This document shows positions 1-64,000 of a DNA stretch of 64,000 bases, in pieces. The notes beneath the pieces are model-generated. The model saw nothing but the letters and a program-made list of their open reading frames with translations. It had not been told where the DNA came from and ran no database searches. A program made the translations under genes and the position numbers. Every line of letters begins with the position of its first letter. Positions within the stretch are counted from its first letter, which is position 1. Source of the DNA: Bacteroidales bacterium (GTDB taxonomy: Bacteria; Bacteroidota; Bacteroidia; Bacteroidales; UBA932); contig JAFSPG010000018.1 in NCBI GenBank assembly GCA_017443025.1, positions 124,001-188,000 on the forward strand, written 5' to 3'.

Positions 1-2010
1 GCCACCGCCGAACATAGGATGATTCCGCGATTGACGGCCATCCCAGTATTCCCATAAAGTGTCTGCCCCAAGGGCAACCCAATAACCATAACTCGGTATA
101 TCCGTTTTAGTCATGGCGGTATAGGCCAACTCCTTCAATCCATTCTGGCACAAAACTTCAAAGAAAAGCTGAGTTCCGAAAATACCGGTAATAAGGTGCC
201 CTCCGTTTGAAAGGACCTCCCTTTTCAATGACGCAACAACTCCCTCTTTATACTCGTCGGGGACACCCATTGCCAGCGCAAATACATTTGCACCATCATT
301 GTGCCCATAAGAACGCGTCTCCGGATTGTAAAAAGCCCTATGAAAAGCCTCATATGTTTCCCGGGCCAATGTCGAATACTGTTTATAATCCTCTTCAAGA
401 TCCAGCGCTTTAGCCGCTTTGGCGGTATTCTGAGCACATTTCCAAAGATAGAAGGTATGCACAAGTGCGTCGTCAGGGAGCTCGGCGACAGGGCTCCATT
501 CGCCGAGGTTAAGCCATTTCAGCGGTTGCCCCCTTTCATTAACAAAACGTTGGAGCATCGTACCATCATCCCTGCGCCATGTAAGCATATGCTTCAGTTG
601 CGCTTTCATGGCGTCATAGTTTTCAACCAGGACTGAAATATCGCCATAATGCAGATAATGTTCCCATGGGACAATATTCATGGCGGCGCCCCACGGGACT
701 CCTCCTCCACAGCCGCGATGCCACGGCGCTCCGTTCGGGACATAACCGCTTTCTTTATCCTGGCAATCCGCCATATCCCGAATCCATTTTCTATAAAACA
801 GATTGAGATCAAAATTGTGCATGGCAGTTATGCATGCCACTTGACCATCTCCGGTATATGGGCCCCTTTCCCTGTGAGGACAGTCTGTCGGGACACCCAT
901 ATGCATGTTGTCTGTCTGGGTGCGCCAAAACAGATGCTGGACCCTATTAATCAACGGATTCGAGCATTCAAAATGACCGGTAGTTTTAACATTGGAATAA
1001 ACAACCTCGGCACTAAGATGCTCTGGTTTCAATATTTTCTCAATTCCTCTGATACGTACCGTACGGAAAGTAAACCATGTAAAACGTGGTGCATAAACTT
1101 CATCCTTCTGTTCTCCGCGCGCAATGTACTTTTGAATGCCGTTACCATATTCCGCCGAGGGATATATCACCTCCACAGCATGTCCTCGGGGAACAGAATG
1201 GATATTATGGAAGCGGACCCATCCTGTCACATAATCGCCAAAATCCACCTCCCAATCTCCGTTCTCCAGTTTTACTATAGATTTCGGAGGCAAAACTTCC
1301 ATAATACGGTCAGCCGGGGCTGTCTGAAGCTCCAACTTCCCGTCCGGGGCTTTCCTTACCGCCGGCTTCATCCATTCCTCTTTCCCTTCAAGTCTGGCAT
1401 CATATATCTCGCCATTGAAGATATCATTCATTATAAGCGGGCTCTTGGACACTCGCCATGACAGATCAGATACAATGGAGGTCTTCTTGCCGCATGAATA
1501 GCTCAGGTCCGCACGGCATATCATCCTGGGCGTACCATAGGATTTTACATACCTGCGGCTATCCGAACTGAAAAATCCATTCCCCAGGAGTACTGTTATT
1601 TCATTATCCCCCGGCGCCAGATAAGTCTTCAGGTCATATTCCAGATAATATACCCTGTAATTGCTGAAATTCTCTCCGTTGACCGGGACAAGCGGATCAT
1701 CTGTAAAACCCGGCCTATATGAATACAAGGATTCGTTGGGGACAAGCACGTCATCTCCGACTTTGGTCCCGTTCACTTGAAGTTCAAAAAGACCAAGGCC
1801 ACATATCTTAATCTTGGCCGAATCAAGGCCGTCGTCAACGTTGAATGTTTTTTTGAATATCGGGGCCGGGGCGGCATTATCCTGATCAAATTCCTCTCCT
1901 TCCCACGGCGCGCCAATCCACACGGCATCCCAATCAGACTTCGGCCCGGAGCAGGAGGCAGCCGAGCAAATGATTCCTAAAACAGCTAATATTCTTTTGA
2001 TGGTTTTCAT
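1..2010 (-). CDS. Alpha-L-rhamnosidase, GH78 (3' end beyond the window)
   Basis: Expected to remove terminal alpha-L-rhamnose from glycans, probably at the cell surface or in the periplasm. Translating from the ATG at 2010 gives 670 residues with no stop before base 1, so the C-terminus is missing. Residues 1-20 are a lipoprotein signal ending in AASC. Residues about 30-340 are beta-sandwich-like and the rest is the (alpha/alpha)6 barrel. The GH78 signature is clear: DCPHRERGPYTGD at 376-388, carrying the conserved Asp376, Glu381 and Asp388, then GGHLITGIFGT at 603-613 and GADTLWEYWDG around 648-658 (compare the family's GATTxWExW). It is the last visible gene of the PUL, three bases after the GH42-like gene. 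Exact linkage specificity cannot be read from the sequence. Confidence 0.93.
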   Translation of the reverse strand, partial: MKTIKRILAVLGIICSAASCSGPKSDWDAVWIGAPWEGEEFDQDNAAPAPIFKKTFNVDDGLDSAKIKICGLGLFELQVNGTKVGDDVLVPNESLYSYRPGFTDDPLVPVNGENFSNYRVYYLEYDLKTYLAPGDNEITVLLGNGFFSSDSRRYVKSYGTPRMICRADLSYSCGKKTSIVSDLSWRVSKSPLIMNDIFNGEIYDARLEGKEEWMKPAVRKAPDGKLELQTAPADRIMEVLPPKSIVKLENGDWEVDFGDYVTGWVRFHNIHSVPRGHAVEVIYPSAEYGNGIQKYIARGEQKDEVYAPRFTWFTFRTVRIRGIEKILKPEHLSAEVVYSNVKTTGHFECSNPLINRVQHLFWRTQTDNMHMGVPTDCPHRERGPYTGDGQVACITAMHNFDLNLFYRKWIRDMADCQDKESGYVPNGAPWHRGCGGGVPWGAAMNIVPWEHYLHYGDISVLVENYDAMKAQLKHMLTWRRDDGTMLQRFVNERGQPLKWLNLGEWSPVAELPDDALVHTFYLWKCAQNTAKAAKALDLEEDYKQYSTLARETYEAFHRAFYNPETRSYGHNDGANVFALAMGVPDEYKEGVVASLKREVLSNGGHLITGIFGTQLFFEVLCQNGLKELAYTAMTKTDIPSYGYWVALGADTLWEYWDGRQSRNHPMFGGG

Positions 2011-2013
2011 ATC

Positions 2014-3993
2014 TTACTTGCAAATGAGTGCAACAAAATCGTCTGCGGCAAGACTTACACTATGACCGTTGATTTTCCCATTACCGTCTATGATTTCGGC
2101 TTCCTTGAATGGCATCATTAGCTTGACTGTCTTTTTATCGCCTGTTTTATTTGTAATAACGACCAATGCACTTGTTTCGCTTTTCAATGCCGCCAAAACA
2201 ATCCCGTTTACCGGCTTTACCAGACGGATAGGTGTCACCTCTATAGCATCCTTGCATTCCTTCGTATAGAATGCCTCCAAACCCGACATGTCTTGATGAT
2301 ATGCGCCAAGCTCTATAGGAGTAGGCACCCATACTACAGAACCCTTTCCATACTGATTACGCGTCCCTAACACCTCACCGTTTTTCGACAGAATTACTTC
2401 TGCACCATTAGGTTTAATCACTCCTCTCCATAGATGGCCGATGAGATTATCCCCTATGGGGAAGTAATCAGCTGTCGCTTTATACTCCTTAAGCTCCGCG
2501 CCAAAGCAATCCGCTAACGGGAAAGGGCGATACATTGGGACGCAAAACATGTTCTCATCATAGTACATGCTTCTTCCCGTAATGATCAGTTTTCCGCCCG
2601 CATCGACGAATTCGCGTATTTTATTCCAATATTTCGAAGGAACCGCCAAACAATCCGGCAGCACAACCACACGGCCTTGTGCGTTATTCCAGTCAAAGGC
2701 CTTCAGTTCGCACACTTCCGGGCATACGCCATTGGCCGATATGGCCGCGTAAGCCGTTGACAAGGCTTTCTCAACGCAATCTATTTTCCTTGCTTCTTTA
2801 TCGGAGGGATACGCTCGCGCATTGAAACGCTCCACATAAAAAGATTCATGAGAATATAAGATGGTAATGGGAGCAGAAACCGGCTTCATTTTCTCAATCT
2901 GATCCCCATGTTCTTCCAGGGCCAAAGCTACTTTTCGGGCGGCCAGCAGCCTATCCGTATCGCCTCTCAAATAATCAATGAGCCCCCATTCTCCTGCCTC
3001 CTGTACCGCCGCACGGGGATTAAGCGTCCAAAACATTATTCCTTTTGCCCCACGCGCAAGAGATGTCCACAAATACTGTGAAACATGATTTCCGGGAGGG
3101 CAATATGGAGTACGTCCGCTGGCCATCACATTACCGGCCTGGATTTCTGTCACCCAGTATGGATTACTACGAGCCCCGCTGCGAATAATGTCATTCATCA
3201 GGCTGGTAGCCATGGTATACTCATTCTCGTTGAATATCGCAAAATGAGAAGCATAATGCATAGACAGCCCCAAAGACGTAAGGATGCTTTCATATCCGTC
3301 ATAATCATGGGCTGACATATATCCCATTATCTGGAAGGGATTCACATGCCTGCCATGCACGGGGTCTTCAGCAATTACAATATCGGCAATGTGCTTCAAA
3401 TACCAAAGAGTATAATACGTCACAAATCGTTCATTCACAAAATCGGCTTTCAGGAAGCCATTGTCGTAGTCCGTCTTCGGAAGAGATTTCAGCCATTGTG
3501 CCTTTACTTCGTCTGAAAGATCAGTATCTGTGAACCTGAAGGCCTTGAAACCGGGCTCATTCTGCAAGACCCATACAGACAGCGCCGGATGGTCCTTGAA
3601 ATGCTTTACAACATTTCTGACATATTCATCTATTTCCTGTAGATGTTGCTTCGAATGAGGAAATTTGAATCCTCCGACATCATGTAGTTCGTCAGTTGTA
3701 GGAAATAGCGTTGCGAAAATCTTGACCCCGTGACGCTCTGCCGAATCAAAAGCCGCATCATATAACGAATAGTCAGGATTATCTCCACGAAAAATATGAG
3801 CCCCGAACATACGGATGCGGGCCACTTTCATGTGATTTCTTTCGAGAATGGAAAAGAACTCATCAATATCCTCAGCGGTCTGCCCCGGTTCAACAAAGAC
3901 CTGCGCTCCAATTACCGGCTGGCCGAAAAACTGGGCATCAGCGGAGTGACAGAACAGCAAACAAGCTAAAAAAAACAGTATTCGTCTTACCAT
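2014..3993 (-). CDS. GH42-like beta-galactosidase (GH-A clan glycoside hydrolase)
   Basis: A 659-residue secreted hydrolase. Residues 1-20 form a signal peptide cleaved before Gln21. An N-terminal TIM barrel follows, with the acid/base motif WVLQNEP (Glu146) and the probable nucleophile in YWVTEIQAGN (Glu283). Between about 300 and 340 is a segment rich in Trp (QYLWTSLARGAKGIMFWTL) like that of GH42. Residues about 380-570 resemble the GH42 beta-galactosidase trimerisation domain, and the tail is a small beta domain. Expected activity is release of beta-galactose or alpha-L-arabinopyranose, but neighbouring GH-A families share this layout, so the family call is firmer than the substrate. It lies one base after a DUF5689 gene and three bases before the GH78 gene, inside the PUL operon. 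Confidence 0.82.
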   Translation of the reverse strand: MVRRILFFLACLLFCHSADAQFFGQPVIGAQVFVEPGQTAEDIDEFFSILERNHMKVARIRMFGAHIFRGDNPDYSLYDAAFDSAERHGVKIFATLFPTTDELHDVGGFKFPHSKQHLQEIDEYVRNVVKHFKDHPALSVWVLQNEPGFKAFRFTDTDLSDEVKAQWLKSLPKTDYDNGFLKADFVNERFVTYYTLWYLKHIADIVIAEDPVHGRHVNPFQIMGYMSAHDYDGYESILTSLGLSMHYASHFAIFNENEYTMATSLMNDIIRSGARSNPYWVTEIQAGNVMASGRTPYCPPGNHVSQYLWTSLARGAKGIMFWTLNPRAAVQEAGEWGLIDYLRGDTDRLLAARKVALALEEHGDQIEKMKPVSAPITILYSHESFYVERFNARAYPSDKEARKIDCVEKALSTAYAAISANGVCPEVCELKAFDWNNAQGRVVVLPDCLAVPSKYWNKIREFVDAGGKLIITGRSMYYDENMFCVPMYRPFPLADCFGAELKEYKATADYFPIGDNLIGHLWRGVIKPNGAEVILSKNGEVLGTRNQYGKGSVVWVPTPIELGAYHQDMSGLEAFYTKECKDAIEVTPIRLVKPVNGIVLAALKSETSALVVITNKTGDKKTVKLMMPFKEAEIIDGNGKINGHSVSLAADDFVALICK

Positions 3994-3994
3994 G

Positions 3995-5620
3995 CTATCT
4001 ATAATCTATGCTAATCTCTCCAAATCGGATGATAGAAGAGGTGTATGTCATATCCGGCTTGATGGTTTTCTTAGGGTCCACCACAGATGTCTTTGGATCT
4101 ACGCGATGCGCATAGTAAATATCATTTGCGGGTGTAATTCTGATAAGAACTCCCCTTTTCCCAAAGGCTTCAGATGGGATGAGGAAGCTTCGCTGCTGCA
4201 TTCCCAAAGCCGTATCAAATCCCGTACGGCGCATACCGCCGAGCATTTTTATCTTTTTATCCATCCACGGATGTGCACGAAGATTAAATACTTCGTTCCC
4301 TGTAGCTATCTCGTGCAGCGTCTGCCATAAATTCCCATCAAGGCTGTATTGAACCTTCCATTGAGCGGGGAAGCCCCAGTTCTCTTCCGGGGAACTACTT
4401 CCGGCCAGCCAGGAAAAGTTGAGGGTCATCATACTCCCGCTCGCTTTTCGGGCATCTACTTCAATAAAAAAAGACTTGGCGTCAGGTAGAGCTTTACCAT
4501 TTTCATCAAATGTGTACCACCCCGTGCCTGTTCCTTTAAAAACTATTGCACCGTTGGGGACACCACCTTCTTTTTCTGCCGTGAGAGAATTATAATCAGA
4601 GCCAACGTGAATAAATGAATCTGAATCAGTCCATAAGAAGCCTTTCCCGGGACCGGTTTCGCTAAGAACCCTATCTCCCTTCCGGCCATTCTGCCAAAGG
4701 CCCGTTTGCTCTCCAAGCATTTCAAAAGTAAGTGTCTGACCGGTGGTCCCGTCTTGAACCCAGGCTGTCAGGCGCTTCCAGTTGCTCGCCTTTTTCCTCG
4801 GGATCTTAATCCCGGATTCATCGATGGGGCGAATGCTATACATTCCCATATCTCCACCATACCGCCTCATAGGAGTATGGACTATAATCCCCTCAACGCT
4901 TCCTATGCCCTTTGGCACCCCCTTCCCGTTCCTTCTCCATTCGCATAGCATATTCACCATCATGTAAATGCATGAGCCTTGACCATCCCGCAACAATGAG
5001 GCCCATCCGTCCATTCGCCCGGTCGCGTCGCAGACACCGCTGTGTATGGCAGGACAGAAAGCAGCCTGCTTTTCATTAATGTCGGCATAGGAACCGTCTT
5101 TAAACACGAATTCCAAATCTTTTAGGGAAACATATGTATAAATATCGTTATCCCTAAGTTCCGACACATATTTTTCTTTAATAACAATATCAGTCTCAGT
5201 TCCGGGAGCGGAAGATATGACATTTAGCCAGGTAAGCCCGGAAAGAGTCATACAATCCGGATCCTTCGTGCGCTCGAGTACGCACGCCCTGGTGTTAATC
5301 CTGACCCTGTCTGCTCTTGAAAGGCGATTGTCTGCTGATTCGACAAAGATTAAACGCACACCGCAAGTGCCGTCAAAATCCTGGACATAGGCGGTCGCAT
5401 CACTTTTGAAATAATCCAGACGATTTGCCGTGGCAGATGGATTCAAATCCATATTCGGACTTCGGTAATCACTTATTACGACGCCCTCTATAATAAAGTC
5501 TTCATCGATGATAACTTTCCCACCGGGGTCACATAGGCTCTTTAGTGACGATATTGTCCCGGCATTGCCAGAGAAAACTGCAATGCACAAAGACACTATT
5601 AGAATAACACCCTTCTTCAT
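3995..5620 (-). CDS. DUF5689-type secreted protein, paralogue 1 of 3
   Basis: 541 residues with an N-terminal signal peptide (about 1-21) and no lipobox cysteine. Residues about 30-270 match the DUF5689 pattern of an OB-like beta region (IIEGVVISDYRS ... TAYVQDFDGTCGVRLIF ... DIYTYVSLKDLEF ... GIGSVEGIIVH ... YSIRPI). The C-terminal half ends in a jelly-roll-like domain (LNFSWLAGSSS ... WKVQYSLDGNLWQ). It is clearly homologous along its length to the products of 5623-7203 and 7991-10294. The family is common beside SusC/SusD genes in Bacteroidota, but its biochemical role is not established. Glycan binding outside the cell is an inference from context. Confidence 0.75.
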   Translation of the reverse strand: MKKGVILIVSLCIAVFSGNAGTISSLKSLCDPGGKVIIDEDFIIEGVVISDYRSPNMDLNPSATANRLDYFKSDATAYVQDFDGTCGVRLIFVESADNRLSRADRVRINTRACVLERTKDPDCMTLSGLTWLNVISSAPGTETDIVIKEKYVSELRDNDIYTYVSLKDLEFVFKDGSYADINEKQAAFCPAIHSGVCDATGRMDGWASLLRDGQGSCIYMMVNMLCEWRRNGKGVPKGIGSVEGIIVHTPMRRYGGDMGMYSIRPIDESGIKIPRKKASNWKRLTAWVQDGTTGQTLTFEMLGEQTGLWQNGRKGDRVLSETGPGKGFLWTDSDSFIHVGSDYNSLTAEKEGGVPNGAIVFKGTGTGWYTFDENGKALPDAKSFFIEVDARKASGSMMTLNFSWLAGSSSPEENWGFPAQWKVQYSLDGNLWQTLHEIATGNEVFNLRAHPWMDKKIKMLGGMRRTGFDTALGMQQRSFLIPSEAFGKRGVLIRITPANDIYYAHRVDPKTSVVDPKKTIKPDMTYTSSIIRFGEISIDYR

Positions 5621-5622
5621 CC

Positions 5623-7203
5623 TTAATAGACTTTAATTCCCAGCATGCCAAAGCGAACACAGAAATCGTTGTTGTATTGTGAAGCTCGGCCCACATTATC
5701 TATAGGCTTTGTCCAATCCTGCTGAAGAACGACAACCCATGTGTTCTTTGGGACGATACGGATATAGAGATTATCCTCTCCGAGTAACTGAGAAGGCAGA
5801 GCGACACTGTATTCGGAAAACCCCATCGCGGCATCATATGGAGCGCCCATGTAACCCTTCTTTGCTATCATCGACTGATAAAAAGCAATAGGTCGGAGGC
5901 GTGCTTCAAACCCGGTTGATTTATAAGTCTTCCCATCAGTGGAATATTCAACCGTCCAAAATGCCGGACATCCCCAAGCTTTATAATAGCTCTCGTTCCC
6001 GGCGACAAACGAGAAATTAAACAAGACGCCTTGCCCCTTCACTTTTGACAAAGATGTCCTAATATATACTCCTGCCGGGCCTCCGGAAGGATACCACTTT
6101 TCTGTTTTGCCATCAATGCGTAGAGCTGACGCAGTAGTTCTGGCCGCACCGTTCGCCACGGCACAGAACCTGGAATCATACTCTCCGTCAAGGCTCATTG
6201 CACATCCGCTGTCTGTCCACAGTTCTCCCTCTCCGATATCCGCCAGGATGGAATCGTCTGTGACCCCACTCCTTTTAACCCAGCGGATTTCTCCCGCTTT
6301 CTTACATTTTAGCGACTGATGAGTATTGTAATTCCAGTTCCACTCAGCCACCGCGTGAAAATGCGTTGCCGGGGCCTCGCCAATTTGAATATCTTCACGG
6401 AAAATGGGCCTTATGGAATAAGGGCCGAAATCACAGCCATATCTCCGATTATTATTGCAAACCAGAACTCCGGAAAGCTCTCCGATTCCTTTAGGGAAGT
6501 GATAGTCATTGCGCCGCCATTCACATTTACTGTTCAGCTGCATATAAATATGATAGCCAGCTCCGTCTTCCAATAAGGAGGCCCAGCCGTCAGCAGCCCT
6601 GAAAGGAGGATTGCAAACATTCAACGAGGATGCCTGGGCGCACATTTCATAGATGTTAGAAAAGGCTCCTTGTTTTGTCAGGAATTCAACATCCTCAAGG
6701 GTTACATAGGTATAAATATCCTCACTGCATAGCTGAGAGATATGTTTTTTCTTTGATGGCAAGGCAACGCCTGTACTATTCAAAGAAACTTTTGCGGCCG
6801 TAATTCCCTCAATCGTGTAGGACTTTGTGTCAGGGTCTTTAGTAATAGTACAGGTAGATAAATCCAACGAAATATCCATCCCCCGCTCCAGCCGATTGTC
6901 ATACATTGAATCGAAAAGGATTCTAAAACCAAGACTGCCGTCTGAACTTTCAATGTATGCTGTCCGGTGGCAGAGGGAGATGTCTACCTTATTAAAGGAA
7001 ATATTGGGATTTAGCTCTGTATTATATGACCTGTAGTCGCTTGCTACAAGCGCCCGTATCGTAACTCCTGCGGGTATAACAACTTGATTCTTGACACATA
7101 ATGCTCGGACTTGTTCAAAAGTTTCAGCCCGGACATTAATCCTGGTCGTTACAAATACAGCCAGCAGTGATAGAATCAAATATGTTATTCTGTTTCTTTC
7201 CAC
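5623..7203 (-). CDS. DUF5689-type secreted protein, paralogue 2 of 3
   Basis: 526 residues with a signal peptide over about 1-26 (cleavage near RA|ETF) and no lipobox. It has the same two-part layout as its neighbours: a DUF5689-like region (VASDYRSYNTELNP ... DIYTYVTLEDVEFL ... WASLLEDGAG ... CEWRRN ... YSIRPI) and a C-terminal beta domain with FNFSFVAGNESY and WTVEYSTDGKTY. The reading frame opens with GTG at 7203 and overlaps the end of the upstream nuclease-like gene by 19 bases, which suggests translational coupling. A TTG at 7179 would avoid the overlap and still leave a signal peptide, so the start is uncertain. No catalytic motif is visible; a role in glycan binding is inferred from the operon. 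Confidence 0.72.
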   Translation of the reverse strand: MERNRITYLILSLLAVFVTTRINVRAETFEQVRALCVKNQVVIPAGVTIRALVASDYRSYNTELNPNISFNKVDISLCHRTAYIESSDGSLGFRILFDSMYDNRLERGMDISLDLSTCTITKDPDTKSYTIEGITAAKVSLNSTGVALPSKKKHISQLCSEDIYTYVTLEDVEFLTKQGAFSNIYEMCAQASSLNVCNPPFRAADGWASLLEDGAGYHIYMQLNSKCEWRRNDYHFPKGIGELSGVLVCNNNRRYGCDFGPYSIRPIFREDIQIGEAPATHFHAVAEWNWNYNTHQSLKCKKAGEIRWVKRSGVTDDSILADIGEGELWTDSGCAMSLDGEYDSRFCAVANGAARTTASALRIDGKTEKWYPSGGPAGVYIRTSLSKVKGQGVLFNFSFVAGNESYYKAWGCPAFWTVEYSTDGKTYKSTGFEARLRPIAFYQSMIAKKGYMGAPYDAAMGFSEYSVALPSQLLGEDNLYIRIVPKNTWVVVLQQDWTKPIDNVGRASQYNNDFCVRFGMLGIKVY

Positions 7204-7988
7204 TTGTCAAACAAATCGTTAAGTGTCCTTTCAAGCCGTGCGGCGGCAAGACGTACTTGCATATCAATAAAGTCCTTTTTGCTAAGGAGAAACTGGCGGT
7301 CAAGAGCTTGATTGGGGCGGACCCATCCATATATCTTTTTTATGCGTCGGGCATTGTCCAGAAACCACGCCCTCGGGCCTCCGTCTGACACTAACTTTCG
7401 CGTAGCGTCATCCCAGATATCATAATACGCCTTGGATTCGTCAAGATTGGCATCAGGCTGCGAAAGTGTAGGAGAAGAATCCCACATATGGTGATACGTG
7501 TCGGTCTTCCCCTCCCATAGAATTGGCATGAAAGTATATTTCTTCGTCTCTTTATCGTCCCCGAATTCCAGGAAATAATAATGCGCAGGGCAATGAATCT
7601 CCGGTATGAGGTGTATCAGGTAAATAAGATTAATATGAACGGTAGAGTCATTGTATTCCTTGTAATGAGACAGAATATCTATGGCTGTTTCAACCGCCTT
7701 TACCGCCTGCCCCTCCCGGCCTTCAGGAAATGATTTCCCGTCCTCTCCTACTGTAACCATATGCCATTTCGTTGTTTTCTCGTACCCGGGCGAGTTACGG
7801 TAAGTATCCATCCAGACAGCATATTCCACAATAGATTGGTCAAGATATTTTGCTAAGAACTCTTTTGTGTTTGCTGTCAAATGCTCCTCTGCCATATAGG
7901 CCATCATCCGGTGTTCCGCATCAGACCATGCGGACGCCGGCAGACACAATAAAGCCAGAAGATGCAGGATTAGAAGGGCTTTTTTCAT
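7185..7988 (-). CDS. S1/P1 nuclease-like zinc enzyme, secreted
   Basis: 267 residues. The signal peptide should be cut after Ala20, leaving Trp21 at the mature N-terminus, which is what the S1/P1 (zinc phospholipase C) fold needs because that Trp binds metal. Spacing of the other ligands follows P1 nuclease closely: His26, Asp61, His76, His126, Glu130, His136, His166 and Asp170. Position 130 is normally Asp (motif HxxxDxxxxxH) but is Glu here (IHLIPEIHCPAH). Family members hydrolyse single-stranded nucleic acids, 3'-nucleotides or phospholipids. In this PUL the substrate could be a phosphodiester-bearing glycan or nucleic acid, but that is conjecture. The gene starts two bases after the preceding lipoprotein gene and overlaps the next by 19 bases. 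Confidence 0.8.
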   Translation of the reverse strand: MKKALLILHLLALLCLPASAWSDAEHRMMAYMAEEHLTANTKEFLAKYLDQSIVEYAVWMDTYRNSPGYEKTTKWHMVTVGEDGKSFPEGREGQAVKAVETAIDILSHYKEYNDSTVHINLIYLIHLIPEIHCPAHYYFLEFGDDKETKKYTFMPILWEGKTDTYHHMWDSSPTLSQPDANLDESKAYYDIWDDATRKLVSDGGPRAWFLDNARRIKKIYGWVRPNQALDRQFLLSKKDFIDMQVRLAAARLERTLNDLFDKWKETE

Positions 7989-7990
7989 CT

Positions 7991-10294
7991 CTATCTATAT
8001 CTGACGGAAATATACTCAAAATTAATGTAAGTATCAACCTTAGTGTTGTATGCCACCTTACCATTTTCGACATCTCCGTTCCAAGCCAACGGCAGGACGG
8101 ACATCGTATCATCGTACGGTCTGATTCTTATAAAGACATGCTCAAGGCCAAAGGCGTCTGAAGGAAGACGGAAACAGTGCTCGGTGGCGCCAAGTCCAGC
8201 CCCTCCTGCCGTCATGTATTTGGTGCCGTCGATATTGGAATCAGCCCATGGGTATGAACGAAGATGGACATAATCTTTCCCCGTAGCAGCATCGGGGCAC
8301 AGCGCAAAGGTTTCGCCGCCATCCACTGAACATTCAACACACCAGTGCGCCGGATAATTCCTTGAGGTTGAGGCAGAATTCTTTCCTGCACCGAAGGCAA
8401 AGGACAACATCATCACGTCTCCACTCAAATCTTTTGCCTTAACATCCAGGACCACGCCATGATATCCTGTCACTTTGTTGTCTGTCCACTCAAACCAACC
8501 TTTTATATCGTGCACAAGAATCATGGCTCTAGGGTGTCCTGTCGAATTATCGGTTGAAGCAACGCCGGCTTTGCCGATTTTAGCATTCGAGCAGAAAGGT
8601 GAGCAGTACGCATCATTACTGGCAATCGGATAATTGTTATCGGTAAGTGCGGCCGCCGCAGACCAGTTCTGGCAAGTAAATTCCGCATTTGGAACCTTCT
8701 TTGTCTGGCTGATATCATCGGACGGGATAATCTGTTTCATCCTGTTGATTAAGCCCACCGGTGCAGCATATTTTTGATCAATGGCTCCATATTGCCCGTA
8801 ACGGTAACTATAGGGCTGTCCATTATAACGCACATGCTCCGTAAAGGCCGAAGTCCCGTCAACCTCCTGACAGAATCCAGTCTGGTCAATGACTCGAATC
8901 TGATATTTACCCATGTCGCCATAACGAGGATTCTCTTCGCTCACAATGATTCCTTCTGTCACACCATTGCCCTGAGGGACAAGGGTTGTAATACCTGTAT
9001 CTGTACTCCGCCTCCATTCGCACGACATGTTTACCGGAGCATAAATAGCCGAGCCCTCTGTATCAACAAGCATGGAGGCCCAAGTGTCCATACGGTCCTT
9101 ATTGCTTGACGAGAGCATGGCATTTATGGAAGAAGATATTGTATAATTCTCGTTCACGTTCGAGTATGCCCCATACTTACAATAAAATTCCGTTCCCTGA
9201 AGCTTTACCCACGTATAAATATCATCATCCTGAAGTTCGGCTATCATCTTGTTTTTCTCTGCAATATTACCAGGTGCACTCTGAACTATATTCCCAGCCT
9301 TTACCCCCGTAATGATATAACGCTCCGGATTCAACTCTTTATTAATAGTCAAATCCTGCAAAGACAACGTTACAGCTGTACCCTTTGACAATACATTATC
9401 CTCAGGGGTTTCAAACTTAAGGCAAAAGCCCATGGAACCATCTTCCTTTTGGATATAAGCCGTCTTATCCGATTCAGTTATATCTACCTTGTTGTAAGAA
9501 ACAGACGGATTCAGCGCCAAATTCTTGGAGCGGAAATCACTGATGATTACTCCCGTGATGAAACTATCATCTTGTATTTCGCCTTGACCGGCCAGTGCAC
9601 GAGCTTCTGTCCACGTAATCTCCGTACCAAATTTTCCGTTCTTGTCCGATGCTGTGGCGAACAAGGCCACGGAAAACTCCTCCTCCCATGAATCAATATA
9701 TGATAGCGTAATTTTCGCCTTGCTCATATGCTCACTGCCTGTAGGAGATGTATTGACAGAGGCTTTCCCCTCGGAAAGGGAAACCGACGAAATCCATCCT
9801 TCCGCCCCCGACAAATAGCTGACAGATGTCTCTATTTGATTCATCTCCAGGTTGGACTGTACATCAAACGATGCGGCGCCGGCAGAACGACCGTCAATGG
9901 TGGTGAAAGGGGCGGCACATTGAAGATACGGGACGACACCCGACTGCTTAAAGAAGAGCGTGTCTGTTTTCTCGCCGTTGTTGAGCGTCAACTGCACCTT
10001 AGCCATTCTGCGAAAGCCTTCATTCTCTGAAAAGGCCAGACGAAGAGTATCATCGCCCGCAAAAGCAGATTGCTCGAGCGTTACCCAAGACGGATTCTCT
10101 CCGACAAAACGCACGGAAACATTGCCGTTGGAGTATACCGGGACCTTTAAGCTCGTCTCGCTTGTTGGAATTTCAAATATCTTTGAGGCTGTTGCCAATT
10201 CCTTAATCTTGGCATATTCAGCATCATCAAGATAATCGGAACATCCCAAAGTGATAAATAATAATGCGATGGAGATAAATATTTTCCTTTCCAT
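7991..10294 (-). CDS. BACON/DUF5689 surface lipoprotein, paralogue 3 of 3
   Basis: 767 residues. The lipobox is ITLGC with Cys18, so the protein is a lipoprotein, probably surface exposed. Residues about 35-120 and 125-215 look like two beta-sandwich modules of BACON type (PSWVTLEQS ... LFFKQSG). A DUF5689-like region follows (FITGVIISDFRS ... DIYTWVKLQGTEFY ... CEWRRS ... YQIRVID, about 235-460), and then a C-terminal beta domain (LSFAFGAGKNS ... WCVECSVDGGETF). It is the only one of the three paralogues with BACON modules and a lipid anchor; the other two are predicted to be secreted without one. It sits two bases downstream of the GLUG lipoprotein gene. Function: probable glycan-binding protein, by context only. 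Confidence 0.75.
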   Translation of the reverse strand: MERKIFISIALLFITLGCSDYLDDAEYAKIKELATASKIFEIPTSETSLKVPVYSNGNVSVRFVGENPSWVTLEQSAFAGDDTLRLAFSENEGFRRMAKVQLTLNNGEKTDTLFFKQSGVVPYLQCAAPFTTIDGRSAGAASFDVQSNLEMNQIETSVSYLSGAEGWISSVSLSEGKASVNTSPTGSEHMSKAKITLSYIDSWEEEFSVALFATASDKNGKFGTEITWTEARALAGQGEIQDDSFITGVIISDFRSKNLALNPSVSYNKVDITESDKTAYIQKEDGSMGFCLKFETPEDNVLSKGTAVTLSLQDLTINKELNPERYIITGVKAGNIVQSAPGNIAEKNKMIAELQDDDIYTWVKLQGTEFYCKYGAYSNVNENYTISSSINAMLSSSNKDRMDTWASMLVDTEGSAIYAPVNMSCEWRRSTDTGITTLVPQGNGVTEGIIVSEENPRYGDMGKYQIRVIDQTGFCQEVDGTSAFTEHVRYNGQPYSYRYGQYGAIDQKYAAPVGLINRMKQIIPSDDISQTKKVPNAEFTCQNWSAAAALTDNNYPIASNDAYCSPFCSNAKIGKAGVASTDNSTGHPRAMILVHDIKGWFEWTDNKVTGYHGVVLDVKAKDLSGDVMMLSFAFGAGKNSASTSRNYPAHWCVECSVDGGETFALCPDAATGKDYVHLRSYPWADSNIDGTKYMTAGGAGLGATEHCFRLPSDAFGLEHVFIRIRPYDDTMSVLPLAWNGDVENGKVAYNTKVDTYINFEYISVRYR

Positions 10295-10296
10295 AA

Positions 10297-12567
10297 TTAC
10301 TCAGATAAGAAATAATTACCGGCACTGCCCGGATTTGTTGTATAGGAGCCGTTTTTCAAACCGACTATCAATGACAGGAAGTTCTCAGAAGTCAACGCCG
10401 TTCCTCCAACCTGACCTGCGATTCCACTATTACTAATGAGTCCGCCAGTGGTATCATCCTGACCCACGATGGCCCCGATTTTTCCTCCGGCAACAGGCCC
10501 TCTGGAAAGCACAGCGTTGAATTTGCAATTAGACACAATTACAGCCTTGCAATATCCGAAGGCGCCGCCCAGCCAGTTTCTGTAAATAGATTGACTGTTG
10601 TTGAGAGTTACGTCGCCATAATTCTCACAACCATCCATCTTTGTCCCGGCAATCAGCGAATGACCGACGAAGCCGGCAATTCGTATTAACTGATTTGACC
10701 CTGAAGTTACGGGAGCACAACTAATATTTCCTCTGTTGACACAAGAGGTCATCGTAGCTGCGGCCGTTTTATTAAATCCAATTATACCGGAAACGGTCAT
10801 ATAAACTGAATTCGAGTTGCTCTCAATATTTCCGGCATTCTCACATTTATTCAGAGTGGCAGCAGCAGAGCAACTACCAATTATACCGGCAGTCATGGAT
10901 GCTCCGGAAGCGGTATTGTTGGTATATGCAACAGAACAAGTTGATGCATTTACTACGTTACCCGTATTTGAGCAGTCACCCAGAGTCATCGCCGCAGTGG
11001 TATTTCCGACTATTCCTCCAACATAGATAGAAACAAACGACCCTCCGGAGAGAGAGATGTCACCGTTGTTTATACAATTGCTAAGGGAAACGGCAGACGG
11101 AACGTACGCGACAATTCCACCCACTTCAGCTGCGCCACCGGTAAGCCCCTCGGCAAAGCAGATGGGGGCAAAGTTTGTGACATTGGAGACGACAGCCTGG
11201 TCTTTTATCTCTGCAGCAAGACCACCTGCACGCTTCTGTGCAGACGATGATGCCGAGAGCGTCACGACCGATACGCCATCATAAGTAAGGCCATCAGAAG
11301 AGCCCAGTATTAAATTGGAAACTGATGCTCCCCCACTTAAGGATGAGAAGAATCCGACCGCACCGTCACCGCTTACAGTATAATTATATACCTTGTGCCC
11401 CTGACCGTCGAAAGAGCCTTCGAAGTCCCTTGCCGTCCACTCCTGGCCTTGCAGATCTATGTCTGCGCCCAGCCTGATATGATCAGTGGAAGCCCAGTCA
11501 TTATAAGCACCGTTCCAAGCCATAAGCTCGTTGGCCGTTGTAAGCTCAATGTCATCGAAAGAATCATCGAACAGCGTCTGTTCGATAGACAAGGCAGGAG
11601 AAGCCTGAGTTACAACCCCGTCTAAATCAGTATACGACAGATCGAGTGTCGCATATCTCACAACTCCTGATGTATTCTCAGACAATTCATACTTCAATGA
11701 GGAGCCTTCGATTTTGACATTCGATACAAAATCTACGGCCTGCGGGTCGGGATACGATACCGAAAGGTCAATATCATCATAGAGCGCGGTAAGATTCGTT
11801 GACAAAGGGATTATACGCTCCCCTCCGCTCTTCTTTGCCACATCCGTCTGCTGAATAGTCAAATAAGCAGCACCCGGATTCTGGATAATGGTGATGGAAT
11901 CCTTATAAACAACATTTGCTGCGTCTTGTAAAATGACAGACAGAACTGCTTCGCGTAATGTACCGCCATCGTTGGACTGAACAATAGCAGAGACATAACG
12001 CCTTGCGCCGGTAGGGAACTGGCTTTGCTTCTCTTCCGGTACGGGGTCCTCCTTCTGCTCCAACGCAATATCGGATATCCAATCTGCTGCATATCCGTCT
12101 TTCTTGGCTGAAATGACAGCGGCGGAGAAGAATTCGGACGGAATGTTCGTATCGAAAGAAAGGGTAACCTTATACGCCCCATTAGGATAGGACCTGTAGC
12201 GTTGGCTGAATTCCAAGCGAGGATTTGCAAAGCCGGCTCGCTGAACTACCCGGATAACCTTTTTGGTTTCTCCACCCTTGATTGTAAGTGTCGCGGCGCG
12301 GGAAAGTCCTGAATTCATAGAAAAGAGAAGGCCAAGCGCCTCAACCCCTTTACCCGAAGTCTTGGCAAGCCTTATCCATCCATTATTGTCGGTCAATTCG
12401 GCAGTCCAAGCGCCGTTGTAGTAAATATTGATAGATGATTCGTCTTTATCGGACGGCAGCACCAAAGACTCAAAATCCAGCCTTAACTCCTGCCAGTCTT
12501 CTGAAAAACGTTTCTCGCAAGAGCAAAGCGCCAAGATACATATTAAAAATATCGCTGTCTTTTTCAT
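10297..12567 (-). CDS. BACON/GLUG-repeat surface lipoprotein
   Basis: 756 residues with a lipobox ending at Cys17 (ALCSC). The first about 340 residues contain BACON-like beta modules (YYNGAWTAELTDNNGWIRL ... VIRVVQRAG, then two less clear ones). From about 360 the chain consists of GLUG-type repeats that should form a right-handed beta-helix: NLILGSS, GGLAAEI, GGIVAYV, GGIVGNT, GIIGSC, GIIGFN, AGFVGHS, each followed by short polar turns with C-x-N-x-G. The repeat half resembles that of the lipoprotein encoded at 19938-22433. It follows susD by 12 bases, the usual place for a surface glycan-binding protein that works with SusC/SusD. No enzyme signature is visible. Confidence 0.78.
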   Translation of the reverse strand: MKKTAIFLICILALCSCEKRFSEDWQELRLDFESLVLPSDKDESSINIYYNGAWTAELTDNNGWIRLAKTSGKGVEALGLLFSMNSGLSRAATLTIKGGETKKVIRVVQRAGFANPRLEFSQRYRSYPNGAYKVTLSFDTNIPSEFFSAAVISAKKDGYAADWISDIALEQKEDPVPEEKQSQFPTGARRYVSAIVQSNDGGTLREAVLSVILQDAANVVYKDSITIIQNPGAAYLTIQQTDVAKKSGGERIIPLSTNLTALYDDIDLSVSYPDPQAVDFVSNVKIEGSSLKYELSENTSGVVRYATLDLSYTDLDGVVTQASPALSIEQTLFDDSFDDIELTTANELMAWNGAYNDWASTDHIRLGADIDLQGQEWTARDFEGSFDGQGHKVYNYTVSGDGAVGFFSSLSGGASVSNLILGSSDGLTYDGVSVVTLSASSSAQKRAGGLAAEIKDQAVVSNVTNFAPICFAEGLTGGAAEVGGIVAYVPSAVSLSNCINNGDISLSGGSFVSIYVGGIVGNTTAAMTLGDCSNTGNVVNASTCSVAYTNNTASGASMTAGIIGSCSAAATLNKCENAGNIESNSNSVYMTVSGIIGFNKTAAATMTSCVNRGNISCAPVTSGSNQLIRIAGFVGHSLIAGTKMDGCENYGDVTLNNSQSIYRNWLGGAFGYCKAVIVSNCKFNAVLSRGPVAGGKIGAIVGQDDTTGGLISNSGIAGQVGGTALTSENFLSLIVGLKNGSYTTNPGSAGNYFLSE

Positions 12568-12579
12568 ACTCCCAAGGAT

Positions 12580-14328
12580 TTACATTCCATATTCTTCGTA
12601 TTCGTCATTCCTGAGAACGCCCCCAGATAGTGCGCATTGTGTCTGAGGAATGGGATAATACCTGTGACAAGGCTTCATATGATTCTTGAGTGTCGCATTC
12701 TGCGTGGAGTTATAAGTTTGGTCGTACCAAACTCCCCATCGGACAAGATCATATTTGCGCTGGAATTCACCTCCGAGTTCGCGGGCTCTTTCGCAGCGTA
12801 GAAACGCCTCCAGTGAATCAAACCCAGCAAACTCAGACAATGGCTCAACTCCGGCCCTCTCACGGACCATATTAATATAGCGGATAGCGTTGTCTGAATC
12901 CTTCATGTGCAGATAACATTCTGCTGCCATCAAAATCACATCAGCATAACGGAATACCGTATAATTGTTAGAGTCATTGCTCAGTACAAGATTCTGGCAC
13001 CAGAACTTCGGCCCGGGCCAGCCCACACCATTGTTTGCCGTAAGGTTAAAGGTCTTATCATTAACCTTCGGATGCAAGCCAAGTGAATCCAGATTGCCAA
13101 TTCCTATAGTATAGAGAACACGGCGGTCTATCTTCTTGCCCTTTCTGCGCGAATCATTTCCGTCTTTATCAAGTATTTCGCCTGCTTCTATCGAATCAAA
13201 GTCTATTCTGGTAGTGAAACGTCCGTATTTTTCGCTGTATGGCCCGAACGTGAGCGGCATAGGCTCAAAAATAGAATTATGATAGGCTGTATTGCTGATT
13301 TCTGCAGGTGTAGAAGCCGGATTAGTAGTAGATGCCGGCCTGAATATACCATAACCATTATTGCACCTGAGAGAGTTCCAGCTGGTGGCTTCATTTCCAA
13401 CATACGGAAGCAGAATACCATCATACAGCCTGTAATCTCCAGAATCACTAACCTTGTTTGACGGAGTCATTATATTGGCCACGTTGCCGGCAAACTGAAC
13501 GCCGGTCTTGCTCCAACCATGCTGAATTTCCAAAATACTCTCGGCTTTGTTTTTATACCGCCACATGGTTTGCTCCAGGGGATAACGAGCTTCAGAAAAC
13601 TCACCATATAATTCGCAAAGCTTATTAATCGGCCACATAGCTGCATCCCAATCCTCATTCCACATGGCAAATTTAGCCATGAGCATCAGGCCAAGAGCGT
13701 ATCCTGCCCTTTGACCATCAATTTCGGATGTTCTGCGAAGCAAACCGTTCTCCTCTGTAAAATAGGGAATTGCATTGTTTTTCAAATCATCGTACAGGAT
13801 GCTCCTGATTTCTGAGGCATCTGTTCTTGGTAATTGACGAATCCTCAACAAATCATCATCTGTGCTGACTTTCTCCATATAGAACGGAACGCCATTGAAA
13901 AAGCAAGTAAGATGGTAATAGAATAGGGCCCTCAGTACGCGAGCCTCCGCCACCAAAGGATATTTTTCCTCGTCTTTGAGATTTGAGGCGGCTATACATT
14001 CCACGCATTCATTTGCCCTCATGACACCCTGGTAGCCATAGGTCCACATTCTTGCACCGAACTGGGGCTTGGCCGGAGTAACATCAAGACTGGCATCTAC
14101 AGTAGTGGAGTTGCTATACCATAAATCGGTACATGCCTCAATTGCCAGCATATAGTTGGCGGTGTAGATGTTTGACAACGATAGATAACACCCATTCAAC
14201 GCAGCAATACACTGCGTTTTATTCTCATAATAATTCTCCGAATTCACGAAAGATGTCGGATGTTCCTTAAGAGAACAGGCAGATAGTACTACAGTAAGGG
14301 TAACAAACAATATCTTTTTCATAGCCAT
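12580..14328 (-). CDS. SusD/RagB family nutrient-binding outer-membrane lipoprotein
   Basis: 582 residues with lipobox VLSAC (Cys18). It shows the TPR-containing SusD fold: YYENKTQCIAALNGCYLSL near the start, EARVLRALFYYHLTCFFNGVPFY around 150-170, and the C-terminal region RYADVILMAAECYLHM followed by INMVRERAGVEPL and ERARELGGEFQRKYDLVRWG. SusD proteins form the lid of the SusC transporter and bind the glycan. The start codon overlaps the susC stop by one base (TAATG), so the pair is translationally coupled. A second ATG two codons in is an equally possible start. Confidence 0.96.
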   Translation of the reverse strand: MAMKKILFVTLTVVLSACSLKEHPTSFVNSENYYENKTQCIAALNGCYLSLSNIYTANYMLAIEACTDLWYSNSTTVDASLDVTPAKPQFGARMWTYGYQGVMRANECVECIAASNLKDEEKYPLVAEARVLRALFYYHLTCFFNGVPFYMEKVSTDDDLLRIRQLPRTDASEIRSILYDDLKNNAIPYFTEENGLLRRTSEIDGQRAGYALGLMLMAKFAMWNEDWDAAMWPINKLCELYGEFSEARYPLEQTMWRYKNKAESILEIQHGWSKTGVQFAGNVANIMTPSNKVSDSGDYRLYDGILLPYVGNEATSWNSLRCNNGYGIFRPASTTNPASTPAEISNTAYHNSIFEPMPLTFGPYSEKYGRFTTRIDFDSIEAGEILDKDGNDSRRKGKKIDRRVLYTIGIGNLDSLGLHPKVNDKTFNLTANNGVGWPGPKFWCQNLVLSNDSNNYTVFRYADVILMAAECYLHMKDSDNAIRYINMVRERAGVEPLSEFAGFDSLEAFLRCERARELGGEFQRKYDLVRWGVWYDQTYNSTQNATLKNHMKPCHRYYPIPQTQCALSGGVLRNDEYEEYGM

Positions 14329-17300
14329 TAGTATCTAACCTGTAAACTAAAAATAACCATTCTGGACTGAGGATATGCACCCATATCAACACGCCGCAAC
14401 GTTGACTCTCCACTTGTGGAGACATCCGGATCAAATCCATTGTAATTCGTCCATAGGAACAGGTTCGTTCCTGACACCCCTACGGTCAAGTCTTTCAACA
14501 AGCCTTTTTTCGAAAGATCAAATGTATAGCTGATTGAGGCGTTTTTCAGGCGGAGATACGATGCATCATGCACTGCAAAACTGCTTGGAAGCATTCTGTC
14601 GTCGGTTCCGGCCCTCGGATAATTTGATTCAGGATTGCGGACAGGATGCCAGGCATTAAGCATATACCGGTACTGGTTCGAGGTGTAAGCCCCGGCCATC
14701 GACAGCTCGCTGTAGTTGTATATTTTACCTCCCAAAGAATAAGAGAAGTACAATCCAATTTTAAAGCGACCGATATTAAACGTGTTCTGGAGGCCGCCAT
14801 AGATAACAGGATCTGAATTCCCGAGATAAATCAAATCTTCTTCAGTAAGTACGCCGTCATGGTTTTGATCTACGTATTTCGGATAGCCCAACACCTCGCG
14901 AGCGCTGTTGCTGGTAGTGTTAGAAACGTAAGATTTGATGATCTTGTTCCTTTCGAACTCATTTTCCGTATGCCAGACACCGGCATATTGGAAGCCCCAA
15001 AGGGAATTCAAAGGATATCCCTTCTTGTATCCATACATCATAAATGGCGTATTACCGGGGCTGTTCAATACGGAGACATAATCTTCCTGACCGATATTCT
15101 CGACCATCTGTTTGTTGTGGGATAATGTAAACTGTGCCGTCCAGCCGAACTTTCTGCGTTCAATTATCTTACCGTCGATTGTCAGCTCGATTCCTTTGTT
15201 TGAGGTGCGACCAATATTTGTCATCCTGCTGGAATATCCGGTAGACTGGATTAACTGAAGGCTCAAAAGAAGGTCATTTGTATATGACAGGTATCCCTCC
15301 AGTGAGACGGTCAAGCGGTTCTTCAGGAACGACATGTCCAAACCCGCATTATACATGGTTGTTTTTTCCCAAGTCAGATTAGGATTTGATATGCGGCTGG
15401 GATAAACGGTTGCGCCCTGAGCTCCGTTAAACAAATAACTACTTGTCGTAGTACTGTAGGCAGCAAGGGACCGATATGGCTGAATAGCATCATTTCCTGT
15501 ACGTCCAGCACTTAATCTAAGAGAAAGTTCGTCGACCCATCGTACATTCTTGAAAAAAGCTTCCTTATTGATCACCCACTTCGCTGCCGCAGACGGGAAA
15601 AATCCCCATTTTTGGTTTTGTGCGAAGTTGGAAGAACCATCATAACGACCCGTTGCTGTCAGATAGTAACGGCCGCCGTAATTATATTCAATTCGCGCAA
15701 AGACGGATTGTTTTACGACCTTTTCAGAACCAGAAGTGGCATTATAATTTTCCTTGCTCGTAATACCGGCCATATTATTCCACTTCAGATCATCGGTGAG
15801 AAGACCTTCCGCCTTTAGGGTAAGGCTATTGGCGGTATATCTGGAAGCAGAATATCCGGCCAATCCCTTAAAACTATGTTTTTGAATTTTTCTACTATAT
15901 GATATAGTATTCTCTGTTGTTAAAGTGCGGTTATCCATTTCTGCCCTGTAGGCATCCGCGCCCTCACCCTCTACCCTGTTGGGAAGCGTACTGGGCCAGA
16001 ACTGATAGTCGTGACGTTGATATCTCGTTATCGAATTCTGGCTTTTAATAACCATGCCCTTCATCGGCTTGAAAACAAACTCTGCAACATCATTATGCGT
16101 CAGCTGCTCCCTTTTCTTCTCTACCTGATTCAACACTGCAACGGGAGTGTTAATGGCCGTTCCGTTCTCATACAGAGGATTGACCGTATCCAAAGGTCCA
16201 ATGAGAGGTGAAAGATATATAGCACCATCCCAGAAACTCGAACCTCCGATATTAGCCTTGTTTAAGTCCTGAGACCTGAACGTATAGCTAAGTTTAAGAT
16301 TGAGCGTGAACCATTTGGCAAAATCATAGGTTAAATTAAGCCTTGCATTGAATCTCTGATTGGCACTACCCTTTATTACGCCACGATGGTCATTATATCC
16401 TACAGAACCGAAATATTTCAGAGGGGTTCCGACTTTCCCGCTTACGGAAACATTGTAATTCTGATACGGCGCAATTCTGGTTATCTCCTTCATCCAATCT
16501 GTATTATTGGTATAATCGCCGGGTAAATAGTGCGGCGTCGTCTTATACGCGTCATACCTGAAATAGTTGATATCATTCATGTAGCGCAGGAATTCCTGAC
16601 CATTCATCAAATCCAGCTTGCGTGCTACCTGAGATACACCAAATTCAGCTTTTGCAGTAACCGACGGCTTCGAGGTAATACCTTTTTTGGTGGTAATAAT
16701 TACTACGCCGTTTGCACCGCGAGAGCCATAGATGGCAGTCGCAGATGCATCCTTCATCACAGAGATGGATTCAACATCAGAAGAGTTAATTTCACCGATA
16801 TCTGCAACCGCATCCAAAACTCCGTCTACGATGATAAGGGGTTCATTTGATGCAGTGATTGACCGGGTGCCTCGAATACGAATCGAGGTTACCGCTCCTG
16901 GTTCTCCCGTAGTATTCATCACGTCAACACCGGCTATCCTTCCCTGGAGAGCCTGGTCAATGGAAGTTTTAGGAGCAGATTCGATGTCACCCAGCTTTAC
17001 GGTCGAGACCGAACCGGTTAAATCTGACTTTTTGGTCGTACCGTAACCAATTACCACAACCTCATTCAGGACATTGGACTTATCCGGATTTAAAGTCACA
17101 TCGATTACCGTCCTTTCTCCAATTACAACTTCCTGTGTTTCATAAGAAATGAAAGAAAATCGGAGAATTTTATCCGACGGGGTAACACTGATGCTATAGC
17201 ACCCATTCATATCGGTCACAGTGCCCTTCTTCCCGTCAGCGGTAACGACTCCTGCGCCAAACATTATTTCCCCGTTTTCGTCTCTGACCGTTCCTGTAAT

Positions 17301-17390
17301 CACTTGCTGAGCAAAAACAGATGCTCCGTTCAACAAAAGCAGCAAGAGCGGAAAGAGTAGCTTAAGGTATGTCCCACGTGTCTTTCTCAT
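14328..17390 (-). CDS. SusC/RagA family TonB-linked outer-membrane receptor
   Basis: 1,020 residues. A signal peptide (1-28) precedes a carboxypeptidase-regulatory-like domain (VITGTVRDENGEIMFGAGV ... GTVTDMNGCYSI, about 30-110). The junction LNEVVVIGYGTTKKSDLTGS is typical of SusC proteins. The plug follows (ALQGRIAGVDVM ... IRIRGTRSI ... PLIIVDGV) with SVMKDASATAIYGSRGANGV, and then a beta-barrel ending in the aromatic-rich MVIFSLQVRY. It imports oligosaccharides across the outer membrane using TonB energy, with the SusD protein as lid. It has no N-terminal STN domain, consistent with control by the adjacent LacI-type regulator and not by an ECF sigma/anti-sigma pair. The gene lies 21 bases after the TIM-barrel lipoprotein gene. 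Confidence 0.97.
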   Translation of the reverse strand: MRKTRGTYLKLLFPLLLLLLNGASVFAQQVITGTVRDENGEIMFGAGVVTADGKKGTVTDMNGCYSISVTPSDKILRFSFISYETQEVVIGERTVIDVTLNPDKSNVLNEVVVIGYGTTKKSDLTGSVSTVKLGDIESAPKTSIDQALQGRIAGVDVMNTTGEPGAVTSIRIRGTRSITASNEPLIIVDGVLDAVADIGEINSSDVESISVMKDASATAIYGSRGANGVVIITTKKGITSKPSVTAKAEFGVSQVARKLDLMNGQEFLRYMNDINYFRYDAYKTTPHYLPGDYTNNTDWMKEITRIAPYQNYNVSVSGKVGTPLKYFGSVGYNDHRGVIKGSANQRFNARLNLTYDFAKWFTLNLKLSYTFRSQDLNKANIGGSSFWDGAIYLSPLIGPLDTVNPLYENGTAINTPVAVLNQVEKKREQLTHNDVAEFVFKPMKGMVIKSQNSITRYQRHDYQFWPSTLPNRVEGEGADAYRAEMDNRTLTTENTISYSRKIQKHSFKGLAGYSASRYTANSLTLKAEGLLTDDLKWNNMAGITSKENYNATSGSEKVVKQSVFARIEYNYGGRYYLTATGRYDGSSNFAQNQKWGFFPSAAAKWVINKEAFFKNVRWVDELSLRLSAGRTGNDAIQPYRSLAAYSTTTSSYLFNGAQGATVYPSRISNPNLTWEKTTMYNAGLDMSFLKNRLTVSLEGYLSYTNDLLLSLQLIQSTGYSSRMTNIGRTSNKGIELTIDGKIIERRKFGWTAQFTLSHNKQMVENIGQEDYVSVLNSPGNTPFMMYGYKKGYPLNSLWGFQYAGVWHTENEFERNKIIKSYVSNTTSNSAREVLGYPKYVDQNHDGVLTEEDLIYLGNSDPVIYGGLQNTFNIGRFKIGLYFSYSLGGKIYNYSELSMAGAYTSNQYRYMLNAWHPVRNPESNYPRAGTDDRMLPSSFAVHDASYLRLKNASISYTFDLSKKGLLKDLTVGVSGTNLFLWTNYNGFDPDVSTSGESTLRRVDMGAYPQSRMVIFSLQVRY

Positions 17391-17411
17391 ATAGAATTAT
17401 TTATTGATTGT

Positions 17412-19928
17412 TCAGAGATTATTCAAAATGAATGAATAGTAATTGTGAGCAACATTATTGAAACTGACTATTCCATCAACGGCCTCAACTCCTAACTCAT
17501 AAGAAAATGGACCGGAGTAGCCGCAATCAGTAGTTAAGGCTTCATAGAGAGCCGGCCAATTAATCAGGTCATTTCCGCAAGGATACGAACCGCTACCGGA
17601 AAAAACTCCATTGGAATAACCTGGATACAAGTGGTAATCCTTGGAAGTTGTACCGTTGCCATGAATATGAACCGTGCCGACATTTCCTCCCAGTGTGCTT
17701 AAGTACTGCACAGCTGTAAGATTACTGCCGACAATGGAGTGTCCGGCATCAAAACACACCTTTAATCCGGGAACCTGTGAACAATAATAGTTCATATATT
17801 CAGGCCTGGCACAGACATGTGTCGTATTGGTTCCGTTGTTCTGGATGTTTTCAATATTGATGATCGGGTGCGAACCATCGGGGTATTCCATATCAGAGGA
17901 GTTCGCATAAGAAACCAAAGAATTGAAGCTTGCTACGCCATAACTCTTATAAGAATTATAAGAATATGAATACCGCCCCGGGCCTGTTGCATGAATGGTA
18001 AGATTTATGGCCTTTAGGGGTTTCGCCCAACGAATAATCTGTTGCATTCTGTTGACCGCCGCATTCCTTACTGAGGATGTAGGATGGAAGAACTCAAAGA
18101 CATTTGTCTCATAGCTTCCGTCCTCGTCACAATCAGGCATATGAATATTCCACACTTTATATCCGGCAGTCTCGATATCAGCAGCCAGGGCCTCAATATG
18201 CTCCAGAACAGTAGTGCTATTCCAGCCCCATGTGTTTTTCAGTGTGTTGTAATCCGGGAACATTATATCTATATAATGATTCTCGCCGCCCATTTTCAAT
18301 GCATTCCCATGATTCTTGATATAGTTCAGAGTCGTTGCAGACATGGGATTACAGATAAGAGTCCAAGGAAGATATGTTTCCGGGACAGTGTAATCTATCC
18401 GCTTTGCCTCTATATCATCAATAAAGAAGGCCGAAGATATGCCATCTGCAATCTTTGGAGATATCTGAATCACCGTCCCTGGTGTAACTGCGCCTAATAC
18501 CAGCTTTACTTCATGCCATGTATATGATGGCAAATCGCCCAGAAGAACTCTGACCCATTCGGTGTTATAATATTTGGCCTGAACTTCATCACCGCTCTGG
18601 CTCGTTGACCAGCGAGAGTTGTCGCCTAACGACCCGGAGGCCGTTCCATTAGGTGTATAATCCGCTTTCTTTACACCATCTATCCACAATTCAAGTATTT
18701 TTCCGGTCGTGGAATAGGTGTGTGTAATTGAGAGTGGTGAGGATGAATGACCTTCCTGCCAGGCGAGCTTGAAGCAAACTTCAGCCTTGCATATGGTACC
18801 TGACGGCAGATTCGAGAATGAAGGAAGCTTGATATTGGGAGGATTGCCGCCATTTATTCCTGCGCCAAGGTATCCATGACACTCGACGGTATTTCCAAGC
18901 ATCGTAAAACGACCGAGACTTCTCGAAGACACATAGTCAGTACCGAGAGCGAAATATGAGCTTCCGTTATGTTCGATATCTGTAGAAATGTATCCGGTTC
19001 CGGCCGTAGTCGCCGAAGACGTCATCGCCTCACATATCTCATAGGGACCGGGCGCAGAAGGATTGGTTACCGCAAAGCCCTTTTTCCCCGCAACGGGATC
19101 AGCTCCGTATGTAAAGTTATCAAAATGATAGGAGTATATCTGGTCTGAATCGTACGAGAAGACTATTTCTGGAGGGCATAGTACATGACCGGCTACAATA
19201 GTCCTTGGTGTAGAAGAATTCAATACCATAGCATGCCCGGATGTAGAAGAAATGGTGATAGTGATACCACTATTATACGTACGCGCGGGTAACACTATAT
19301 TGAACTTCTTGCCCGACGACAACAGCTTCACGCCTCCTGCGTTCATGCAATTCAATGTAACATTGTCATATTGAACATCTTCCGCCGGAACCAATTTAGT
19401 TCCGCTGAACTCGTATTTCCCACAGACTGATCCGGAGCCATTATCCTTCACATTGATGGACGCGACCGTTTCGCTTCCCTTGACGGTCAGCTCAAGCACA
19501 CCAAACAAGCTGGTGAACTCCAACGTTGTAGTACTGGATTCAGCGCGCATTGGGAAGGCTACCGAGCCGAAAGAGTCCTTGACATAGTACTGGGCCGGCT
19601 GAATAAGAGGATTCCCGGAATTGTAGATTTGTGCAGGGAAGAAAGCTGAATAATGGTCTGCTTTCTTAACTGATACTGTAGCGGTAGTACCCCCAGAACT
19701 GATTGAATACTCTTCGCCATTGACTATGATCTTGTCGCCGGCCTCCCAAGTTACCACAGCGTCATCATCTAAAATGGTCTTTCCATTTTTCTGGACAATG
19801 GTGAGCTCTACATATTCATCTTGATTAGGAAGAGAATCCACTCCATTTTCTGGAGAAGGGGATTCAATTTCTTTGGTACAAGATACCAGCAGGAGAGCTA
19901 TTACCGTTATTGGGAAAAAACTCTTCAT
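17412..19928 (-). CDS. Surface lipoprotein with C-terminal xylose-isomerase-like TIM barrel
   Basis: 838 residues; lipobox LLLVSC with Cys17. Residues about 35-260 resemble fimbrillin-like beta domains of Bacteroidales lipoproteins (VTWEAGDKIIVNGEEY ... FPAQIYNSG ... FGVLELTVKG ... FNIVLPARTYNSGI). Residues about 265-515 are a beta-rich carbohydrate-binding-like module. From about 519 to 838 the sequence looks like the sugar phosphate isomerase/epimerase (xylose isomerase-like, AP endonuclease 2 superfamily) barrel, with candidate metal ligands in IINIENI (Glu693), KVCFDAGHS (Asp727, His730), TVHIHGN (His754, His756) and FSYELG (Glu811). Related barrels are usually cytoplasmic isomerases, epimerases or inositol enzymes, so a lipid-anchored copy between susC and the first PUL lipoprotein is unusual. 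It may act on a released sugar or polyol, or may have become a binding module. Confidence 0.72.
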   Translation of the reverse strand: MKSFFPITVIALLLVSCTKEIESPSPENGVDSLPNQDEYVELTIVQKNGKTILDDDAVVTWEAGDKIIVNGEEYSISSGGTTATVSVKKADHYSAFFPAQIYNSGNPLIQPAQYYVKDSFGSVAFPMRAESSTTTLEFTSLFGVLELTVKGSETVASINVKDNGSGSVCGKYEFSGTKLVPAEDVQYDNVTLNCMNAGGVKLLSSGKKFNIVLPARTYNSGITITISSTSGHAMVLNSSTPRTIVAGHVLCPPEIVFSYDSDQIYSYHFDNFTYGADPVAGKKGFAVTNPSAPGPYEICEAMTSSATTAGTGYISTDIEHNGSSYFALGTDYVSSRSLGRFTMLGNTVECHGYLGAGINGGNPPNIKLPSFSNLPSGTICKAEVCFKLAWQEGHSSSPLSITHTYSTTGKILELWIDGVKKADYTPNGTASGSLGDNSRWSTSQSGDEVQAKYYNTEWVRVLLGDLPSYTWHEVKLVLGAVTPGTVIQISPKIADGISSAFFIDDIEAKRIDYTVPETYLPWTLICNPMSATTLNYIKNHGNALKMGGENHYIDIMFPDYNTLKNTWGWNSTTVLEHIEALAADIETAGYKVWNIHMPDCDEDGSYETNVFEFFHPTSSVRNAAVNRMQQIIRWAKPLKAINLTIHATGPGRYSYSYNSYKSYGVASFNSLVSYANSSDMEYPDGSHPIINIENIQNNGTNTTHVCARPEYMNYYCSQVPGLKVCFDAGHSIVGSNLTAVQYLSTLGGNVGTVHIHGNGTTSKDYHLYPGYSNGVFSGSGSYPCGNDLINWPALYEALTTDCGYSGPFSYELGVEAVDGIVSFNNVAHNYYSFILNNL

Positions 19929-19937
19929 ACGTTAATT

Positions 19938-22433
19938 TTACCAAGGATTAATGTCTGTATCTTTAATCATTACCGGAGTACTCATGGATGATACTGTGGG
20001 TTTGGACTCAAGGAAGTAGTTGCCTGAGCGAGTTTTCTCCCAACCTGCAGAACTAAACATATATGATTCATAATTTGACGACGTGAGCACTACCGCTTGA
20101 ACTTTTCCACCAAGTCCGTTTCCAATCAGCGACGAGCCCTGATTTGATGCATTACGTCCAACTATTCCGCAAATATTACCACCACCTACTGAACCTCTAG
20201 TAATGGTTGCGTAATATTTGCCATTTTCCATATACGCGCCCTCGGTATATCCTACGGCTCCACCCTGAAAACTACGCAGCACCTTATAACTATTGCTGAG
20301 TGTTATGTCGCCATAATTCTCACAATATGTTACACTTGCTCCCTTTGTAGATGTCTTTGCTAGAATACCAGCTAACCTAATAACTTGCTGATCAGAATCG
20401 CCATTAAGGGTACCGGTGGCAACTGGTGTACTGCTGATAGTCGCAGTATTGATACAATGATCGATGTTGGCAGCAGTACCTGCATTCAAGCCTAGAATTC
20501 CTCCGACAGCTATATAAACCGAAGCGGAATTATTTGCGACCGTACCATAATTGTTGCAGTATGTCACTGAAGCGGCCGCATTTGCAGAGCCCAAAATACC
20601 GGCAGTCCTGGAACCACCATCCGTAGTAGGACTTCCGTATGCAGTTGTACATGTACCATCGTCGATGATGCTACCATAATTATCGCAGTGCTCAATGGTA
20701 GACGCCTTGTCAAGCCCGCCAGCAATACCACCAACATGCAAACTAGAAGCAGACGCATGATTTGCAATTGCAGCATGATTAATGCAATACGAAACCGTTG
20801 CAACTGCTGTCTGATTGAAACCAATAATACCACCAATTTCGAATCCACTGCTGTGGGAGCTTGAACCGCTGACAGTGATACTACCTGGAACAAGTTCACT
20901 GCCATTATGGCATCCGCTTATAGTTGCGCCACATGTGACCTGTCCGGCTATACCTCCAATGTTGGCTTTTTTATCTGCACCACTCACATTGAAATTAATA
21001 GCCCCAAAATTGTAACAACCACTTACAGAAGGGTTTCCTGTTTCAAGATAACCGGCGATACCACCCATAATAGCAGCAACATTCCGGGTCGTTGTACAAT
21101 TAACGCTACCATAATTATAGCAGTTAGTTATGGAAGCTTGAACTTCTCCGTTCTGCTGAACCCTACCGGCCAAGCCTCCGCAATAGGCCGTATTGGTCCC
21201 CATATTAACATCGGCGTAATTCACAATGTTTTCCAGTTTACCGCCAACAAGAAGCGCTACAACTCCCATTGAACGGTCTGAGGCAGAGACAGTACTACTA
21301 ATGTCGCTTGCATCTGTAGATGAGCCAATCGTGAGATTTTTTACCGTTCCTGCCACTCTTCTTAAGAAACCAGAATGCTCCGTAGAAGATGTAATATGAA
21401 TGTTAGTGATACTATGCCCGCGGCCATCGAAAGTGCCCCTGAATTCTGTTCCTGAAGCTGTTTGGGTAACCCAGGTCCCACCCTCATAATCAATATCATT
21501 AGCAAGATACACCTTATCGTAAGAATGCCAGTTCGCATAGTCTGCATTCCATGCATCCAAATCAGCTTTTGTGCGGATGTAATAATACTTATAATCCGTG
21601 TCCTCAAATTCCATTTCTTTGGCATTAAGACCACCGTTTCTTGCGACGGTGAATGACATATCTTTCGTTGCCTTTATTGCACTCTTAATGCTGCTGCCGG
21701 TGTGGGTAAATATCAGTTTGAACCCGTGTGTGAATTCCACGGGAAGCACAGCTATTGCATAATCTCCGGCCACGAATGTAGAGCGTCCGTAAGGAGTAAG
21801 CACAATTTCAGTCGAAGGATTTCCGGTAACAACATATGAAGGAGTTGCATCGACAGTGATATCGATATCGCCGGCCAATACCTCTCCATTGTTACCTTCA
21901 AGCGTAACAGAAGTGATATCGTCGTCAACAATCTCGAACTTGACAATACCATAAATATTTTTGAAGTTAAGATTGTCGCCGTCCGAAACCGCTACAGCAA
22001 GAAGGGCCTCTTTTGCTGTCCCATCGGCTACGGCAGCCTGGGAAGCAGGGAACGTAGTCGAAACGACTCCAGACTCTAAAATCGCGGAAGAGTTATAGGG
22101 GTACAGGGCGGTATACGAAGAAGCGGGTACGATTTCACCTTCAAACGTAGCCACGGTTCCAGCACTCGCCGTATTAGTAAACTCATAATTTTCACTACCG
22201 GAAAAAACAGAAATTTTATCCTGGTTGGCCCAATTAAGTTGATACGTGCTCCAATCATCAAAATAAACCTTAGTGTCTTCCGCTGAAGATAGTGGCTCGG
22301 CTCCGGCACTAAGAACGATTTTTTCAAGCCCAGAATTATTGTTATCGATAGGGGCAGCCTCCTTTGAACAGGAAGAAATGATAGCAAGAGTGGCTCCGGC
22401 TAACAGAATCGATTTCATAACTTGTGTTTTCAT
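19938..22433 (-). CDS. Fimbrillin-like/GLUG-repeat surface lipoprotein
   Basis: 831 residues; lipobox IISSC (Cys22). A start at the internal Met6 would also leave a lipoprotein signal. Residues about 30-280 are a fimbrillin-like domain (KVYFDDWSTYQLNWANQDKI, FPASQAAV, YGIVKFEIV, GDYAIAVLPV). After YYYIRTKADLDAWNADY, a phrase also found before the GLUG region of the 10297-12567 product, GLUG repeats run to the end: GFLRRVAGTVKNLTIGSS, GGLAGRV, GGIAGYL, GGIAGQV, GGIIGFN, GGIAGGL, AGILGSA, GGILGLN. Such repeats form beta-helices at the cell surface. A GGAGG-like stretch (GGAGG reads GGAGG in AATGGAGGC) lies about nine bases upstream of the ATG, which is uncommon in this phylum. It is the first large gene of the PUL. 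Confidence 0.75.
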   Translation of the reverse strand: MKTQVMKSILLAGATLAIISSCSKEAAPIDNNNSGLEKIVLSAGAEPLSSAEDTKVYFDDWSTYQLNWANQDKISVFSGSENYEFTNTASAGTVATFEGEIVPASSYTALYPYNSSAILESGVVSTTFPASQAAVADGTAKEALLAVAVSDGDNLNFKNIYGIVKFEIVDDDITSVTLEGNNGEVLAGDIDITVDATPSYVVTGNPSTEIVLTPYGRSTFVAGDYAIAVLPVEFTHGFKLIFTHTGSSIKSAIKATKDMSFTVARNGGLNAKEMEFEDTDYKYYYIRTKADLDAWNADYANWHSYDKVYLANDIDYEGGTWVTQTASGTEFRGTFDGRGHSITNIHITSSTEHSGFLRRVAGTVKNLTIGSSTDASDISSTVSASDRSMGVVALLVGGKLENIVNYADVNMGTNTAYCGGLAGRVQQNGEVQASITNCYNYGSVNCTTTRNVAAIMGGIAGYLETGNPSVSGCYNFGAINFNVSGADKKANIGGIAGQVTCGATISGCHNGSELVPGSITVSGSSSHSSGFEIGGIIGFNQTAVATVSYCINHAAIANHASASSLHVGGIAGGLDKASTIEHCDNYGSIIDDGTCTTAYGSPTTDGGSRTAGILGSANAAASVTYCNNYGTVANNSASVYIAVGGILGLNAGTAANIDHCINTATISSTPVATGTLNGDSDQQVIRLAGILAKTSTKGASVTYCENYGDITLSNSYKVLRSFQGGAVGYTEGAYMENGKYYATITRGSVGGGNICGIVGRNASNQGSSLIGNGLGGKVQAVVLTSSNYESYMFSSAGWEKTRSGNYFLESKPTVSSMSTPVMIKDTDINPW

Positions 22434-22448
22434 AATACAGCCTCCATT

Positions 22449-22601
22449 TTAAAAATCAGTCCAAGATTCCTCGTCGATGTCTATCACATCATCGTAGGTT
22501 TCCAACGAAGCACAAACCACCTCGTTTTGCATGACGCAAATAACCTGCGCCACGGGCGGGAAGTAAGGAGCAACATTCCCTTTTAGTGTTGGTTTTTTCA
22601 T
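22449..22601 (-). CDS. 50-residue peptide at the head of the PUL operon
   Basis: An ATG at 22601 opens 50 codons ending in TAA at 22449-22451. The product starts MKKPTLKGNVAPYFPPVAQ, has two cysteines (Cys22, Cys30) and ends in an acidic tail (YDDVIDIDEESWTDF). There is no signal peptide or membrane segment. Its stop is 15 bases before the next start codon, it has the same orientation, and it lies wholly within the leader of the PUL transcript. Short ORFs of this general look (basic start, Cys, acidic Trp-containing end) are often seen next to Bacteroidales surface-lipoprotein genes, from general familiarity and not from a search. It could be a true peptide or a translated leader that affects the next gene. 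Confidence 0.5.
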   Translation of the reverse strand: MKKPTLKGNVAPYFPPVAQVICVMQNEVVCASLETYDDVIDIDEESWTDF

Positions 22602-22661
22602 AACATATAAATATTAAAACAAATAATTCAAATTGGCCTAATCTTACCGATTTAGCAATAG

Positions 22662-22673
22662 GGGCACGTGCCC
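22662..22673. promoter_or_regulatory. Candidate LacI-family operator palindrome
   Basis: GGGCACGTGCCC is a perfect 12-bp palindrome with a central CpG, the usual symmetry of LacI-family operators. It lies 9 to 20 bases downstream of the -7 box of the PUL promoter, so it covers about +4 to +15 of the transcript, a position suited to repression. The divergent LacI-type gene begins about 70 bases away. Binding by that protein is inferred from position and symmetry only. Confidence 0.6.
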
Positions 22674-22682
22674 ACACAGGGG

Positions 22683-22713
22683 CAAAGTTACTAATTTATT
22701 ATAGATGTCCAAA
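22683..22713 (-). promoter_or_regulatory. PUL operon promoter
   Basis: On the minus strand a TTTG box (22710-22713) and TAACTTTG (22683-22690) are separated by exactly 19 bases, matching the Bacteroidota primary-sigma consensus TTTG-N19-TAnnTTTG. The start of transcription should be near 22677, giving a leader of about 75 bases before the 50-residue ORF. The -33 box is part of a 12-bp palindrome, CAAAAATTTTTG (22710-22721). Confidence 0.75.
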
Positions 22714-22721
22714 AATTTTTG

Positions 22722-22729
22722 TAAGTTTG
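22722..22729 (+). promoter_or_regulatory. -7 box for the LacI-type regulator gene
   Basis: TAAGTTTG matches TAnnTTTG and lies 12 bases before the ATG at 22742. The expected transcript start (about 22734) leaves a leader of fewer than ten bases. No good -33 box is seen 19 bases upstream, so this promoter looks weak. It overlaps the PUL promoter region, so one protein could affect both. Confidence 0.45.
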
Positions 22730-22741
22730 TAGCATAATTTA

Positions 22742-23803
22742 ATGAGTATGCAGTTAATTACCAATGAAACATATACGGTATCTGATGTAGCCAAGAAAGC
22801 CGGCGTTGCTCGCGCCACGGTTGACCGAGTCCTTTTCAATAGGGGGTACGTGTCTCAGAAAACTAGAGAAAAAGTATTGAAGGCAATAAAGGAGCTAGAC
22901 TATACACCCAACGCCAGCGCGTCTCAGTTGGCTTCAAAAAAGAAATATCGTATAGCCTGCCTTGTTCCACAATTCAGGCCCGGTGAATACTGGGAGGAGA
23001 TGAACAATGGCCTAGTTGCTTCCGCAAAAGATTATTCTCCTCATAATATAAGTGTTGCCCTTTATCACTTTGATCAAAATGACGAGGAATCTTTCGTCAA
23101 CAGCTGTAAGAGCATTCTCGAATCAAAGCCGGATGGAGTAATGCTTAGTGTGGTATTTCCTGACATCGTTGCAACCTTTTGTCAAGAACTAGAAAGCAAT
23201 AATATCCAGTATGCTTTTATGGACAATAAGATTGACAACCTTAATTATAGCATATATCACGGCATCGATTCTTACAAGAACGGGCGGCTCGGAGCATGGC
23301 TTCTGACTACTCGTACCGATCCAAAAGAAATAGCTCTGATTCGACTCCGCCGCGACATGAGGCATAAATCTGACCCTAATCGTACACGACGTCATGGCTT
23401 TACTGATTATATAGAGGACTCATTCCCTGATTGTCGGATACACACCATCTTCATTGATCCCGAGAAAACCGATGAAATATTAGAAATCTTGGAAGATTTC
23501 TTCACCAAAAACCCCTCAGTGCACCATATAGCAATGACCAACTCCCGTGTCTTTCTTCTGAGGGATTTTCTGCGTAAGCATCCTGACCCAAAGCGTATAG
23601 TGGTGGGCTTTGACGATCTCAAGAACAACTTGGATTGTCTGCGGGAGGGGCTGATAGACAGTCTTGTCGTCCGTCATATTAAGAAACAAGCCTACAACGC
23701 CTTGTCGTCATTTGCAGAATATCTTCTGCGGAACAACAAGACAAAACACATGAATCACTTCGTGCACATGGAGATCTTGACAAAATTAAACCTGGACAAC
23801 TAA
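22742..23803 (+). CDS. LacI-family transcriptional regulator of the PUL
   Basis: 353 residues. The N-terminal helix-turn-helix and hinge are clear: YTVSDVAKKAGVARATVDRVL (about 11-31) followed by NRGYVSQKTREKVLKAI. The rest is a periplasmic-binding-protein-like domain (YRIACLVPQFRPGEYWEEM, KPDGVMLSVVFPD, IVVGFDDLKNN), which in this family senses a sugar. The gene is divergent from the PUL and shares its 140-base control region, so it is the obvious local regulator. PULs of this phylum are more often run by hybrid two-component systems, SusR-like proteins or ECF sigma factors. ATGs at 22742 and 22748 are both possible starts. It is followed by a strong hairpin. Confidence 0.92.
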   Translation: MSMQLITNETYTVSDVAKKAGVARATVDRVLFNRGYVSQKTREKVLKAIKELDYTPNASASQLASKKKYRIACLVPQFRPGEYWEEMNNGLVASAKDYSPHNISVALYHFDQNDEESFVNSCKSILESKPDGVMLSVVFPDIVATFCQELESNNIQYAFMDNKIDNLNYSIYHGIDSYKNGRLGAWLLTTRTDPKEIALIRLRRDMRHKSDPNRTRRHGFTDYIEDSFPDCRIHTIFIDPEKTDEILEILEDFFTKNPSVHHIAMTNSRVFLLRDFLRKHPDPKRIVVGFDDLKNNLDCLREGLIDSLVVRHIKKQAYNALSSFAEYLLRNNKTKHMNHFVHMEILTKLNLDN

Positions 23804-23824
23804 GTTCCAGTATGATTCAAGAAA

Positions 23825-23855
23825 AAGTGCAGCCGCCAAGTCAGCGGCTGCACTT
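23825..23855. terminator. Bidirectional hairpin between the regulator and the Rpn-like gene
   Basis: A perfect 12-bp stem (AAGTGCAGCCGC at 23825-23836 with its complement at 23844-23855) and a 7-base loop, preceded by A residues and followed by TTAATTATTT. It lies between two convergent genes, 22 bases after the regulator stop and 7 bases after the stop of the Rpn-like gene, so it can end both transcripts. Confidence 0.8.
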
Positions 23856-23861
23856 AATTAT

Positions 23862-24740
23862 TTAAGCAAGTTTCTTGATTTCGTCAACGGACAGTCCAGA
23901 ATACTTTGCAATGGTTTCTATTGGCAGTCCGTCATTCAGCATGGCTCGGGCTACTTCGGCCTTGCCTTCTTTCTTAGCGTAGGCCATTTGATTCCGTAAG
24001 TCTCGTTCGGTCGTCATGTCTTCGGTATATTTGATTCGTTCTGCAGGGCTAAAGGTAGCAATTTCCGCTGATTCAAACAAAATTTTGAAGATTTCTTCGT
24101 TTAGGCCCTCCGGCTTCTCCGGCAGGTTCTCCATGTTGTGGAGGGCGTAACAAAAATTGTCCAGGATGGTCGCCTTCTCCGTCAGGGCGTTCTTGCAGTT
24201 AGGCAGTTCAAGGAAAATGTAATGCAGATGGTCCGTCATCAGTTCTTCGTTATCCTGGTCATTGCGGATGGAGTATCTCCAGAGTACCTGGTCTGAATTC
24301 TCGTGCATCGAGAAGTCCATTAAGCCTATGAAGTACATAGGCTTCAGCCAGTATTCGTCGATTCCGCGTTCTACCTGCTGCTGGATGCCTAGGGCTGAAT
24401 ACAGCACGGCCCTGTCGTAGAAACTGCTCTGGGGCCGTACCTGCATCTCTACCATAAAACGTGAACCGTCCTTGTCGGTACACTCCACGTCGATTCTGCC
24501 GTCGTGGCCGTCATCGAAAGCGTTGATGTGCTCGTCTCTTACATAGGTCAGGGATTCAATCTCGCGCTCTGGAATCAGTTCCTTCAAGAGTAGTTCAAGA
24601 AGTCGCTTCCGGGATTCTTCGCCGAAAGTCCTCTTGAACCATCTGTCGAGGATGATGCGGGCAAATCTGCCTGCCGGTTTTGGGAGTTGTTCATGGATCG
24701 CAGCCGGAATGGCTGGAGGTAATTTTGATTTGTTTGTCAT
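23862..24740 (-). CDS. Rpn family recombination-promoting nuclease/putative transposase
   Basis: 292 residues of the PD-(D/E)XK transposase-like group (PF12784). The core is RIDVECTDKDGSRFMVEMQ (Asp84 ... Glu98-x-Gln100), the usual D-x(n)-E-x-Q pattern, then YDRAVLYSALGIQQQ and IYFIGLMDF-like strands (MYFIGLMDFSMH). The C-terminal part has a Lys/Glu-rich helix (MAYAKKEGKAEVARAML) and the short motif IETIAKYSGLSVDEIKKLA. E. coli Rpn proteins are DNA endonucleases that promote RecA-independent recombination; Bacteroidales genomes usually carry many copies. It stands alone, with its own -7 box upstream, next to the nested-palindrome element at 24889-25007. Confidence 0.88.
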   Translation of the reverse strand: MTNKSKLPPAIPAAIHEQLPKPAGRFARIILDRWFKRTFGEESRKRLLELLLKELIPEREIESLTYVRDEHINAFDDGHDGRIDVECTDKDGSRFMVEMQVRPQSSFYDRAVLYSALGIQQQVERGIDEYWLKPMYFIGLMDFSMHENSDQVLWRYSIRNDQDNEELMTDHLHYIFLELPNCKNALTEKATILDNFCYALHNMENLPEKPEGLNEEIFKILFESAEIATFSPAERIKYTEDMTTERDLRNQMAYAKKEGKAEVARAMLNDGLPIETIAKYSGLSVDEIKKLA

Positions 24741-24784
24741 GGCTAAAGATTTTTAGCGTTAAACTTAAAAAAAAACATCAGCCA

Positions 24785-24792
24785 CAAAAGTA
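24785..24792 (-). promoter_or_regulatory. -7 box for the Rpn-like gene
   Basis: The minus strand reads TACTTTTG, a match to TAnnTTTG, 44 bases upstream of the ATG at 24740. A -33 TTTG at the ideal distance is not present (TTTC is close by), so confidence is moderate. The rest of 24793-24888 is AT-rich and shows nothing else. Confidence 0.4.
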
Positions 24793-24888
24793 TACGGAAA
24801 CAATATGCTCGAAACGATTTTTACGATTCTTTAAATTTAAATTTACGATTTTTATTTTCGAGATTTAGCAACACTCATGTTTTTAAGG

Positions 24889-25007
24889 GCATGGGGTAGC
24901 CTTCGGATGGTGTGGCCGCCCGTGGCCACATGAACGGGAGGGGCCCAACCATCGGTTGGGAGGGATAGCGCCGAAGGCGCGTACCATTCCGAAGGCTACC
25001 GCCATGC
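24889..25007. repeat. Nested palindromic element, copy A (free-standing)
   Basis: An outer near-perfect stem pairs 24889-24911 (GCATGGGGTAGCCTTCGGA...) with 24983-25007. Inside are three separate hairpins: TGTGGCC/GGCCACA (24911-24930), CCCAACC/GGTTGGG (24944-24960) and GCGCC/GGCGC (24968-24980). The result is a four-way junction, cruciform or cloverleaf-like, of 119 bp. The core GGGAGGGG-CCCA-loop-TGGGAGG is shared with the element inside trmB (37360-37460). No convincing ORF uses it. It lies five bases beyond the T-run of the terminator that follows the Cys-rich gene. It may be a short non-autonomous mobile repeat or a structured RNA; it is too GC-rich and too long for a simple terminator. 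Confidence 0.75.
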
Positions 25008-25011
25008 TCCG

Positions 25012-25047
25012 AAAAAAAGGAGGCCAACTCATTTCGAGTCAACCTCC
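25012..25047 (-). terminator. Rho-independent terminator of the Cys-rich lipoprotein gene
   Basis: Read on the minus strand, a 12-bp stem with three G-U pairs (25036-25047 with 25019-25030) and the loop GAAAT is followed by seven T residues (25012-25018). It lies 23 bases after the stop codon at 25071. Confidence 0.85.
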
Positions 25048-25070
25048 CAATTTTCGATGCTGACAGCTGA

Positions 25071-25328
25071 TTATTCAGCGGGAGCTTCGGCCTCTGCGGG
25101 TGCCTCGGGAGCAGCCTCGCAAGCCTTCTCGCAAGCCTTTGCGGCGTCGCAGCAAGCTTTCTCGCAGGCCTCTGCGCATTTGCAAGCCTCTTTGTTGCAC
25201 TCTGCTTTCTCGCAAAGCTCTGCACATTCACATTTGCAAGCCTCAGCCTTCTTGCAGTTGTTGCAACCGCAAGATGCAGCAGCCATCATAACGGCTACTA
25301 CAGCACATGCCATCATAACTTTTTTCAT
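25071..25328 (-). CDS. Small cysteine-rich lipoprotein
   Basis: 85 residues with signal peptide and lipobox AAASC (Cys20). From Cys20 to Cys70 there are 15 cysteines, spaced as C-x-C, C-x2-C, C-x3-C, C-x4-C and one CC pair, set in a Lys/Glu/Ala-rich background (EACKCECAELCEKAEC). The last 15 residues are a Pro/Ala/Glu tail (EAPAEAEAPAE). The density of cysteines suggests metal or thiol chemistry at the outer face of a membrane, perhaps metal sequestration, but no family is recognised and this is inference. The gene is single, with a textbook promoter and a strong terminator, which implies a well-expressed independent transcript. Confidence 0.8.
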   Translation of the reverse strand: MKKVMMACAVVAVMMAAASCGCNNCKKAEACKCECAELCEKAECNKEACKCAEACEKACCDAAKACEKACEAAPEAPAEAEAPAE

Positions 25329-25362
25329 AGTAGTAAAATTTTAACTAGTTAAACGTCTGACG

Positions 25363-25393
25363 CAAATGTACCCCACCGCAACGACAAAACAAA
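25363..25393 (-). promoter_or_regulatory. Promoter of the Cys-rich lipoprotein gene
   Basis: The minus strand has TTTG (25390-25393), a 19-base spacer, and TACATTTG (25363-25370), a full match to the Bacteroidota consensus. Transcription should start near 25358, about 30 bases before the ATG. Confidence 0.8.
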
Positions 25394-25431
25394 CAATAAT
25401 TTTCATTTTATCGTTTTAATATAAAATCTAC

Positions 25432-25923
25432 CTACCTCGGGAGCTGGAAGACCTCGAGGGAGTGGATGCGGTCAGGGTCGACGTGGAGGCGGATGGCTGT
25501 GCGGACTGTGTGCCAGCCCTGGATGCCTGCTGCGCCGGGGTTGATGTACAGGGTGTTGTACTTGGGGTCGTGCATCACTTTCAATATGTGCGAGTGACCG
25601 CATACGAAAATGTCCGGTTTATGGGCATCAAGCATGGCGGCGACGTCGAGGGGATAGTGCCCTGGGGAACCGCCGATATGTGTCATCAGTATCTTGTGCC
25701 CTTCGCAGTTGAATAACTGAGTCTTCGGGCAGTCGAAGCGGATTTCCTGGGCGTCGCAGTTGCCGTAAACGCCTACAAGGGGCTTGAATGCGGAGATGCC
25801 GTGGAGAAAGGCGATGTCGCCGCCAAAGTCGCCGGCGTGCCAGATTTGGTCGACAGGAGCCAGAAAGCCCTTGAATTCAGGGCTGAATACTCCGTGAGTA
25901 TCGGATATGATTCCTACGTACAT
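25432..25923 (-). CDS. YfcE/MJ0936-type metallophosphoesterase
   Basis: 163 residues, the usual length for this subfamily. The five metallophosphatase motifs are present: SDTH (Asp8, His10), GDFGGD (Asp32), GNCD (Asn55), TH (His82) and GHSH (His110, His112). Relatives hydrolyse phosphodiesters with Mn or Mg; the natural substrate is unknown. The start ATG at 25923 is one base beyond the stop of rsmE, so it is the last gene of the rsmE-containing operon. Confidence 0.92.
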   Translation of the reverse strand: MYVGIISDTHGVFSPEFKGFLAPVDQIWHAGDFGGDIAFLHGISAFKPLVGVYGNCDAQEIRFDCPKTQLFNCEGHKILMTHIGGSPGHYPLDVAAMLDAHKPDIFVCGHSHILKVMHDPKYNTLYINPGAAGIQGWHTVRTAIRLHVDPDRIHSLEVFQLPR

Positions 25924-25924
25924 A

Positions 25925-26632
25925 CTATATGTGATGGAAATAAACTGCCGCTACAGCCGCAATGGCTGCGGTTTCAGTACGGAGACGTGATTCTCCAAGA
26001 TGGATTGGGACGAATCCGGCCGCAATGGCCATACGGGCCTCCTCTGGCGAGAAATCACCCTCCGGCCCTATGAGCACGGCAATATCATTGCCGGACAGAA
26101 CCTCGGTGATGCTGCGGCGAGGGGTGGAGGCGTCATCGAAGCAATACGCAATCAGCCTGCAGGAGGCCTGGCAGGATGCAATGAACTCCTTCACCGATAC
26201 GGGCTCTGCAACCTCCGGGACGGCGCCTTTAAGCGACTGCTTCACCGCCGAGAGCACCACGCGGCGGAGTCTGTCGGTCTTGAAGACACGACGCTCCGAG
26301 CGCTCACCTATCACCGGCACGATGCAGTCGACGCCGAATTCGGTAGCCTTCTCGGCGAACCACTCGTAGCGGTCGGGGTTCTTGGTCGGGCACACGGCCA
26401 TTGTGAGTTTATACGGGTGAGTACCCCAGTCGGGAATGGTTTCCGAAATCAAGGCCTCGACTCCGGCAGGATTGTCGAGGGTGATGACGCAGCGGTAAAG
26501 GGTACCCGAGCCGTCAATCACCTCGATAGAGTCGCCGGAGCGGCGGCGGAGCACCTTTACACAATGCTTCGACTCCTCTGGCGAGAGCCTGAGGGTATTC
26601 CCGGAAACATCACTGCTGAAAAAAATCTCCAT
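25925..26632 (-). CDS. rsmE: 16S rRNA (uracil-1498-N3)-methyltransferase
   Basis: 235 residues with the SPOUT-type knot of RsmE: VLIGPEGDFSPEEARMA and LGESRLRTETAAIAA near the C-terminus form the SAM-binding trefoil knot. The N-terminal PUA-like domain contains SKHCVKVLRRRSGD. It methylates U1498 of 16S rRNA in the decoding region. It follows the TsaC-like gene by two bases. Confidence 0.95.
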   Translation of the reverse strand: MEIFFSSDVSGNTLRLSPEESKHCVKVLRRRSGDSIEVIDGSGTLYRCVITLDNPAGVEALISETIPDWGTHPYKLTMAVCPTKNPDRYEWFAEKATEFGVDCIVPVIGERSERRVFKTDRLRRVVLSAVKQSLKGAVPEVAEPVSVKEFIASCQASCRLIAYCFDDASTPRRSITEVLSGNDIAVLIGPEGDFSPEEARMAIAAGFVPIHLGESRLRTETAAIAAVAAVYFHHI

Positions 26633-26634
26633 AA

Positions 26635-27255
26635 CTAAGCCCGGATTATCTTGACTTCACCGTCAAGTTCAACCTTGATGATTTGTGACGCCGCACCGGT
26701 AGAATCCTTTTCCAGGGCAGCAGGAACCACATAATCCGCGGCATCAAGAATTTCCTGCGGGATATCCTTGAAGGATTTGGGCGAAGGCTCTCCGGAGATG
26801 TTGGCCGAGGTGGATACCAGCGGCCGGCCGAGCTTGAAGGCAAGATCGCGGCAGAAATCCATCATAGGGACGCGTATTCCCACGGAGCCGTCTTCGGCAA
26901 CTACGTTCCAGGCGAGGAAATGCCTGTCGGCGACAGCCTTTGCCGGAGGCACGGGTGCCTTACCGCAGATGGCGCCAGGATAAATCAGAGTCATCGGGCG
27001 GTCGTTCACCTCAACCAAATCCACGGCAATCGGCGGAATCTCCTTTACATAACGGGCTACCATATCCAGCGACGACGCAAGCAGCACGAGCGCCTTGCTG
27101 TCAGAGCGGCGCTTGAGCGCATAAACCTTCTCAACTGCCTCGGGATTGGTAGCATCGCAGCCGATTCCCCAGATAGTATCGGTAGGATATACGATGATGC
27201 CTCCGGAGCGAAGAACCTCCAGGGCTTCCTTGATTACGGATTCTACAGCTATCAT
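26635..27255 (-). CDS. Threonylcarbamoyl-AMP synthase (Sua5/YciO/YrdC family)
   Basis: 206 residues from the ATG at 27255; a TTG nine bases earlier directly follows the previous stop but is less likely. The YrdC-domain signatures IIVYPTDTIWGIGCD (about 20-34), the KRRSDSKAL segment and STSANISGEPSP are present. The protein lacks a C-terminal Sua5 domain, so it is the short TsaC-like form. It makes L-threonylcarbamoyl-AMP for the t6A modification of ANN-decoding tRNAs. It sits between an EEP-family gene and rsmE in a tight operon. Confidence 0.92.
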   Translation of the reverse strand: MIAVESVIKEALEVLRSGGIIVYPTDTIWGIGCDATNPEAVEKVYALKRRSDSKALVLLASSLDMVARYVKEIPPIAVDLVEVNDRPMTLIYPGAICGKAPVPPAKAVADRHFLAWNVVAEDGSVGIRVPMMDFCRDLAFKLGRPLVSTSANISGEPSPKSFKDIPQEILDAADYVVPAALEKDSTGAASQIIKVELDGEVKIIRA

Positions 27256-27264
27256 AGCAAACAA

Positions 27265-28332
27265 TTAATTTCTGGCCGGACGGAGCGACGTCGCTATCGG
27301 GTAATGGTCCGAAGCGTCAATCTCCGAAAAAACTTTGTGCGATACAGCCTCCAGGAGCTCAGGGTACAATATGTAATCTATCCTCAGAAGCGGACGGAGC
27401 ATGGAATATGTAGCGCCGAATCCGCGGCCGGCCTCCATGAAGGAGTCGCAGCGACCCTTGGAAAGCCTCCAGTAAGTATAAGACATCGGCGTATCGTTGA
27501 AATCGCCGGTAACTATACAGGGCAGGGCGCTCTTTTCGATATTCTGAATCACGGCATCAACCTGCTTGGGACGAAGGCTGAGAGATGAACTCATCTTCCT
27601 TTCGGTATCGCGAACCGCATCTCCGAAGCCGCGCCTTAGGGCCTTTCCAATACCGGAAAGGGAGATATTGTAACTCTGGAAATGGCAGTTGTAAACCCTG
27701 AAAAGTCGGTCGCCAATAAGATAATCTCCATATAGGGCCATATTGGCACTGTGCTCAAAAATTACCTTCCCCTTGTTCCTGGCAGGCATGCGGCTCAGGA
27801 TAACATTGCCGTAAACTCCTGAAGGCTGGGTATAAACGTAATACTCCAAATGGTAATCTCCGAACTTTCCGGCAAACTCATTTTCGAGCGAGGACGAATG
27901 GTCGAAAAACACCTCCTGCAGGCAGATTATATCTGCATCCTGCCGCCGTAGAAAGGCGAAGACGCTGTCGCGGGACGCGGCGCGGCCGGAAGCGGCAAAG
28001 CGGCCCACATTGTAAGAAACAATCTTTACATCATCGGCCGAAGGCAACATTTCCTCCGGGGCCATCTGGAAATGGCGACCGAATATTAGGATTGAGGGCA
28101 AGACTGCCAGCAGAGGTATCCAGAAAGACTTGGAATGGCGAATCAAGGCCCAGACAAGAAGAGTCATGTTAAGGAGCAGCAGAGGCAGATACAGCAGGCC
28201 GAAAATCGTCATCACCCAGAACACCGCCGGGTTGACGAAAATTGAAAGATAGGCCAGCACGAGAAGCCCTGCCGAAAGAATCATCAGGGTTCTGGCCGTA
28301 ATGCCGAAAAACCGGTGCTTGCGCTGACTCAT
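27265..28332 (-). CDS. Membrane-anchored endonuclease/exonuclease/phosphatase family protein
   Basis: 355 residues from the ATG at 28332, which overlaps the rhomboid stop as ATGA (a GTG two codons upstream is the alternative). About three hydrophobic helices lie within residues 15-90. The EEP domain follows: KIVSYNVGRF, ADIICLQEVF (metal-binding Glu), TGDFNDTPMS (catalytic Asp/Asn) and the final SDHYPI. Members act on nucleic acids, phospholipids or phosphoinositides; the substrate here is unknown. The pairing with a rhomboid gene is common in Bacteroidota. Confidence 0.88.
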   Translation of the reverse strand: MSQRKHRFFGITARTLMILSAGLLVLAYLSIFVNPAVFWVMTIFGLLYLPLLLLNMTLLVWALIRHSKSFWIPLLAVLPSILIFGRHFQMAPEEMLPSADDVKIVSYNVGRFAASGRAASRDSVFAFLRRQDADIICLQEVFFDHSSSLENEFAGKFGDYHLEYYVYTQPSGVYGNVILSRMPARNKGKVIFEHSANMALYGDYLIGDRLFRVYNCHFQSYNISLSGIGKALRRGFGDAVRDTERKMSSSLSLRPKQVDAVIQNIEKSALPCIVTGDFNDTPMSYTYWRLSKGRCDSFMEAGRGFGATYSMLRPLLRIDYILYPELLEAVSHKVFSEIDASDHYPIATSLRPARN

Positions 28333-28973
28333 ATCCACTTATCCCTTTGCCAGAGACGGTCGGTCTTGCGCCAGAAAAGAAGCAGAAGAACTCCCATTAC
28401 CACGCCTCCGAGATGGGCGAAATGTGCTACGCCGTCGGAGGTCTGGGAGATACCTATCAACAGCTCTATCCCGACGAAAATCAGCATCATCCATTTTGCC
28501 TTCAGGGAAACCGGAGGGAAAATGAACGAAAGGACGCTGTTGGGATAAAGCATCGCATATCCGAGGAATAAGCCGTAAACCGCACCCGAGGCCCCGAGGG
28601 TAGGAATACGCATAATCTCAATCTTTGCGGCCATGCTGGCAGACTCGAAACTGATGGATTCCACCCCGAAATGCAGTGCTGCCGCTCCAAGGCCGCAAAG
28701 CATATAGAATACAAAGAATTTCTTAGAGCCAATGCTCTGCTCCAGGACGGTACCGAAGAGCCACAGCGAATACATATTGAAAAGAATATGCATGATTCCG
28801 CCGTGCATGAAAAGGTAGGTTACCGGCTGCCAGGGGCGGAAAAGCGGTGACTCCGGGTAAAACATCGCAAAGGTCCTGATCATATAGTCAGGATTAATCT
28901 GAGTGGCGATGAAAAGAATGATGTTTATCGCCAGGATATGCTTTACAACGGGTGTATTCTCTAAAAAACGCAT
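28329..28973 (-). CDS. Rhomboid family intramembrane serine protease
   Basis: 214 residues from the ATG at 28973, four bases after the mutL stop; a longer upstream frame would lie inside mutL and is rejected. The catalytic features are present: MHGGIMHILFNMYS with Asn66, GASGAVYG with the nucleophile Ser129, and AHFAHLGG with the base His187. It has about six membrane segments. It cleaves transmembrane substrates; none is suggested by the neighbours. Its stop overlaps the next start codon by four bases. Confidence 0.93.
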   Translation of the reverse strand: MRFLENTPVVKHILAINIILFIATQINPDYMIRTFAMFYPESPLFRPWQPVTYLFMHGGIMHILFNMYSLWLFGTVLEQSIGSKKFFVFYMLCGLGAAALHFGVESISFESASMAAKIEIMRIPTLGASGAVYGLFLGYAMLYPNSVLSFIFPPVSLKAKWMMLIFVGIELLIGISQTSDGVAHFAHLGGVVMGVLLLLFWRKTDRLWQRDKWI

Positions 28974-28977
28974 GGCG

Positions 28978-30792
28978 TCAGAAAAGTTTTTCCATCTGGT
29001 CGACGGACATTTCGCTGATAATTTTCTTGCCGGATGGGGTAAACTCGGCATTTTCGCAGGCGAAGAGGGCGTCGAGCAGTTTGGCGGCGTCCCACTGCGA
29101 GCCTACAGGATCGGCCTCGGCGGCTCCGAGACGGGCGAATTTCTCCGCGAGCGATGACTCCATAACTCCGGGAAGCGATGAAGTTCCGTCGGAGAGAATA
29201 AGTATAAGGTCCGAGACCATAGCCTCTACCATTCCGGGGTCGCAGGAAAAGCCGTCTGGCACACCGGACACGACAATCGTATCGACTCCGAGGATGGAAA
29301 TATCAAAGCCACACTTTTCAAGAAGCGGCAGATTGTCCTGAAGAAGAGGCACGTTAACAGCACCCACCCTCAACTGGACGGGGAACAGGGCCGACTGGCT
29401 CACATGGCCGCCTGCCGAAAGGACCTTAAGGAATTTTTCGTAGAGGATGCGCTCCTTTGCCCGGCGCGCGCTCACGACCATCATCCCGGCAGCGGAAGGA
29501 GAAACTATATATTTGCCCTGAATGACAATCAGCTGACGTTCCTTTGACACGGGGCTGTCGTCGAAGAGCTTGCCGTAATCGTCGGTCTTATGAACGTATG
29601 AGGAATAGTCCTGGCCGTGGCGGAAAGACGGCGCCTGCGCCGGAGCGTCTCCGGAAGCCGGAATTCCACCTTCAGAATTGAAAGGATTGTAATCGGCATC
29701 TACTTCTACCGACGGGGCGAAAACATCCGGACGGAAAGACTCGTAACGGTTGCTGAAAACAGGCATTCCCTCAGCGGGCCTGCTGAAATCAATCGAAGCC
29801 CCGAAAGAATTGCTGCCAAGAGCCTCCCTGACGGCGGCATAAAGTACCTGGAACACTACCGAATCCTCCTCGAACTTGATTTCCGTCTTGGTAGGGTGGA
29901 TATTTACATCGATGGAATGAGGATCGGTTTCGAGGTAGATGAAATATGAGGGGATGGCTCCCTCAGCCACCATCTCGCCATAAGCGTTCATAATCGCCTT
30001 ATGAAGATACGGGCTGCGGAAATACCTTCCGTTTACGAAAAGATACTGGTTGCCTGGGGTTTTCCTGGCAAGGTCAGGACGGCAGACATAGCCGCTGATT
30101 TTAACGACAGAGGTATCAGACTGCAACTCTACAAGAGGATCGGCCACATTGCTGCCGAGGAGGTCCTGTATTCTGAATTTCAGCGATTTGGCCTTTTTGA
30201 GGGCGTTAATGTCCTTACCGTTGTGAATAAGGGTGAAGGCCACCTCGGGGCGGGTAAGCGCAACGCGGTTGAACTCTTCGATGATATGCTTTAGCTCGAC
30301 ATTGTCGGACTTGAGGAACTTACGGCGGGCCGGGACATTGTAGAAAAGATTGCGCACGGCGATATTCGTTCCCTTGGGCGCGGCCGCCTCACCCTCGGAA
30401 ACCAGGTGCGAGTCGGCGAATTCCACGACGGTCCCTACCGAATCTTCTTCACGGCGGGTCTTGAGAGTAACTTCGGCTACAGCCGCAATTGATGCCAGAG
30501 CCTCTCCCCTGAAACCGAAAGTGGTTATGTTCTGGAGGTCGGCTTCGTCTGCGATTTTACTCGTAGCGTGCCGCTCGAAACAGAGCGCAGCCTCATCCGG
30601 GGCTATTCCGCAACCGTTATCTATCACTTGAATCAGCGTCCGACCGGCATCAGTCACCACTACGGTGATGGAATCTGCGCCTGCATCAACGGCATTCTCC
30701 ATAAGCTCCTTGACGACGGAAGCGGGCCGCTGGACAACTTCGCCGGCGGCAATCATATTGGCTATATTCGAGGGAAGTACTCTTATGTGCAT
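28978..30792 (-). CDS. mutL: DNA mismatch repair protein MutL
   Basis: 604 residues. The GHKL ATPase is intact: MENAVDAGAD (Glu32, Asn33), DNGCGI and TTFGFRGEAL, with VNIHPTKTEI later. A linker of about 90 residues leads to the C-terminal dimerisation domain (from about 418). In endonuclease-type MutL proteins this domain starts with a DQHA-x2-E motif, but here the equivalent stretch is VVSARRAKERILYE (Ser441-Arg444), lacking the Asp and His. The C-terminal CPHGRP-like motif is also not seen. The protein may therefore lack endonuclease activity. It couples MutS mismatch recognition to repair. It starts three bases after the small tail-anchored protein gene. Confidence 0.95.
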   Translation of the reverse strand: MHIRVLPSNIANMIAAGEVVQRPASVVKELMENAVDAGADSITVVVTDAGRTLIQVIDNGCGIAPDEAALCFERHATSKIADEADLQNITTFGFRGEALASIAAVAEVTLKTRREEDSVGTVVEFADSHLVSEGEAAAPKGTNIAVRNLFYNVPARRKFLKSDNVELKHIIEEFNRVALTRPEVAFTLIHNGKDINALKKAKSLKFRIQDLLGSNVADPLVELQSDTSVVKISGYVCRPDLARKTPGNQYLFVNGRYFRSPYLHKAIMNAYGEMVAEGAIPSYFIYLETDPHSIDVNIHPTKTEIKFEEDSVVFQVLYAAVREALGSNSFGASIDFSRPAEGMPVFSNRYESFRPDVFAPSVEVDADYNPFNSEGGIPASGDAPAQAPSFRHGQDYSSYVHKTDDYGKLFDDSPVSKERQLIVIQGKYIVSPSAAGMMVVSARRAKERILYEKFLKVLSAGGHVSQSALFPVQLRVGAVNVPLLQDNLPLLEKCGFDISILGVDTIVVSGVPDGFSCDPGMVEAMVSDLILILSDGTSSLPGVMESSLAEKFARLGAAEADPVGSQWDAAKLLDALFACENAEFTPSGKKIISEMSVDQMEKLF

Positions 30793-30795
30793 TTC

Positions 30796-31095
30796 CTAAA
30801 GCAGCGAATAGAATTTGGTTATGAATATCAGGATGACCGCAACGAGGGCCAGTCCGATGATTCCGATAACGGTGTGGGCCTTGCCGCCCGAACGCTTGCG
30901 GGCGTAGGCGCCGTCGCGGAAGGCGCCGCGTATGCTGGCTCCGGGTACATACTCCCCTTTTTCGGCTTTTTCTTCGAGGGAGCCATCGACGCCGCCGAAC
31001 ATCTGACGGCGGGCTTCCTTCTGCTCGTCGTAGTATCTTGGCCTGTAATTGAAAACACGGTGTTGCTGGTCACCGAACCAACCGAAAGTTGCCAT
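30796..31095 (-). CDS. Small tail-anchored membrane protein upstream of mutL
   Basis: 99 residues from the ATG at 31095; a longer frame would begin upstream of the mapped promoter and is rejected. The N-terminal 75 residues are polar (FGWFGDQQHRVFNYRPRYYDE), and residues about 77-95 form a single hydrophobic helix (VIGIIGLALVAVILIFI), so it is probably anchored by its tail. No function is recognised. Similar short proteins with an RPRYYD phrase occur in Bacteroidales, from general familiarity. It is the first gene of the mutL-rhomboid-EEP-tsaC-rsmE-yfcE run. Confidence 0.75.
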   Translation of the reverse strand: MATFGWFGDQQHRVFNYRPRYYDEQKEARRQMFGGVDGSLEEKAEKGEYVPGASIRGAFRDGAYARKRSGGKAHTVIGIIGLALVAVILIFITKFYSLL

Positions 31096-31117
31096 TGCTT
31101 TTCCTGATAGTATACCG

Positions 31118-31149
31118 CAAAAGTAGTAAATATTATTGCCATAGGCAAT
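31118..31149 (-). promoter_or_regulatory. Promoter of the mutL operon
   Basis: The minus strand has TACTTTTG (31118-31125) with ATTG, three of four bases of the -33 TTTG, at 31146-31149, a 20-base spacing. Transcription should start near 31112, about 17 bases before the ATG at 31095. It is back to back with the glp promoter. Confidence 0.6.
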
Positions 31150-31159
31150 TTTGTTTTTG

Positions 31160-31167
31160 TATATTTG
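31160..31167 (+). promoter_or_regulatory. -7 box of the glp operon
   Basis: TATATTTG matches TAnnTTTG; ATTG at 31135-31138 is a possible -33 box with a slightly long spacer. The start of transcription should be near 31172, leaving a leader of about 38 bases before the glpA ATG at 31210. No clear operator palindrome is seen. Confidence 0.55.
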
Positions 31168-31209
31168 CATTCCGTACACTTGCTACACACGAAAAACACA
31201 GGCAAAGGA

Positions 31210-32793
31210 ATGTTTGACGTTATTATTATCGGCGGAGGAATCACCGGCGCAGGTACGCAGCGTGACTGTGCGATGCGCGGGCTGAAAACCCTGCTTATCG
31301 AGAGGTCGGATATCGCCACGGGTGCGACCGGCCGCAATCATGGCCTGCTTCACTCAGGTGCCCGCTATGCCGTCGGCGACGCAGAAAGCGCCGAGGAGTG
31401 CATCCGCGAGAATATGATTCTGCGCAAGATTGCCGCACATTGCATCGACGAAACCGACGGCCTTTTCATCACCCTCCCGGAAGATGACCTCGCTTATCAG
31501 AAAACTTTTGTGGAGTCCTGCCGCAAGGCCGGAATTTCAGCCGAAATCATTGACCCCGAGCTTGCAAAAAGGCTGGAGCCTTCAGTAAATCCCGAGTTAA
31601 TCGGTGCCGTAAGGGTACCCGACGGAAGCGTCGATCCATTCCGCCTCTGCGCGGCCAACATGCTCGACGCCAAAATGCGCGGAGGTCAGGTCCGACTGCA
31701 CACCGAAGTCACAGGCTTCATCAAGGAAGGCGATACTGTCGTAGGAGTCCGCACCCGCAATCTCCAGACCGGAGAAACGGCAGAATATTTCGCTCCCGTC
31801 ATCGTTAATGCCGGTGGTATCTGGGGGCACGGTATCGCAGAACTCGCAGGAGTCAACGTCGGAATGTTCCCCGCAAAGGGAGCCCTTCTGGTCTTCGCCC
31901 ACAGGGTTAACAATATGGTGATTAACCGCTGCCGCAAGCCATCCAACGCTGATATTCTCGTTCCCGGAGATACCGTCTGCATTATAGGTACGACTTCCGA
32001 CAGAATTCCTTTCGAGGACTGCGACAACGTAGCCGTCACCCCCGAAGAGGTCAATCTCCTGATTACGGAAGGAAGCAAGCTGGCCCCGAGCCTGTCATCA
32101 ACCAGAATTCTCCGCGCTTACGCCGGCGTAAGGCCTCTGGTAAGCGCCGACAACGACCCTTCGGGCCGTAATATCTCCCGCGGCATCGTCTGCCTCGACC
32201 ACGAGGTCCGCGACGGGCTCAAGGGCTTCGTAACAATTACCGGAGGCAAGCTGATGACTTATCGTCTCATGGCCGAGATGGCCACTGACATGGTCTGCAA
32301 GAAGCTCGGAGTAAACGAGGTCTGCAAGACGGCCGAAGTCCCGCTTCCCGGCTCCGAAGAGAAATCCTACGAGGATGTGGCCAAGAAAATCTGGGAGAAT
32401 CCTACTACGGCCCAGAAGGCCGCGGCCTCTCGTCACGGTACGGCCGTAGCCGCAATGCCGACCGGCGGCCGCCGCAATGACGCTCTCATCTGCGAATGCG
32501 AGGAAGTTTCCGCCGGCGAAATCAAGAAAGCCATAGAGCATATGGATGTATCGTCGCTTACCGACCTAAGGCGTCGCACCAGAATAGGAATGGGAACTTG
32601 CCAGGGTGAGTTCTGCGCCTGCCGCGCCGCCGGCCTCCTGGCCAAGGCGCACGGCTGCATCGAGAGGGAGAGAAAGGATTTGTCCGACTTCCTGCAGGAA
32701 CGCTGGAAAGGTAATTATCCCATCGGCTGGGGCGATACCCTCCGCGAAGCGGAATATACTCAGTGGGTTTATAAACACGTTCTGGGCATATGA
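31210..32793 (+). CDS. glpA: Anaerobic glycerol-3-phosphate dehydrogenase subunit A
   Basis: 527 residues from the ATG at 31210, which places the FAD-binding motif DVIIIGGGITGAG right at the N-terminus; the longer upstream frame would start within the -7 box. The DAO-type fold (ERSDIATGATGRNHGLLHSGARY) is followed by a C-terminal BFD-like [2Fe-2S] domain with CECEE and GTCQGEFC. It oxidises sn-glycerol 3-phosphate to dihydroxyacetone phosphate and passes electrons through GlpB/GlpC to menaquinone. glpB overlaps its stop by four bases. Close in length to E. coli GlpA (542). Confidence 0.95.
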   Translation: MFDVIIIGGGITGAGTQRDCAMRGLKTLLIERSDIATGATGRNHGLLHSGARYAVGDAESAEECIRENMILRKIAAHCIDETDGLFITLPEDDLAYQKTFVESCRKAGISAEIIDPELAKRLEPSVNPELIGAVRVPDGSVDPFRLCAANMLDAKMRGGQVRLHTEVTGFIKEGDTVVGVRTRNLQTGETAEYFAPVIVNAGGIWGHGIAELAGVNVGMFPAKGALLVFAHRVNNMVINRCRKPSNADILVPGDTVCIIGTTSDRIPFEDCDNVAVTPEEVNLLITEGSKLAPSLSSTRILRAYAGVRPLVSADNDPSGRNISRGIVCLDHEVRDGLKGFVTITGGKLMTYRLMAEMATDMVCKKLGVNEVCKTAEVPLPGSEEKSYEDVAKKIWENPTTAQKAAASRHGTAVAAMPTGGRRNDALICECEEVSAGEIKKAIEHMDVSSLTDLRRRTRIGMGTCQGEFCACRAAGLLAKAHGCIERERKDLSDFLQERWKGNYPIGWGDTLREAEYTQWVYKHVLGI

Positions 32794-33917
32794 GATTCGA
32801 TTGTGTTATAATAGGCGGAGGCCTGGCGGGCCTCACGGCCGGCCTTAAACTGCAGAGCAAAGGCCTGGATACAGCCATAGTGAGCACCGGACAGAATGCC
32901 CTTCATTTCTTCTCCGGAAGTTTCGCGTCTATGCAGGAAGCTCCTGCCGAAATCATTGAACTTTTCTCAGCCGCCGGCATAAAACTCCATTATGAGAAAG
33001 GCGTTCGCCTGATGCCGCTCGGAACCTTCCGCGACGCCGAACTGTCGCTGGAAGACATCGAACTGTTCAAGGCTCCAAAGTTTGCAAAGAAAGCCCTGGT
33101 GGTAAACCTTTCGGGCTTCCACGATTTCTTCGCTTCCTTCCTCGCCGAAGGTCTTGAAAAACAGGGAATCTCCTGCCAGATCCGCTCGATTAATTTCCCC
33201 GAGCTGGAAGCTCTTGCAAAGAGTCCGAGCGAAATGCGTTCAGTGCAGATTGCACGAATAATGGACCGCATCACCGACAAAGTCATCCGTGAAGTCAGGA
33301 TGCTTCTGAGCGACGAAGATGCAGTTGTATTGCCTCAGGTTTTCGGTCTGCAGGATTCAGCGGTTATCGAGCAGCTGCGCAAGGGCATTCCGGTACGCGT
33401 GGTCTTTGCCGGAACTCTTCCGCCTTCCGTGCCGGGAATCCGCACGCAGATGCTTCTCAAGCGCCGCTACGAAGCTCTCGGCGGCACATTCATGGCTTCG
33501 GACGAAGTCCTGAAAGCCCATCTCTACGAAGGCCGGGTACACAGCATTGCCACCCGCAATCTCGACAATCATTTTATCGAAGCCGACAACTTCATCCTGG
33601 CTACAGGAGGATACTTCTCCAAGGGGCTTCGCTCGAATCCCTTCGGCATCTCCGAACCGATATTCGGGCTTGATGTCCGCTTCGACGAAAACCGCAGCGC
33701 CTGGTACAATCCTTCATTCGCCGCCGATCAGCCTTATATGAAATACGGTGTCGTCACCGACGCTTCGCTTCACGCCCTGCGTGAGGGAAAGGCGCTTGAA
33801 AATGTCTTTGCCATCGGCTCCATCCTCGGTGGAACCAGGCCAGAACTTGGCACCGGCGCCGGCCTTGCCATCCGCAGTGCCCTTGAGGCATCCAACCAAA
33901 TACTGAACATAAAATGA
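32790..33917 (+). CDS. glpB: Anaerobic glycerol-3-phosphate dehydrogenase subunit B
   Basis: 375 residues, somewhat shorter than E. coli GlpB (about 419). It begins with a flavin-binding Rossmann motif, FDCVIIGGGLAGLTAGLKL, and ends with FAIGSILGGTRPELGTGAGLAI, typical of GlpB. It links the catalytic GlpA to the membrane-associated iron-sulphur subunit GlpC. ATGA overlaps join it to both glpA and glpC. Confidence 0.94.
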   Translation: MRFDCVIIGGGLAGLTAGLKLQSKGLDTAIVSTGQNALHFFSGSFASMQEAPAEIIELFSAAGIKLHYEKGVRLMPLGTFRDAELSLEDIELFKAPKFAKKALVVNLSGFHDFFASFLAEGLEKQGISCQIRSINFPELEALAKSPSEMRSVQIARIMDRITDKVIREVRMLLSDEDAVVLPQVFGLQDSAVIEQLRKGIPVRVVFAGTLPPSVPGIRTQMLLKRRYEALGGTFMASDEVLKAHLYEGRVHSIATRNLDNHFIEADNFILATGGYFSKGLRSNPFGISEPIFGLDVRFDENRSAWYNPSFAADQPYMKYGVVTDASLHALREGKALENVFAIGSILGGTRPELGTGAGLAIRSALEASNQILNIK

Positions 33918-35128
33918 ACCTGCAGGAATTTACACAGAGCAAGTATAACTTCGAAGAGTGCATGAAATGCACCGTCTGTACAGCCTACTGCCCGGTATTG
34001 CAGGTGAATCCCCTGTATCCCGGCCCCAAGCAGGCCGGCCCCGACGGCGAAAGGCTTCGTTTGAAGGACCCCTTCTTCTTCAACTACGCCCTCAAGTACT
34101 GCATGAACTGCAAGAGGTGCGAGGTTGCCTGCCCTTCCGGCGTAAAGGTCGCCGACCTCATCCAGGCTGCGAGAATCAAGCACGACCATTCCAAGCCCAA
34201 GCTGCGCGACCGCATGCTGGCTTCGACCGACACGATGGGCTCCCTGGCCCGTCCGCTGGCCCCTGTCGTAAATGCTACAATAGGGCTCGGGGTGACCAAA
34301 TCACTGCTTGACGCAACTCTCAAGATTGACAAGCACCGCACATTCCCGAAATACAGCGGAAGGAGTTTCGAGGGCTGGCTTAAACGCCACGCAAAGGCAC
34401 AGGCCGCCTTCCCGGAGCAGGTTGCCTACTTCCACGGCTGCTATGTAAATTACAACTATCCTCAGCTTGGCAAAGACCTCGTAAAGGTTCTCAACGCCCT
34501 TGGCGTCGGAGTACAGCTTCTCGAAAAGGAGAAGTGCTGCAGTATAGCCCTTATCACTAACGGAATGTCCGGAAAGGCCACGAAACAGGCCACACACAAT
34601 GTAGGTGTTCTGCGCAAGGCTATTATAGACAAGGGGCTCAAGGTACTTACAACATCCTCCACCTGCTCGCTTACCCTACGCGACGAATATCCCGGCTTGC
34701 TCGGAATCGACAATTCCGATATCCGAGGGGCCATCCAGATTGCCGTGCGCTACATATACGAGAAACTCGAGGGCGGAGCAAAGCTTGAATTCAAGCCCGA
34801 TTATCACAAGAAAATCGCTTATCACGTGCCCTGCCATATGGAAAGGCTCGGATGGGGAGTGTTCTCCGAAAAACTGTTGAGAAGTATTCCCGGTGTGGAA
34901 TTCACCCTCCTCGACTCCAACTGCTGCGGCATCGCCGGAACGTACGGATTCAAAAAGGAGAATTACGAAGCATCGCAGAAAATCGGTGAGCCCCTGTTTA
35001 ACCAGATCCGCGAGGTAAATCCCGACGTTGTAGCATGCGACTGCGAAACCTGCAAATGGCAGATAGAAATGAGCACCGGCTACAAAGTGATGAATCCAAT
35101 TTCGATTCTCGCAGAAGCCCTTGCTTAA
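33914..35128 (+). CDS. glpC: Anaerobic glycerol-3-phosphate dehydrogenase subunit C
   Basis: 404 residues. Two 4Fe-4S ferredoxin motifs are near the start (CMKCTVCTAYCPV and CMNCKRCEVACPSG), followed by two CCG-type cysteine-rich domains (EKCCSIALIT ... TSSTCSLTLRDEY and SNCCGIAGTYG ... CDCETCKWQ). It anchors the GlpAB dimer and delivers electrons to menaquinone. It is 23 bases upstream of glpT. Confidence 0.95.
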   Translation: MNLQEFTQSKYNFEECMKCTVCTAYCPVLQVNPLYPGPKQAGPDGERLRLKDPFFFNYALKYCMNCKRCEVACPSGVKVADLIQAARIKHDHSKPKLRDRMLASTDTMGSLARPLAPVVNATIGLGVTKSLLDATLKIDKHRTFPKYSGRSFEGWLKRHAKAQAAFPEQVAYFHGCYVNYNYPQLGKDLVKVLNALGVGVQLLEKEKCCSIALITNGMSGKATKQATHNVGVLRKAIIDKGLKVLTTSSTCSLTLRDEYPGLLGIDNSDIRGAIQIAVRYIYEKLEGGAKLEFKPDYHKKIAYHVPCHMERLGWGVFSEKLLRSIPGVEFTLLDSNCCGIAGTYGFKKENYEASQKIGEPLFNQIREVNPDVVACDCETCKWQIEMSTGYKVMNPISILAEALA

Positions 35129-35151
35129 TTTGAAATCAAAAAATTTGAGAT

Positions 35152-36522
35152 ATGCTTAAATTCCTTCAGCAACCTGCCTACAAGCCGGCCGAAACCGGCC
35201 CTGAGGCCGACGCCAGATACAAACGCCTTAGACTTCAGGTCTTCCTTGGCGCATTCATCGGATATGCCGGATTCTATCTGGTGCGCAAAAACCTGTCGAT
35301 GGCTATCCCGTCGATGGCCGCCCTCGGCTTCGACAAATCGGAGCTCGGTTTCGTCCTAGGCCTTAACGCCGCGGCCTACGCCTTGTCGAAATTCCTTATG
35401 GGCAGCGTCTCCGACCGCTCCAACGCCCGCGTTTTCCTGCCACTCGGCCTTATCCTGACGGCAATCTCGATGTGCTTCATGATTGTGCCGATTCAGTTCA
35501 TCGGCGCCGAGCACAAGGGTATGGCAATTCTGCTGATGGGCGTTCTTAACTGCCTCGTAGGCTGGTTCAACGGAATGGGCTGGCCTCCATGCGGAAGGGT
35601 TATGACCCACTGGTTCTCAGTAAGCGAGAGAGGTACGATGATGAGCATCTGGAACTGCGCCCATAACGTTGGCGGCGCCCTTGTCGGGCCTATGGCCACT
35701 TATGGCGCCGTGTGGTTCGGCAGCTGGTTCTATGGCGCCCACGAGAATCTGTACTTCCTTATCGGCACCTTTGCCTTCCCGGCCGCCGTGGCTCTGCTGA
35801 TTGCCCTGCTCGCATATATTATGCTTCGCGACACTCCGCAGTCCTGCGGACTTACGTCCATCGAGGCCTGGAGGAATGATTATCCGAAGAATTATTCCGA
35901 GAAGCACGAGGAGACTCTTACCACCAAGGAGATTCTCTTCAAATATGTGCTGAACAATAAATTCCTGTGGTTCATCGCCCTGTCCAACGCCTTCGTCTAT
36001 ATGGTGCGCTACGGCTGCCTCGACTGGGCTCCTACAATTCTTACCGAAAAGGGCATCGACCTGAAGAGCGCCGGCTGGGCCTACTTCGCCTATGAGTTCG
36101 CGGCCATTCCCGGCACGCTCCTCTGCGGCTGGCTCTCCGACAAACTCTTCCACGGCAAGAGGGCTCTCCCGACGATGATATTCATGGCTCTGGTACTGGT
36201 GTTCGTGGCCCTGTACTGGATGTATATCGACAATCTCAGTGTTGTCATCATCTGCCTTATCGGCATAGGCTTCTTCATTTACGGACCGGTGATGCTGATT
36301 GGCGTACAGGCCCTTGACCTCGCCCCGAAGAATGCCGCCGGCACTGCTGCCGGACTCACGGGCTTCTTCGGCTACTTCCTCGGCACATTCATCCTGGCCA
36401 ACACCCTTATCGGCTATGTAGCCAAGACTGCAGGATGGAGCTGGACCTTTGCCATGCTAATCGCCGCCTGTCTCCTGTCCATCTTCTTCATGGGTCTGAC
36501 CTACAAGGAAGAACGCCGGTAA
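35152..36522 (+). CDS. glpT: Glycerol-3-phosphate:phosphate antiporter (MFS)
   Basis: 456 residues, about twelve membrane segments. The organophosphate:phosphate antiporter signatures GYAGFYLVRKNLSMAIPSM near residue 40 and YMVRYGCLDWAPTIL near 285 contain the paired Arg residues that bind phosphate. Genomic partnership with glpABC supports glycerol-3-phosphate over hexose phosphate as the substrate. No glpK or glpF lies next to it, so this cluster appears set up to use glycerol-3-phosphate taken from outside. Confidence 0.92.
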   Translation: MLKFLQQPAYKPAETGPEADARYKRLRLQVFLGAFIGYAGFYLVRKNLSMAIPSMAALGFDKSELGFVLGLNAAAYALSKFLMGSVSDRSNARVFLPLGLILTAISMCFMIVPIQFIGAEHKGMAILLMGVLNCLVGWFNGMGWPPCGRVMTHWFSVSERGTMMSIWNCAHNVGGALVGPMATYGAVWFGSWFYGAHENLYFLIGTFAFPAAVALLIALLAYIMLRDTPQSCGLTSIEAWRNDYPKNYSEKHEETLTTKEILFKYVLNNKFLWFIALSNAFVYMVRYGCLDWAPTILTEKGIDLKSAGWAYFAYEFAAIPGTLLCGWLSDKLFHGKRALPTMIFMALVLVFVALYWMYIDNLSVVIICLIGIGFFIYGPVMLIGVQALDLAPKNAAGTAAGLTGFFGYFLGTFILANTLIGYVAKTAGWSWTFAMLIAACLLSIFFMGLTYKEERR

Positions 36523-36546
36523 ACTACACAGAAAAATAGGAAGATA

Positions 36547-36972
36547 ATGTATTCGTACAAAGAACTCTCTCAAGGCTACTATGTTCTTAGCCTTGACAAC
36601 CATGTTGAGATAATGGAAGCTCTCGCCGCTTTCTGCGGCGAGAAGCATATCCTAGCCGGCGAAATCAGCGGCCTTGGCGCCACCAACGACGCCACATTCC
36701 GCTATCTGAATCCCTCTACGATGAAGTACGTCGACAAGACCTTCGCGGAGCAGATGGAAATCACCAACCTGATCGGCAACATATCCGAAAAAGACGGCAA
36801 ACCCTACCTGCACGTCCACGTTACCGCCAGCCGCAGCGACTACAGCTGCATCGGCGGCCACCTGCTCTCTGCGCGCATCAACGGCGCCTGCGAACTCTTC
36901 GTCAAGACCTTCCCGGAGCCCATCCATCGCCGCCACGACCCCACCACCGGCCTCAACATGTATCAGCTATAA
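36547..36972 (+). CDS. PPC/DUF296 domain DNA-binding-like protein
   Basis: 141 residues. The plants-and-prokaryotes-conserved domain is recognised by HILAGEISGLGATNDATFRY and LHVHVTASRSDYSCIGGHL, whose His residues may bind metal in this trimeric fold. In plants the domain is joined to AT-hooks; the bacterial single-domain proteins have no agreed function. It follows glpT by 24 bases with no terminator between, so it is probably transcribed with the glp genes. Confidence 0.87.
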   Translation: MYSYKELSQGYYVLSLDNHVEIMEALAAFCGEKHILAGEISGLGATNDATFRYLNPSTMKYVDKTFAEQMEITNLIGNISEKDGKPYLHVHVTASRSDYSCIGGHLLSARINGACELFVKTFPEPIHRRHDPTTGLNMYQL

Positions 36973-37010
36973 TTCCGCCGCCACGCAGGAAGCGAGGCGA
37001 GTATATCATA

Positions 37011-37099
37011 GCGGTGCAGACGTCCCTTTGACTGGGACGTCTGCGCTGATTTTGGCGTTTTTCGGTGCAGTCGTCCAAGATTTTGGGACGTCTGCGCCG
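37011..37099. repeat. Two tandem related hairpins between convergent genes
   Basis: Hairpin 1 has a perfect 11-bp stem, GCAGACGTCCC at 37016-37026 with its complement at 37034-37044. Hairpin 2 (37063-37099) is a degenerate copy of the same arms, with stem CGG-T-GCAGTCGTCC against GGACGTCTGC-G-CCG, one mismatch and one wobble. They are separated by TGATTTTGGCGTTTTTC. The position between the plus-strand PPC gene and minus-strand trmB fits a double terminator for convergent transcripts, but the near-duplication also looks like a dispersed repeat. Confidence 0.65.
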
Positions 37100-37107
37100 G
37101 GGAATGG

Positions 37108-38043
37108 CTAAAGATCCGGGAGGGCGACGCTGTGGCGGGGGCCCTCGACGGAGCGCCAGTAATCAGCGTCGAACGACGACGGGCTGAGGATATCATCTGA
37201 GGTGCCGATGCAGAAGCAGAGGTAGGTGATACGGTAGCCCTGGCGGCTGAACATCGTCTCGTAGTAGGTGTGGACCTCGAAGATGGCGTCGACCTGCGCG
37301 TCGGAGAGGGCCTCCGCCCCGCCGAGCCGCGCCCGACGAGTTTCGCGAGCCTCGGCCTGCGGAGGATATGGCTGGCCGCATAAGCCGGCATTGGCTCCCG
37401 AAAAGGGAGGGGACCCACGAAGTGGGGAGGACCGGCGATGCGGCTCTGCCATATCCTCCGAGTAAAGGTCCTCAGAGCGGGCGAGGATGGAGAAGGAGTT
37501 CTCGCGGCAGAGAGCAAGTGTGTACTGATGCAGGAACATGCTGTCCGTCTTCAGGTGAATCAGCCCACCGGGAGCGAGAAACTCCCGATAGCGTTTAAGG
37601 AAAAGCGGGCTTGACAGACGGGAATTCTCGTGATGAAGCTGCGGGTCGGAGAAAGTCAGCCAGATTTCCGCCACCTCGGAAGGAGCGAAAAAAGCGGGAA
37701 TGAACTCGATTCTGGTACGCAGAAAAGCCACATTCCCCATCTTGCTCAAGGTAGCCTCCTTTGCACCCCTCCAGAGCCTTGCACCCTTGATATCCACACC
37801 AATATAATTATAGTCCGGATTCCGGCGAGCCAAATCGATGGTATATTCTCCACGCCCGCATCCAAGCTCCAGCACGATAGGCCTCGGCGCATCGAACATC
37901 TTTTCGTTCCAATGCCCCTTGAGCGGATGATCCTTCAAGGCGAACTCCCTGCCACGCCCGGAAAGAACTTCCTCGGCAGCAGGCTGTACAAGACAGGCGA
38001 AAGTCTCGTTCTCGGCAAATTTGCGCAGTTTTCCGTGACCCAT
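37108..38043 (-). CDS. trmB: tRNA (guanine-N7)-methyltransferase with an in-frame repeat insertion
   Basis: 311 residues from the ATG at 38043, which lies one base from the gldH stop. The SAM-binding fold is clear: IVLELGCGRGEYTIDLA (about 56-72), YIGVDIKGARLWRGAKEA, NVAFLRTRIEFI and EIWLTFSDPQ, the form usual in Bacteroidota. It methylates G46 of tRNAs. Between SEDLYSED (about 190-197) and ALSDAQVDAIFEVHTYYE (about 245) it carries about 48 extra residues, of which 195-228 are encoded by a 101-bp palindromic element (37360-37460). In relatives these two blocks are nearly adjacent, from memory of the family. The insert is in frame, is Arg/Pro/Ser-rich and is probably a surface loop. The active-site motifs are intact, so the enzyme may still work. 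Confidence 0.92.
   Translation of the reverse strand: MGHGKLRKFAENETFACLVQPAAEEVLSGRGREFALKDHPLKGHWNEKMFDAPRPIVLELGCGRGEYTIDLARRNPDYNYIGVDIKGARLWRGAKEATLSKMGNVAFLRTRIEFIPAFFAPSEVAEIWLTFSDPQLHHENSRLSSPLFLKRYREFLAPGGLIHLKTDSMFLHQYTLALCRENSFSILARSEDLYSEDMAEPHRRSSPLRGSPPFSGANAGLCGQPYPPQAEARETRRARLGGAEALSDAQVDAIFEVHTYYETMFSRQGYRITYLCFCIGTSDDILSPSSFDADYWRSVEGPRHSVALPDL
37321..37356. repeat. Short inverted repeat flanking element B within trmB
   Basis: GCCGAG at 37321-37326 pairs with CTCGGC at 37351-37356, with CGC/GCG continuing the stem inward. It abuts element B and lies in the same extra region of trmB (about residues 229-241). It may be part of the same insertion or an older one. Confidence 0.4.
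37360..37460. repeat. Nested palindromic element, copy B (inside trmB)
   Basis: The outer stem is a perfect 13-bp inverted repeat (CGGAGGATATGGC at 37360-37372 with 37448-37460). Inside it lie GCCGCAT/ATGCGGC (37375-37381 with 37438-37444) and GCCGG/CCGGC (37384-37388 with 37432-37436). Two inner hairpins complete it: CTCCC-GAAAA-GGGAG (37395-37409) and CCCAC-GAA-GTGGG (37414-37426). The core GGGAGGGG-ACCCA-loop-TGGGGAGGA matches that of copy A at 24936-24964. Placement within an ORF without breaking it recalls the Rickettsia palindromic elements, but no relation is claimed. Confidence 0.8.
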
Positions 38044-38044
38044 G

Positions 38045-38470
38045 TTATTCCCTTTCAAGACGCACCCCGACTCCGCGAAGCGCCAGTTTTTCAATATCCT
38101 CCGGAAGAAAACGAACTGTCATCGACCATTCCCCATACGACACCGGCCTGAATCCCTCGGAAATAACCTTTACGAACACTGAAGACGAAGGATTATTCTC
38201 TACGATATCGGTAAATTGGAAATCCAAACGGTCTCTGTACACAAGGCTGTCCGGTGACAGCAGAGATACCTCAACCGGCAAAACTGCATCATCTCCGACA
38301 GCGGACTCCCCCGCATAAATCAACAGCTCAAGGCTGTAACGAAGCGAATCAGCCATATCAAGAGTAAAGGAAACTGAATCCCCATCGATAAGCCTGTACG
38401 ATTCGTCGCTCGCCGGCCTGGAGCAGGCGAACAAAAGGGAGGCAAACACTATGAAGGCAAGCCGCCTCAC
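38045..38470 (-). CDS. gldH: GldH-like gliding-motility-type lipoprotein
   Basis: 141 residues with lipobox LLFAC (Cys16). The remainder is a beta-rich domain with DSLRYSLELLIY and GEWSMTVRFLPEDIEKLALRGVGVRL, the pattern of GldH. In Bacteroidales GldH homologues are present in non-gliding species and their job is unclear. The start overlaps the ricT stop by four bases; the holB-ricT-gldH order is common in Bacteroides relatives. Confidence 0.85.
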   Translation of the reverse strand: MRRLAFIVFASLLFACSRPASDESYRLIDGDSVSFTLDMADSLRYSLELLIYAGESAVGDDAVLPVEVSLLSPDSLVYRDRLDFQFTDIVENNPSSSVFVKVISEGFRPVSYGEWSMTVRFLPEDIEKLALRGVGVRLERE

Positions 38471-39639
38471 TGCTTTGAATTATTCTGATTACCCTCGCCC
38501 TTGCCGCGGCCATGGCGGTTCCGGCCGACCCCACGGTGCTTCTCCTTCTTCGGGCGGTCGAAGCGGGTAATGCTTTCGTCGCCCACGGAAGTGATGAACT
38601 CCGGCTTGGAAGGCTCCGGCTCAAGCTTGAGAGACTCCGGCTTGATGCCATTGCGGTTCATCTTGATGATTTCGCGGACCTCATAAGCATCGAGAGGATA
38701 AATATCGGCAAGAGAATTCTTGTCGTAGGAGAAATACATTAGCTCCTTGAGAATATCCGTCTTGACAAGATATGCCAGGCCGTCCTCGAACTCCAAAGGC
38801 TCCACCACCTTGGGCAGACGGCTCTGGGCATCGAGATAATTGGCAACTTCGAAATTCAGGCAGCACTTGAGTTTGCCGCACTGACCGGCGAGTTTCTGTG
38901 GATTCAGCGACAAATCCTGCACACGGGCAGCAGAAGTAGTGATAGACTTGAACTGAGTGATATAATTAGCGCAGCAAAGCTCACGCCCGCAAACCCCGAG
39001 GCCGCCGATAAGGCCGGCCTCCTGGCGGGCACCGATCTGCTTCATCTCGATGCGGATTCTGAACTCCTCTGCGAACACCTTGATCAGCTGACGGAAGTCC
39101 ACGCGCCCGTCAGCGATATAATAGAAGATGGCTTTCGTACCGTCGCCCTGAAACTCCACGTCACCGATTTTCATCTCCAGGCCAAGTTCGACGGCAATCT
39201 GACGGGCACGAATCATTGTCTCCTGTTCACGGGCGATGGCTTCCTGCCACTTTTCAATATCGAAAGCCTTGGCCCTGCGGTAGATTCTCTTGAATTCGTA
39301 TGTCTCGGGATTGATACCCTTAGCGGCCATCTGACGGCCGACTACGGCACCCTCAAGGGTAACGATGCCAAGATCGTGACCGGAAGCAGCCTCGACTATA
39401 ACCAGGTCGCCAACGCGAATACTCTGCCCGGAATCATTGACATAGATTCCCTTGCGGGTATTCTTGAACCGCACCTCGAAATATTTGTCGAACTGCTCCT
39501 GGCCAATCCCGGCCATCCAGTCGTAAGACGCAAGTTTGCAGCAACCTAAGCGATAATTACACTTGAGCTGGTCTTCAGCATCGCGGGTGACGGTACATCC
39601 TCGGTTGCAGTCAAACTGTATATTTTCATTCTCGTTCAT
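38467..39639 (-). CDS. RicT/YaaT family protein (PSP1 domain)
   Basis: 390 residues. The PSP1 C-terminal domain is clear, with DGRVDFRQLIKVFAEEFRIRIEMKQIGARQEA, GLGVCGRELCC and KLAGQCGKLKCCLNFE; the clustered cysteines bind iron-sulphur clusters in the Bacillus homologue. The N-terminus adds another Cys group (CNRGC ... CNYRLGCCKL). The tail is basic and Gly-rich (RHRGVGRNRHGRG-like). In Bacillus RicT belongs to the RicAFT complex with RNase Y; the partners are not visible here. It lies 18 bases after holB. Confidence 0.9.
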   Translation of the reverse strand: MNENENIQFDCNRGCTVTRDAEDQLKCNYRLGCCKLASYDWMAGIGQEQFDKYFEVRFKNTRKGIYVNDSGQSIRVGDLVIVEAASGHDLGIVTLEGAVVGRQMAAKGINPETYEFKRIYRRAKAFDIEKWQEAIAREQETMIRARQIAVELGLEMKIGDVEFQGDGTKAIFYYIADGRVDFRQLIKVFAEEFRIRIEMKQIGARQEAGLIGGLGVCGRELCCANYITQFKSITTSAARVQDLSLNPQKLAGQCGKLKCCLNFEVANYLDAQSRLPKVVEPLEFEDGLAYLVKTDILKELMYFSYDKNSLADIYPLDAYEVREIIKMNRNGIKPESLKLEPEPSKPEFITSVGDESITRFDRPKKEKHRGVGRNRHGRGKGEGNQNNSKQ

Positions 39640-39657
39640 AATTCTTGTTTTTACGGA

Positions 39658-40833
39658 TTACCGTTTTCTGGCAGCCACGAAAAGACGGGTTACCATATTG
39701 CAGAATATTATTTTCTGCAGAACATTCCTCTCGAGCATCCCGACCGAGCGGGTAAGGATAGTCTGAGCGGCCTCGGGGAACTTCGGATTGAGGGATGAGG
39801 CCGCAGCAACGTACCACTGCCTCTCCTGCGGAGTGATTCCTGACATTGATATTTCTTCCTCGCGCGTGGCGAAGAACAGCTTTCTTACACAGGCTCCGGC
39901 GTAGATACAGAAGGCCTTCTGCCTCTCTCGGGAGTCGAGTCCGACCAGAGCATCCGCCACTTCAAGAGCACCGGAAAGGTCATTATCCTTTATTCTGTCG
40001 ATAAGCGAGTGGAAAAGCTCGTCATAGAGGGAGACGTCGCCGGAATCATTTATCATCTGAAGGGCTGCACCAAGGCTGCCAGCCGACAGGGTTGCGGCCT
40101 GGGAGATGAGAGAAGGAGATGGACCTCCATCGAAATGACCGTCGCTTCCACCTCCGAGGATATCCATTAAGGAGGATTCTATTTCCTCGACCTCAAGCGG
40201 CATTACGCGGATGAGCTGGCAGCGCGAAGAAATCGTAGGGAGTAACGACTCGGGAGAGTGTGTGACAAGTATGAAAATCGTCTTCTCCGCCGGCTCCTCG
40301 AGAGATTTGAGCAGCATATTGGCCGTCTGCTGGTTCATCTTCTCGGGCAGATATATAAAGATGCCTCTCCAGCCGTCGCCCACAGAAGAAAGCGACAACT
40401 TCCTGAGAATTTCGCCGCCCTCTTTCACGGTGATGGCCCCGGCCTTCTTTTCAAAGCCAAGAGCCTCGGCCAGCTCATTTTCGAGGAAGTAAGGATTTGC
40501 CGCGAACAGCTCCCTCCACATGGGAAGGAACATACTGCATGTCAAATCTTTAACCGCCCCGCTCACCTTAGTCCCGGAAGTAATCGGGAAGGTGAAATGC
40601 ATATCCGGATGCCCAAGTTTGGAAATCTGGTTGCAGTCGCGGCACTCCCCGCAGGAATCGCCGCCGTGGCGACACTTGCAGTTCAGATATTGCAGGAAGG
40701 CTACGCCAAGGGCAAGGGCCCCGCAGCCATCGTTCTCATAGAACAGGATGGCGTGAGGGACGTGGCCGCTGTCGGCCATCCCCCGCAGCGTCCGCTTGAC
40801 TGAAGCATTTCCGTATATCTGCGAGAATTTCAT
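39658..40833 (-). CDS. holB: DNA polymerase III delta-prime subunit
   Basis: 391 residues of the clamp-loader AAA+ family. A zinc module (CKCRHGGDSCGECRDC, about 53-68) and the sensor region (SLEEPAEKTIFILVTHSPESLLPTISSRCQLI) are present. The P-loop is degenerate (NDGCGALA), as usual for delta-prime, which does not hydrolyse ATP. It loads the sliding clamp. Its start overlaps the polyprenyl synthase stop by one base (TAATG). Confidence 0.92.
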   Translation of the reverse strand: MKFSQIYGNASVKRTLRGMADSGHVPHAILFYENDGCGALALGVAFLQYLNCKCRHGGDSCGECRDCNQISKLGHPDMHFTFPITSGTKVSGAVKDLTCSMFLPMWRELFAANPYFLENELAEALGFEKKAGAITVKEGGEILRKLSLSSVGDGWRGIFIYLPEKMNQQTANMLLKSLEEPAEKTIFILVTHSPESLLPTISSRCQLIRVMPLEVEEIESSLMDILGGGSDGHFDGGPSPSLISQAATLSAGSLGAALQMINDSGDVSLYDELFHSLIDRIKDNDLSGALEVADALVGLDSRERQKAFCIYAGACVRKLFFATREEEISMSGITPQERQWYVAAASSLNPKFPEAAQTILTRSVGMLERNVLQKIIFCNMVTRLFVAARKR

Positions 40834-41807
40834 CAGAACGTCCTCTCTGAGATATAATGAACAACGTAAGCCAGATACTCCTTCTCCTGGCAGTCGGGGA
40901 ACGCCGACAGCGACTCAACCGCCTCATGCAAGTAATACTGCATCCTCTTCTCGGCATAATGGATACCTTCTCCGTCCCGGACATACTCCATAATCTCGGC
41001 TATATATTCAGGATGCTCCGGCACAAGGCAAACCTTCTTGCGGATTTCGGTCTCACGCTCAGGCTTTGTCTTGAAAGCTCCCAGCAGAGGAAGAGTTATC
41101 TTTCTCTCACGAAGGTCCTGTCCTACCGGCTTTCCTATATTGGAAGCCTCCTGATAATCGAAGATGTCGTCCTTGATCTGGAATGCCATACCGACGCAAC
41201 GGGCGTAATTCGCCGCAGCGGCGACACGAGCGTCCGGGACTCCGGCAGAGATGGCGGCAGAATAGGCAGAAACCTCAAACAAAGAGGCAGTCTTGTCGAA
41301 GATGACACGCAGGTAATCTTCCTCGGTGGTCCTGCCTGTACGAGCGAGCTCAAGCTGGAGCATCTCCCCTTCGGCAAGATGCGACAGAGTTTTTGCGAAG
41401 CCGTGCATCACGCGATCGCCGTAGCGCTGAGCGCTTAAAATCACATCTATACCCTTGACGAGCCAGAAATCTCCGAGTAGGACCGAAGCCCTGGGCCCGA
41501 GAATCGAACTAACCGTAGGCTTGCCGCGACGAAGCGAAGCATCGTCGGCCACATCGTCGTGCAGCAGGGAGGCATTATGTATAAGTTCGGAAGCGGCCGC
41601 GAAAAGATAAGTGTCGTCGTTGCAACGCCCCAGAGCTTTGGCAACCAGAACCGCCATAATCGGACGGATTCTCTTTCCGCCGGAAGCAAGAACATCGTTA
41701 TTTGTCTCCTGGAGCAGACGGATATCGCTTCCAAGCGAAGCCCTCATTATCGACTCCACCCTTGCAATATCGGCTGACATGTATTTCGAGAGATGCTTTG
41801 CTTCCAT
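40833..41807 (-). CDS. Trans-polyprenyl diphosphate synthase (octaprenyl/solanesyl type)
   Basis: 324 residues. The two aspartate-rich motifs of isoprenyl synthases are DDVADD (84-89) and DDIFD (213-217); GGKRIRP (43-49) and the FQIKDDIFDYQ context fit the long-chain class that makes the side chain of menaquinone. Allylic diphosphate plus isopentenyl diphosphate is the expected reaction; chain length cannot be fixed by eye. menA and menG lie elsewhere in this window (57.5-59.1 kb). Confidence 0.93.
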   Translation of the reverse strand: MEAKHLSKYMSADIARVESIMRASLGSDIRLLQETNNDVLASGGKRIRPIMAVLVAKALGRCNDDTYLFAAASELIHNASLLHDDVADDASLRRGKPTVSSILGPRASVLLGDFWLVKGIDVILSAQRYGDRVMHGFAKTLSHLAEGEMLQLELARTGRTTEEDYLRVIFDKTASLFEVSAYSAAISAGVPDARVAAAANYARCVGMAFQIKDDIFDYQEASNIGKPVGQDLRERKITLPLLGAFKTKPERETEIRKKVCLVPEHPEYIAEIMEYVRDGEGIHYAEKRMQYYLHEAVESLSAFPDCQEKEYLAYVVHYISERTF

Positions 41808-41820
41808 TCCTTAAACGAAA

Positions 41821-42330
41821 TTAAAAGAACCAGACTCCGGTCAGGGCAAAACCCTTGAAGCGAGTGTACCTTTCGCCGCCAAGATTCCAGAAATACTTGG
41901 CCGAGAGCTGGATCTTCCACAGCTCCAGACCGCCGCCCACAGCGACGCCGTGCTCATATCTGTGGCCATGATCCGCCTTGACGGCATAGCCCAGGAATCC
42001 TTCCGCGAAGATATAAGGGCGAAGCAATATCAAATCTACACCCCACTGGAGCTGAACAGGCACCTCGAGATAAGAATACTTCGAGGTTATAGTCCTGACC
42101 ACGGTATCCACGACAGCCACTTCGGGAGTATTACTCGAGAGTTCCTTGGTCTGGTACATAAGGCCGCCCTGCACGGCAAAGCCTCCGGGCAGCGACACCT
42201 GAACGACAGCTCCGGCGCTGTATTCGTCAGACGACTTGAAGCCTACTGCAGAACCGAAGAGAATCTGCGCCTGAGCACAGATTCCGGCTGCAAGAAGCAG
42301 AACGACGCTTACGAGAGTCTTCCTGAACAT
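41821..42330 (-). CDS. Outer-membrane beta-barrel protein, PorT-like
   Basis: 169 residues with signal peptide (1-21, AQA|Q). Alternating hydrophobic strands (GGFAVQGGLMYQTKEL, YSYLEVPVQLQWGV, LRPYIFAEGFLGYAV, LEVWKIQ-like LELWKIQLSAKYF) and the C-terminal FALTGVWFF suggest an eight-stranded barrel. The YLEVPVQL phrase is typical of the PorT/OMP_b-brl group. Function unknown. One-base overlap with trxA. Confidence 0.82.
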   Translation of the reverse strand: MFRKTLVSVVLLLAAGICAQAQILFGSAVGFKSSDEYSAGAVVQVSLPGGFAVQGGLMYQTKELSSNTPEVAVVDTVVRTITSKYSYLEVPVQLQWGVDLILLRPYIFAEGFLGYAVKADHGHRYEHGVAVGGGLELWKIQLSAKYFWNLGGERYTRFKGFALTGVWFF

Positions 42331-42644
42331 TAAAGAAGCCCGGCGAGAATTGCCTCGATTTCAGAAGCGGGAACCACTCCCACGGTCCGATGAACCATCT
42401 CCCCGTTCTTGAAGAACATCAGGGTAGGGATGCTGCGGATGCCATACTGGATTGCAATCTCCTGGCAGTCGTCGACGTTGCACTTTACTACATCGACCTT
42501 ACCCTCGTATTTGGCAGCGATGTCATCCACAGTAGGTGAAAGCATCCTGCAGGGGCCGCACCATACAGCCCAGAAATCAACCATCACCGGCCTTTCCGAT
42601 GAAAGGATATCCTTGAAATTTGCGTTTGTTGCTACTATTGCCAT
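42330..42644 (-). CDS. trxA: Thioredoxin
   Basis: 104 residues with the active site WAVWCGPCRM (Cys29, Cys32), the cis-Pro region RSIPTLMFF and no signal peptide, so it is cytoplasmic. It reduces protein disulphides. Located 11 bases after the PG0541-like gene and one base overlapping the barrel gene. Confidence 0.96.
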   Translation of the reverse strand: MAIVATNANFKDILSSERPVMVDFWAVWCGPCRMLSPTVDDIAAKYEGKVDVVKCNVDDCQEIAIQYGIRSIPTLMFFKNGEMVHRTVGVVPASEIEAILAGLL

Positions 42645-42655
42645 AATTCTGATAT

Positions 42656-42949
42656 TTAAATTGCCTGTTCGACCGGCAGAACATAAGCCCGCAGGCCGAG
42701 GTCAGGATAAGTTTCGTCCTGTTTGCGCAGGGCCGCCATCAGGTCCTTGACGATGGAGTCATCAACCACCGACAGCAGAGCGTGATTCTGAGTAGGCCAG
42801 GCGTGATTGCCAAGATGAGGCTCGCCGTCGACGGAACCACGTCCGCCGACATCCTCCCACTTGGTGTATCCCCTCTGGCCGAACTTCTCCAGGATTTCTA
42901 CAATTTCCTGGTTATATGCCTGATTGTATGCTACAAATATCGCTTTCAT
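42656..42949 (-). CDS. PG0541-type transporter-associated small protein
   Basis: 97 residues resembling the P-II-like small proteins found next to RND pumps in Bacteroidales (MKAIFVAYNQAYNQEIVEIL, GYTKWEDVGGRGS, LRAYVLPVEQA). The ferredoxin-like fold suggests a regulatory or sensing role. It follows the RND permease by three bases, so it is probably made with the pump. Confidence 0.82.
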   Translation of the reverse strand: MKAIFVAYNQAYNQEIVEILEKFGQRGYTKWEDVGGRGSVDGEPHLGNHAWPTQNHALLSVVDDSIVKDLMAALRKQDETYPDLGLRAYVLPVEQAI

Positions 42950-42952
42950 ATC

Positions 42953-45900
42953 TTATGCATTTTTAGAGGCCAACTTTGCAGCCTTGCGCTCCTTGCGGTT
43001 AGCCTGATGCTCATATATTCCGCAGTAAAGCGTAGGAATGATGACGAGGGTGATAACGGTAGAGATGGAGAGACCCCATACGACTGTCATACCCAGAGAA
43101 CGCCACATCTCGGCGCCGTCACCGCCGCCGATTGCCATAGGGACCATACCCAGAACGGTAGTGAGGGTGGTCATGAGAATCGGGCGCAGACGGCTGCGGG
43201 ATGCCGTAACTGTAGATTCGCGCACGCTCATTCCCCTCTCCTGGCAAAGGATGGTATAGTCTATCAGCACGATACCGTTCTTCACCACGATACCGAGCAG
43301 AATGATTATACCGATCATCGCCATTACGCCTAGAGGCGTTCCGGTAATCCAGAGGCCGATGAGCACACCTACGAAGGCGAAAGGAATGGAGAACATAATC
43401 ACGAACGGCCCCATATAGGACTCGAACTGCGAAGCCATCACCATATAAACCAGGATGACGATGAGAATCATCAGGAGGATCATATCTCCGAACATATCCT
43501 GCTGGTCTTCGTAATCACCGGCAATAACGACATTGATATTTCCGGGGATGCTGATTTCGGACAGGGCCTCATTTGCCTGGGCTACACCTTCGCTCAGGGC
43601 CCTGTCGGTAGCCATGATACCTGTGATGGTGATAAGCCTTTCACGGTTCTTACGCTGGATGGTCGGTGGAACCTTGTCCTCAACGACAGTACCGAGATCC
43701 TTGACGCGGATTCCGACGCCGGCATTGTTGTAAACGACTATGTTGCCTATACTCTCGGTACTGTTGCGGAACTCGGGGGCATAACGTACACGGATGTCAT
43801 ACTCCTCGCCGTCTTCGCGGTAGTGTGAAGTCACGCTTCCGCTCATGGCAGCGCTTACTGCATTCGCCGCAGAGGTTGAAGTAAGTCCGTTGATGGCGAG
43901 CTTCTTACGGTCGAAATCGACGAGATATTCCGGAGTATATTGGTCGCGGCTCAGTACCACCTGGGCAAATACCCCGGATGAATCCATCTTAGCCTTTAGG
44001 GCCCTGGCCACGGCTTCCGTTTCGGAGAAATCATATCCATAGACCTCTACGGCGATGGACGGTGCGCCGCCCATACCACCGGACTGGCCTTCGGTGACGG
44101 TTGCCTTGCGGACCTCAGGGAAGGAATTGATGTCAGCGCGGATGATATCGGTAATCTCTGCACCGCTGCGAGAACGGGTACTCTTGGCTCCCACATTGAT
44201 GTTCATCGAAATGATATGGGTGCCGTTGGCCTGCATGTTCGCAAAGGTATTGTCGGTGTCGGCCTGGCCGAAACGATAGTTGAATACCTTGATTTCGGGT
44301 ATATCGGCACTTATCTTCTGATACATCCTGGCGGCAACCTCGCGGGTTACGTCCTGCGAGGTTCCGATAGGAAGCTCGATGCTGGCGGAGATTCGGCCCT
44401 GGTCGCTACGGGGGAAGTATTCCGTCTTGACGGAGGAGCCAAGGACGCCTACAACGACGATAAACACCACTCCGGCGCCGAGAAGGACAATCCTCTTGTG
44501 CTTCATGCACCACGAAATCATACGGGAATATCCGTTCGAAATCTTGGCAAGGAAGTTATTGATAGGGTCGAAAATAAAATGATAGAGCTTTCCGGACTTG
44601 TTTTCATTGCCCAGCATCTTGGAGCACATCATAGGCACCAGTGAAAGGGCGGCAGTCGTGGAAACTATCATGATGATGCTCACAATCCAGCCCAGCTGCT
44701 TGAACATGACGCCCGCCATACCGGGAATCATAGTCAGGGGCAGGAACACACAGAGCATTGTGAGCGTAGAGGCGATAACGGAAATACCAACCTCTGAAGT
44801 GCCGTGTACTGCCGCCTCCTTAGGTTTTTCTCCGCGCTCAAGGTGAGTCGTTACATTCTCGAGCACAACGATGGCATCATCCACGACCATACCTATGGCT
44901 ATGGACAGAGCCGACATCGAGATGATGTTCAGGGTATTGCCTGTTGCAAACAGATACATCAGCGACGCCAGCAGGGCAATCGGGATACTCAGGATAACGA
45001 TGAGGGTGCCGCGCCATCTGCCGAGGAAGATGTAAACAATCAGCATAACCACCAGGAAGGTAATCATGATGGTCTCCTTGAGGGAATTGATGGTACGGAC
45101 GATGAAGTCGGAGGTATCGAAGACTACGCCGAACTCGATGTCCGGGGGCAGCGTAGGCTTGATGCTCTTCTCCATGGCTTCGTTGACAGCCTCGACAATC
45201 TGCACTGAGTTGTAGCCGGACTGCTTCTGAACCATCACAAGGGCTCCACGGGTTTCGCCGGTAAAGGACTCCTGTGAGCGCTCTTCAAGGCCGTCGTTGA
45301 TGCGGGCTACGTCTTTCAGGTAAACATTGTTGCCTCCGGAATGGCCGACCACAAGGTCGAGCATCTCGGAAGGGTCGGAGAACTCCTTCTTTACGCGAAG
45401 GGTATAAGTTTCGGAACCGATATCGATGCTTCCGGAAGGAACGTTGCGGTTCTCGGCTGCAATTACTCCGGCAATAGAGGCGATGGACAGATGGTAAGCC
45501 TCAAGTTTGGCGGGGTCGCAGTAGACCTGGATTTCACGCTGAGGGGCACCGATGACGCTGACGGTACCGACGCCGGAAATACGGGCCAGAGGAGTAGCCA
45601 CCTTATCGTCGAGAATCTTGTCGAGGGCCGATACGCTCTGGCGGGCGCGGGCAGACATCATCAGGATAGGGATATCATCGGCGCTGAACTTGAAGATGAC
45701 AGGCTGGGTGGCGCCGTCGGGCAGGTTGGACGACACCATGCTCAACTTGTCACGGACGTCATTCGTGGCATCTTCAATGTCGATTCCGTATTCGAACTCA
45801 AGGGTAAGGAAGGAGATGTTTTCCTTCGACTGTGAAGTGATGTTCTTCAGGTCGCTTACACCGTTGAGGGTATTTTCAAGGATTTTGGTCAGGTTGTTCT

Positions 45901-46078
45901 CCACGTCCTCGGCGCTGGCCCCGGGATAGGACGACATCACCATGATGGTGTTCGACTCCACATCCGGGAAGAAGTCGATCGGCAGCCTGGACAGGGAGAA
46001 GAGGCCCAGGATGGCGAAGGCCAGGAAGATGAGGAAAGTGGTAACCGGTTTGTTGACCGCTGAACGGTAAATGCTCAT
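42953..46078 (-). CDS. RND efflux permease (AcrB/MdtB type)
   Basis: 1,041 residues with about twelve membrane helices and two large periplasmic loops. The proton-relay pair is visible in AIGMVVDDAIVVLENVTTHLERGE (about 400-420), and the C-terminal repeat has GVMAMIGIIILLGIVVKNGIVLIDY. N-terminus: PVTTFLIFLAFAILGLFSLSRLPIDFFPDVE. It uses proton motive force to export small molecules together with the adaptor and TolC-like proteins encoded just upstream. Substrate unknown. Confidence 0.95.
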   Translation of the reverse strand: MSIYRSAVNKPVTTFLIFLAFAILGLFSLSRLPIDFFPDVESNTIMVMSSYPGASAEDVENNLTKILENTLNGVSDLKNITSQSKENISFLTLEFEYGIDIEDATNDVRDKLSMVSSNLPDGATQPVIFKFSADDIPILMMSARARQSVSALDKILDDKVATPLARISGVGTVSVIGAPQREIQVYCDPAKLEAYHLSIASIAGVIAAENRNVPSGSIDIGSETYTLRVKKEFSDPSEMLDLVVGHSGGNNVYLKDVARINDGLEERSQESFTGETRGALVMVQKQSGYNSVQIVEAVNEAMEKSIKPTLPPDIEFGVVFDTSDFIVRTINSLKETIMITFLVVMLIVYIFLGRWRGTLIVILSIPIALLASLMYLFATGNTLNIISMSALSIAIGMVVDDAIVVLENVTTHLERGEKPKEAAVHGTSEVGISVIASTLTMLCVFLPLTMIPGMAGVMFKQLGWIVSIIMIVSTTAALSLVPMMCSKMLGNENKSGKLYHFIFDPINNFLAKISNGYSRMISWCMKHKRIVLLGAGVVFIVVVGVLGSSVKTEYFPRSDQGRISASIELPIGTSQDVTREVAARMYQKISADIPEIKVFNYRFGQADTDNTFANMQANGTHIISMNINVGAKSTRSRSGAEITDIIRADINSFPEVRKATVTEGQSGGMGGAPSIAVEVYGYDFSETEAVARALKAKMDSSGVFAQVVLSRDQYTPEYLVDFDRKKLAINGLTSTSAANAVSAAMSGSVTSHYREDGEEYDIRVRYAPEFRNSTESIGNIVVYNNAGVGIRVKDLGTVVEDKVPPTIQRKNRERLITITGIMATDRALSEGVAQANEALSEISIPGNINVVIAGDYEDQQDMFGDMILLMILIVILVYMVMASQFESYMGPFVIMFSIPFAFVGVLIGLWITGTPLGVMAMIGIIILLGIVVKNGIVLIDYTILCQERGMSVRESTVTASRSRLRPILMTTLTTVLGMVPMAIGGGDGAEMWRSLGMTVVWGLSISTVITLVIIPTLYCGIYEHQANRKERKAAKLASKNA

Positions 46079-46093
46079 TTTCGGGCCTCCTTA

Positions 46094-47122
46094 TTATTTT
46101 CCGAGGATATTTACTTTGGCTCCGTGCTTAAGCGCAGATGCTCCCTTGACAACAACTATATCGCCTTCGGCAATTCCGTCAAGGACCTCATAGTTGAAGC
46201 CTTCGTGTACGCCGAGGGTAACCGGCACGAAATTGACGGTATTGTCGGGGTTGACGGTATAGACATATTTCTGGCCTGTCCCTTCCTGCTTGACAACTGC
46301 TACATCGGGAAGAACTATGGAGTTGTTGACTCCGAAAGTAACTGTTACTCGGGCATACATGCCGGGACGGAGAATCTTGTCGGTATTGGGAACAAGGACC
46401 TCGGCCTGGAAGGTATGCGTAGCCTGGTCGATAGTAGGATACAGCCTGCTAACCTTGCCTTCGAAATGGCGGCCGGGGATGGCATCCACGGTGATATCCA
46501 TCTTGTCTCCCTTCTTGACCTTGGTATATTCGCTTTCGGAAATGCCCACAAGAAGTTTGACAGGGAGCACCTGCTGGATGGTGAAGATAGGCTTCGACAT
46601 CGAATAAAGGTCGCCGGAGTCATAGCCGCGGGCGGTTACGAAGCCCGTAAGGGGAGAACGGAGAATGGTATTCTCAAGCAGATTCTCATAATTTTTCTTG
46701 CGCACCTTGTAGTTGAGCTCCACAGCCTCGAAATCGCTCATTGATACTCCGCCCTGAAGGTAGAGCGTCTTGATACGGGAATATTCGGTGCTGTCGTTCT
46801 GGAGCTGCAGGGCAAGCTGGTCGAGCTGGACGCGATCCATTTCAGCGAGAATCTGGCCCTTGTTCACGTAATCTCCAATCTCGACATTTATCTTGCGGAT
46901 ACGTCCGCTTGCCTGAGGGGCTATGTTATTGACTGCAAAAGCTTCGACGGTGCTGGAATAGGTGCTCCTCTGGGGAACTTTTGACATTGTTGCCTTTGTT
47001 ACCTCAACATTATGTACCGGCTCCGCGGCGGGAGCCTGGGTGGTGGTTGAAGAACTGCCGCAGGCTGCAAATGCCGCAGCGCCGGCAAGGAGAATGGTCA
47101 ATTTGAAAATAGTCCGTTTCAT
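46094..47122 (-). CDS. RND periplasmic adaptor protein
   Basis: 342 residues with lipobox-like FAACG (Cys21). The lipoyl-like halves flank a hairpin (SGRIRKINVEIGDYVNKGQILAEMD ... TILRSPLTGFVTARGYDSGD), then beta-barrel and membrane-proximal domains. It connects the permease to the outer-membrane channel. Shorter than E. coli AcrA (397) but typical for Bacteroidota. 15 bases separate it from each neighbour. Confidence 0.94.
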   Translation of the reverse strand: MKRTIFKLTILLAGAAAFAACGSSSTTTQAPAAEPVHNVEVTKATMSKVPQRSTYSSTVEAFAVNNIAPQASGRIRKINVEIGDYVNKGQILAEMDRVQLDQLALQLQNDSTEYSRIKTLYLQGGVSMSDFEAVELNYKVRKKNYENLLENTILRSPLTGFVTARGYDSGDLYSMSKPIFTIQQVLPVKLLVGISESEYTKVKKGDKMDITVDAIPGRHFEGKVSRLYPTIDQATHTFQAEVLVPNTDKILRPGMYARVTVTFGVNNSIVLPDVAVVKQEGTGQKYVYTVNPDNTVNFVPVTLGVHEGFNYEVLDGIAEGDIVVVKGASALKHGAKVNILGK

Positions 47123-47136
47123 GTCTGTCCTTGTGT

Positions 47137-48615
47137 TTATTCAGTGGTGATGAAATCCTTGCCCAGTACCTGCTCGAGGCTGGCCTTGGCATTGACGAAA
47201 TTAAATATGGCCTGGCTGCTCGCGAGGCGGGCCTGCGTAAGGACTAGCTCGGCGTCGTGCAGGTCGGTCAGGGTGCTCTTGCCTACGTTGTAGGATTTCT
47301 GTGAAATGTCGTAAGCTTTGCGGGCCAGTTCGACAGCCTCCTCGGAGGATGTGTAGCTCTTCATGCTGGTCTCCATGGTATTGAGGAACTGGCGGATGCT
47401 TATCTTGAGCTGGCGCTCTGTATCAGAGCGGCGAAGATCGAGCTCGGCGGCCTGAAGTTTTGCGTTCTTTACGTCGTAGTGTCGCTTCCCTCCCGTGAAA
47501 ATAGGGATACTCAAGGTAAGCCCCACGTAGGAATATGGTGTCCAGCGGTATTCGCTGAACTTGAAGTCGTTGGTCATTGCGTTCATGGTGTACGAGAAGG
47601 CCACCGACAAAGTGGGGAGGTAGGCGTATTTCTGCATCTTCACCGAAGTTGCAAGCTGCTCGGCCTGGATGGCGAGCTGACGCATGGTAGTGTTGAGATC
47701 GACGTTGAAATTGTCGTGCTCGTGGATATCGTAGAACATATGCTCAGCATAGTCGGTAAGGGAGCCGGCTACGTCGATATTCATGTCGAGGTCAACCCCC
47801 ATTACGGCCTTCAGCTGCCACAGGGCGAGGATGACTGAACTTTCGGCATTATAGACATTAGGGATGGCCGATGCCAGATTTGACTTGGCGCGGGTAAGTT
47901 CGAGTTCGGAGACCTTCTGAACATCGTATTTGCGCTGTACCTGTGCGAGATTCTCGAAGGCATTCTCGTAAACATCCTTGTAAACCTTGAATGCTTCCTT
48001 GGCCAGAAGAACTGAAAAATATGCCTGCTTGACCTGCGTAACGGCCTCCAGACGTGAGGAACGGGCCTGTTCAACTGCAAGTTCAACGCTCTTCCCGCTG
48101 ATTTTAAGGCTCTGCCAGAGCTGAGCGTTGACAAGCGGCATAGTGGCATTGATGCCGCCGCTCCAGGTATTCCAGCGGCCTACCGATATTCCTTCGCTGG
48201 AGGATGAGCCGCCGCCTTCGTCGCCGGAGTCACCGCCTCCGGAAGGATTCATATCAACGTGTATTCCGTTCTCTTCAAGGGCTGTGATGATGGGCTCGAA
48301 ATAGCTGCCCAGAATACTGCCGCCCGACATGCCGTCCATGTACATGACCTGCTTCTTGATGGTCCTCTGGAAGGTACCGACGCCGGTAACCTGAGGGTAA
48401 AGCGCCGCATAGCTGCCTTTCTTGTTATACTCCGCCCGCTGAATCTCCATGTCGGCTACGCGGACGGAAACATTTTCGCTGAGAGCTATCTTGACGGCAT
48501 CCTGCAGGGTGATAACCGTTTCAGCCTCGCCCGGAGCTGTATCCTGTGCAAAGGATGATGCGGCCGGCAGCAACATGGCCACCGCTCCGAAAACTACTTT
48601 CCAAATAATGTTCAT
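47137..48615 (-). CDS. TolC-family outer-membrane efflux protein
   Basis: 492 residues with signal peptide (about 1-23). Two long coiled-coil repeats (AVKIALSENVSVRVADMEIQRAEYNKKGSYAALYP-like and QLAIQAEQLATSV ... TLSVAFSYTMN) are typical of the TolC fold. A Gly/Ser/Asp-rich insertion (GGGDSGDEGGGSSSSEG) lies near residue 120. The order is tolC-like, adaptor, permease, PG0541-like, a complete tripartite pump operon, beginning two bases after lgt. Confidence 0.93.
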   Translation of the reverse strand: MNIIWKVVFGAVAMLLPAASSFAQDTAPGEAETVITLQDAVKIALSENVSVRVADMEIQRAEYNKKGSYAALYPQVTGVGTFQRTIKKQVMYMDGMSGGSILGSYFEPIITALEENGIHVDMNPSGGGDSGDEGGGSSSSEGISVGRWNTWSGGINATMPLVNAQLWQSLKISGKSVELAVEQARSSRLEAVTQVKQAYFSVLLAKEAFKVYKDVYENAFENLAQVQRKYDVQKVSELELTRAKSNLASAIPNVYNAESSVILALWQLKAVMGVDLDMNIDVAGSLTDYAEHMFYDIHEHDNFNVDLNTTMRQLAIQAEQLATSVKMQKYAYLPTLSVAFSYTMNAMTNDFKFSEYRWTPYSYVGLTLSIPIFTGGKRHYDVKNAKLQAAELDLRRSDTERQLKISIRQFLNTMETSMKSYTSSEEAVELARKAYDISQKSYNVGKSTLTDLHDAELVLTQARLASSQAIFNFVNAKASLEQVLGKDFITTE

Positions 48616-48617
48616 CT

Positions 48618-49508
48618 CTATTTCTGTCCTTTTTTTGCGGAAAGATTTTTACTATCAATTATCATGCCCTCCGAGGCGACGTAATTATCTGAATAAGCGG
48701 GCTTACGTGTTTTCCACGCATATATCAGGAGCCCCACTCCAAGAAGTATGAACGGTATGCTCAGGAGCTGCCCCATGTTGAGAGCCATACCGGCTTCGAA
48801 ATCGACCTGGTCGTTCTTTATGAACTCTATCAGGAAGCGGGAACCGAAACAGCCGATGAAGAACAGTCCGATAAGGCACCCCCTGTAGAGCTTTTCAAGC
48901 CGCTTGCGATACAGCCACATCAGAACCAGACCGAGGAGCAGATAACACAGCGCCTCATAAATCTGGGTGGGATGTTTGGGCAGAGTCTCGCCACAGCGGG
49001 AGAATACGAAGCCCCAGGGAAGACCTGTCTCGCCGCCGTAAATCTCCGAATTGAAAAGATTTCCCAGGCGGATGGCCATCGCCGCAAAGCTGACAGGGAT
49101 GCAGAGATGGTCGAGAAGCCAAATGAAATCGAATCCGTTCTTCGGACCATACTTGCGGGCATACCACCACATCGCTATGAAGAGGGCGATCGTGCCGCCG
49201 TGGCTGGCCAGACCGCCCTTCCAGGGCATGAATATTTCCAGAAATCCCTTCCAGCTGGTAAAGTAATCGGCCGGTTCATAGAAGATGCAGTGTCCGAGAC
49301 GGGCGCCTAGGATGGTACCTACCAGAAGAGTTATCAGCAGGGGGTCAAGCAGCTTTACGCTCACTCTTTCGCGAATGAAGAAACGCTTGAAAATATACCA
49401 GCCGACGATGAATCCCGAAACGAAGAGCAGGGAATAGAACCTGAACGTTATTCCGAGGAACTGGAAGGTGGGCGATACGTCCCAGTGTATGGCAAGAAGG
49501 TCTGTCAT
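48618..49508 (-). CDS. lgt: Prolipoprotein diacylglyceryl transferase
   Basis: 296 residues with seven membrane segments. The Lgt signature is present as RIGNLFNSEIYGGETGLPWGFVF, with GGLASHGG and TQIYEALCYLLLG. It transfers diacylglycerol to the lipobox Cys of prolipoproteins, including the many encoded in the PUL. Six bases separate it from pgk. Confidence 0.95.
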   Translation of the reverse strand: MTDLLAIHWDVSPTFQFLGITFRFYSLLFVSGFIVGWYIFKRFFIRERVSVKLLDPLLITLLVGTILGARLGHCIFYEPADYFTSWKGFLEIFMPWKGGLASHGGTIALFIAMWWYARKYGPKNGFDFIWLLDHLCIPVSFAAMAIRLGNLFNSEIYGGETGLPWGFVFSRCGETLPKHPTQIYEALCYLLLGLVLMWLYRKRLEKLYRGCLIGLFFIGCFGSRFLIEFIKNDQVDFEAGMALNMGQLLSIPFILLGVGLLIYAWKTRKPAYSDNYVASEGMIIDSKNLSAKKGQK

Positions 49509-49514
49509 ATCTTA

Positions 49515-50768
49515 TTAACCGCGAATTGCTGCAACGCCGGGGAGTTCCTTGCCTTCGATGGCCTCAAGCATTGCACCGCCGCCGGTGGAAACATAGCTCA
49601 CTTTGTCGGCGTAGCCCATCTGGGTGACAGCCGCTACTGAATCGCCGCCGCCGACAAGGGTGTAAGCGCCGTTCTTGGTGGCCTCTGCGAGGTCTTCGGC
49701 GATCTGGAGGGTACCCTTTGCAAAGTTAGGGAGCTCAAATACACCAACAGGACCGTTCCAGAGGATGGTCTTGGATGAGAGGATAATCTTCTTCCAGTTC
49801 TCGAGAGACTCGGGTGCTGCATCCATGCCCTCCCAATCCTCGGGAATGTCATTGATGGGGAAAATCTTACGAGGAGTATCGTTGTCGAAGGACTGACCGC
49901 ATACGGTGGCTACGGAGAGGGAGAGGTTGACACCCCTTTCCTTAGCCTCTTTCATAATCTCGAGTGCATCGGGGATGAGTTCGTCCTCGTGGAGAGAGAG
50001 ACCGATCTTGCCGCCCTGGGCCTTGATGAAGGTGTAACCCATGCCGCCGCCGATGATGAGGTTGTCGACCTTGCCTACGAGATTCTTGAGAACTGCGAGC
50101 TTGGAGCTGACCTTGGAGCCGCCGATGATGGCGGTCAGCGGACGCTGGGCGTTCTTAAGGACGTTGTCGATAGCGTTGATTTCGCCTTCCATCAGATAAC
50201 CGAACATCTTGTCATTGGGGAAGTACTCGGCGATGAGAGCCGTTGAGGCGTGAGCGCGGTGTGCGGTACCGAAAGCATCGTTGATATAGCAGTCGGCGTA
50301 GGAAGCCAGAGTCTTGGTGAACTCCTTCTGGGAAGCCTTTACGGCAGCCTTTGCAGCCTTCTTCTCGTCGTCGGAGGCATCCTCTGCGAGGCCGCGGGGT
50401 TTACCTTCTTCTTCGGCGTAGTAACGGAGATTCTCAAGGAGAAGAGCCTCGCCGGGCTTGAGGGCAGCGGCCTGGGCGGCGGCCTTCATGCAGTCGTCTG
50501 CGAACTGGACCTGTACTCCGAGGCACTCGGAAACGCGGCCGAGAATATGCTTGAGGGAGAACTTGGCGTCGACCTTCTTCGGACGGCCGAGATGCGACAT
50601 GATGATGAGCGAGCCGCCGCCGGCAAGTACCTTCTTGAGGGTAGGCATGGCCCTGCAGATGCGGGTGTCGTCGGTGATGTTGAAGTTCTCGTCAAGGGGA
50701 ACGTTGAAGTCAACTCTTACAATGGCTTTCTTGCCAGTGAAATCATAAGAATCAATGTGCTGTTGCAT
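49515..50768 (-). CDS. pgk: Phosphoglycerate kinase
   Basis: 417 residues. N-terminal substrate-binding [11 protein letters not shown] and SHLGRPK, hinge [17 protein letters not shown] and C-terminal [14 protein letters not shown] are all intact. Interconverts 1,3-bisphosphoglycerate and 3-phosphoglycerate with ATP synthesis in glycolysis. The 20-base gap upstream is AT-rich with no consensus promoter. Confidence 0.98.
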
Positions 50769-50788
50769 AATCGTTTATTTTTTAATTG

Positions 50789-51721
50789 TTATTTTGTTTC
50801 AGGTGTTGACATTCGTACGAAGATACTCAGCGGCAGGACTTTTCCGAAGCGGTCTTTCAAGGCCAGCTCCCCGCTTTCTATTTCGGCGGAGGGAAGGGGC
50901 TTGAAGGCTTCGCGGACAAGAGTCTCGCCGAGCGTTGCGGTGTATCCGTTGGAGTAGAGGTTGAGTACGAGGAAACTGCCGGTCGGGGCAAGTATTCCGG
51001 CAACCATCTTCAGGAGTTCGTAGAGAAGGTCTTCGAGAATCCAGCGCTCGCCGTCGGGGCCGCGGCCGTAGGCGGGAGGGTCGAGGATGATGCCCTGGTA
51101 GACGTTGCCGCGACGGAGTTCGCGGCGGACGAACTTAAGGGCGTCCTCGATGACCCAGCGGATGTTGTCAAGGCCGCTGCGCTCCATATTGTCGCGGGCC
51201 CAGGTGACGACCTGACGCACGGAATCGAGGTGCGTCACGTCGGCGCCGGCGGCCTTCGCGGCAAGCGAGGCCGCGCCGGTGTAGGCGAAGAGATTGAGCA
51301 CCTTCGGGGCAGGAGCGCCGGCTGCTTTAGCGGCAGCCGCCAGTTTCGCGGTATGGCTGTAGATATATTCCCAGTTGCTGGCCTGCTCGGGGAAAACTCC
51401 CACGTGTTTGAAGGAGGTGAGTCCGAGCCTCAGGCTGAAGGAAAGTCCACCCTTATACTTGATTTCCCACTGGTCCTGCATCTTGCGGAGACGCTCCCAG
51501 GACCCGCTGTCCTCCTTGCCGGCCTTTGCAAAGCCGGCGCCGGGGACGAATTTGGTATGGGCCATCTTGTCCCATTCCTCTGCGGAAAGGCTTTTGTCCC
51601 AGAGAGCCTTGGGCTCGGGACGCGACATGACGACTCCACCGAAGCGCTCCAGCTTTTCATAGCCGCCGCAGTCGATCAGTTCGTAGTCTTTCCAGACCTC
51701 TCCCGGGAATTCAAGTTTCAT
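50789..51721 (-). CDS. RlmI-like SAM-dependent RNA methyltransferase
   Basis: 310 residues. The SAM-binding motif VLNLFAYTGAASLAA (about 138-152) and the catalytic-loop motif IILDPPAYGRG are those of the RlmI/K group acting on 23S rRNA cytosine or guanine. It lacks the N-terminal PUA domain of RlmI, so the exact target is open. Its start overlaps the GT117 stop by one base (TGATG). Confidence 0.87.
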   Translation of the reverse strand: MKLEFPGEVWKDYELIDCGGYEKLERFGGVVMSRPEPKALWDKSLSAEEWDKMAHTKFVPGAGFAKAGKEDSGSWERLRKMQDQWEIKYKGGLSFSLRLGLTSFKHVGVFPEQASNWEYIYSHTAKLAAAAKAAGAPAPKVLNLFAYTGAASLAAKAAGADVTHLDSVRQVVTWARDNMERSGLDNIRWVIEDALKFVRRELRRGNVYQGIILDPPAYGRGPDGERWILEDLLYELLKMVAGILAPTGSFLVLNLYSNGYTATLGETLVREAFKPLPSAEIESGELALKDRFGKVLPLSIFVRMSTPETK

Positions 51722-54700
51722 CAGCTGTTCTGATTATCGTCTTTGGCAATCTCGCCAAGTTCTTCCATTTCTTTGCCGTAAATGGCCATCATTGCGTCGA
51801 TCTTCTTCTCGACGGCGCCGTTAAGCTTCTCTGCGAGGTCTTCGGCGCCGTTCTTCTTGAGAGTCTTGCAGAGGTCGTATAGAATCGACATGCAATACTG
51901 GGTCTCCATCTCCTTTTCGTCGTAGTAATCCATGAGGAATACCGTAGTCTTAATGAGTTCCCAGCCGAAGGCCTCTGCCAGCGCGCAGGCCTTTTCAGGC
52001 GCTTCTGCCTGGTAGTAATAATCCACCATGTCGCAGATGTTGAGGTCGTTGGTCGGGAAGCCGAGGATGATGGTTTCAAGGGGATATGTGCTGGCCGGAA
52101 CGCATTCCTGACACTTGTCGAGGATGGCTATGGCCTTGTCTTTTTTGCCTTCGTCGAGCATTACCTTGGCTGCGGTGCGGAAAATCTCTCTCTGCTGGAC
52201 CGTACCGATGAAGGTAATCAGATTCTGGTAATCTACGAAGTAATCCTGGCGCTTGAGGGCATCCCAGGTATAGACATTCATCATCTTGTCATATAGGGCG
52301 TCGGAATCGATGATTCCTACTCCCTTCGACGACGAAATGCTGTTGCGGAAAGGCACCAGCTTGGTGGAGAAGCCTTCGTACATCAGATACTTCTTCAGGC
52401 CGATGTTCAGATCGCCGCCCTGACTGAGGAGATTCAGCGGACGGTCCCACTGATAAGTCGAGAGGAAGTCGAGGATGAAAAGTTCCTGCTTGGTTATGTA
52501 ATCCTTGCCCTTGGGAATTTCGAGGATGATTTCATCTTCCATCAAATCGGCGAACTTGGCAGGGACTATCCCGCTCTTCAATGCATTCTCCTTGTTGACG
52601 GGGATGCTGATTCTACGGGAAACTATGTAGTCGACCTTACGGCCGTCGGTCAGAGGAAGCTTGGCCTGGGGATGGCGGAACACCATCATCACGTCGGCGA
52701 TAGGAATCACCTGATTGCGGGTATCGTAGATATAGACGAAGTCGTTGGTGCCATACAGGTACTGGTTCTGGGAAATCTGCAAATCCAAGGGTTTGGAAGT
52801 ATTGCAGGCATACTTCATCTGTCCGATGTACCAGTCGGTGCCGAGGAGGGAAGTATTGCAGACGCGCACATCCTGACGGATTTCCTCGACTTCCTGTGCA
52901 TACCAGACGGGGAAGGTGTCATTGTCGCCGTGGGTGACGAGCAGGCCCTGCTCGCCGGTGGAATTCAGGTAGTTCCTGGCGAGTTCCACTGCGGTTTTGC
53001 GGTTGCTGCGGTCGTGGTCGTCCCAGTTCTGCTGGGCCATGAGGGCCGGAACGCCAAGGCAAAGGACGCTTGCAAGCACGGCGCAAGCTATCTTGTGGCT
53101 ATTCTTTGCCACTCCTTCCTTGATTGCCTCGATGGACTTGACAAAGACATTGTCGTAAAGGAAAATCACGGCCAGGCCTATCCACATTGCGAACATGTAG
53201 AATGAGCCGGCATAGGCGTAATCTCTCTCTCGCACCTGATAAGGAGGCTGGTTGAGGTACACCACGATGGCAATGCCCGTCATGAAGAACATCAGGAAAA
53301 CAAGCCAGCAGCCGCGGCGGTCTTTAGCATACTGGACCATAAGTCCGAAGATGCCAAGCAGCAGCGGAAGCATGTAGTAATGATTCTTCGCCTTGTTCTC
53401 GCTCAGGATTGCCGGGGCACCTGACTGGTCGCCGAGGCGGGCGTTGTCAACTGCGGTAAATCCGCACTCCCAGTTGCCGTAGAAACGGTTGCCCGGAACA
53501 GGTGAATGGACATCGTTCTGGCGGCCGGCGAAGTTCCACATGAAGTAGCGCCAGTACATCCAGTTGCACTGATAGTCCAGGAAATAATTCAGGTTGGCCC
53601 AGAAAGTAGGTTTCTTGTAGGTGGCTTCCTTTACCGGAATGCCATCGCCGCCCGTGTAGGAGAGGTAGAAGTCGATATATCTCTGGTCGCCGCCGCTCCA
53701 CATTCTCGGGAACAGCATTTTACCTTCGGATTTGTAATCGGCGTCCATCGGAGAAGGGACCTTCTTGTATTTACCGTCAACGAGGGCCCAGTAATCGCCG
53801 ATGACCACATCGTAGGGAGCGTCGAAATACTGCCCGTACAGGAGGGGCTGGCTGCCGTACTGCTCGCGCGAGAGATACCTCACCAGGGAGAAAGCGTTGT
53901 CGGGCTGGTTCTCGTTGGTGGGAGTCATCACTCTCGAACGGATGATTATTACTGAGAATATGGAAAAGCCGATCAATATGCTGGTAAGGCACAGAAGGAT
54001 GGTGTTCCACGCTACCTTTCCGTGCTTGTAAGTGGCGAACAGGCCCCAGAAGCAAAGGCCCAGGATAAGAGCCGTAAACACGACAGCTCCCAGATTGACG
54101 GGGGCGCCGAAGGAGTTCACGAATATCCTGTCGACGTGGGCGGCGAGCTTAGGCACTCCGGGGATGATGACCGCAAGGATGGCACCGAGGATAACTATCG
54201 ACAGCAGGAAAATCTTTATCATCTCCCAGAAGGTGTAGGTGCCTTCTTCGCGCTTCCTGTAATAGAACATGAAGACGAGGGCCGGGATGGCCAGGAGATT
54301 AAGAAGGTGGATGCCGATGGACAGGCCCATCAAGAAGGATATCAGAACTATCCAGCGGTTTGCGCCCGGCATGTCGGCCTGCTCGTACCATTTGGTCATG
54401 GCCCAGAATACCAGGGCGGTCACAAGCGAAGACATCGCATAAACCTCACCCTCAACGGCAGAGAACCAGAAAGTATCGGAGAAGCAGTAGGCAAGGGCGC
54501 CGACAGCCGAAGCCCCGAAAATGGCTATGCCCTGATCCTTGCTATAGGTTCCGTCCTCCTTGGGCGAAACCATCCTCTTTGCAAAGAATACGCAGGTCAG
54601 ATACAGCAGGAAGATGGTGAGTGCCGAACAAAGGGCGCTCATCAAATTCACGGCGATGGCCGCGTGGGCGCCGTCGGTGAATATTGTAAAGAAGCGGGCA

Positions 54701-54885
54701 ATCAGCTGAAACACAGGGTTTCCCGGGGGGTGTCCGACTTCAAGTTTATATGACGATGCTATAAATTCGCCGCAATCCCAGAATGAAGCCGATGGCTCAA
54801 TGGTGGCAACGTAAGTAAACGAGGCGATTGCCAGGACGGCCAGCGATACTATACGGTTCCACTTCTTGAATATGCGATTATCCAT
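51721..54885 (-). CDS. GT117/DUF2723 membrane glycosyltransferase
   Basis: 1,054 residues from the ATG at 54885; an upstream ATG at 54912 would begin inside the -7 box of its promoter. About a dozen membrane helices occupy the N-terminal half, with the DUF2723 signature PSASFWDCGEFIASSYKL and GHPPGNPVFQL near residues 30-60. The C-terminal half is soluble, with TPR-like helices. Family GT117 is thought to use a lipid-linked sugar for protein O-glycosylation in Bacteroidota. It is the first gene of the 15-gene minus-strand run. Confidence 0.92.
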   Translation of the reverse strand: MDNRIFKKWNRIVSLAVLAIASFTYVATIEPSASFWDCGEFIASSYKLEVGHPPGNPVFQLIARFFTIFTDGAHAAIAVNLMSALCSALTIFLLYLTCVFFAKRMVSPKEDGTYSKDQGIAIFGASAVGALAYCFSDTFWFSAVEGEVYAMSSLVTALVFWAMTKWYEQADMPGANRWIVLISFLMGLSIGIHLLNLLAIPALVFMFYYRKREEGTYTFWEMIKIFLLSIVILGAILAVIIPGVPKLAAHVDRIFVNSFGAPVNLGAVVFTALILGLCFWGLFATYKHGKVAWNTILLCLTSILIGFSIFSVIIIRSRVMTPTNENQPDNAFSLVRYLSREQYGSQPLLYGQYFDAPYDVVIGDYWALVDGKYKKVPSPMDADYKSEGKMLFPRMWSGGDQRYIDFYLSYTGGDGIPVKEATYKKPTFWANLNYFLDYQCNWMYWRYFMWNFAGRQNDVHSPVPGNRFYGNWECGFTAVDNARLGDQSGAPAILSENKAKNHYYMLPLLLGIFGLMVQYAKDRRGCWLVFLMFFMTGIAIVVYLNQPPYQVRERDYAYAGSFYMFAMWIGLAVIFLYDNVFVKSIEAIKEGVAKNSHKIACAVLASVLCLGVPALMAQQNWDDHDRSNRKTAVELARNYLNSTGEQGLLVTHGDNDTFPVWYAQEVEEIRQDVRVCNTSLLGTDWYIGQMKYACNTSKPLDLQISQNQYLYGTNDFVYIYDTRNQVIPIADVMMVFRHPQAKLPLTDGRKVDYIVSRRISIPVNKENALKSGIVPAKFADLMEDEIILEIPKGKDYITKQELFILDFLSTYQWDRPLNLLSQGGDLNIGLKKYLMYEGFSTKLVPFRNSISSSKGVGIIDSDALYDKMMNVYTWDALKRQDYFVDYQNLITFIGTVQQREIFRTAAKVMLDEGKKDKAIAILDKCQECVPASTYPLETIILGFPTNDLNICDMVDYYYQAEAPEKACALAEAFGWELIKTTVFLMDYYDEKEMETQYCMSILYDLCKTLKKNGAEDLAEKLNGAVEKKIDAMMAIYGKEMEELGEIAKDDNQNS

Positions 54886-54909
54886 TTTTCCAATAATTAT
54901 ATTAACCTG

Positions 54910-54917
54910 CAAATATA
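54910..54917 (-). promoter_or_regulatory. -7 box at the head of the 15-gene minus-strand run
   Basis: The minus strand reads TATATTTG (54910-54917); TTTG at 54940-54943 is a possible -33 box, with a spacer of 22 bases that is three longer than ideal. Transcription should start near 54904, about 19 bases before the GT117 ATG at 54885. Confidence 0.5.
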
Positions 54918-54931
54918 CGACAATTAATCCT

Positions 54932-54939
54932 TATCTTTG
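54932..54939 (+). promoter_or_regulatory. -7 box of the SUI1-hemD-rnpA cluster
   Basis: TATCTTTG is a full match to TAnnTTTG, 17 bases before the ATG at 54956, so the leader is only about ten bases. No clear -33 box is seen. It overlaps the divergent GT117 promoter. Confidence 0.5.
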
Positions 54940-54955
54940 CAAAAATTGTTGACAG

Positions 54956-55306
54956 ATGGATAACGACTGGAAAAAACGCCTCGGAGTGGTTTACTCCACA
55001 AATCCGGATTTTGCCTACGCCACCTCTGAAGGTAAGGCTGATGAGGCGGAAACGATGCATCCATCCAAACAGAAACTCATCGTGCGGCTCGACCGTCACG
55101 GGAGGGCCGGCAAAATGGTCACTCTCGTAAGCGGTTTCATCGGCCCGGAGGCCGATTTGAACGGACTTGGACGCACTCTCAAGATAAAATGCGGCGTCGG
55201 AGGAGCTGTCAAGGAAGGTGAAATAGCCGTGCAGGGCGACCTCCGCGACAAAGTCGTCAAACTGCTCTGGGACATGGGCTACATTCGCGCCAAACGCGGC
55301 AACTGA
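54956..55306 (+). CDS. SUI1/eIF1-like translation factor (YciH type)
   Basis: 116 residues. The SUI1 domain is clear: KLIVRLDRHGRAGKMVTLVSGF and LGRTLKIKCGVGGAVKEGEIAVQGDLRDKV. In E. coli YciH influences start-site fidelity; its exact role in Bacteroidota is not established. One-base overlap with the DUF4271 gene. Confidence 0.92.
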   Translation: MDNDWKKRLGVVYSTNPDFAYATSEGKADEAETMHPSKQKLIVRLDRHGRAGKMVTLVSGFIGPEADLNGLGRTLKIKCGVGGAVKEGEIAVQGDLRDKVVKLLWDMGYIRAKRGN

Positions 55307-56076
55307 TGCAGGGAATGACTATTTTCGATTCTGACATATTGGGCGCGGACACTACGCAGGTTGAGAGTCTTTCAAAGGCTCTCCTCGACGGAAACGTCCC
55401 CGGCACTAATGAGTCGGGCCTGTCGTCTTTATCCGACACGGCCCTTTGGAATGCCGACCCGTGGAACGTGTGGCTTATCGTAGCCTGCACCATCAGCGGA
55501 ATGATTATCCTTCCGCAGATTCTGCACATAGCACCGATAGTCTGGAACTGCCTCTGGCGGACGAAAGGCTCCTACAACATCTACATAAGCGTTCCTCTCT
55601 GGAGGGAGAGGAACCTCGTGGCCCTGCTTTGCGTGGTGCCGTTCTGCCTTATGGTATCGCGCAGCCATATTTTCCGCCTCCAGGCGATGGAAGGGATGTC
55701 GGATGGCATGACAACCATTCTGACAATAGGAATTTGCATAGGCTGGCTGCTTGTCAGGCTGGCAATGGCCCGGCTACTCGCCCCCAGAATTTCTTCAGAG
55801 GAATGGAAAATCGCCGTAAGCAACCCGAGAAACTTTTTTGCGATGGCCACAATGGCTATGCTGGTCGTCACGGCCATCGAGATGCTGGCAGGATGGGGTC
55901 TTGATGTAACAGCAAGGCTTTCTCTATTGATAATCGGGCTGTTATACTTCATGCTTCTACTCAGAAATCTGGAAATTTTATCGCGGAAATATCATCATTT
56001 CAAAGCTTTTTTGTACCTTTGCGGGCTCGAAGGGTTAACCTCCGCTTTATTGATTACCTGTATACTTATTTTCTAA
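55306..56076 (+). CDS. DUF4271 membrane protein
   Basis: 256 residues with five to six membrane segments (WLIVACTISGMIILPQIL, FAMATMAMLVVTAIEML, LSLLIIGLLYFMLLL and others). Matches the DUF4271 proteins coded immediately upstream of hemD in many Bacteroidales. Function unknown. Six bases before hemD. Confidence 0.82.
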   Translation: MQGMTIFDSDILGADTTQVESLSKALLDGNVPGTNESGLSSLSDTALWNADPWNVWLIVACTISGMIILPQILHIAPIVWNCLWRTKGSYNIYISVPLWRERNLVALLCVVPFCLMVSRSHIFRLQAMEGMSDGMTTILTIGICIGWLLVRLAMARLLAPRISSEEWKIAVSNPRNFFAMATMAMLVVTAIEMLAGWGLDVTARLSLLIIGLLYFMLLLRNLEILSRKYHHFKAFLYLCGLEGLTSALLITCILIF

Positions 56077-56082
56077 GAGCGT

Positions 56083-56826
56083 ATGAGCGTCAAAAAGATT
56101 CTGGTTTCGCAGGCCACACCTGCCGGCCAGCCACAATATACAGAGCTTTGCAAGAAATTCGGGGTTGAAATTGACTTTCACCCTTTTTATGTAATTGAGC
56201 CCCTTTCATCAAGGGAATTCAGGGCCCAGCATATCAATCTTCCAGATTATACGGCCATTGTTTTCTCTGCCCGCCACGCCATTGACGCCTTCTTCGCAAC
56301 CTGCGAAGACCTTCGCGTCAAGGTGCCCGATACGATGAAGTATTTCTGCACCACGGAAGCCGTCGCCGTGTATCTCCAGAAGCATATCGTCTTCCGCAAA
56401 CGCAAGATTTTCTATGGAACTGGCACACCGCAGTCGGTTGTCGCCCTCGTTACCGCCAAGCATAAAGGAGAGAAGTTCCTCATCGCAACTTCCGATTCAG
56501 GACACAATGAGGCCATAACCAAGCTCTTCGACGAAGCCCATCTCGATTACACCGTAGGTGTATTCGTAAAGGCGGTTTCGCAGGATTTGAAGGGTGTTGA
56601 CATAAATGGCTATGACGCCATGGTAATGTGCAATCCCGCCGACCTTAAGTCTATCCAGGAGAATTTCCCGGAGCTCGACCTGTCGAAGTTCCAGATTATC
56701 ACCTTCGGGCGGCAGATTGTCAAATCGCTCGATGACGCCGGAGTGAATATTGCCCTTCAAGCTCCCACACCACAGGCTCCGTCAGTGGCCAAGGCCCTTG
56801 AGCTATTCCTTTCCTCACAGAAATAA
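56083..56826 (+). CDS. hemD: Uroporphyrinogen-III synthase
   Basis: 247 residues of the HemD fold (ILVSQATPAGQPQYTELCKKFG, IVFSARHAIDAFFATCE, YFCTTEAVAVYLQKHI, VMCNPADLKSIQENFP, IITFGRQIVKSLDDAGV). It closes hydroxymethylbilane to uroporphyrinogen III in tetrapyrrole synthesis. HemD is poorly conserved in sequence, but the position between DUF4271 and rnpA supports the call. Confidence 0.87.
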   Translation: MSVKKILVSQATPAGQPQYTELCKKFGVEIDFHPFYVIEPLSSREFRAQHINLPDYTAIVFSARHAIDAFFATCEDLRVKVPDTMKYFCTTEAVAVYLQKHIVFRKRKIFYGTGTPQSVVALVTAKHKGEKFLIATSDSGHNEAITKLFDEAHLDYTVGVFVKAVSQDLKGVDINGYDAMVMCNPADLKSIQENFPELDLSKFQIITFGRQIVKSLDDAGVNIALQAPTPQAPSVAKALELFLSSQK

Positions 56827-56835
56827 TTTCCCCGG

Positions 56836-57219
56836 ATGGAGACGCTTCCTCGCATAGAACGGCTCCGCGGCAAAGCAGCCATAGGCGAACTCCTTAAAAA
56901 AGGCAGGTTCTTTCGCGAAGGCTGTCTGAAATGTTGCGTACTGATGCGTCCGGAGGCTGACGGAAGCGATTCCGAAAAAGCGACGGCACCAGTCCGAATC
57001 ATGGTGTCGGTGTCGAAGCGGCTCTTCAAGAGGGCTGTAAAGCGCAACCTTCTTAAGCGCCGCCTGCGCGAGGCTTACCGCCGTCAGAAATTCATGCTCG
57101 AAGGCTGTCCTGCGTGCGACATCCTCTTTGTTTACAATTCGGCCGAAGTGTTTGATTACGAGGTAATTGCCGGCGACGTTGCGGCAATTCTGCGGGCTAT
57201 TTCCGGCGAAAAAGAGTGA
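56836..57219 (+). CDS. rnpA: Ribonuclease P protein component
   Basis: 127 residues. The conserved basic helix [17 protein letters not shown] (about 65-82) and [13 protein letters not shown] are the RNase P signature. With the M1-type RNA, not in this window, it matures tRNA 5' ends. It is one base from yidD, a universal pairing. Confidence 0.94.
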
Positions 57220-57220
57220 C

Positions 57221-57466
57221 ATGAGCCCCAAGGCAAAACATATCCTCAAAAGCATAGCTGTTTTCCCGCTTGTATTGCTGGTGAAATTCTATCAGGTGTG
57301 CATCTCGCCGCTCAAGCCCCCGAGCTGCCGCTTCACCCCCACCTGCTCCCAGTACGCCATCGAGGCCCTTCGCAAGCACGGGCCCTTCAAAGGCTCCTGG
57401 CTCGCCATCAGGCGCATCCTCCGCTGCCACCCCTGGGGTGGCTCCGGCTACGATCCCGTACCTTAA
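57221..57466 (+). CDS. yidD: YidD membrane-protein insertion efficiency factor
   Basis: 81 residues from the ATG at 57221, directly after the rnpA stop. The YidD core is [19 protein letters not shown] (about 43-61), then [21 protein letters not shown]. It assists YidC-dependent membrane insertion. Its stop is six bases from that of the convergent menG gene with no terminator in between. Confidence 0.95.
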
Positions 57467-57472
57467 ATCCGA

Positions 57473-58186
57473 TTATTTTTCCGCCACGAATAGGCGGCAG
57501 ATGCCGAGAGTGTAGGATTTGGCTGATACCTTGCTAAATCCTGCCTGAAGTATAGTCTGCATAAACTCTCCCGGAGCAGGGAAATTCAGCACTGACGCCG
57601 GCAGATATTTATACGCTGCCTTGTTCCCTGAAATTGCCCCGCCGATAGCGGGAAGCAGATGCAGAAAATAAAGTTTGTAGAACCATCTCAGCACGGCATT
57701 TCTTGGAACTGAGAGTTCGAGGATGGCCAGACGGCCGCCGGGTTTGAGAACCCTCAGCATTTCCTTCAGGCCCTGCAGTCGGTCTTCGAAATTGCGGATG
57801 CCGAAGGCTATGGTAACCCTGTCGAAGGAGTCTGTATCGAAGGGAAGATTCTCTCCGTCGCCGTGAGAGGTCGAAATCATATCCCCAAGTCCGGCCTTCA
57901 CTATCTTTTCGTCCATTACCTTCAGCATACCCTCGGAAAGGTCGAGTCCGGTGACATGGCCGGCATTGCCGTATTTCTTCATCCTACGGGCAATGGCGAC
58001 GGAAAAATCTCCGGTACCGCAGGCCAGGTCGAGGATGTTCAGGGGAGCATCATCCTTTGCGACTATGTGCTTCAGAGCCCTTCTGCGCCAGGTTTTGTCG
58101 ACATTCATCGACATTATATGGTTCAGCTGGTCATAGTCGCCGGAGATGTCGTCGAACATCTGGCGGATATTCTCTTTTTTCGGCAT
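57473..58186 (-). CDS. menG: Demethylmenaquinone methyltransferase
   Basis: 237 residues (UbiE/MenG). The SAM motif is ILDLACGTGDFSVAIARRM (about 50-68), and FDRVTIAFGIRNFEDR and LKPGGRLAILELSVP are present. It performs the last methylation of menaquinone. Its start directly follows the menA stop with no gap. Confidence 0.94.
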   Translation of the reverse strand: MPKKENIRQMFDDISGDYDQLNHIMSMNVDKTWRRRALKHIVAKDDAPLNILDLACGTGDFSVAIARRMKKYGNAGHVTGLDLSEGMLKVMDEKIVKAGLGDMISTSHGDGENLPFDTDSFDRVTIAFGIRNFEDRLQGLKEMLRVLKPGGRLAILELSVPRNAVLRWFYKLYFLHLLPAIGGAISGNKAAYKYLPASVLNFPAPGEFMQTILQAGFSKVSAKSYTLGICRLFVAEK

Positions 58187-59095
58187 TTACAGAAGGAACA
58201 TTATGAAGCCGAGGCCCATCAGGATGGAGAAAATGAATGTACCCATCACCAGAATTGGAAGCATAGGGTCGAGGTCCTTGTCCTTGAGACGCCATGCGCC
58301 CCTGAGGTGGATGATAAACATCGGCAGAGTAAGCACGAAAAGATAGTGCCAGATGTCGAAAAATCTCAGACTGCAAAATGCGAGGGCGCAAAGCCATCCG
58401 GCCACGATGAGAGCAGTCTGATAAATCCTGCTCCACTTGTCGCCGAGGAGGATAGCCACGGTCTTACGCGTAAGGGCATCGGATTTGGCATCGCGGATGT
58501 TGTTTATGTTGAGGACTCCGACGCTGAAAAAGCCGACGGCAGCTGCAGGAAGAAGCAGCAGCCAGGAAGGTATTTCGCGGGCAAGGATAAAATAGCTGCC
58601 AAGAACGGTCGCAAGGCCGAAAAATATAAAGACATAGATATCTCCGAGGGCCCTGTAGCCGTAAGGGGAAGGCCCGAGGGTGTAGCGCATCGCCGAAATC
58701 ACGGCCGCGACGCCAAGAAGCAGGAAGCAGATTCCTTCCATGCACCAAGGAGAGCCAAAGGCTACGTAAACCATGAAGAATGTACTCAGCAGGGAGAGCA
58801 CTACAAACACGGCAATCAGCTTTTTCATGTCGCTTATAGTAAGAAGGCCGGCGTTGAGGGCATACATTGGGCCTCCTTCACGGGCCGCATCTGTACCCTT
58901 GAGAGTATCTCCGAGTTCATTGCTGAGGTTCGACAGAATCTGGAGGAAAACTGCCGTCACGGCCAGCAGCACCACGGCCAGAGGAATTACTTTATAGTCG
59001 GCTATCGCCAGCATCGAACCAAGAATGATTCCCGACAGGGAAAGGGGAAGAGTCCTCAACCTCAATGACCTGATAATCGCACGCGCTTTTTTCAT
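58187..59095 (-). CDS. menA: 1,4-dihydroxy-2-naphthoate polyprenyltransferase
   Basis: 302 residues, about eight to nine membrane helices. The UbiA aspartate-rich motifs are NLSNELGDTLKGTDAAREGG (about 55-75) and NINNIRDAKSDALTRK. It prenylates dihydroxynaphthoate with the product of a polyprenyl synthase such as that at 40833-41807. It lies one base from the GT2 gene. Confidence 0.93.
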   Translation of the reverse strand: MKKARAIIRSLRLRTLPLSLSGIILGSMLAIADYKVIPLAVVLLAVTAVFLQILSNLSNELGDTLKGTDAAREGGPMYALNAGLLTISDMKKLIAVFVVLSLLSTFFMVYVAFGSPWCMEGICFLLLGVAAVISAMRYTLGPSPYGYRALGDIYVFIFFGLATVLGSYFILAREIPSWLLLLPAAAVGFFSVGVLNINNIRDAKSDALTRKTVAILLGDKWSRIYQTALIVAGWLCALAFCSLRFFDIWHYLFVLTLPMFIIHLRGAWRLKDKDLDPMLPILVMGTFIFSILMGLGFIMFLL

Positions 59096-59096
59096 T

Positions 59097-59927
59097 TTAC
59101 GATGACTTTTTAGGAAATAACACCTTGAAATTCACTGATATGAAATGCCCTATGGCATAGAAGAATCCCATAAGACGGGTATCGAACAGAAACTGTTCCT
59201 TAAGGGGACGGCCCTTGGGAGAAGAGAGATATGAGTATCTCTTTCTAAGGGGATAGCGGCCGTCGCGCCATGGTTCGAGTCCGTGGTCCCTCTCGCATAC
59301 GGCGAGAACTCCCGGGGCCACTACGCTGGAGATGCCGGCCTTGCGGGCCCTGAGACCGTAGTCGTAATCGCCGAAAGTATGCTGATAGGCCGGCGAAAGT
59401 GAGCCGACTGCATCATATACGGCCTTCGGCACCAGCACGAGATTGCCGTTGAACATATGGCAGACCACAGGAATAGCCGAATCGGGATTTATCAGTTTAT
59501 TGGAACGGGTGCGGCCTCCGTAGGTCAGGGCTCCGCCATCGTTTCTGGTTGTCCCGACGACTATAGCCTTGTGGCGCAGGAATTCGGAAGTTTCGAGAAG
59601 GGTGGCGACAGCTCCGTCGAGAAGGAGGGTGTCGTCGTTTATCCAGAGATAGAAATCCTGCTCGCCGGCCTCCTTCCAGGCTAGCCTCATCCCCTGGTTC
59701 CAATATAGATTTCCGCCGCTTTTTATGATATTTACCTGAGGGAAAGCCTCTCTGACGGCCTCGGAAGTACCATCCGTACAGCCGTCGTCAACCATGAATA
59801 TCGAAAAGCCGTAACGCCCGTCGGTACGAAGGGAATCTATCTGACGGAACAGGTTTTCCAGACACGCAAGGGTTTTGTCCTTGCGGTTGAAAACTGTCAG
59901 GAGAATCGCTACGGAAAATGGGTTCAT
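59097..59927 (-). CDS. GT2 family glycosyltransferase
   Basis: 276 residues with the GT-A fold: LLTVFNRKDKTLACLENL, MVDDGCTDGTSEAV, GNLYWNQGMRLAWKEA and LWINDDTLL (the DxD-like metal site). It probably adds a sugar to a cell-surface glycan; donor and acceptor are unknown. It is embedded between lepA and menA, not in a glycan gene cluster. One-base gaps on both sides. Confidence 0.88.
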   Translation of the reverse strand: MNPFSVAILLTVFNRKDKTLACLENLFRQIDSLRTDGRYGFSIFMVDDGCTDGTSEAVREAFPQVNIIKSGGNLYWNQGMRLAWKEAGEQDFYLWINDDTLLLDGAVATLLETSEFLRHKAIVVGTTRNDGGALTYGGRTRSNKLINPDSAIPVVCHMFNGNLVLVPKAVYDAVGSLSPAYQHTFGDYDYGLRARKAGISSVVAPGVLAVCERDHGLEPWRDGRYPLRKRYSYLSSPKGRPLKEQFLFDTRLMGFFYAIGHFISVNFKVLFPKKSS

Positions 59928-59928
59928 A

Positions 59929-61716
59929 TCAGTCGAGTTTCAAAACTGCCATGAAGGCGCTCTGCGGCACCTGAACAGTGCCTATCTGCCGCATTCTCTT
60001 CTTTCCTTCCTTCTGCTTCTCGAGGAGCTTGCGCTTACGGGTGATATCGCCGCCGTAGCACTTTGCCGTAACATCCTTGCGGACCTGGCGAACCGTCTCG
60101 CGGGCTATGATTTTGGCTCCGATGGCAGCCTGGATGGCGATGTCGAACTGCTGACGTGGGATAAGATCCTTGAGCTTGAGGCAGATTTTGCGGCCAAAAT
60201 CGTAGGCGTGGTCCTCGTGAATCAGGGTAGAAAGGGCATCTGCAGGGTCGCCGTTGAGGAGAATATCGAGCTTCACCAGCTTCGCGGGACGATAGCCCAT
60301 CAGGTGATAATCGAAGGAAGCGTATCCCTTGGAGATGGATTTGAGTTTGTCGTAGAAGTCGAAGACGATTTCCGAGAGCGGCAGGTCGTAGGTCAGCTCC
60401 ACGCGGTTCGCCGTAACGTAGTGCTCGCCCTTGAGGGTGCCCCTCTTGTCCATGCAGAGCTTCATTATAGGGCCGTAGAAATCGGTATTTGTGATAATCT
60501 GGGCCTTGATGAAAGGCTCCTCGATGTGCTCGATAAGCGTCGGGGCCGGAAGGCCGGAGGGATTGTGAACATCGAGACACTCGCCCTTTGTGGTATATAC
60601 CTTATACGATACGTTCGGTACGGTGGTGATAACGTCCATCGCGAACTCCCGGAACAGCCTCTCCTGAACGATTTCGAGATGGAGAAGGCCGAGGAAACCG
60701 CAGCGGAAGCCGAAGCCGAGGGCCAGGGATGATTCCGGCTCATAGACGAAGGATGCGTCATTGAGCTGGAATTTCTCGAGGGTGGCGCGAAGGTCCTCGT
60801 AGCGGTCGGCCTGAACCGGATACATACCGGCAAAAAGCATAGGTTTTACTTCCTCGAATCCGGCTATTGCCTCGGCGCAGGGGCGCTCCACGTGTGTAAC
60901 GGTGTCGCCCACCTTCACCTCTGCCGCAGATTTGATACCTGAAATTATATATCCTACATCTCCGCAGCCTACCGAATCCGTAGGCCTGAGCTGGAGTTTG
61001 AGGATACCGACTTCGTCGGCGGAGTATTCCTTGCCGGTGTTGAAGAACTTTACTTTATCGCCTTTACGGATGCTTCCGTTCATGATTTTGAAGTAGGCGA
61101 TGATGCCGCGGAAGGAATTGAAGACGGAGTCGAAAATAAGGGCCTGAAGCGGAGCGTCCGGATCGCCCTTCGGGGCGGGAATCTTTTCCACGATGGCGTC
61201 CAGCAGTGGGGCCACTCCCTCGCCTGTGCGGGCGCTTACCTTGAAAACCTCGTCGGGAGAGCAGCCGAGAAGGTCGCAGACCTCATCGGTCACTACGTCG
61301 ACCATGGCGGAGTCCATGTCGATTTTGTTCAGCACCGGGATGATTTCCAGGCCGTGATCGACGGCCTGATACAGGTTGGATATGGTCTGGGCCTGAACGC
61401 CCTGCGAAGCATCAACCACCAGCAGGGCTCCTTCGCAGGAGGCTATGCTGCGCGACACTTCGTAGCTGAAATCCACGTGCCCGGGAGTATCGATGAGATT
61501 GAGTTTATACGGCTCACCCTTGTATATATAGTCCATCTGGATGGCGTGGCTCTTGATGGTGATGCCTTTCTCTTTCTCAAGGTCCATGTCGTCCAGGACC
61601 TGATTCTCCATATCCCTGTCCGAGAGCGTCTTGGTGAGTTCAAGAAGCCTGTCGGCCAGGGTGCTCTTCCCGTGGTCGATATGGGCGATAATGCAAAAGT
61701 TTCTTATATGCTTCAT
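59929..61716 (-). CDS. lepA: Elongation factor 4 (LepA)
   Basis: 595 residues. The GTPase motifs are intact: [15 protein letters not shown] (G1), [12 protein letters not shown] (G3), NKIDM (G4) and SARTGEG (G5). EF-G-like domains follow, and the tail shows the LepA C-terminal region ([25 protein letters not shown]). It remodels stalled or biased ribosomes. It is the first gene of the lepA-GT2-menA-menG operon. Confidence 0.97.
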
Positions 61717-61724
61717 TTCGTCCG

Positions 61725-61732
61725 CAAAGATA
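61725..61732 (-). promoter_or_regulatory. -7 box of the lepA operon
   Basis: TATCTTTG on the minus strand ends nine bases before the ATG at 61716, so the transcript should start within about three bases of the start codon and be nearly leaderless. The box immediately follows the T-run of the upstream terminator. Confidence 0.5.
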
Positions 61733-61733
61733 C

Positions 61734-61767
61734 AAAAAAATCTCCCGGACTTAAGAGCCCGGGAGAT
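61734..61767 (-). terminator. Rho-independent terminator of the 61.8-kb membrane protein gene
   Basis: On the minus strand the stem ATCTCCCGG/CCGGGAGAT (61759-61767 with 61740-61748), a ten-base loop and seven T residues (61734-61740) follow the stop codon at 61789 by about 21 bases. It isolates the gene from lepA. Confidence 0.85.
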
Positions 61768-61788
61768 AATATTGCAATTCCAACTTTA

Positions 61789-62370
61789 TTATGCAACGAC
61801 TGCTTTCTTCCATCCGAGGATGAGAATGATGTAAGCAGGGATGAGGAGGATAAAGTTGATGATAGATCCGAGGAGAGGGATCAGGCAGAGAACTGCACCG
61901 ATGAGCATAAGGATAGCTGCGATGGAGCAGAGACCTGCACCGGCTTTTGCGGTATCGGGGAGCTCGGCTGCAACTTTCATCTTGTTGTATCCAAGGAGAT
62001 AAACAACGGCAACACCGATACCGATGAGGGCCATCAGGATACCACTGAGGAAGAAGTCAAGAATAGCTGCACCGGTAGCGATAGCTGCACCGATGAATAC
62101 GAGGTTGACGGCTTCCTTGGCTGAGCCTTCGACAACGTCCTTGAGCATGAACATAACATAGCAGAAACCTGCGACACCGGCGAGGTATGCGATGTTGACG
62201 AGCCAACGGACAATTACCCAGAAACTGCCACTGCCAGCACCAGCGCTGTTAGCAACACCCTGTGCGCCGCCGAGGAGGTCAACGAAGGGAAGGAGAATCT
62301 GGCTGATTGCAAGAACCAGCACGGCGGTGAAGGCGAGCTTCACGTTCTTGTTGAAGAGTTCTACGTTCAT
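61789..62370 (-). CDS. Unknown integral membrane protein
   Basis: 193 residues with five hydrophobic helices (about 12-32, 50-78, 88-112, 115-130 and 146-190). No family is recognised. The amino acid composition is Ala/Gly/Ile/Leu/Val-rich, with a short Gly/Ser/Ala-rich loop (GVANSAGAGSGSF) after the first helix. It ends in a short Lys-containing tail (LGWKKAVVA). It is a single gene with a textbook promoter and a strong terminator, so probably well expressed. No enzyme motif or signal peptide is visible. Confidence 0.7.
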   Translation of the reverse strand: MNVELFNKNVKLAFTAVLVLAISQILLPFVDLLGGAQGVANSAGAGSGSFWVIVRWLVNIAYLAGVAGFCYVMFMLKDVVEGSAKEAVNLVFIGAAIATGAAILDFFLSGILMALIGIGVAVVYLLGYNKMKVAAELPDTAKAGAGLCSIAAILMLIGAVLCLIPLLGSIINFILLIPAYIILILGWKKAVVA

Positions 62371-62412
62371 TTTTTATTAGTTTTTGGTGAATAAATTGTA
62401 TCGTCCAACTTT

Positions 62413-62443
62413 CAAATGTAATTATAAATTAATGATTTTCAAA
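62413..62443 (-). promoter_or_regulatory. Promoter of the unknown membrane protein gene
   Basis: The minus strand carries TTTG (62440-62443), a 19-base AT-rich spacer and TACATTTG (62413-62420), a complete consensus match. Transcription should begin near 62408, about 38 bases before the ATG at 62370. Confidence 0.8.
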
Positions 62444-62476
62444 ATTTGCACGGAAATTTCGTAACGGAGAGAGATG

Positions 62477-62501
62477 AGAAAGTCACGAAAAATGACTCTC
62501 T
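62477..62501 (-). terminator. Weak hairpin at the end of the lolD-like gene
   Basis: On the minus strand a 9-bp stem with one G-U pair (62493-62501 with 62477-62485) and the loop TTTTTCG overlaps the stop codon. There is no T-run behind it, so its efficiency as a terminator is doubtful. Confidence 0.35.
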
Positions 62502-63153
62502 AAACAAAAAGACCGTCGGTCATATGAAGCGTACGGTCGGCGGCAGCGGCAAGAGATTCGTCGTGGGTGACCAGCACTATGGTCTGGCCGAACTGCTCCC
62601 GCAAATCCAGCAGCAGCTGATGCAGATTGGCCTTTGCGGCACTGTCGAGGTTGCCTGAGGGTTCGTCGGCCAGAAGGACGGCCGGCGAATTTACCAGCGC
62701 ACGCGCGACGGCAACTCTCTGCTGCTGACCGCCGGAAAGCTCAGATGGCTTGTGTGAGAGGCGGTCGGAGAGCCCCATCACGTCGAGAAGACGCAGAGCC
62801 TCCGACTTTGCCGCGGCCTTTGATCGGCCGGCAATGAGGGCAGGAATCATCACGTTCTCAAGAGCCGTAAACTCAGGCAGGAGATGATGGAACTGGAATA
62901 CGAAGCCGATTTTGCCGTTGCGGAAAGCGGCGAGGTCCCTGCGGCCAAGTTCCAGGACATTTACGCCGTCGATGACAAGAGAACCGGAGTCCGGCTTCGA
63001 CAACGTACCGATAATTTGAAGCAGGGTGGATTTTCCAGCCCCGGAAGCACCCATGATGGATACTATTTCGCCCGGCACTGCCTGAAAGTCAATACCTTTG
63101 AGGACTTCCAGCGGCCCGAAGCTCTTATGTATTCCGGTGGCCTGGATTATCAT
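62500..63153 (-). CDS. LolD-like ABC transporter ATP-binding protein
   Basis: 217 residues. The Walker [11 protein letters not shown]-loop [12 protein letters not shown], signature LSGGQQQR, Walker [10 protein letters not shown] and H-loop TH motifs are intact. Length and the [18 protein letters not shown] phrase fit the LolD/MacB class, which drives lipoprotein release or export. The cognate permease is not adjacent. It starts 12 bases after the CCA end of tRNA-Pro and is probably on the same transcript. Confidence 0.9.
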
Positions 63154-63165
63154 CGATAAAATATT

Positions 63166-63242
63166 TGGTCGGGGTGATGTGACTCGAACACACGACCCTC
63201 TGCTCCCAAAGCAGATGCGCTAGCCAACTGCGCCACACCCCG
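63166..63242 (-). tRNA. tRNA-Pro (anticodon TGG)
   Basis: A full cloverleaf read on the minus strand: acceptor CGGGGTG/CACCCCG, D-arm GCGC-loop-GCGC, anticodon stem TCTGC/GCAGA with loop TTTGGGA (anticodon TGG), variable GGGTC and T-arm GTGTG-TTCGAGT-CACAT. The discriminator is A and CCA is encoded (63166-63168). It lies 12 bases after mdh and 12 bases before the lolD-like gene. Confidence 0.97.
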
Positions 63243-63248
63243 AATTAT

Positions 63249-63267
63249 CCCCAACTAGAGGTTGGGG
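63249..63267 (-). other. Hairpin spanning the mdh stop codon
   Basis: CCCCAAC (63261-63267 on the minus strand) pairs with GTTGGGG (63249-63255), loop CTCTA, covering the TAG stop. It has no T-run and ends seven bases before the tRNA 5' end, so it may protect the mdh mRNA 3' end after RNase P cutting more than terminate transcription. Confidence 0.4.
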
Positions 63268-64000
63268 TTGGATTTCTTCCAGTCTGCTACTGCAGGGATG
63301 ATTCCGAGAGTGATGATTTCGTCACGCATCTTGCAGAGGTGCTCGTAAGATGCGTTGAGGGCAGCCATCTCCTCAGCTGTGCCTTCGGGCTTGCTGAAGT
63401 GAACGCCGGTGGCGTCGATAACGGTGGGCATGGCCATCATCACGTTCTTGTAGGTATCATTGTTTACATAGGTGCCTGCAGGCCAGGTGAACTTGGTTCC
63501 GCCCATTGCAGCCTCAATCATCTTGACGGCATTGTAGGCAGGGCTCTGGAAAGAGGAACGTCCGCGGAGCTCGATGATCTTTGCTCCTCCCTGGATGGTA
63601 TCGTGCTTAATCTGCTCGAAGGCCTCGGCGGAAAGTCCGCACTCAGCGAGGGGCTTGCCGTCGATCTTTACCTTGGAGGCGAAAACTGCCATGGCCTCTC
63701 CGTGGCCACCGTAGGTGTAAGAACCGGTGATCTTGCACTGCTGTACACCGAAATGCTCGGCGAGAGCGGTCTGCAGACGGGTTGAGTCGAGAGCTGCGAG
63801 AGTGGTTACCTGCTCAGGCTTGAGGCCGGAGTGAAGAAGAACCACGAGGCCGGTAAGGTCGGCGGGGTTGAAGATTACGACGATGTGTTTTACATCAGGG
63901 CAGAACTTCTTGACGTTCTTGCCGAATTCCTCTGCGATTTCGCAGTTGCCCTTGAGAAGGTCTTCTCTGGTCATTCCGGCCTTGCGGGGGGCACCACCGG
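63255..64000 (-). CDS. mdh: Malate dehydrogenase (5' end beyond the window)
   Basis: About 248 C-terminal residues are present and the frame stays open to base 64000. The line GGAPRKAGMTREDLL carries the conserved substrate-binding Arg, followed by LDSTR and the catalytic His region GSYTYGGHGEAM. It interconverts malate and oxaloacetate. The Met at 63974 is internal and not the start. Confidence 0.92.
   Translation of the reverse strand, partial: GGAPRKAGMTREDLLKGNCEIAEEFGKNVKKFCPDVKHIVVIFNPADLTGLVVLLHSGLKPEQVTTLAALDSTRLQTALAEHFGVQQCKITGSYTYGGHGEAMAVFASKVKIDGKPLAECGLSAEAFEQIKHDTIQGGAKIIELRGRSSFQSPAYNAVKMIEAAMGGTKFTWPAGTYVNNDTYKNVMMAMPTVIDATGVHFSKPEGTAEEMAALNASYEHLCKMRDEIITLGIIPAVADWKKSNPNL

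What the first reader, a model, noticed from the sequence alone, without database searches (positions are those of the whole stretch)
37360..37460. A related nested palindrome inserted in frame inside trmB
Seen: a perfect 13-bp outer inverted repeat with four inner stems lies in the coding region and adds about 34 residues; the whole extra region is about 48 residues. It shares the core GGGAGGGG-CCCA-loop-TGGGGAGG with the free copy at 24.9 kb. Known: Rickettsia palindromic elements can insert in genes without breaking them. Inference: a Bacteroidales element family able to create new protein segments.
Basis: partly seen in the sequence, partly recalled or inferred. Interest (0 to 1): 0.8.

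Follow-up and report, generated by a model that had tools for sequence, protein, structure and literature searches.

The report
Mobile palindrome inserted inside a gene
A short hairpin-forming DNA element sits in frame inside a tRNA-modification gene of a gut bacterium, belongs to a repeated family that lengthens several other proteins the same way, and lies at a spot where a number of related species carry similar hairpin insertions.

Summary
Observation confirmed. Window 37360-37460 is a 101-bp nested palindrome (perfect 13-bp outer arms) in the open trmB frame. It is one of 9 copies in its genome. Seven lie in frame in genes: trmB, truB, a SpoU methylase, citC-citG, citX, an Fe-S protein, namZ. 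In the wider sample, 68 of 111 placed copies are intergenic, 50 between convergent ORFs.

The cap (two small hairpins, about 46 nt) is nearly invariant. The arms differ between copies but stay complementary: 17 of 26 arm pairs have changes on both sides; 0 of 500 shuffles reach that.

The TrmB loop is a hotspot: 44 of 147 parsed genus loci have long loops; 24 of these hold a strong inverted repeat, against 2 of 103 short ones; 17 of the 24 carry a cap like that of the 24.9-kb copy, which is a second family.

Caps flip inside their arms and whole elements are present or absent between relatives. In TrmB the left arm covers host codons next to D-L-Y, suggesting fold-back copying. It works like Rickettsia palindromic elements; the mobiliser is unknown.

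The parts
37360..37460 (.). Family A palindromic element (arms + cap), in frame in trmB
37360..37372 (+). Outer arm CGGAGGATATGGC; in gene sense the 3' arm (extra residues around PYPP)
37448..37460 (+). Outer arm GCCATATCCTCCG; in gene sense the 5' arm, starts 1 nt after the Tyr codon of D-L-Y and reads S-E-D-M-A
37374..37381 (+). Inner arm, pairs with 37438-37445
37384..37388 (+). Innermost arm, pairs with 37432-37436
37395..37409 (+). Cap hairpin 1, CTCCC-GAAAA-GGGAG (almost invariant in the 9 own copies)
37414..37426 (+). Cap hairpin 2, CCCAC-GAA-GTGGG (stem conserved, loop varies)
37108..38043 (-). trmB, tRNA (guanine-N7)-methyltransferase, 311 aa with the start chosen here, open across the element
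24885..25010 (.). Family B palindromic element (second family, free copy): conserved cap, copy-specific arms

Best explanation
The feature is a non-autonomous mobile palindromic element, working like a Rickettsia palindromic element, that entered the variable loop between the methyltransferase core and the C-terminal segment of TrmB and was kept because it preserved the frame and the loop tolerates length. Shown: repeated family, in-frame host genes, presence/absence between relatives, covarying arms, cap inversion, use of the same TrmB loop by two cap families. Inferred: that it is mobile; that what moves or recognises the unit is the folded cap rather than a conserved terminal repeat; that the outer inverted repeat consists, at least in part, of host DNA next to the insertion plus an inverted copy made by fold-back (snap-back) synthesis during or after insertion; that copies between convergent genes persist because they harm nothing and may act as two-way terminators. 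The enzyme that moves it was not found.
For: Nine copies in the own genome, 0 for the reversed pattern; 1-17 places per genome (up to 2 mismatches) in 20 relatives chosen because they hold the core, 0 controls. Seven of 9 own copies in frame in genes; Pfam sees the host on both sides of the insert for CitG, CitX, TruB, SpoU and the Fe-S protein (the TruB C-terminal match is below its curated cut-off) and on one side for TrmB and NamZ. The insert is absent from CitX of G303 and G365, CitG of G393 and G365, SpoU of G303 and G393. 17 of 26 arm pairs changed on both sides, 0 of 500 shuffles, slid controls far lower. 113 of 116 copies have at least 15 Watson-Crick arm pairs, against 17% of 300 arm-swapped controls. 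Filled and empty sites. Cap inversions inside fixed flanks: two intergenic sites and TrmB L298 against L009. TrmB hotspot 24 of 44 against 2 of 103. Left arm begins -3 to +14 nt from the Tyr codon of D-[LI]-Y in 25 of 26 TrmB loops with a stem, overlapping that codon in 7 (some of the 26 are close relatives, not independent).
Against: No target-site duplication was seen beside the trmB copy. At the Coprenecus-type sites the arms have no counterpart in the empty alleles read, so target-derived arms are not shown there, and in the own genome most copies share inner arms. The cleanest TrmB pair (L304 filled, L357 without) is better read as a deletion between GAAAA repeats. Four of 9 own copies do not form the outermost pairs. 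Loops of TrmB, TruB, SpoU and CitX also vary in relatives without a palindrome. Y1 transposase hits do not follow copy number.
Confidence: 0.72

Rival explanations
1. Ordinary MITE: an element with its own terminal inverted repeats moved by a transposase in trans; arms differ only because copies are old and both arms are kept matched by selection or arm-to-arm conversion.
For: In the own genome the inner arms are alike among most copies, and Coprenecus arms seem to share a loose motif (my reading), so arms can travel with the cap; at three sites the whole element is present or absent.
Against: The outermost 4 pairs show three or four pair types each among 9 own copies, each formed in 5 of 9; the G259, G260 and G261 copies listed each have their own arms; the conserved part is the centre, not the ends; TrmB left arms cover host codons.
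Confidence: 0.3
2. A structured regulatory or terminator element: a capped two-way terminator between convergent genes, kept for function, with occasional stray copies in genes.
For: 50 of 111 placed copies lie between convergent ORFs, many within about 30 nt of both ends (no chance expectation was computed); near-invariant cap and compensated arms.
Against: Seven of 9 own copies are inside genes; the cap flips inside fixed flanks; sites are empty in several relatives; no Rfam match on the element.
Confidence: 0.2
3. The cap inserts into the apex of hairpins that already exist (terminators, or palindromes formed by template switching), so the arms belong to the target from the start.
For: A capless perfect 36-bp palindrome lies at the same place in one relative's trmB (L362), and L352 has a smaller one; terminators between convergent genes are natural hairpins.
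Against: Stems of 25-30 bp are longer than usual terminators and unusual in coding DNA (general knowledge); capless palindromes may be deletion scars; the empty alleles read at sites L119, L185 and L132 show no such arms.
Confidence: 0.2
4. Chance GC-rich palindrome or a TrmB-specific protein feature.
For: TrmB loop length varies widely even without a palindrome.
Against: Same core at 8 other places of the genome, none for the reversed pattern; fold z below -6.
Confidence: 0.01

Closest known systems
Rickettsia palindromic elements (RPE)
   Same: Size (105-146 bp there, 101 bp here), palindromic, fused in frame into protein genes, also intergenic (RPE features from passages of PMC2229807).
   Different: Different phylum; RPEs are tabulated there with a 12-bp terminal inverted repeat, whereas here the outer ends are copy-specific and the centre is conserved; cap inversion and a TrmB loop hotspot are added.
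REP elements (GTAG- and CGTC-tagged) and their RAYT transposases
   Same: Palindromic, between convergent or unidirectional genes, sometimes inside genes (passages of PMC3733652).
   Different: REPs are 20-40 bp with a tetranucleotide tag at one end; here about 100 bp with a two-hairpin cap; no clear link to Y1 transposase hits.
Bacterial MITEs (Correia/NEMIS, ERIC, RUP, YPAL)
   Same: About 100-200 bp, hairpin-forming, non-autonomous, several with frames fused to genes (passages of PMC2229807).
   Different: Several of these are tabulated with terminal repeats and target duplications; no terminal repeat shared by all copies and no target duplication were found here.

Membership tests
Rickettsia palindromic elements | about 100-150 bp palindrome | tested here: met
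   101 bp
Rickettsia palindromic elements | in-frame insertion in protein genes | tested here: met
   7 of 9 own copies
Rickettsia palindromic elements | sequence kinship to an RPE family | not tested
   no RPE sequence was compared
Rickettsia palindromic elements | Rickettsia host | tested here: not met
MITE | terminal inverted repeat shared by the copies | tested here: not met
   outer pairs differ between copies (listings); inner arms are shared within the own genome
MITE | direct target-site duplication | tested here: inconclusive
   none seen by eye beside the trmB copy; GAAAA repeats beside L304 may be a deletion junction
REP with RAYT | Y1 transposase tracks the repeats | tested here: inconclusive
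   14 of 18 genomes have hits (12 over the cut-off), including four (G003, G005, G016, G023) with no strict-pattern match; G260, with 8 places, has one sub-cut-off hit
REP with RAYT | GTAG or CGTC tag at one end | not tested
   not scanned
Known RNA family | Rfam match | tested here: not met
   none on the elements in the 6 loci and the 3 loci; one search did list one SAM-II match and three sub-threshold matches, the sub-threshold one in L229 (1689-1807) lying just beside that copy

The most novel reading that the evidence does not exclude
A mobile folded DNA or RNA cap that carries no fixed ends: on arrival it builds its own inverted repeat by fold-back copying of 10-30 bp of the target next to it, so every copy has host-derived outer arms; the cap later flips inside those arms, and two cap families use the same protein loops (TrmB, TruB) over and over.
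Probability: 0.3. Interest if true: 0.86.

Novelty: new variant of a known kind. Interest (0 to 1): 0.66.

Why it matters
In-frame palindromic elements are best known from Rickettsia. Here a genus with at least 200 sequenced species shows such elements present, absent, flipped and in different frames in the same loops of conserved enzymes, so insertion, loss, frame choice and effect on a measurable enzyme can be followed. If the arms are made from the target, it is an insertion mode that terminal-repeat transposition does not explain.

Tried and rejected
Arms always copied from the target: rejected as a general rule, since the empty alleles read at sites L119, L185 and L132 lack both arms. L357 as a true empty TrmB allele: rejected, because it shares the derived GTAACTC with L304 and its junction fits a deletion between GAAAA repeats. 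Whole small hairpins inside left arms as a general feature: weak, 10 of 116 copies against 2.7% of shuffles. Stop-free cap as a sign of selection for coding: rejected, 9.3% of shuffles are also stop-free. Y1 transposase as mobiliser: no clear correlation. Phage carriage: 0 exact matches for either cap pattern in viral contigs. Order-wide spread: 1 of 198 genomes sampled, the own one, with up to 1 mismatch, so the core looks limited to near kin. Literature: the searches listed no paper that by title or abstract start describes this element (searches listed none at all); I saw listings, and passages of two papers, no whole text.

In one search duplicates and contig-edge copies were dropped and 117 kept; the listing was cut in the middle. 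One search used 116 (one with masked bases dropped). One search placed 111 (6 edge copies dropped), with ORFs called by length only; 'ORF end inside' (28) is partly spurious, and in-ORF (15) includes own copies, one site seen twice (L040, L059) and doubtful small ORFs (L087, L113, L131). TrmB loci: 24, 25 and 100, which are the better-scoring ones of 189 genomes with a match; 147 of 149 parsed (L342, L344 missed); a first parse with a narrower pattern got only 62. Cap B in TrmB (17 of 24, 20 loops) comes from fuzzy patterns, and L299 is doubtful; a fuzzy search for cap A (4 errors) also hits five loops, L013, L306, L324, L327 and L334, that match the cap B pattern. No loop holds a stop, but one search reports one stop elsewhere in the match for G409 and for G357.

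Full report
What is there. Window 37360-37460 is a nested palindrome with perfect 13-bp outer arms, stable on both strands (z -6.5 and -7.3, 0 of 200 shuffles as stable). It lies in the minus-strand ORF 37108-38094 (start taken at 38043), which is TrmB by Pfam and by solved relatives. The three best PDB relatives align up to query residue 197, where the insert begins; some weaker ones align up to 210.

It is a repeat family (family A). A core pattern finds 7 copies in the 1.66-Mb genome and a laxer 24-nt pattern (up to 3 mismatches) finds 9, with 0 for the reversed pattern. Aligned, the cap CATTGGCTCCCGAAAAGGGAGGGGACCC-hairpin-GGGGAGGA is nearly invariant and the arms are not. Of 26 arm pairs 17 carry changes on both sides. 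The covariation score is 0.319 against a shuffled mean of 0.107 (0 of 500 reach it), and sliding the pairing by 1-3 columns gives 0.042-0.129. Each of the four outermost pairs shows three or four pair types and is formed in 5 of 9 copies, not formed in 4.

Where it sits. In the own genome 7 of 9 copies are in frame in genes: trmB (L007), citC-citG (L001), Fe-S protein (L003), namZ (L004), SpoU methylase (L005), truB (L006), citX (L188). L002 and L187 are not in a long frame of a recognised gene. Pfam recognises the hosts. Relatives lack the insert in CitX (L448, L456), CitG (L453, L460) and SpoU (L436, L437), while other relatives have different fillers at some of these places, such as CitX L452 and SpoU L458. 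In other species in-frame copies occur in truB again, in the opposite orientation (L088), in miaA as a tandem pair (L102), and in an oxidoreductase (L066). All six reading frames of the cap occur, if L040, L122 and L144, whose hosts were not tested with Pfam, are counted.

Relatives. The own genus is probably Cryptobacteroides, but this is inference. Six of 61 genus genomes, the own one included, match a strict pattern, and 1 of 198 order genomes matches. Among 20 named genomes picked because they hold the core, there are 1-17 places each. Arm pairing is long in nearly all copies: median 29 Watson-Crick pairs, 113 of 116 with at least 15, against 17% of arm-swapped controls, some of which share arms. 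Of 111 placed copies 50 lie between convergent ORFs, 18 at other intergenic positions, 15 in ORFs, 28 at an ORF end.

Coming and going. In genomes of one related genus (19 searched), site L119 is filled in G264 and G287, empty in five read (G279, G283, G263, G278, G288), with another spacer in two (G262, G285). Site L185 is filled in G258 and G264 and empty in seven. Site L132 is filled in G280 and empty in G279. Neither arm is present in these empty alleles. A further site is filled in five genomes and lacks the element in G284. At two sites the cap is inverted inside the same flanks in one species (G283; G264). Direction (gain or loss) was not settled by a tree.

The second family. The 24.9-kb copy belongs to family B: 16 places in the own genome match its middle at E below 0.001. 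Thirteen of the 16 were printed, and in ten of these I read copy-specific complementary arms around a conserved cap. Two of the 16 lie in long open frames. A and B share AGGGAGGGG-(CCC hairpin GGG)-AGG and may be distant kin.

The TrmB hotspot. I read the loop between the KTD and VQTFYE motifs in 147 of 149 genus TrmB loci. It ranges from 29 to 161 residues in the script's measure, and no loop has a stop. Forty-four are long (at least 55); 24 of these hold an inverted repeat of score 11 or more, against 2 of 103 short ones; 1 of 147 loci reached that score in ten shuffles each. Seventeen of the 24 match a family B-type cap, and 20 loops in all do so in a second fuzzy search, 3 in gene sense and 17 antisense, in three reading patterns (PPSYVAEGG, PLTWPRVA, ATLGHVRGG); the exact family A cap is only in the window's gene. 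Twenty of the 44 long loops therefore have no strong inverted repeat and need other explanations. L298 and L009 have the same flanking residues but the cap inverted (63 bp at 98.4% on the opposite strand). The TruB loop shows the same habit: inserts reading ENCATLGNIRG, a cap B peptide, in L461, L464 and L465.

Origin of the arms. In 25 of 26 TrmB loops with a stem the left arm starts between -3 and +14 nt from the Tyr codon of D-[LI]-Y, and in 7 it overlaps that codon (several of the 26 are close relatives). Codons of this kind exist in genes without a cap (D-I-Y-x-[EDQ]-G in L022, L333, L382, L352), though L352 and perhaps L382 look like scars of a lost insert. So the left arm is read as host sequence and the right arm as its inverted extra copy. 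In the own gene the arm reads S-E-D-M-A one base after the Tyr codon; G303 reads G-S-D-M-Q there, which agrees but does not prove it. L362 has a capless perfect 36-bp palindrome at this place, either a deletion scar or a palindrome that preceded the cap. Against a general rule, the Coprenecus-type empty alleles lack both arms, and own-genome copies share inner arms.

Reading. It works like RPEs (passages of PMC2229807), but membership by sequence was not tested, and the conserved-centre, variable-arm plan differs from terminal-repeat elements. The course I think most likely is: cap-driven insertion, arms built or rebuilt by fold-back copying, survival where the frame stays open and the loop is free, later flipping and deletion. 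Insertion enzyme, expression of the insert and its effect on TrmB remain open; structure prediction was off.

Noticed in passing
window 37321-37356: A second, imperfect small hairpin (12-nt arms, 83% complementary) lies in the other extra residues of the TrmB loop (AEARETRRARLGG), perhaps the worn trace of another insertion.
   Followed up: partly
L102, L006, L088, L005, L007: Several in-frame hosts are RNA-modification enzymes (MiaA, TruB twice, SpoU methylase, TrmB); whether this exceeds chance was not computed.
   Followed up: no
L362: One relative's trmB has a perfect 36-bp palindrome without any cap at the hotspot.
   Followed up: partly
L236, L239, L245: Family B copies with an extra piece at the same point of the cap; the gap is 78 nt in the two measured (C11 and C7), and L245 shows the same piece.
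   Followed up: no
L171, L177 (G258): Two of the same-arm copies in one Coprenecus genome share longer flanking sequence, so they may hitchhike on a larger repeat (read).
   Followed up: partly
L188, L012, L019, L301, L303, L367, L307, L317: Other repeat-like peptides or DNA occur in the same TrmB loop or at the start of citX: VISTE/SFRP-type, RHPELDSGS arrays, and GGACCTGGTCC arrays.
   Followed up: no
L305 3810-3869: An ordinary SAM-II riboswitch near a relative's trmB.
   Followed up: no
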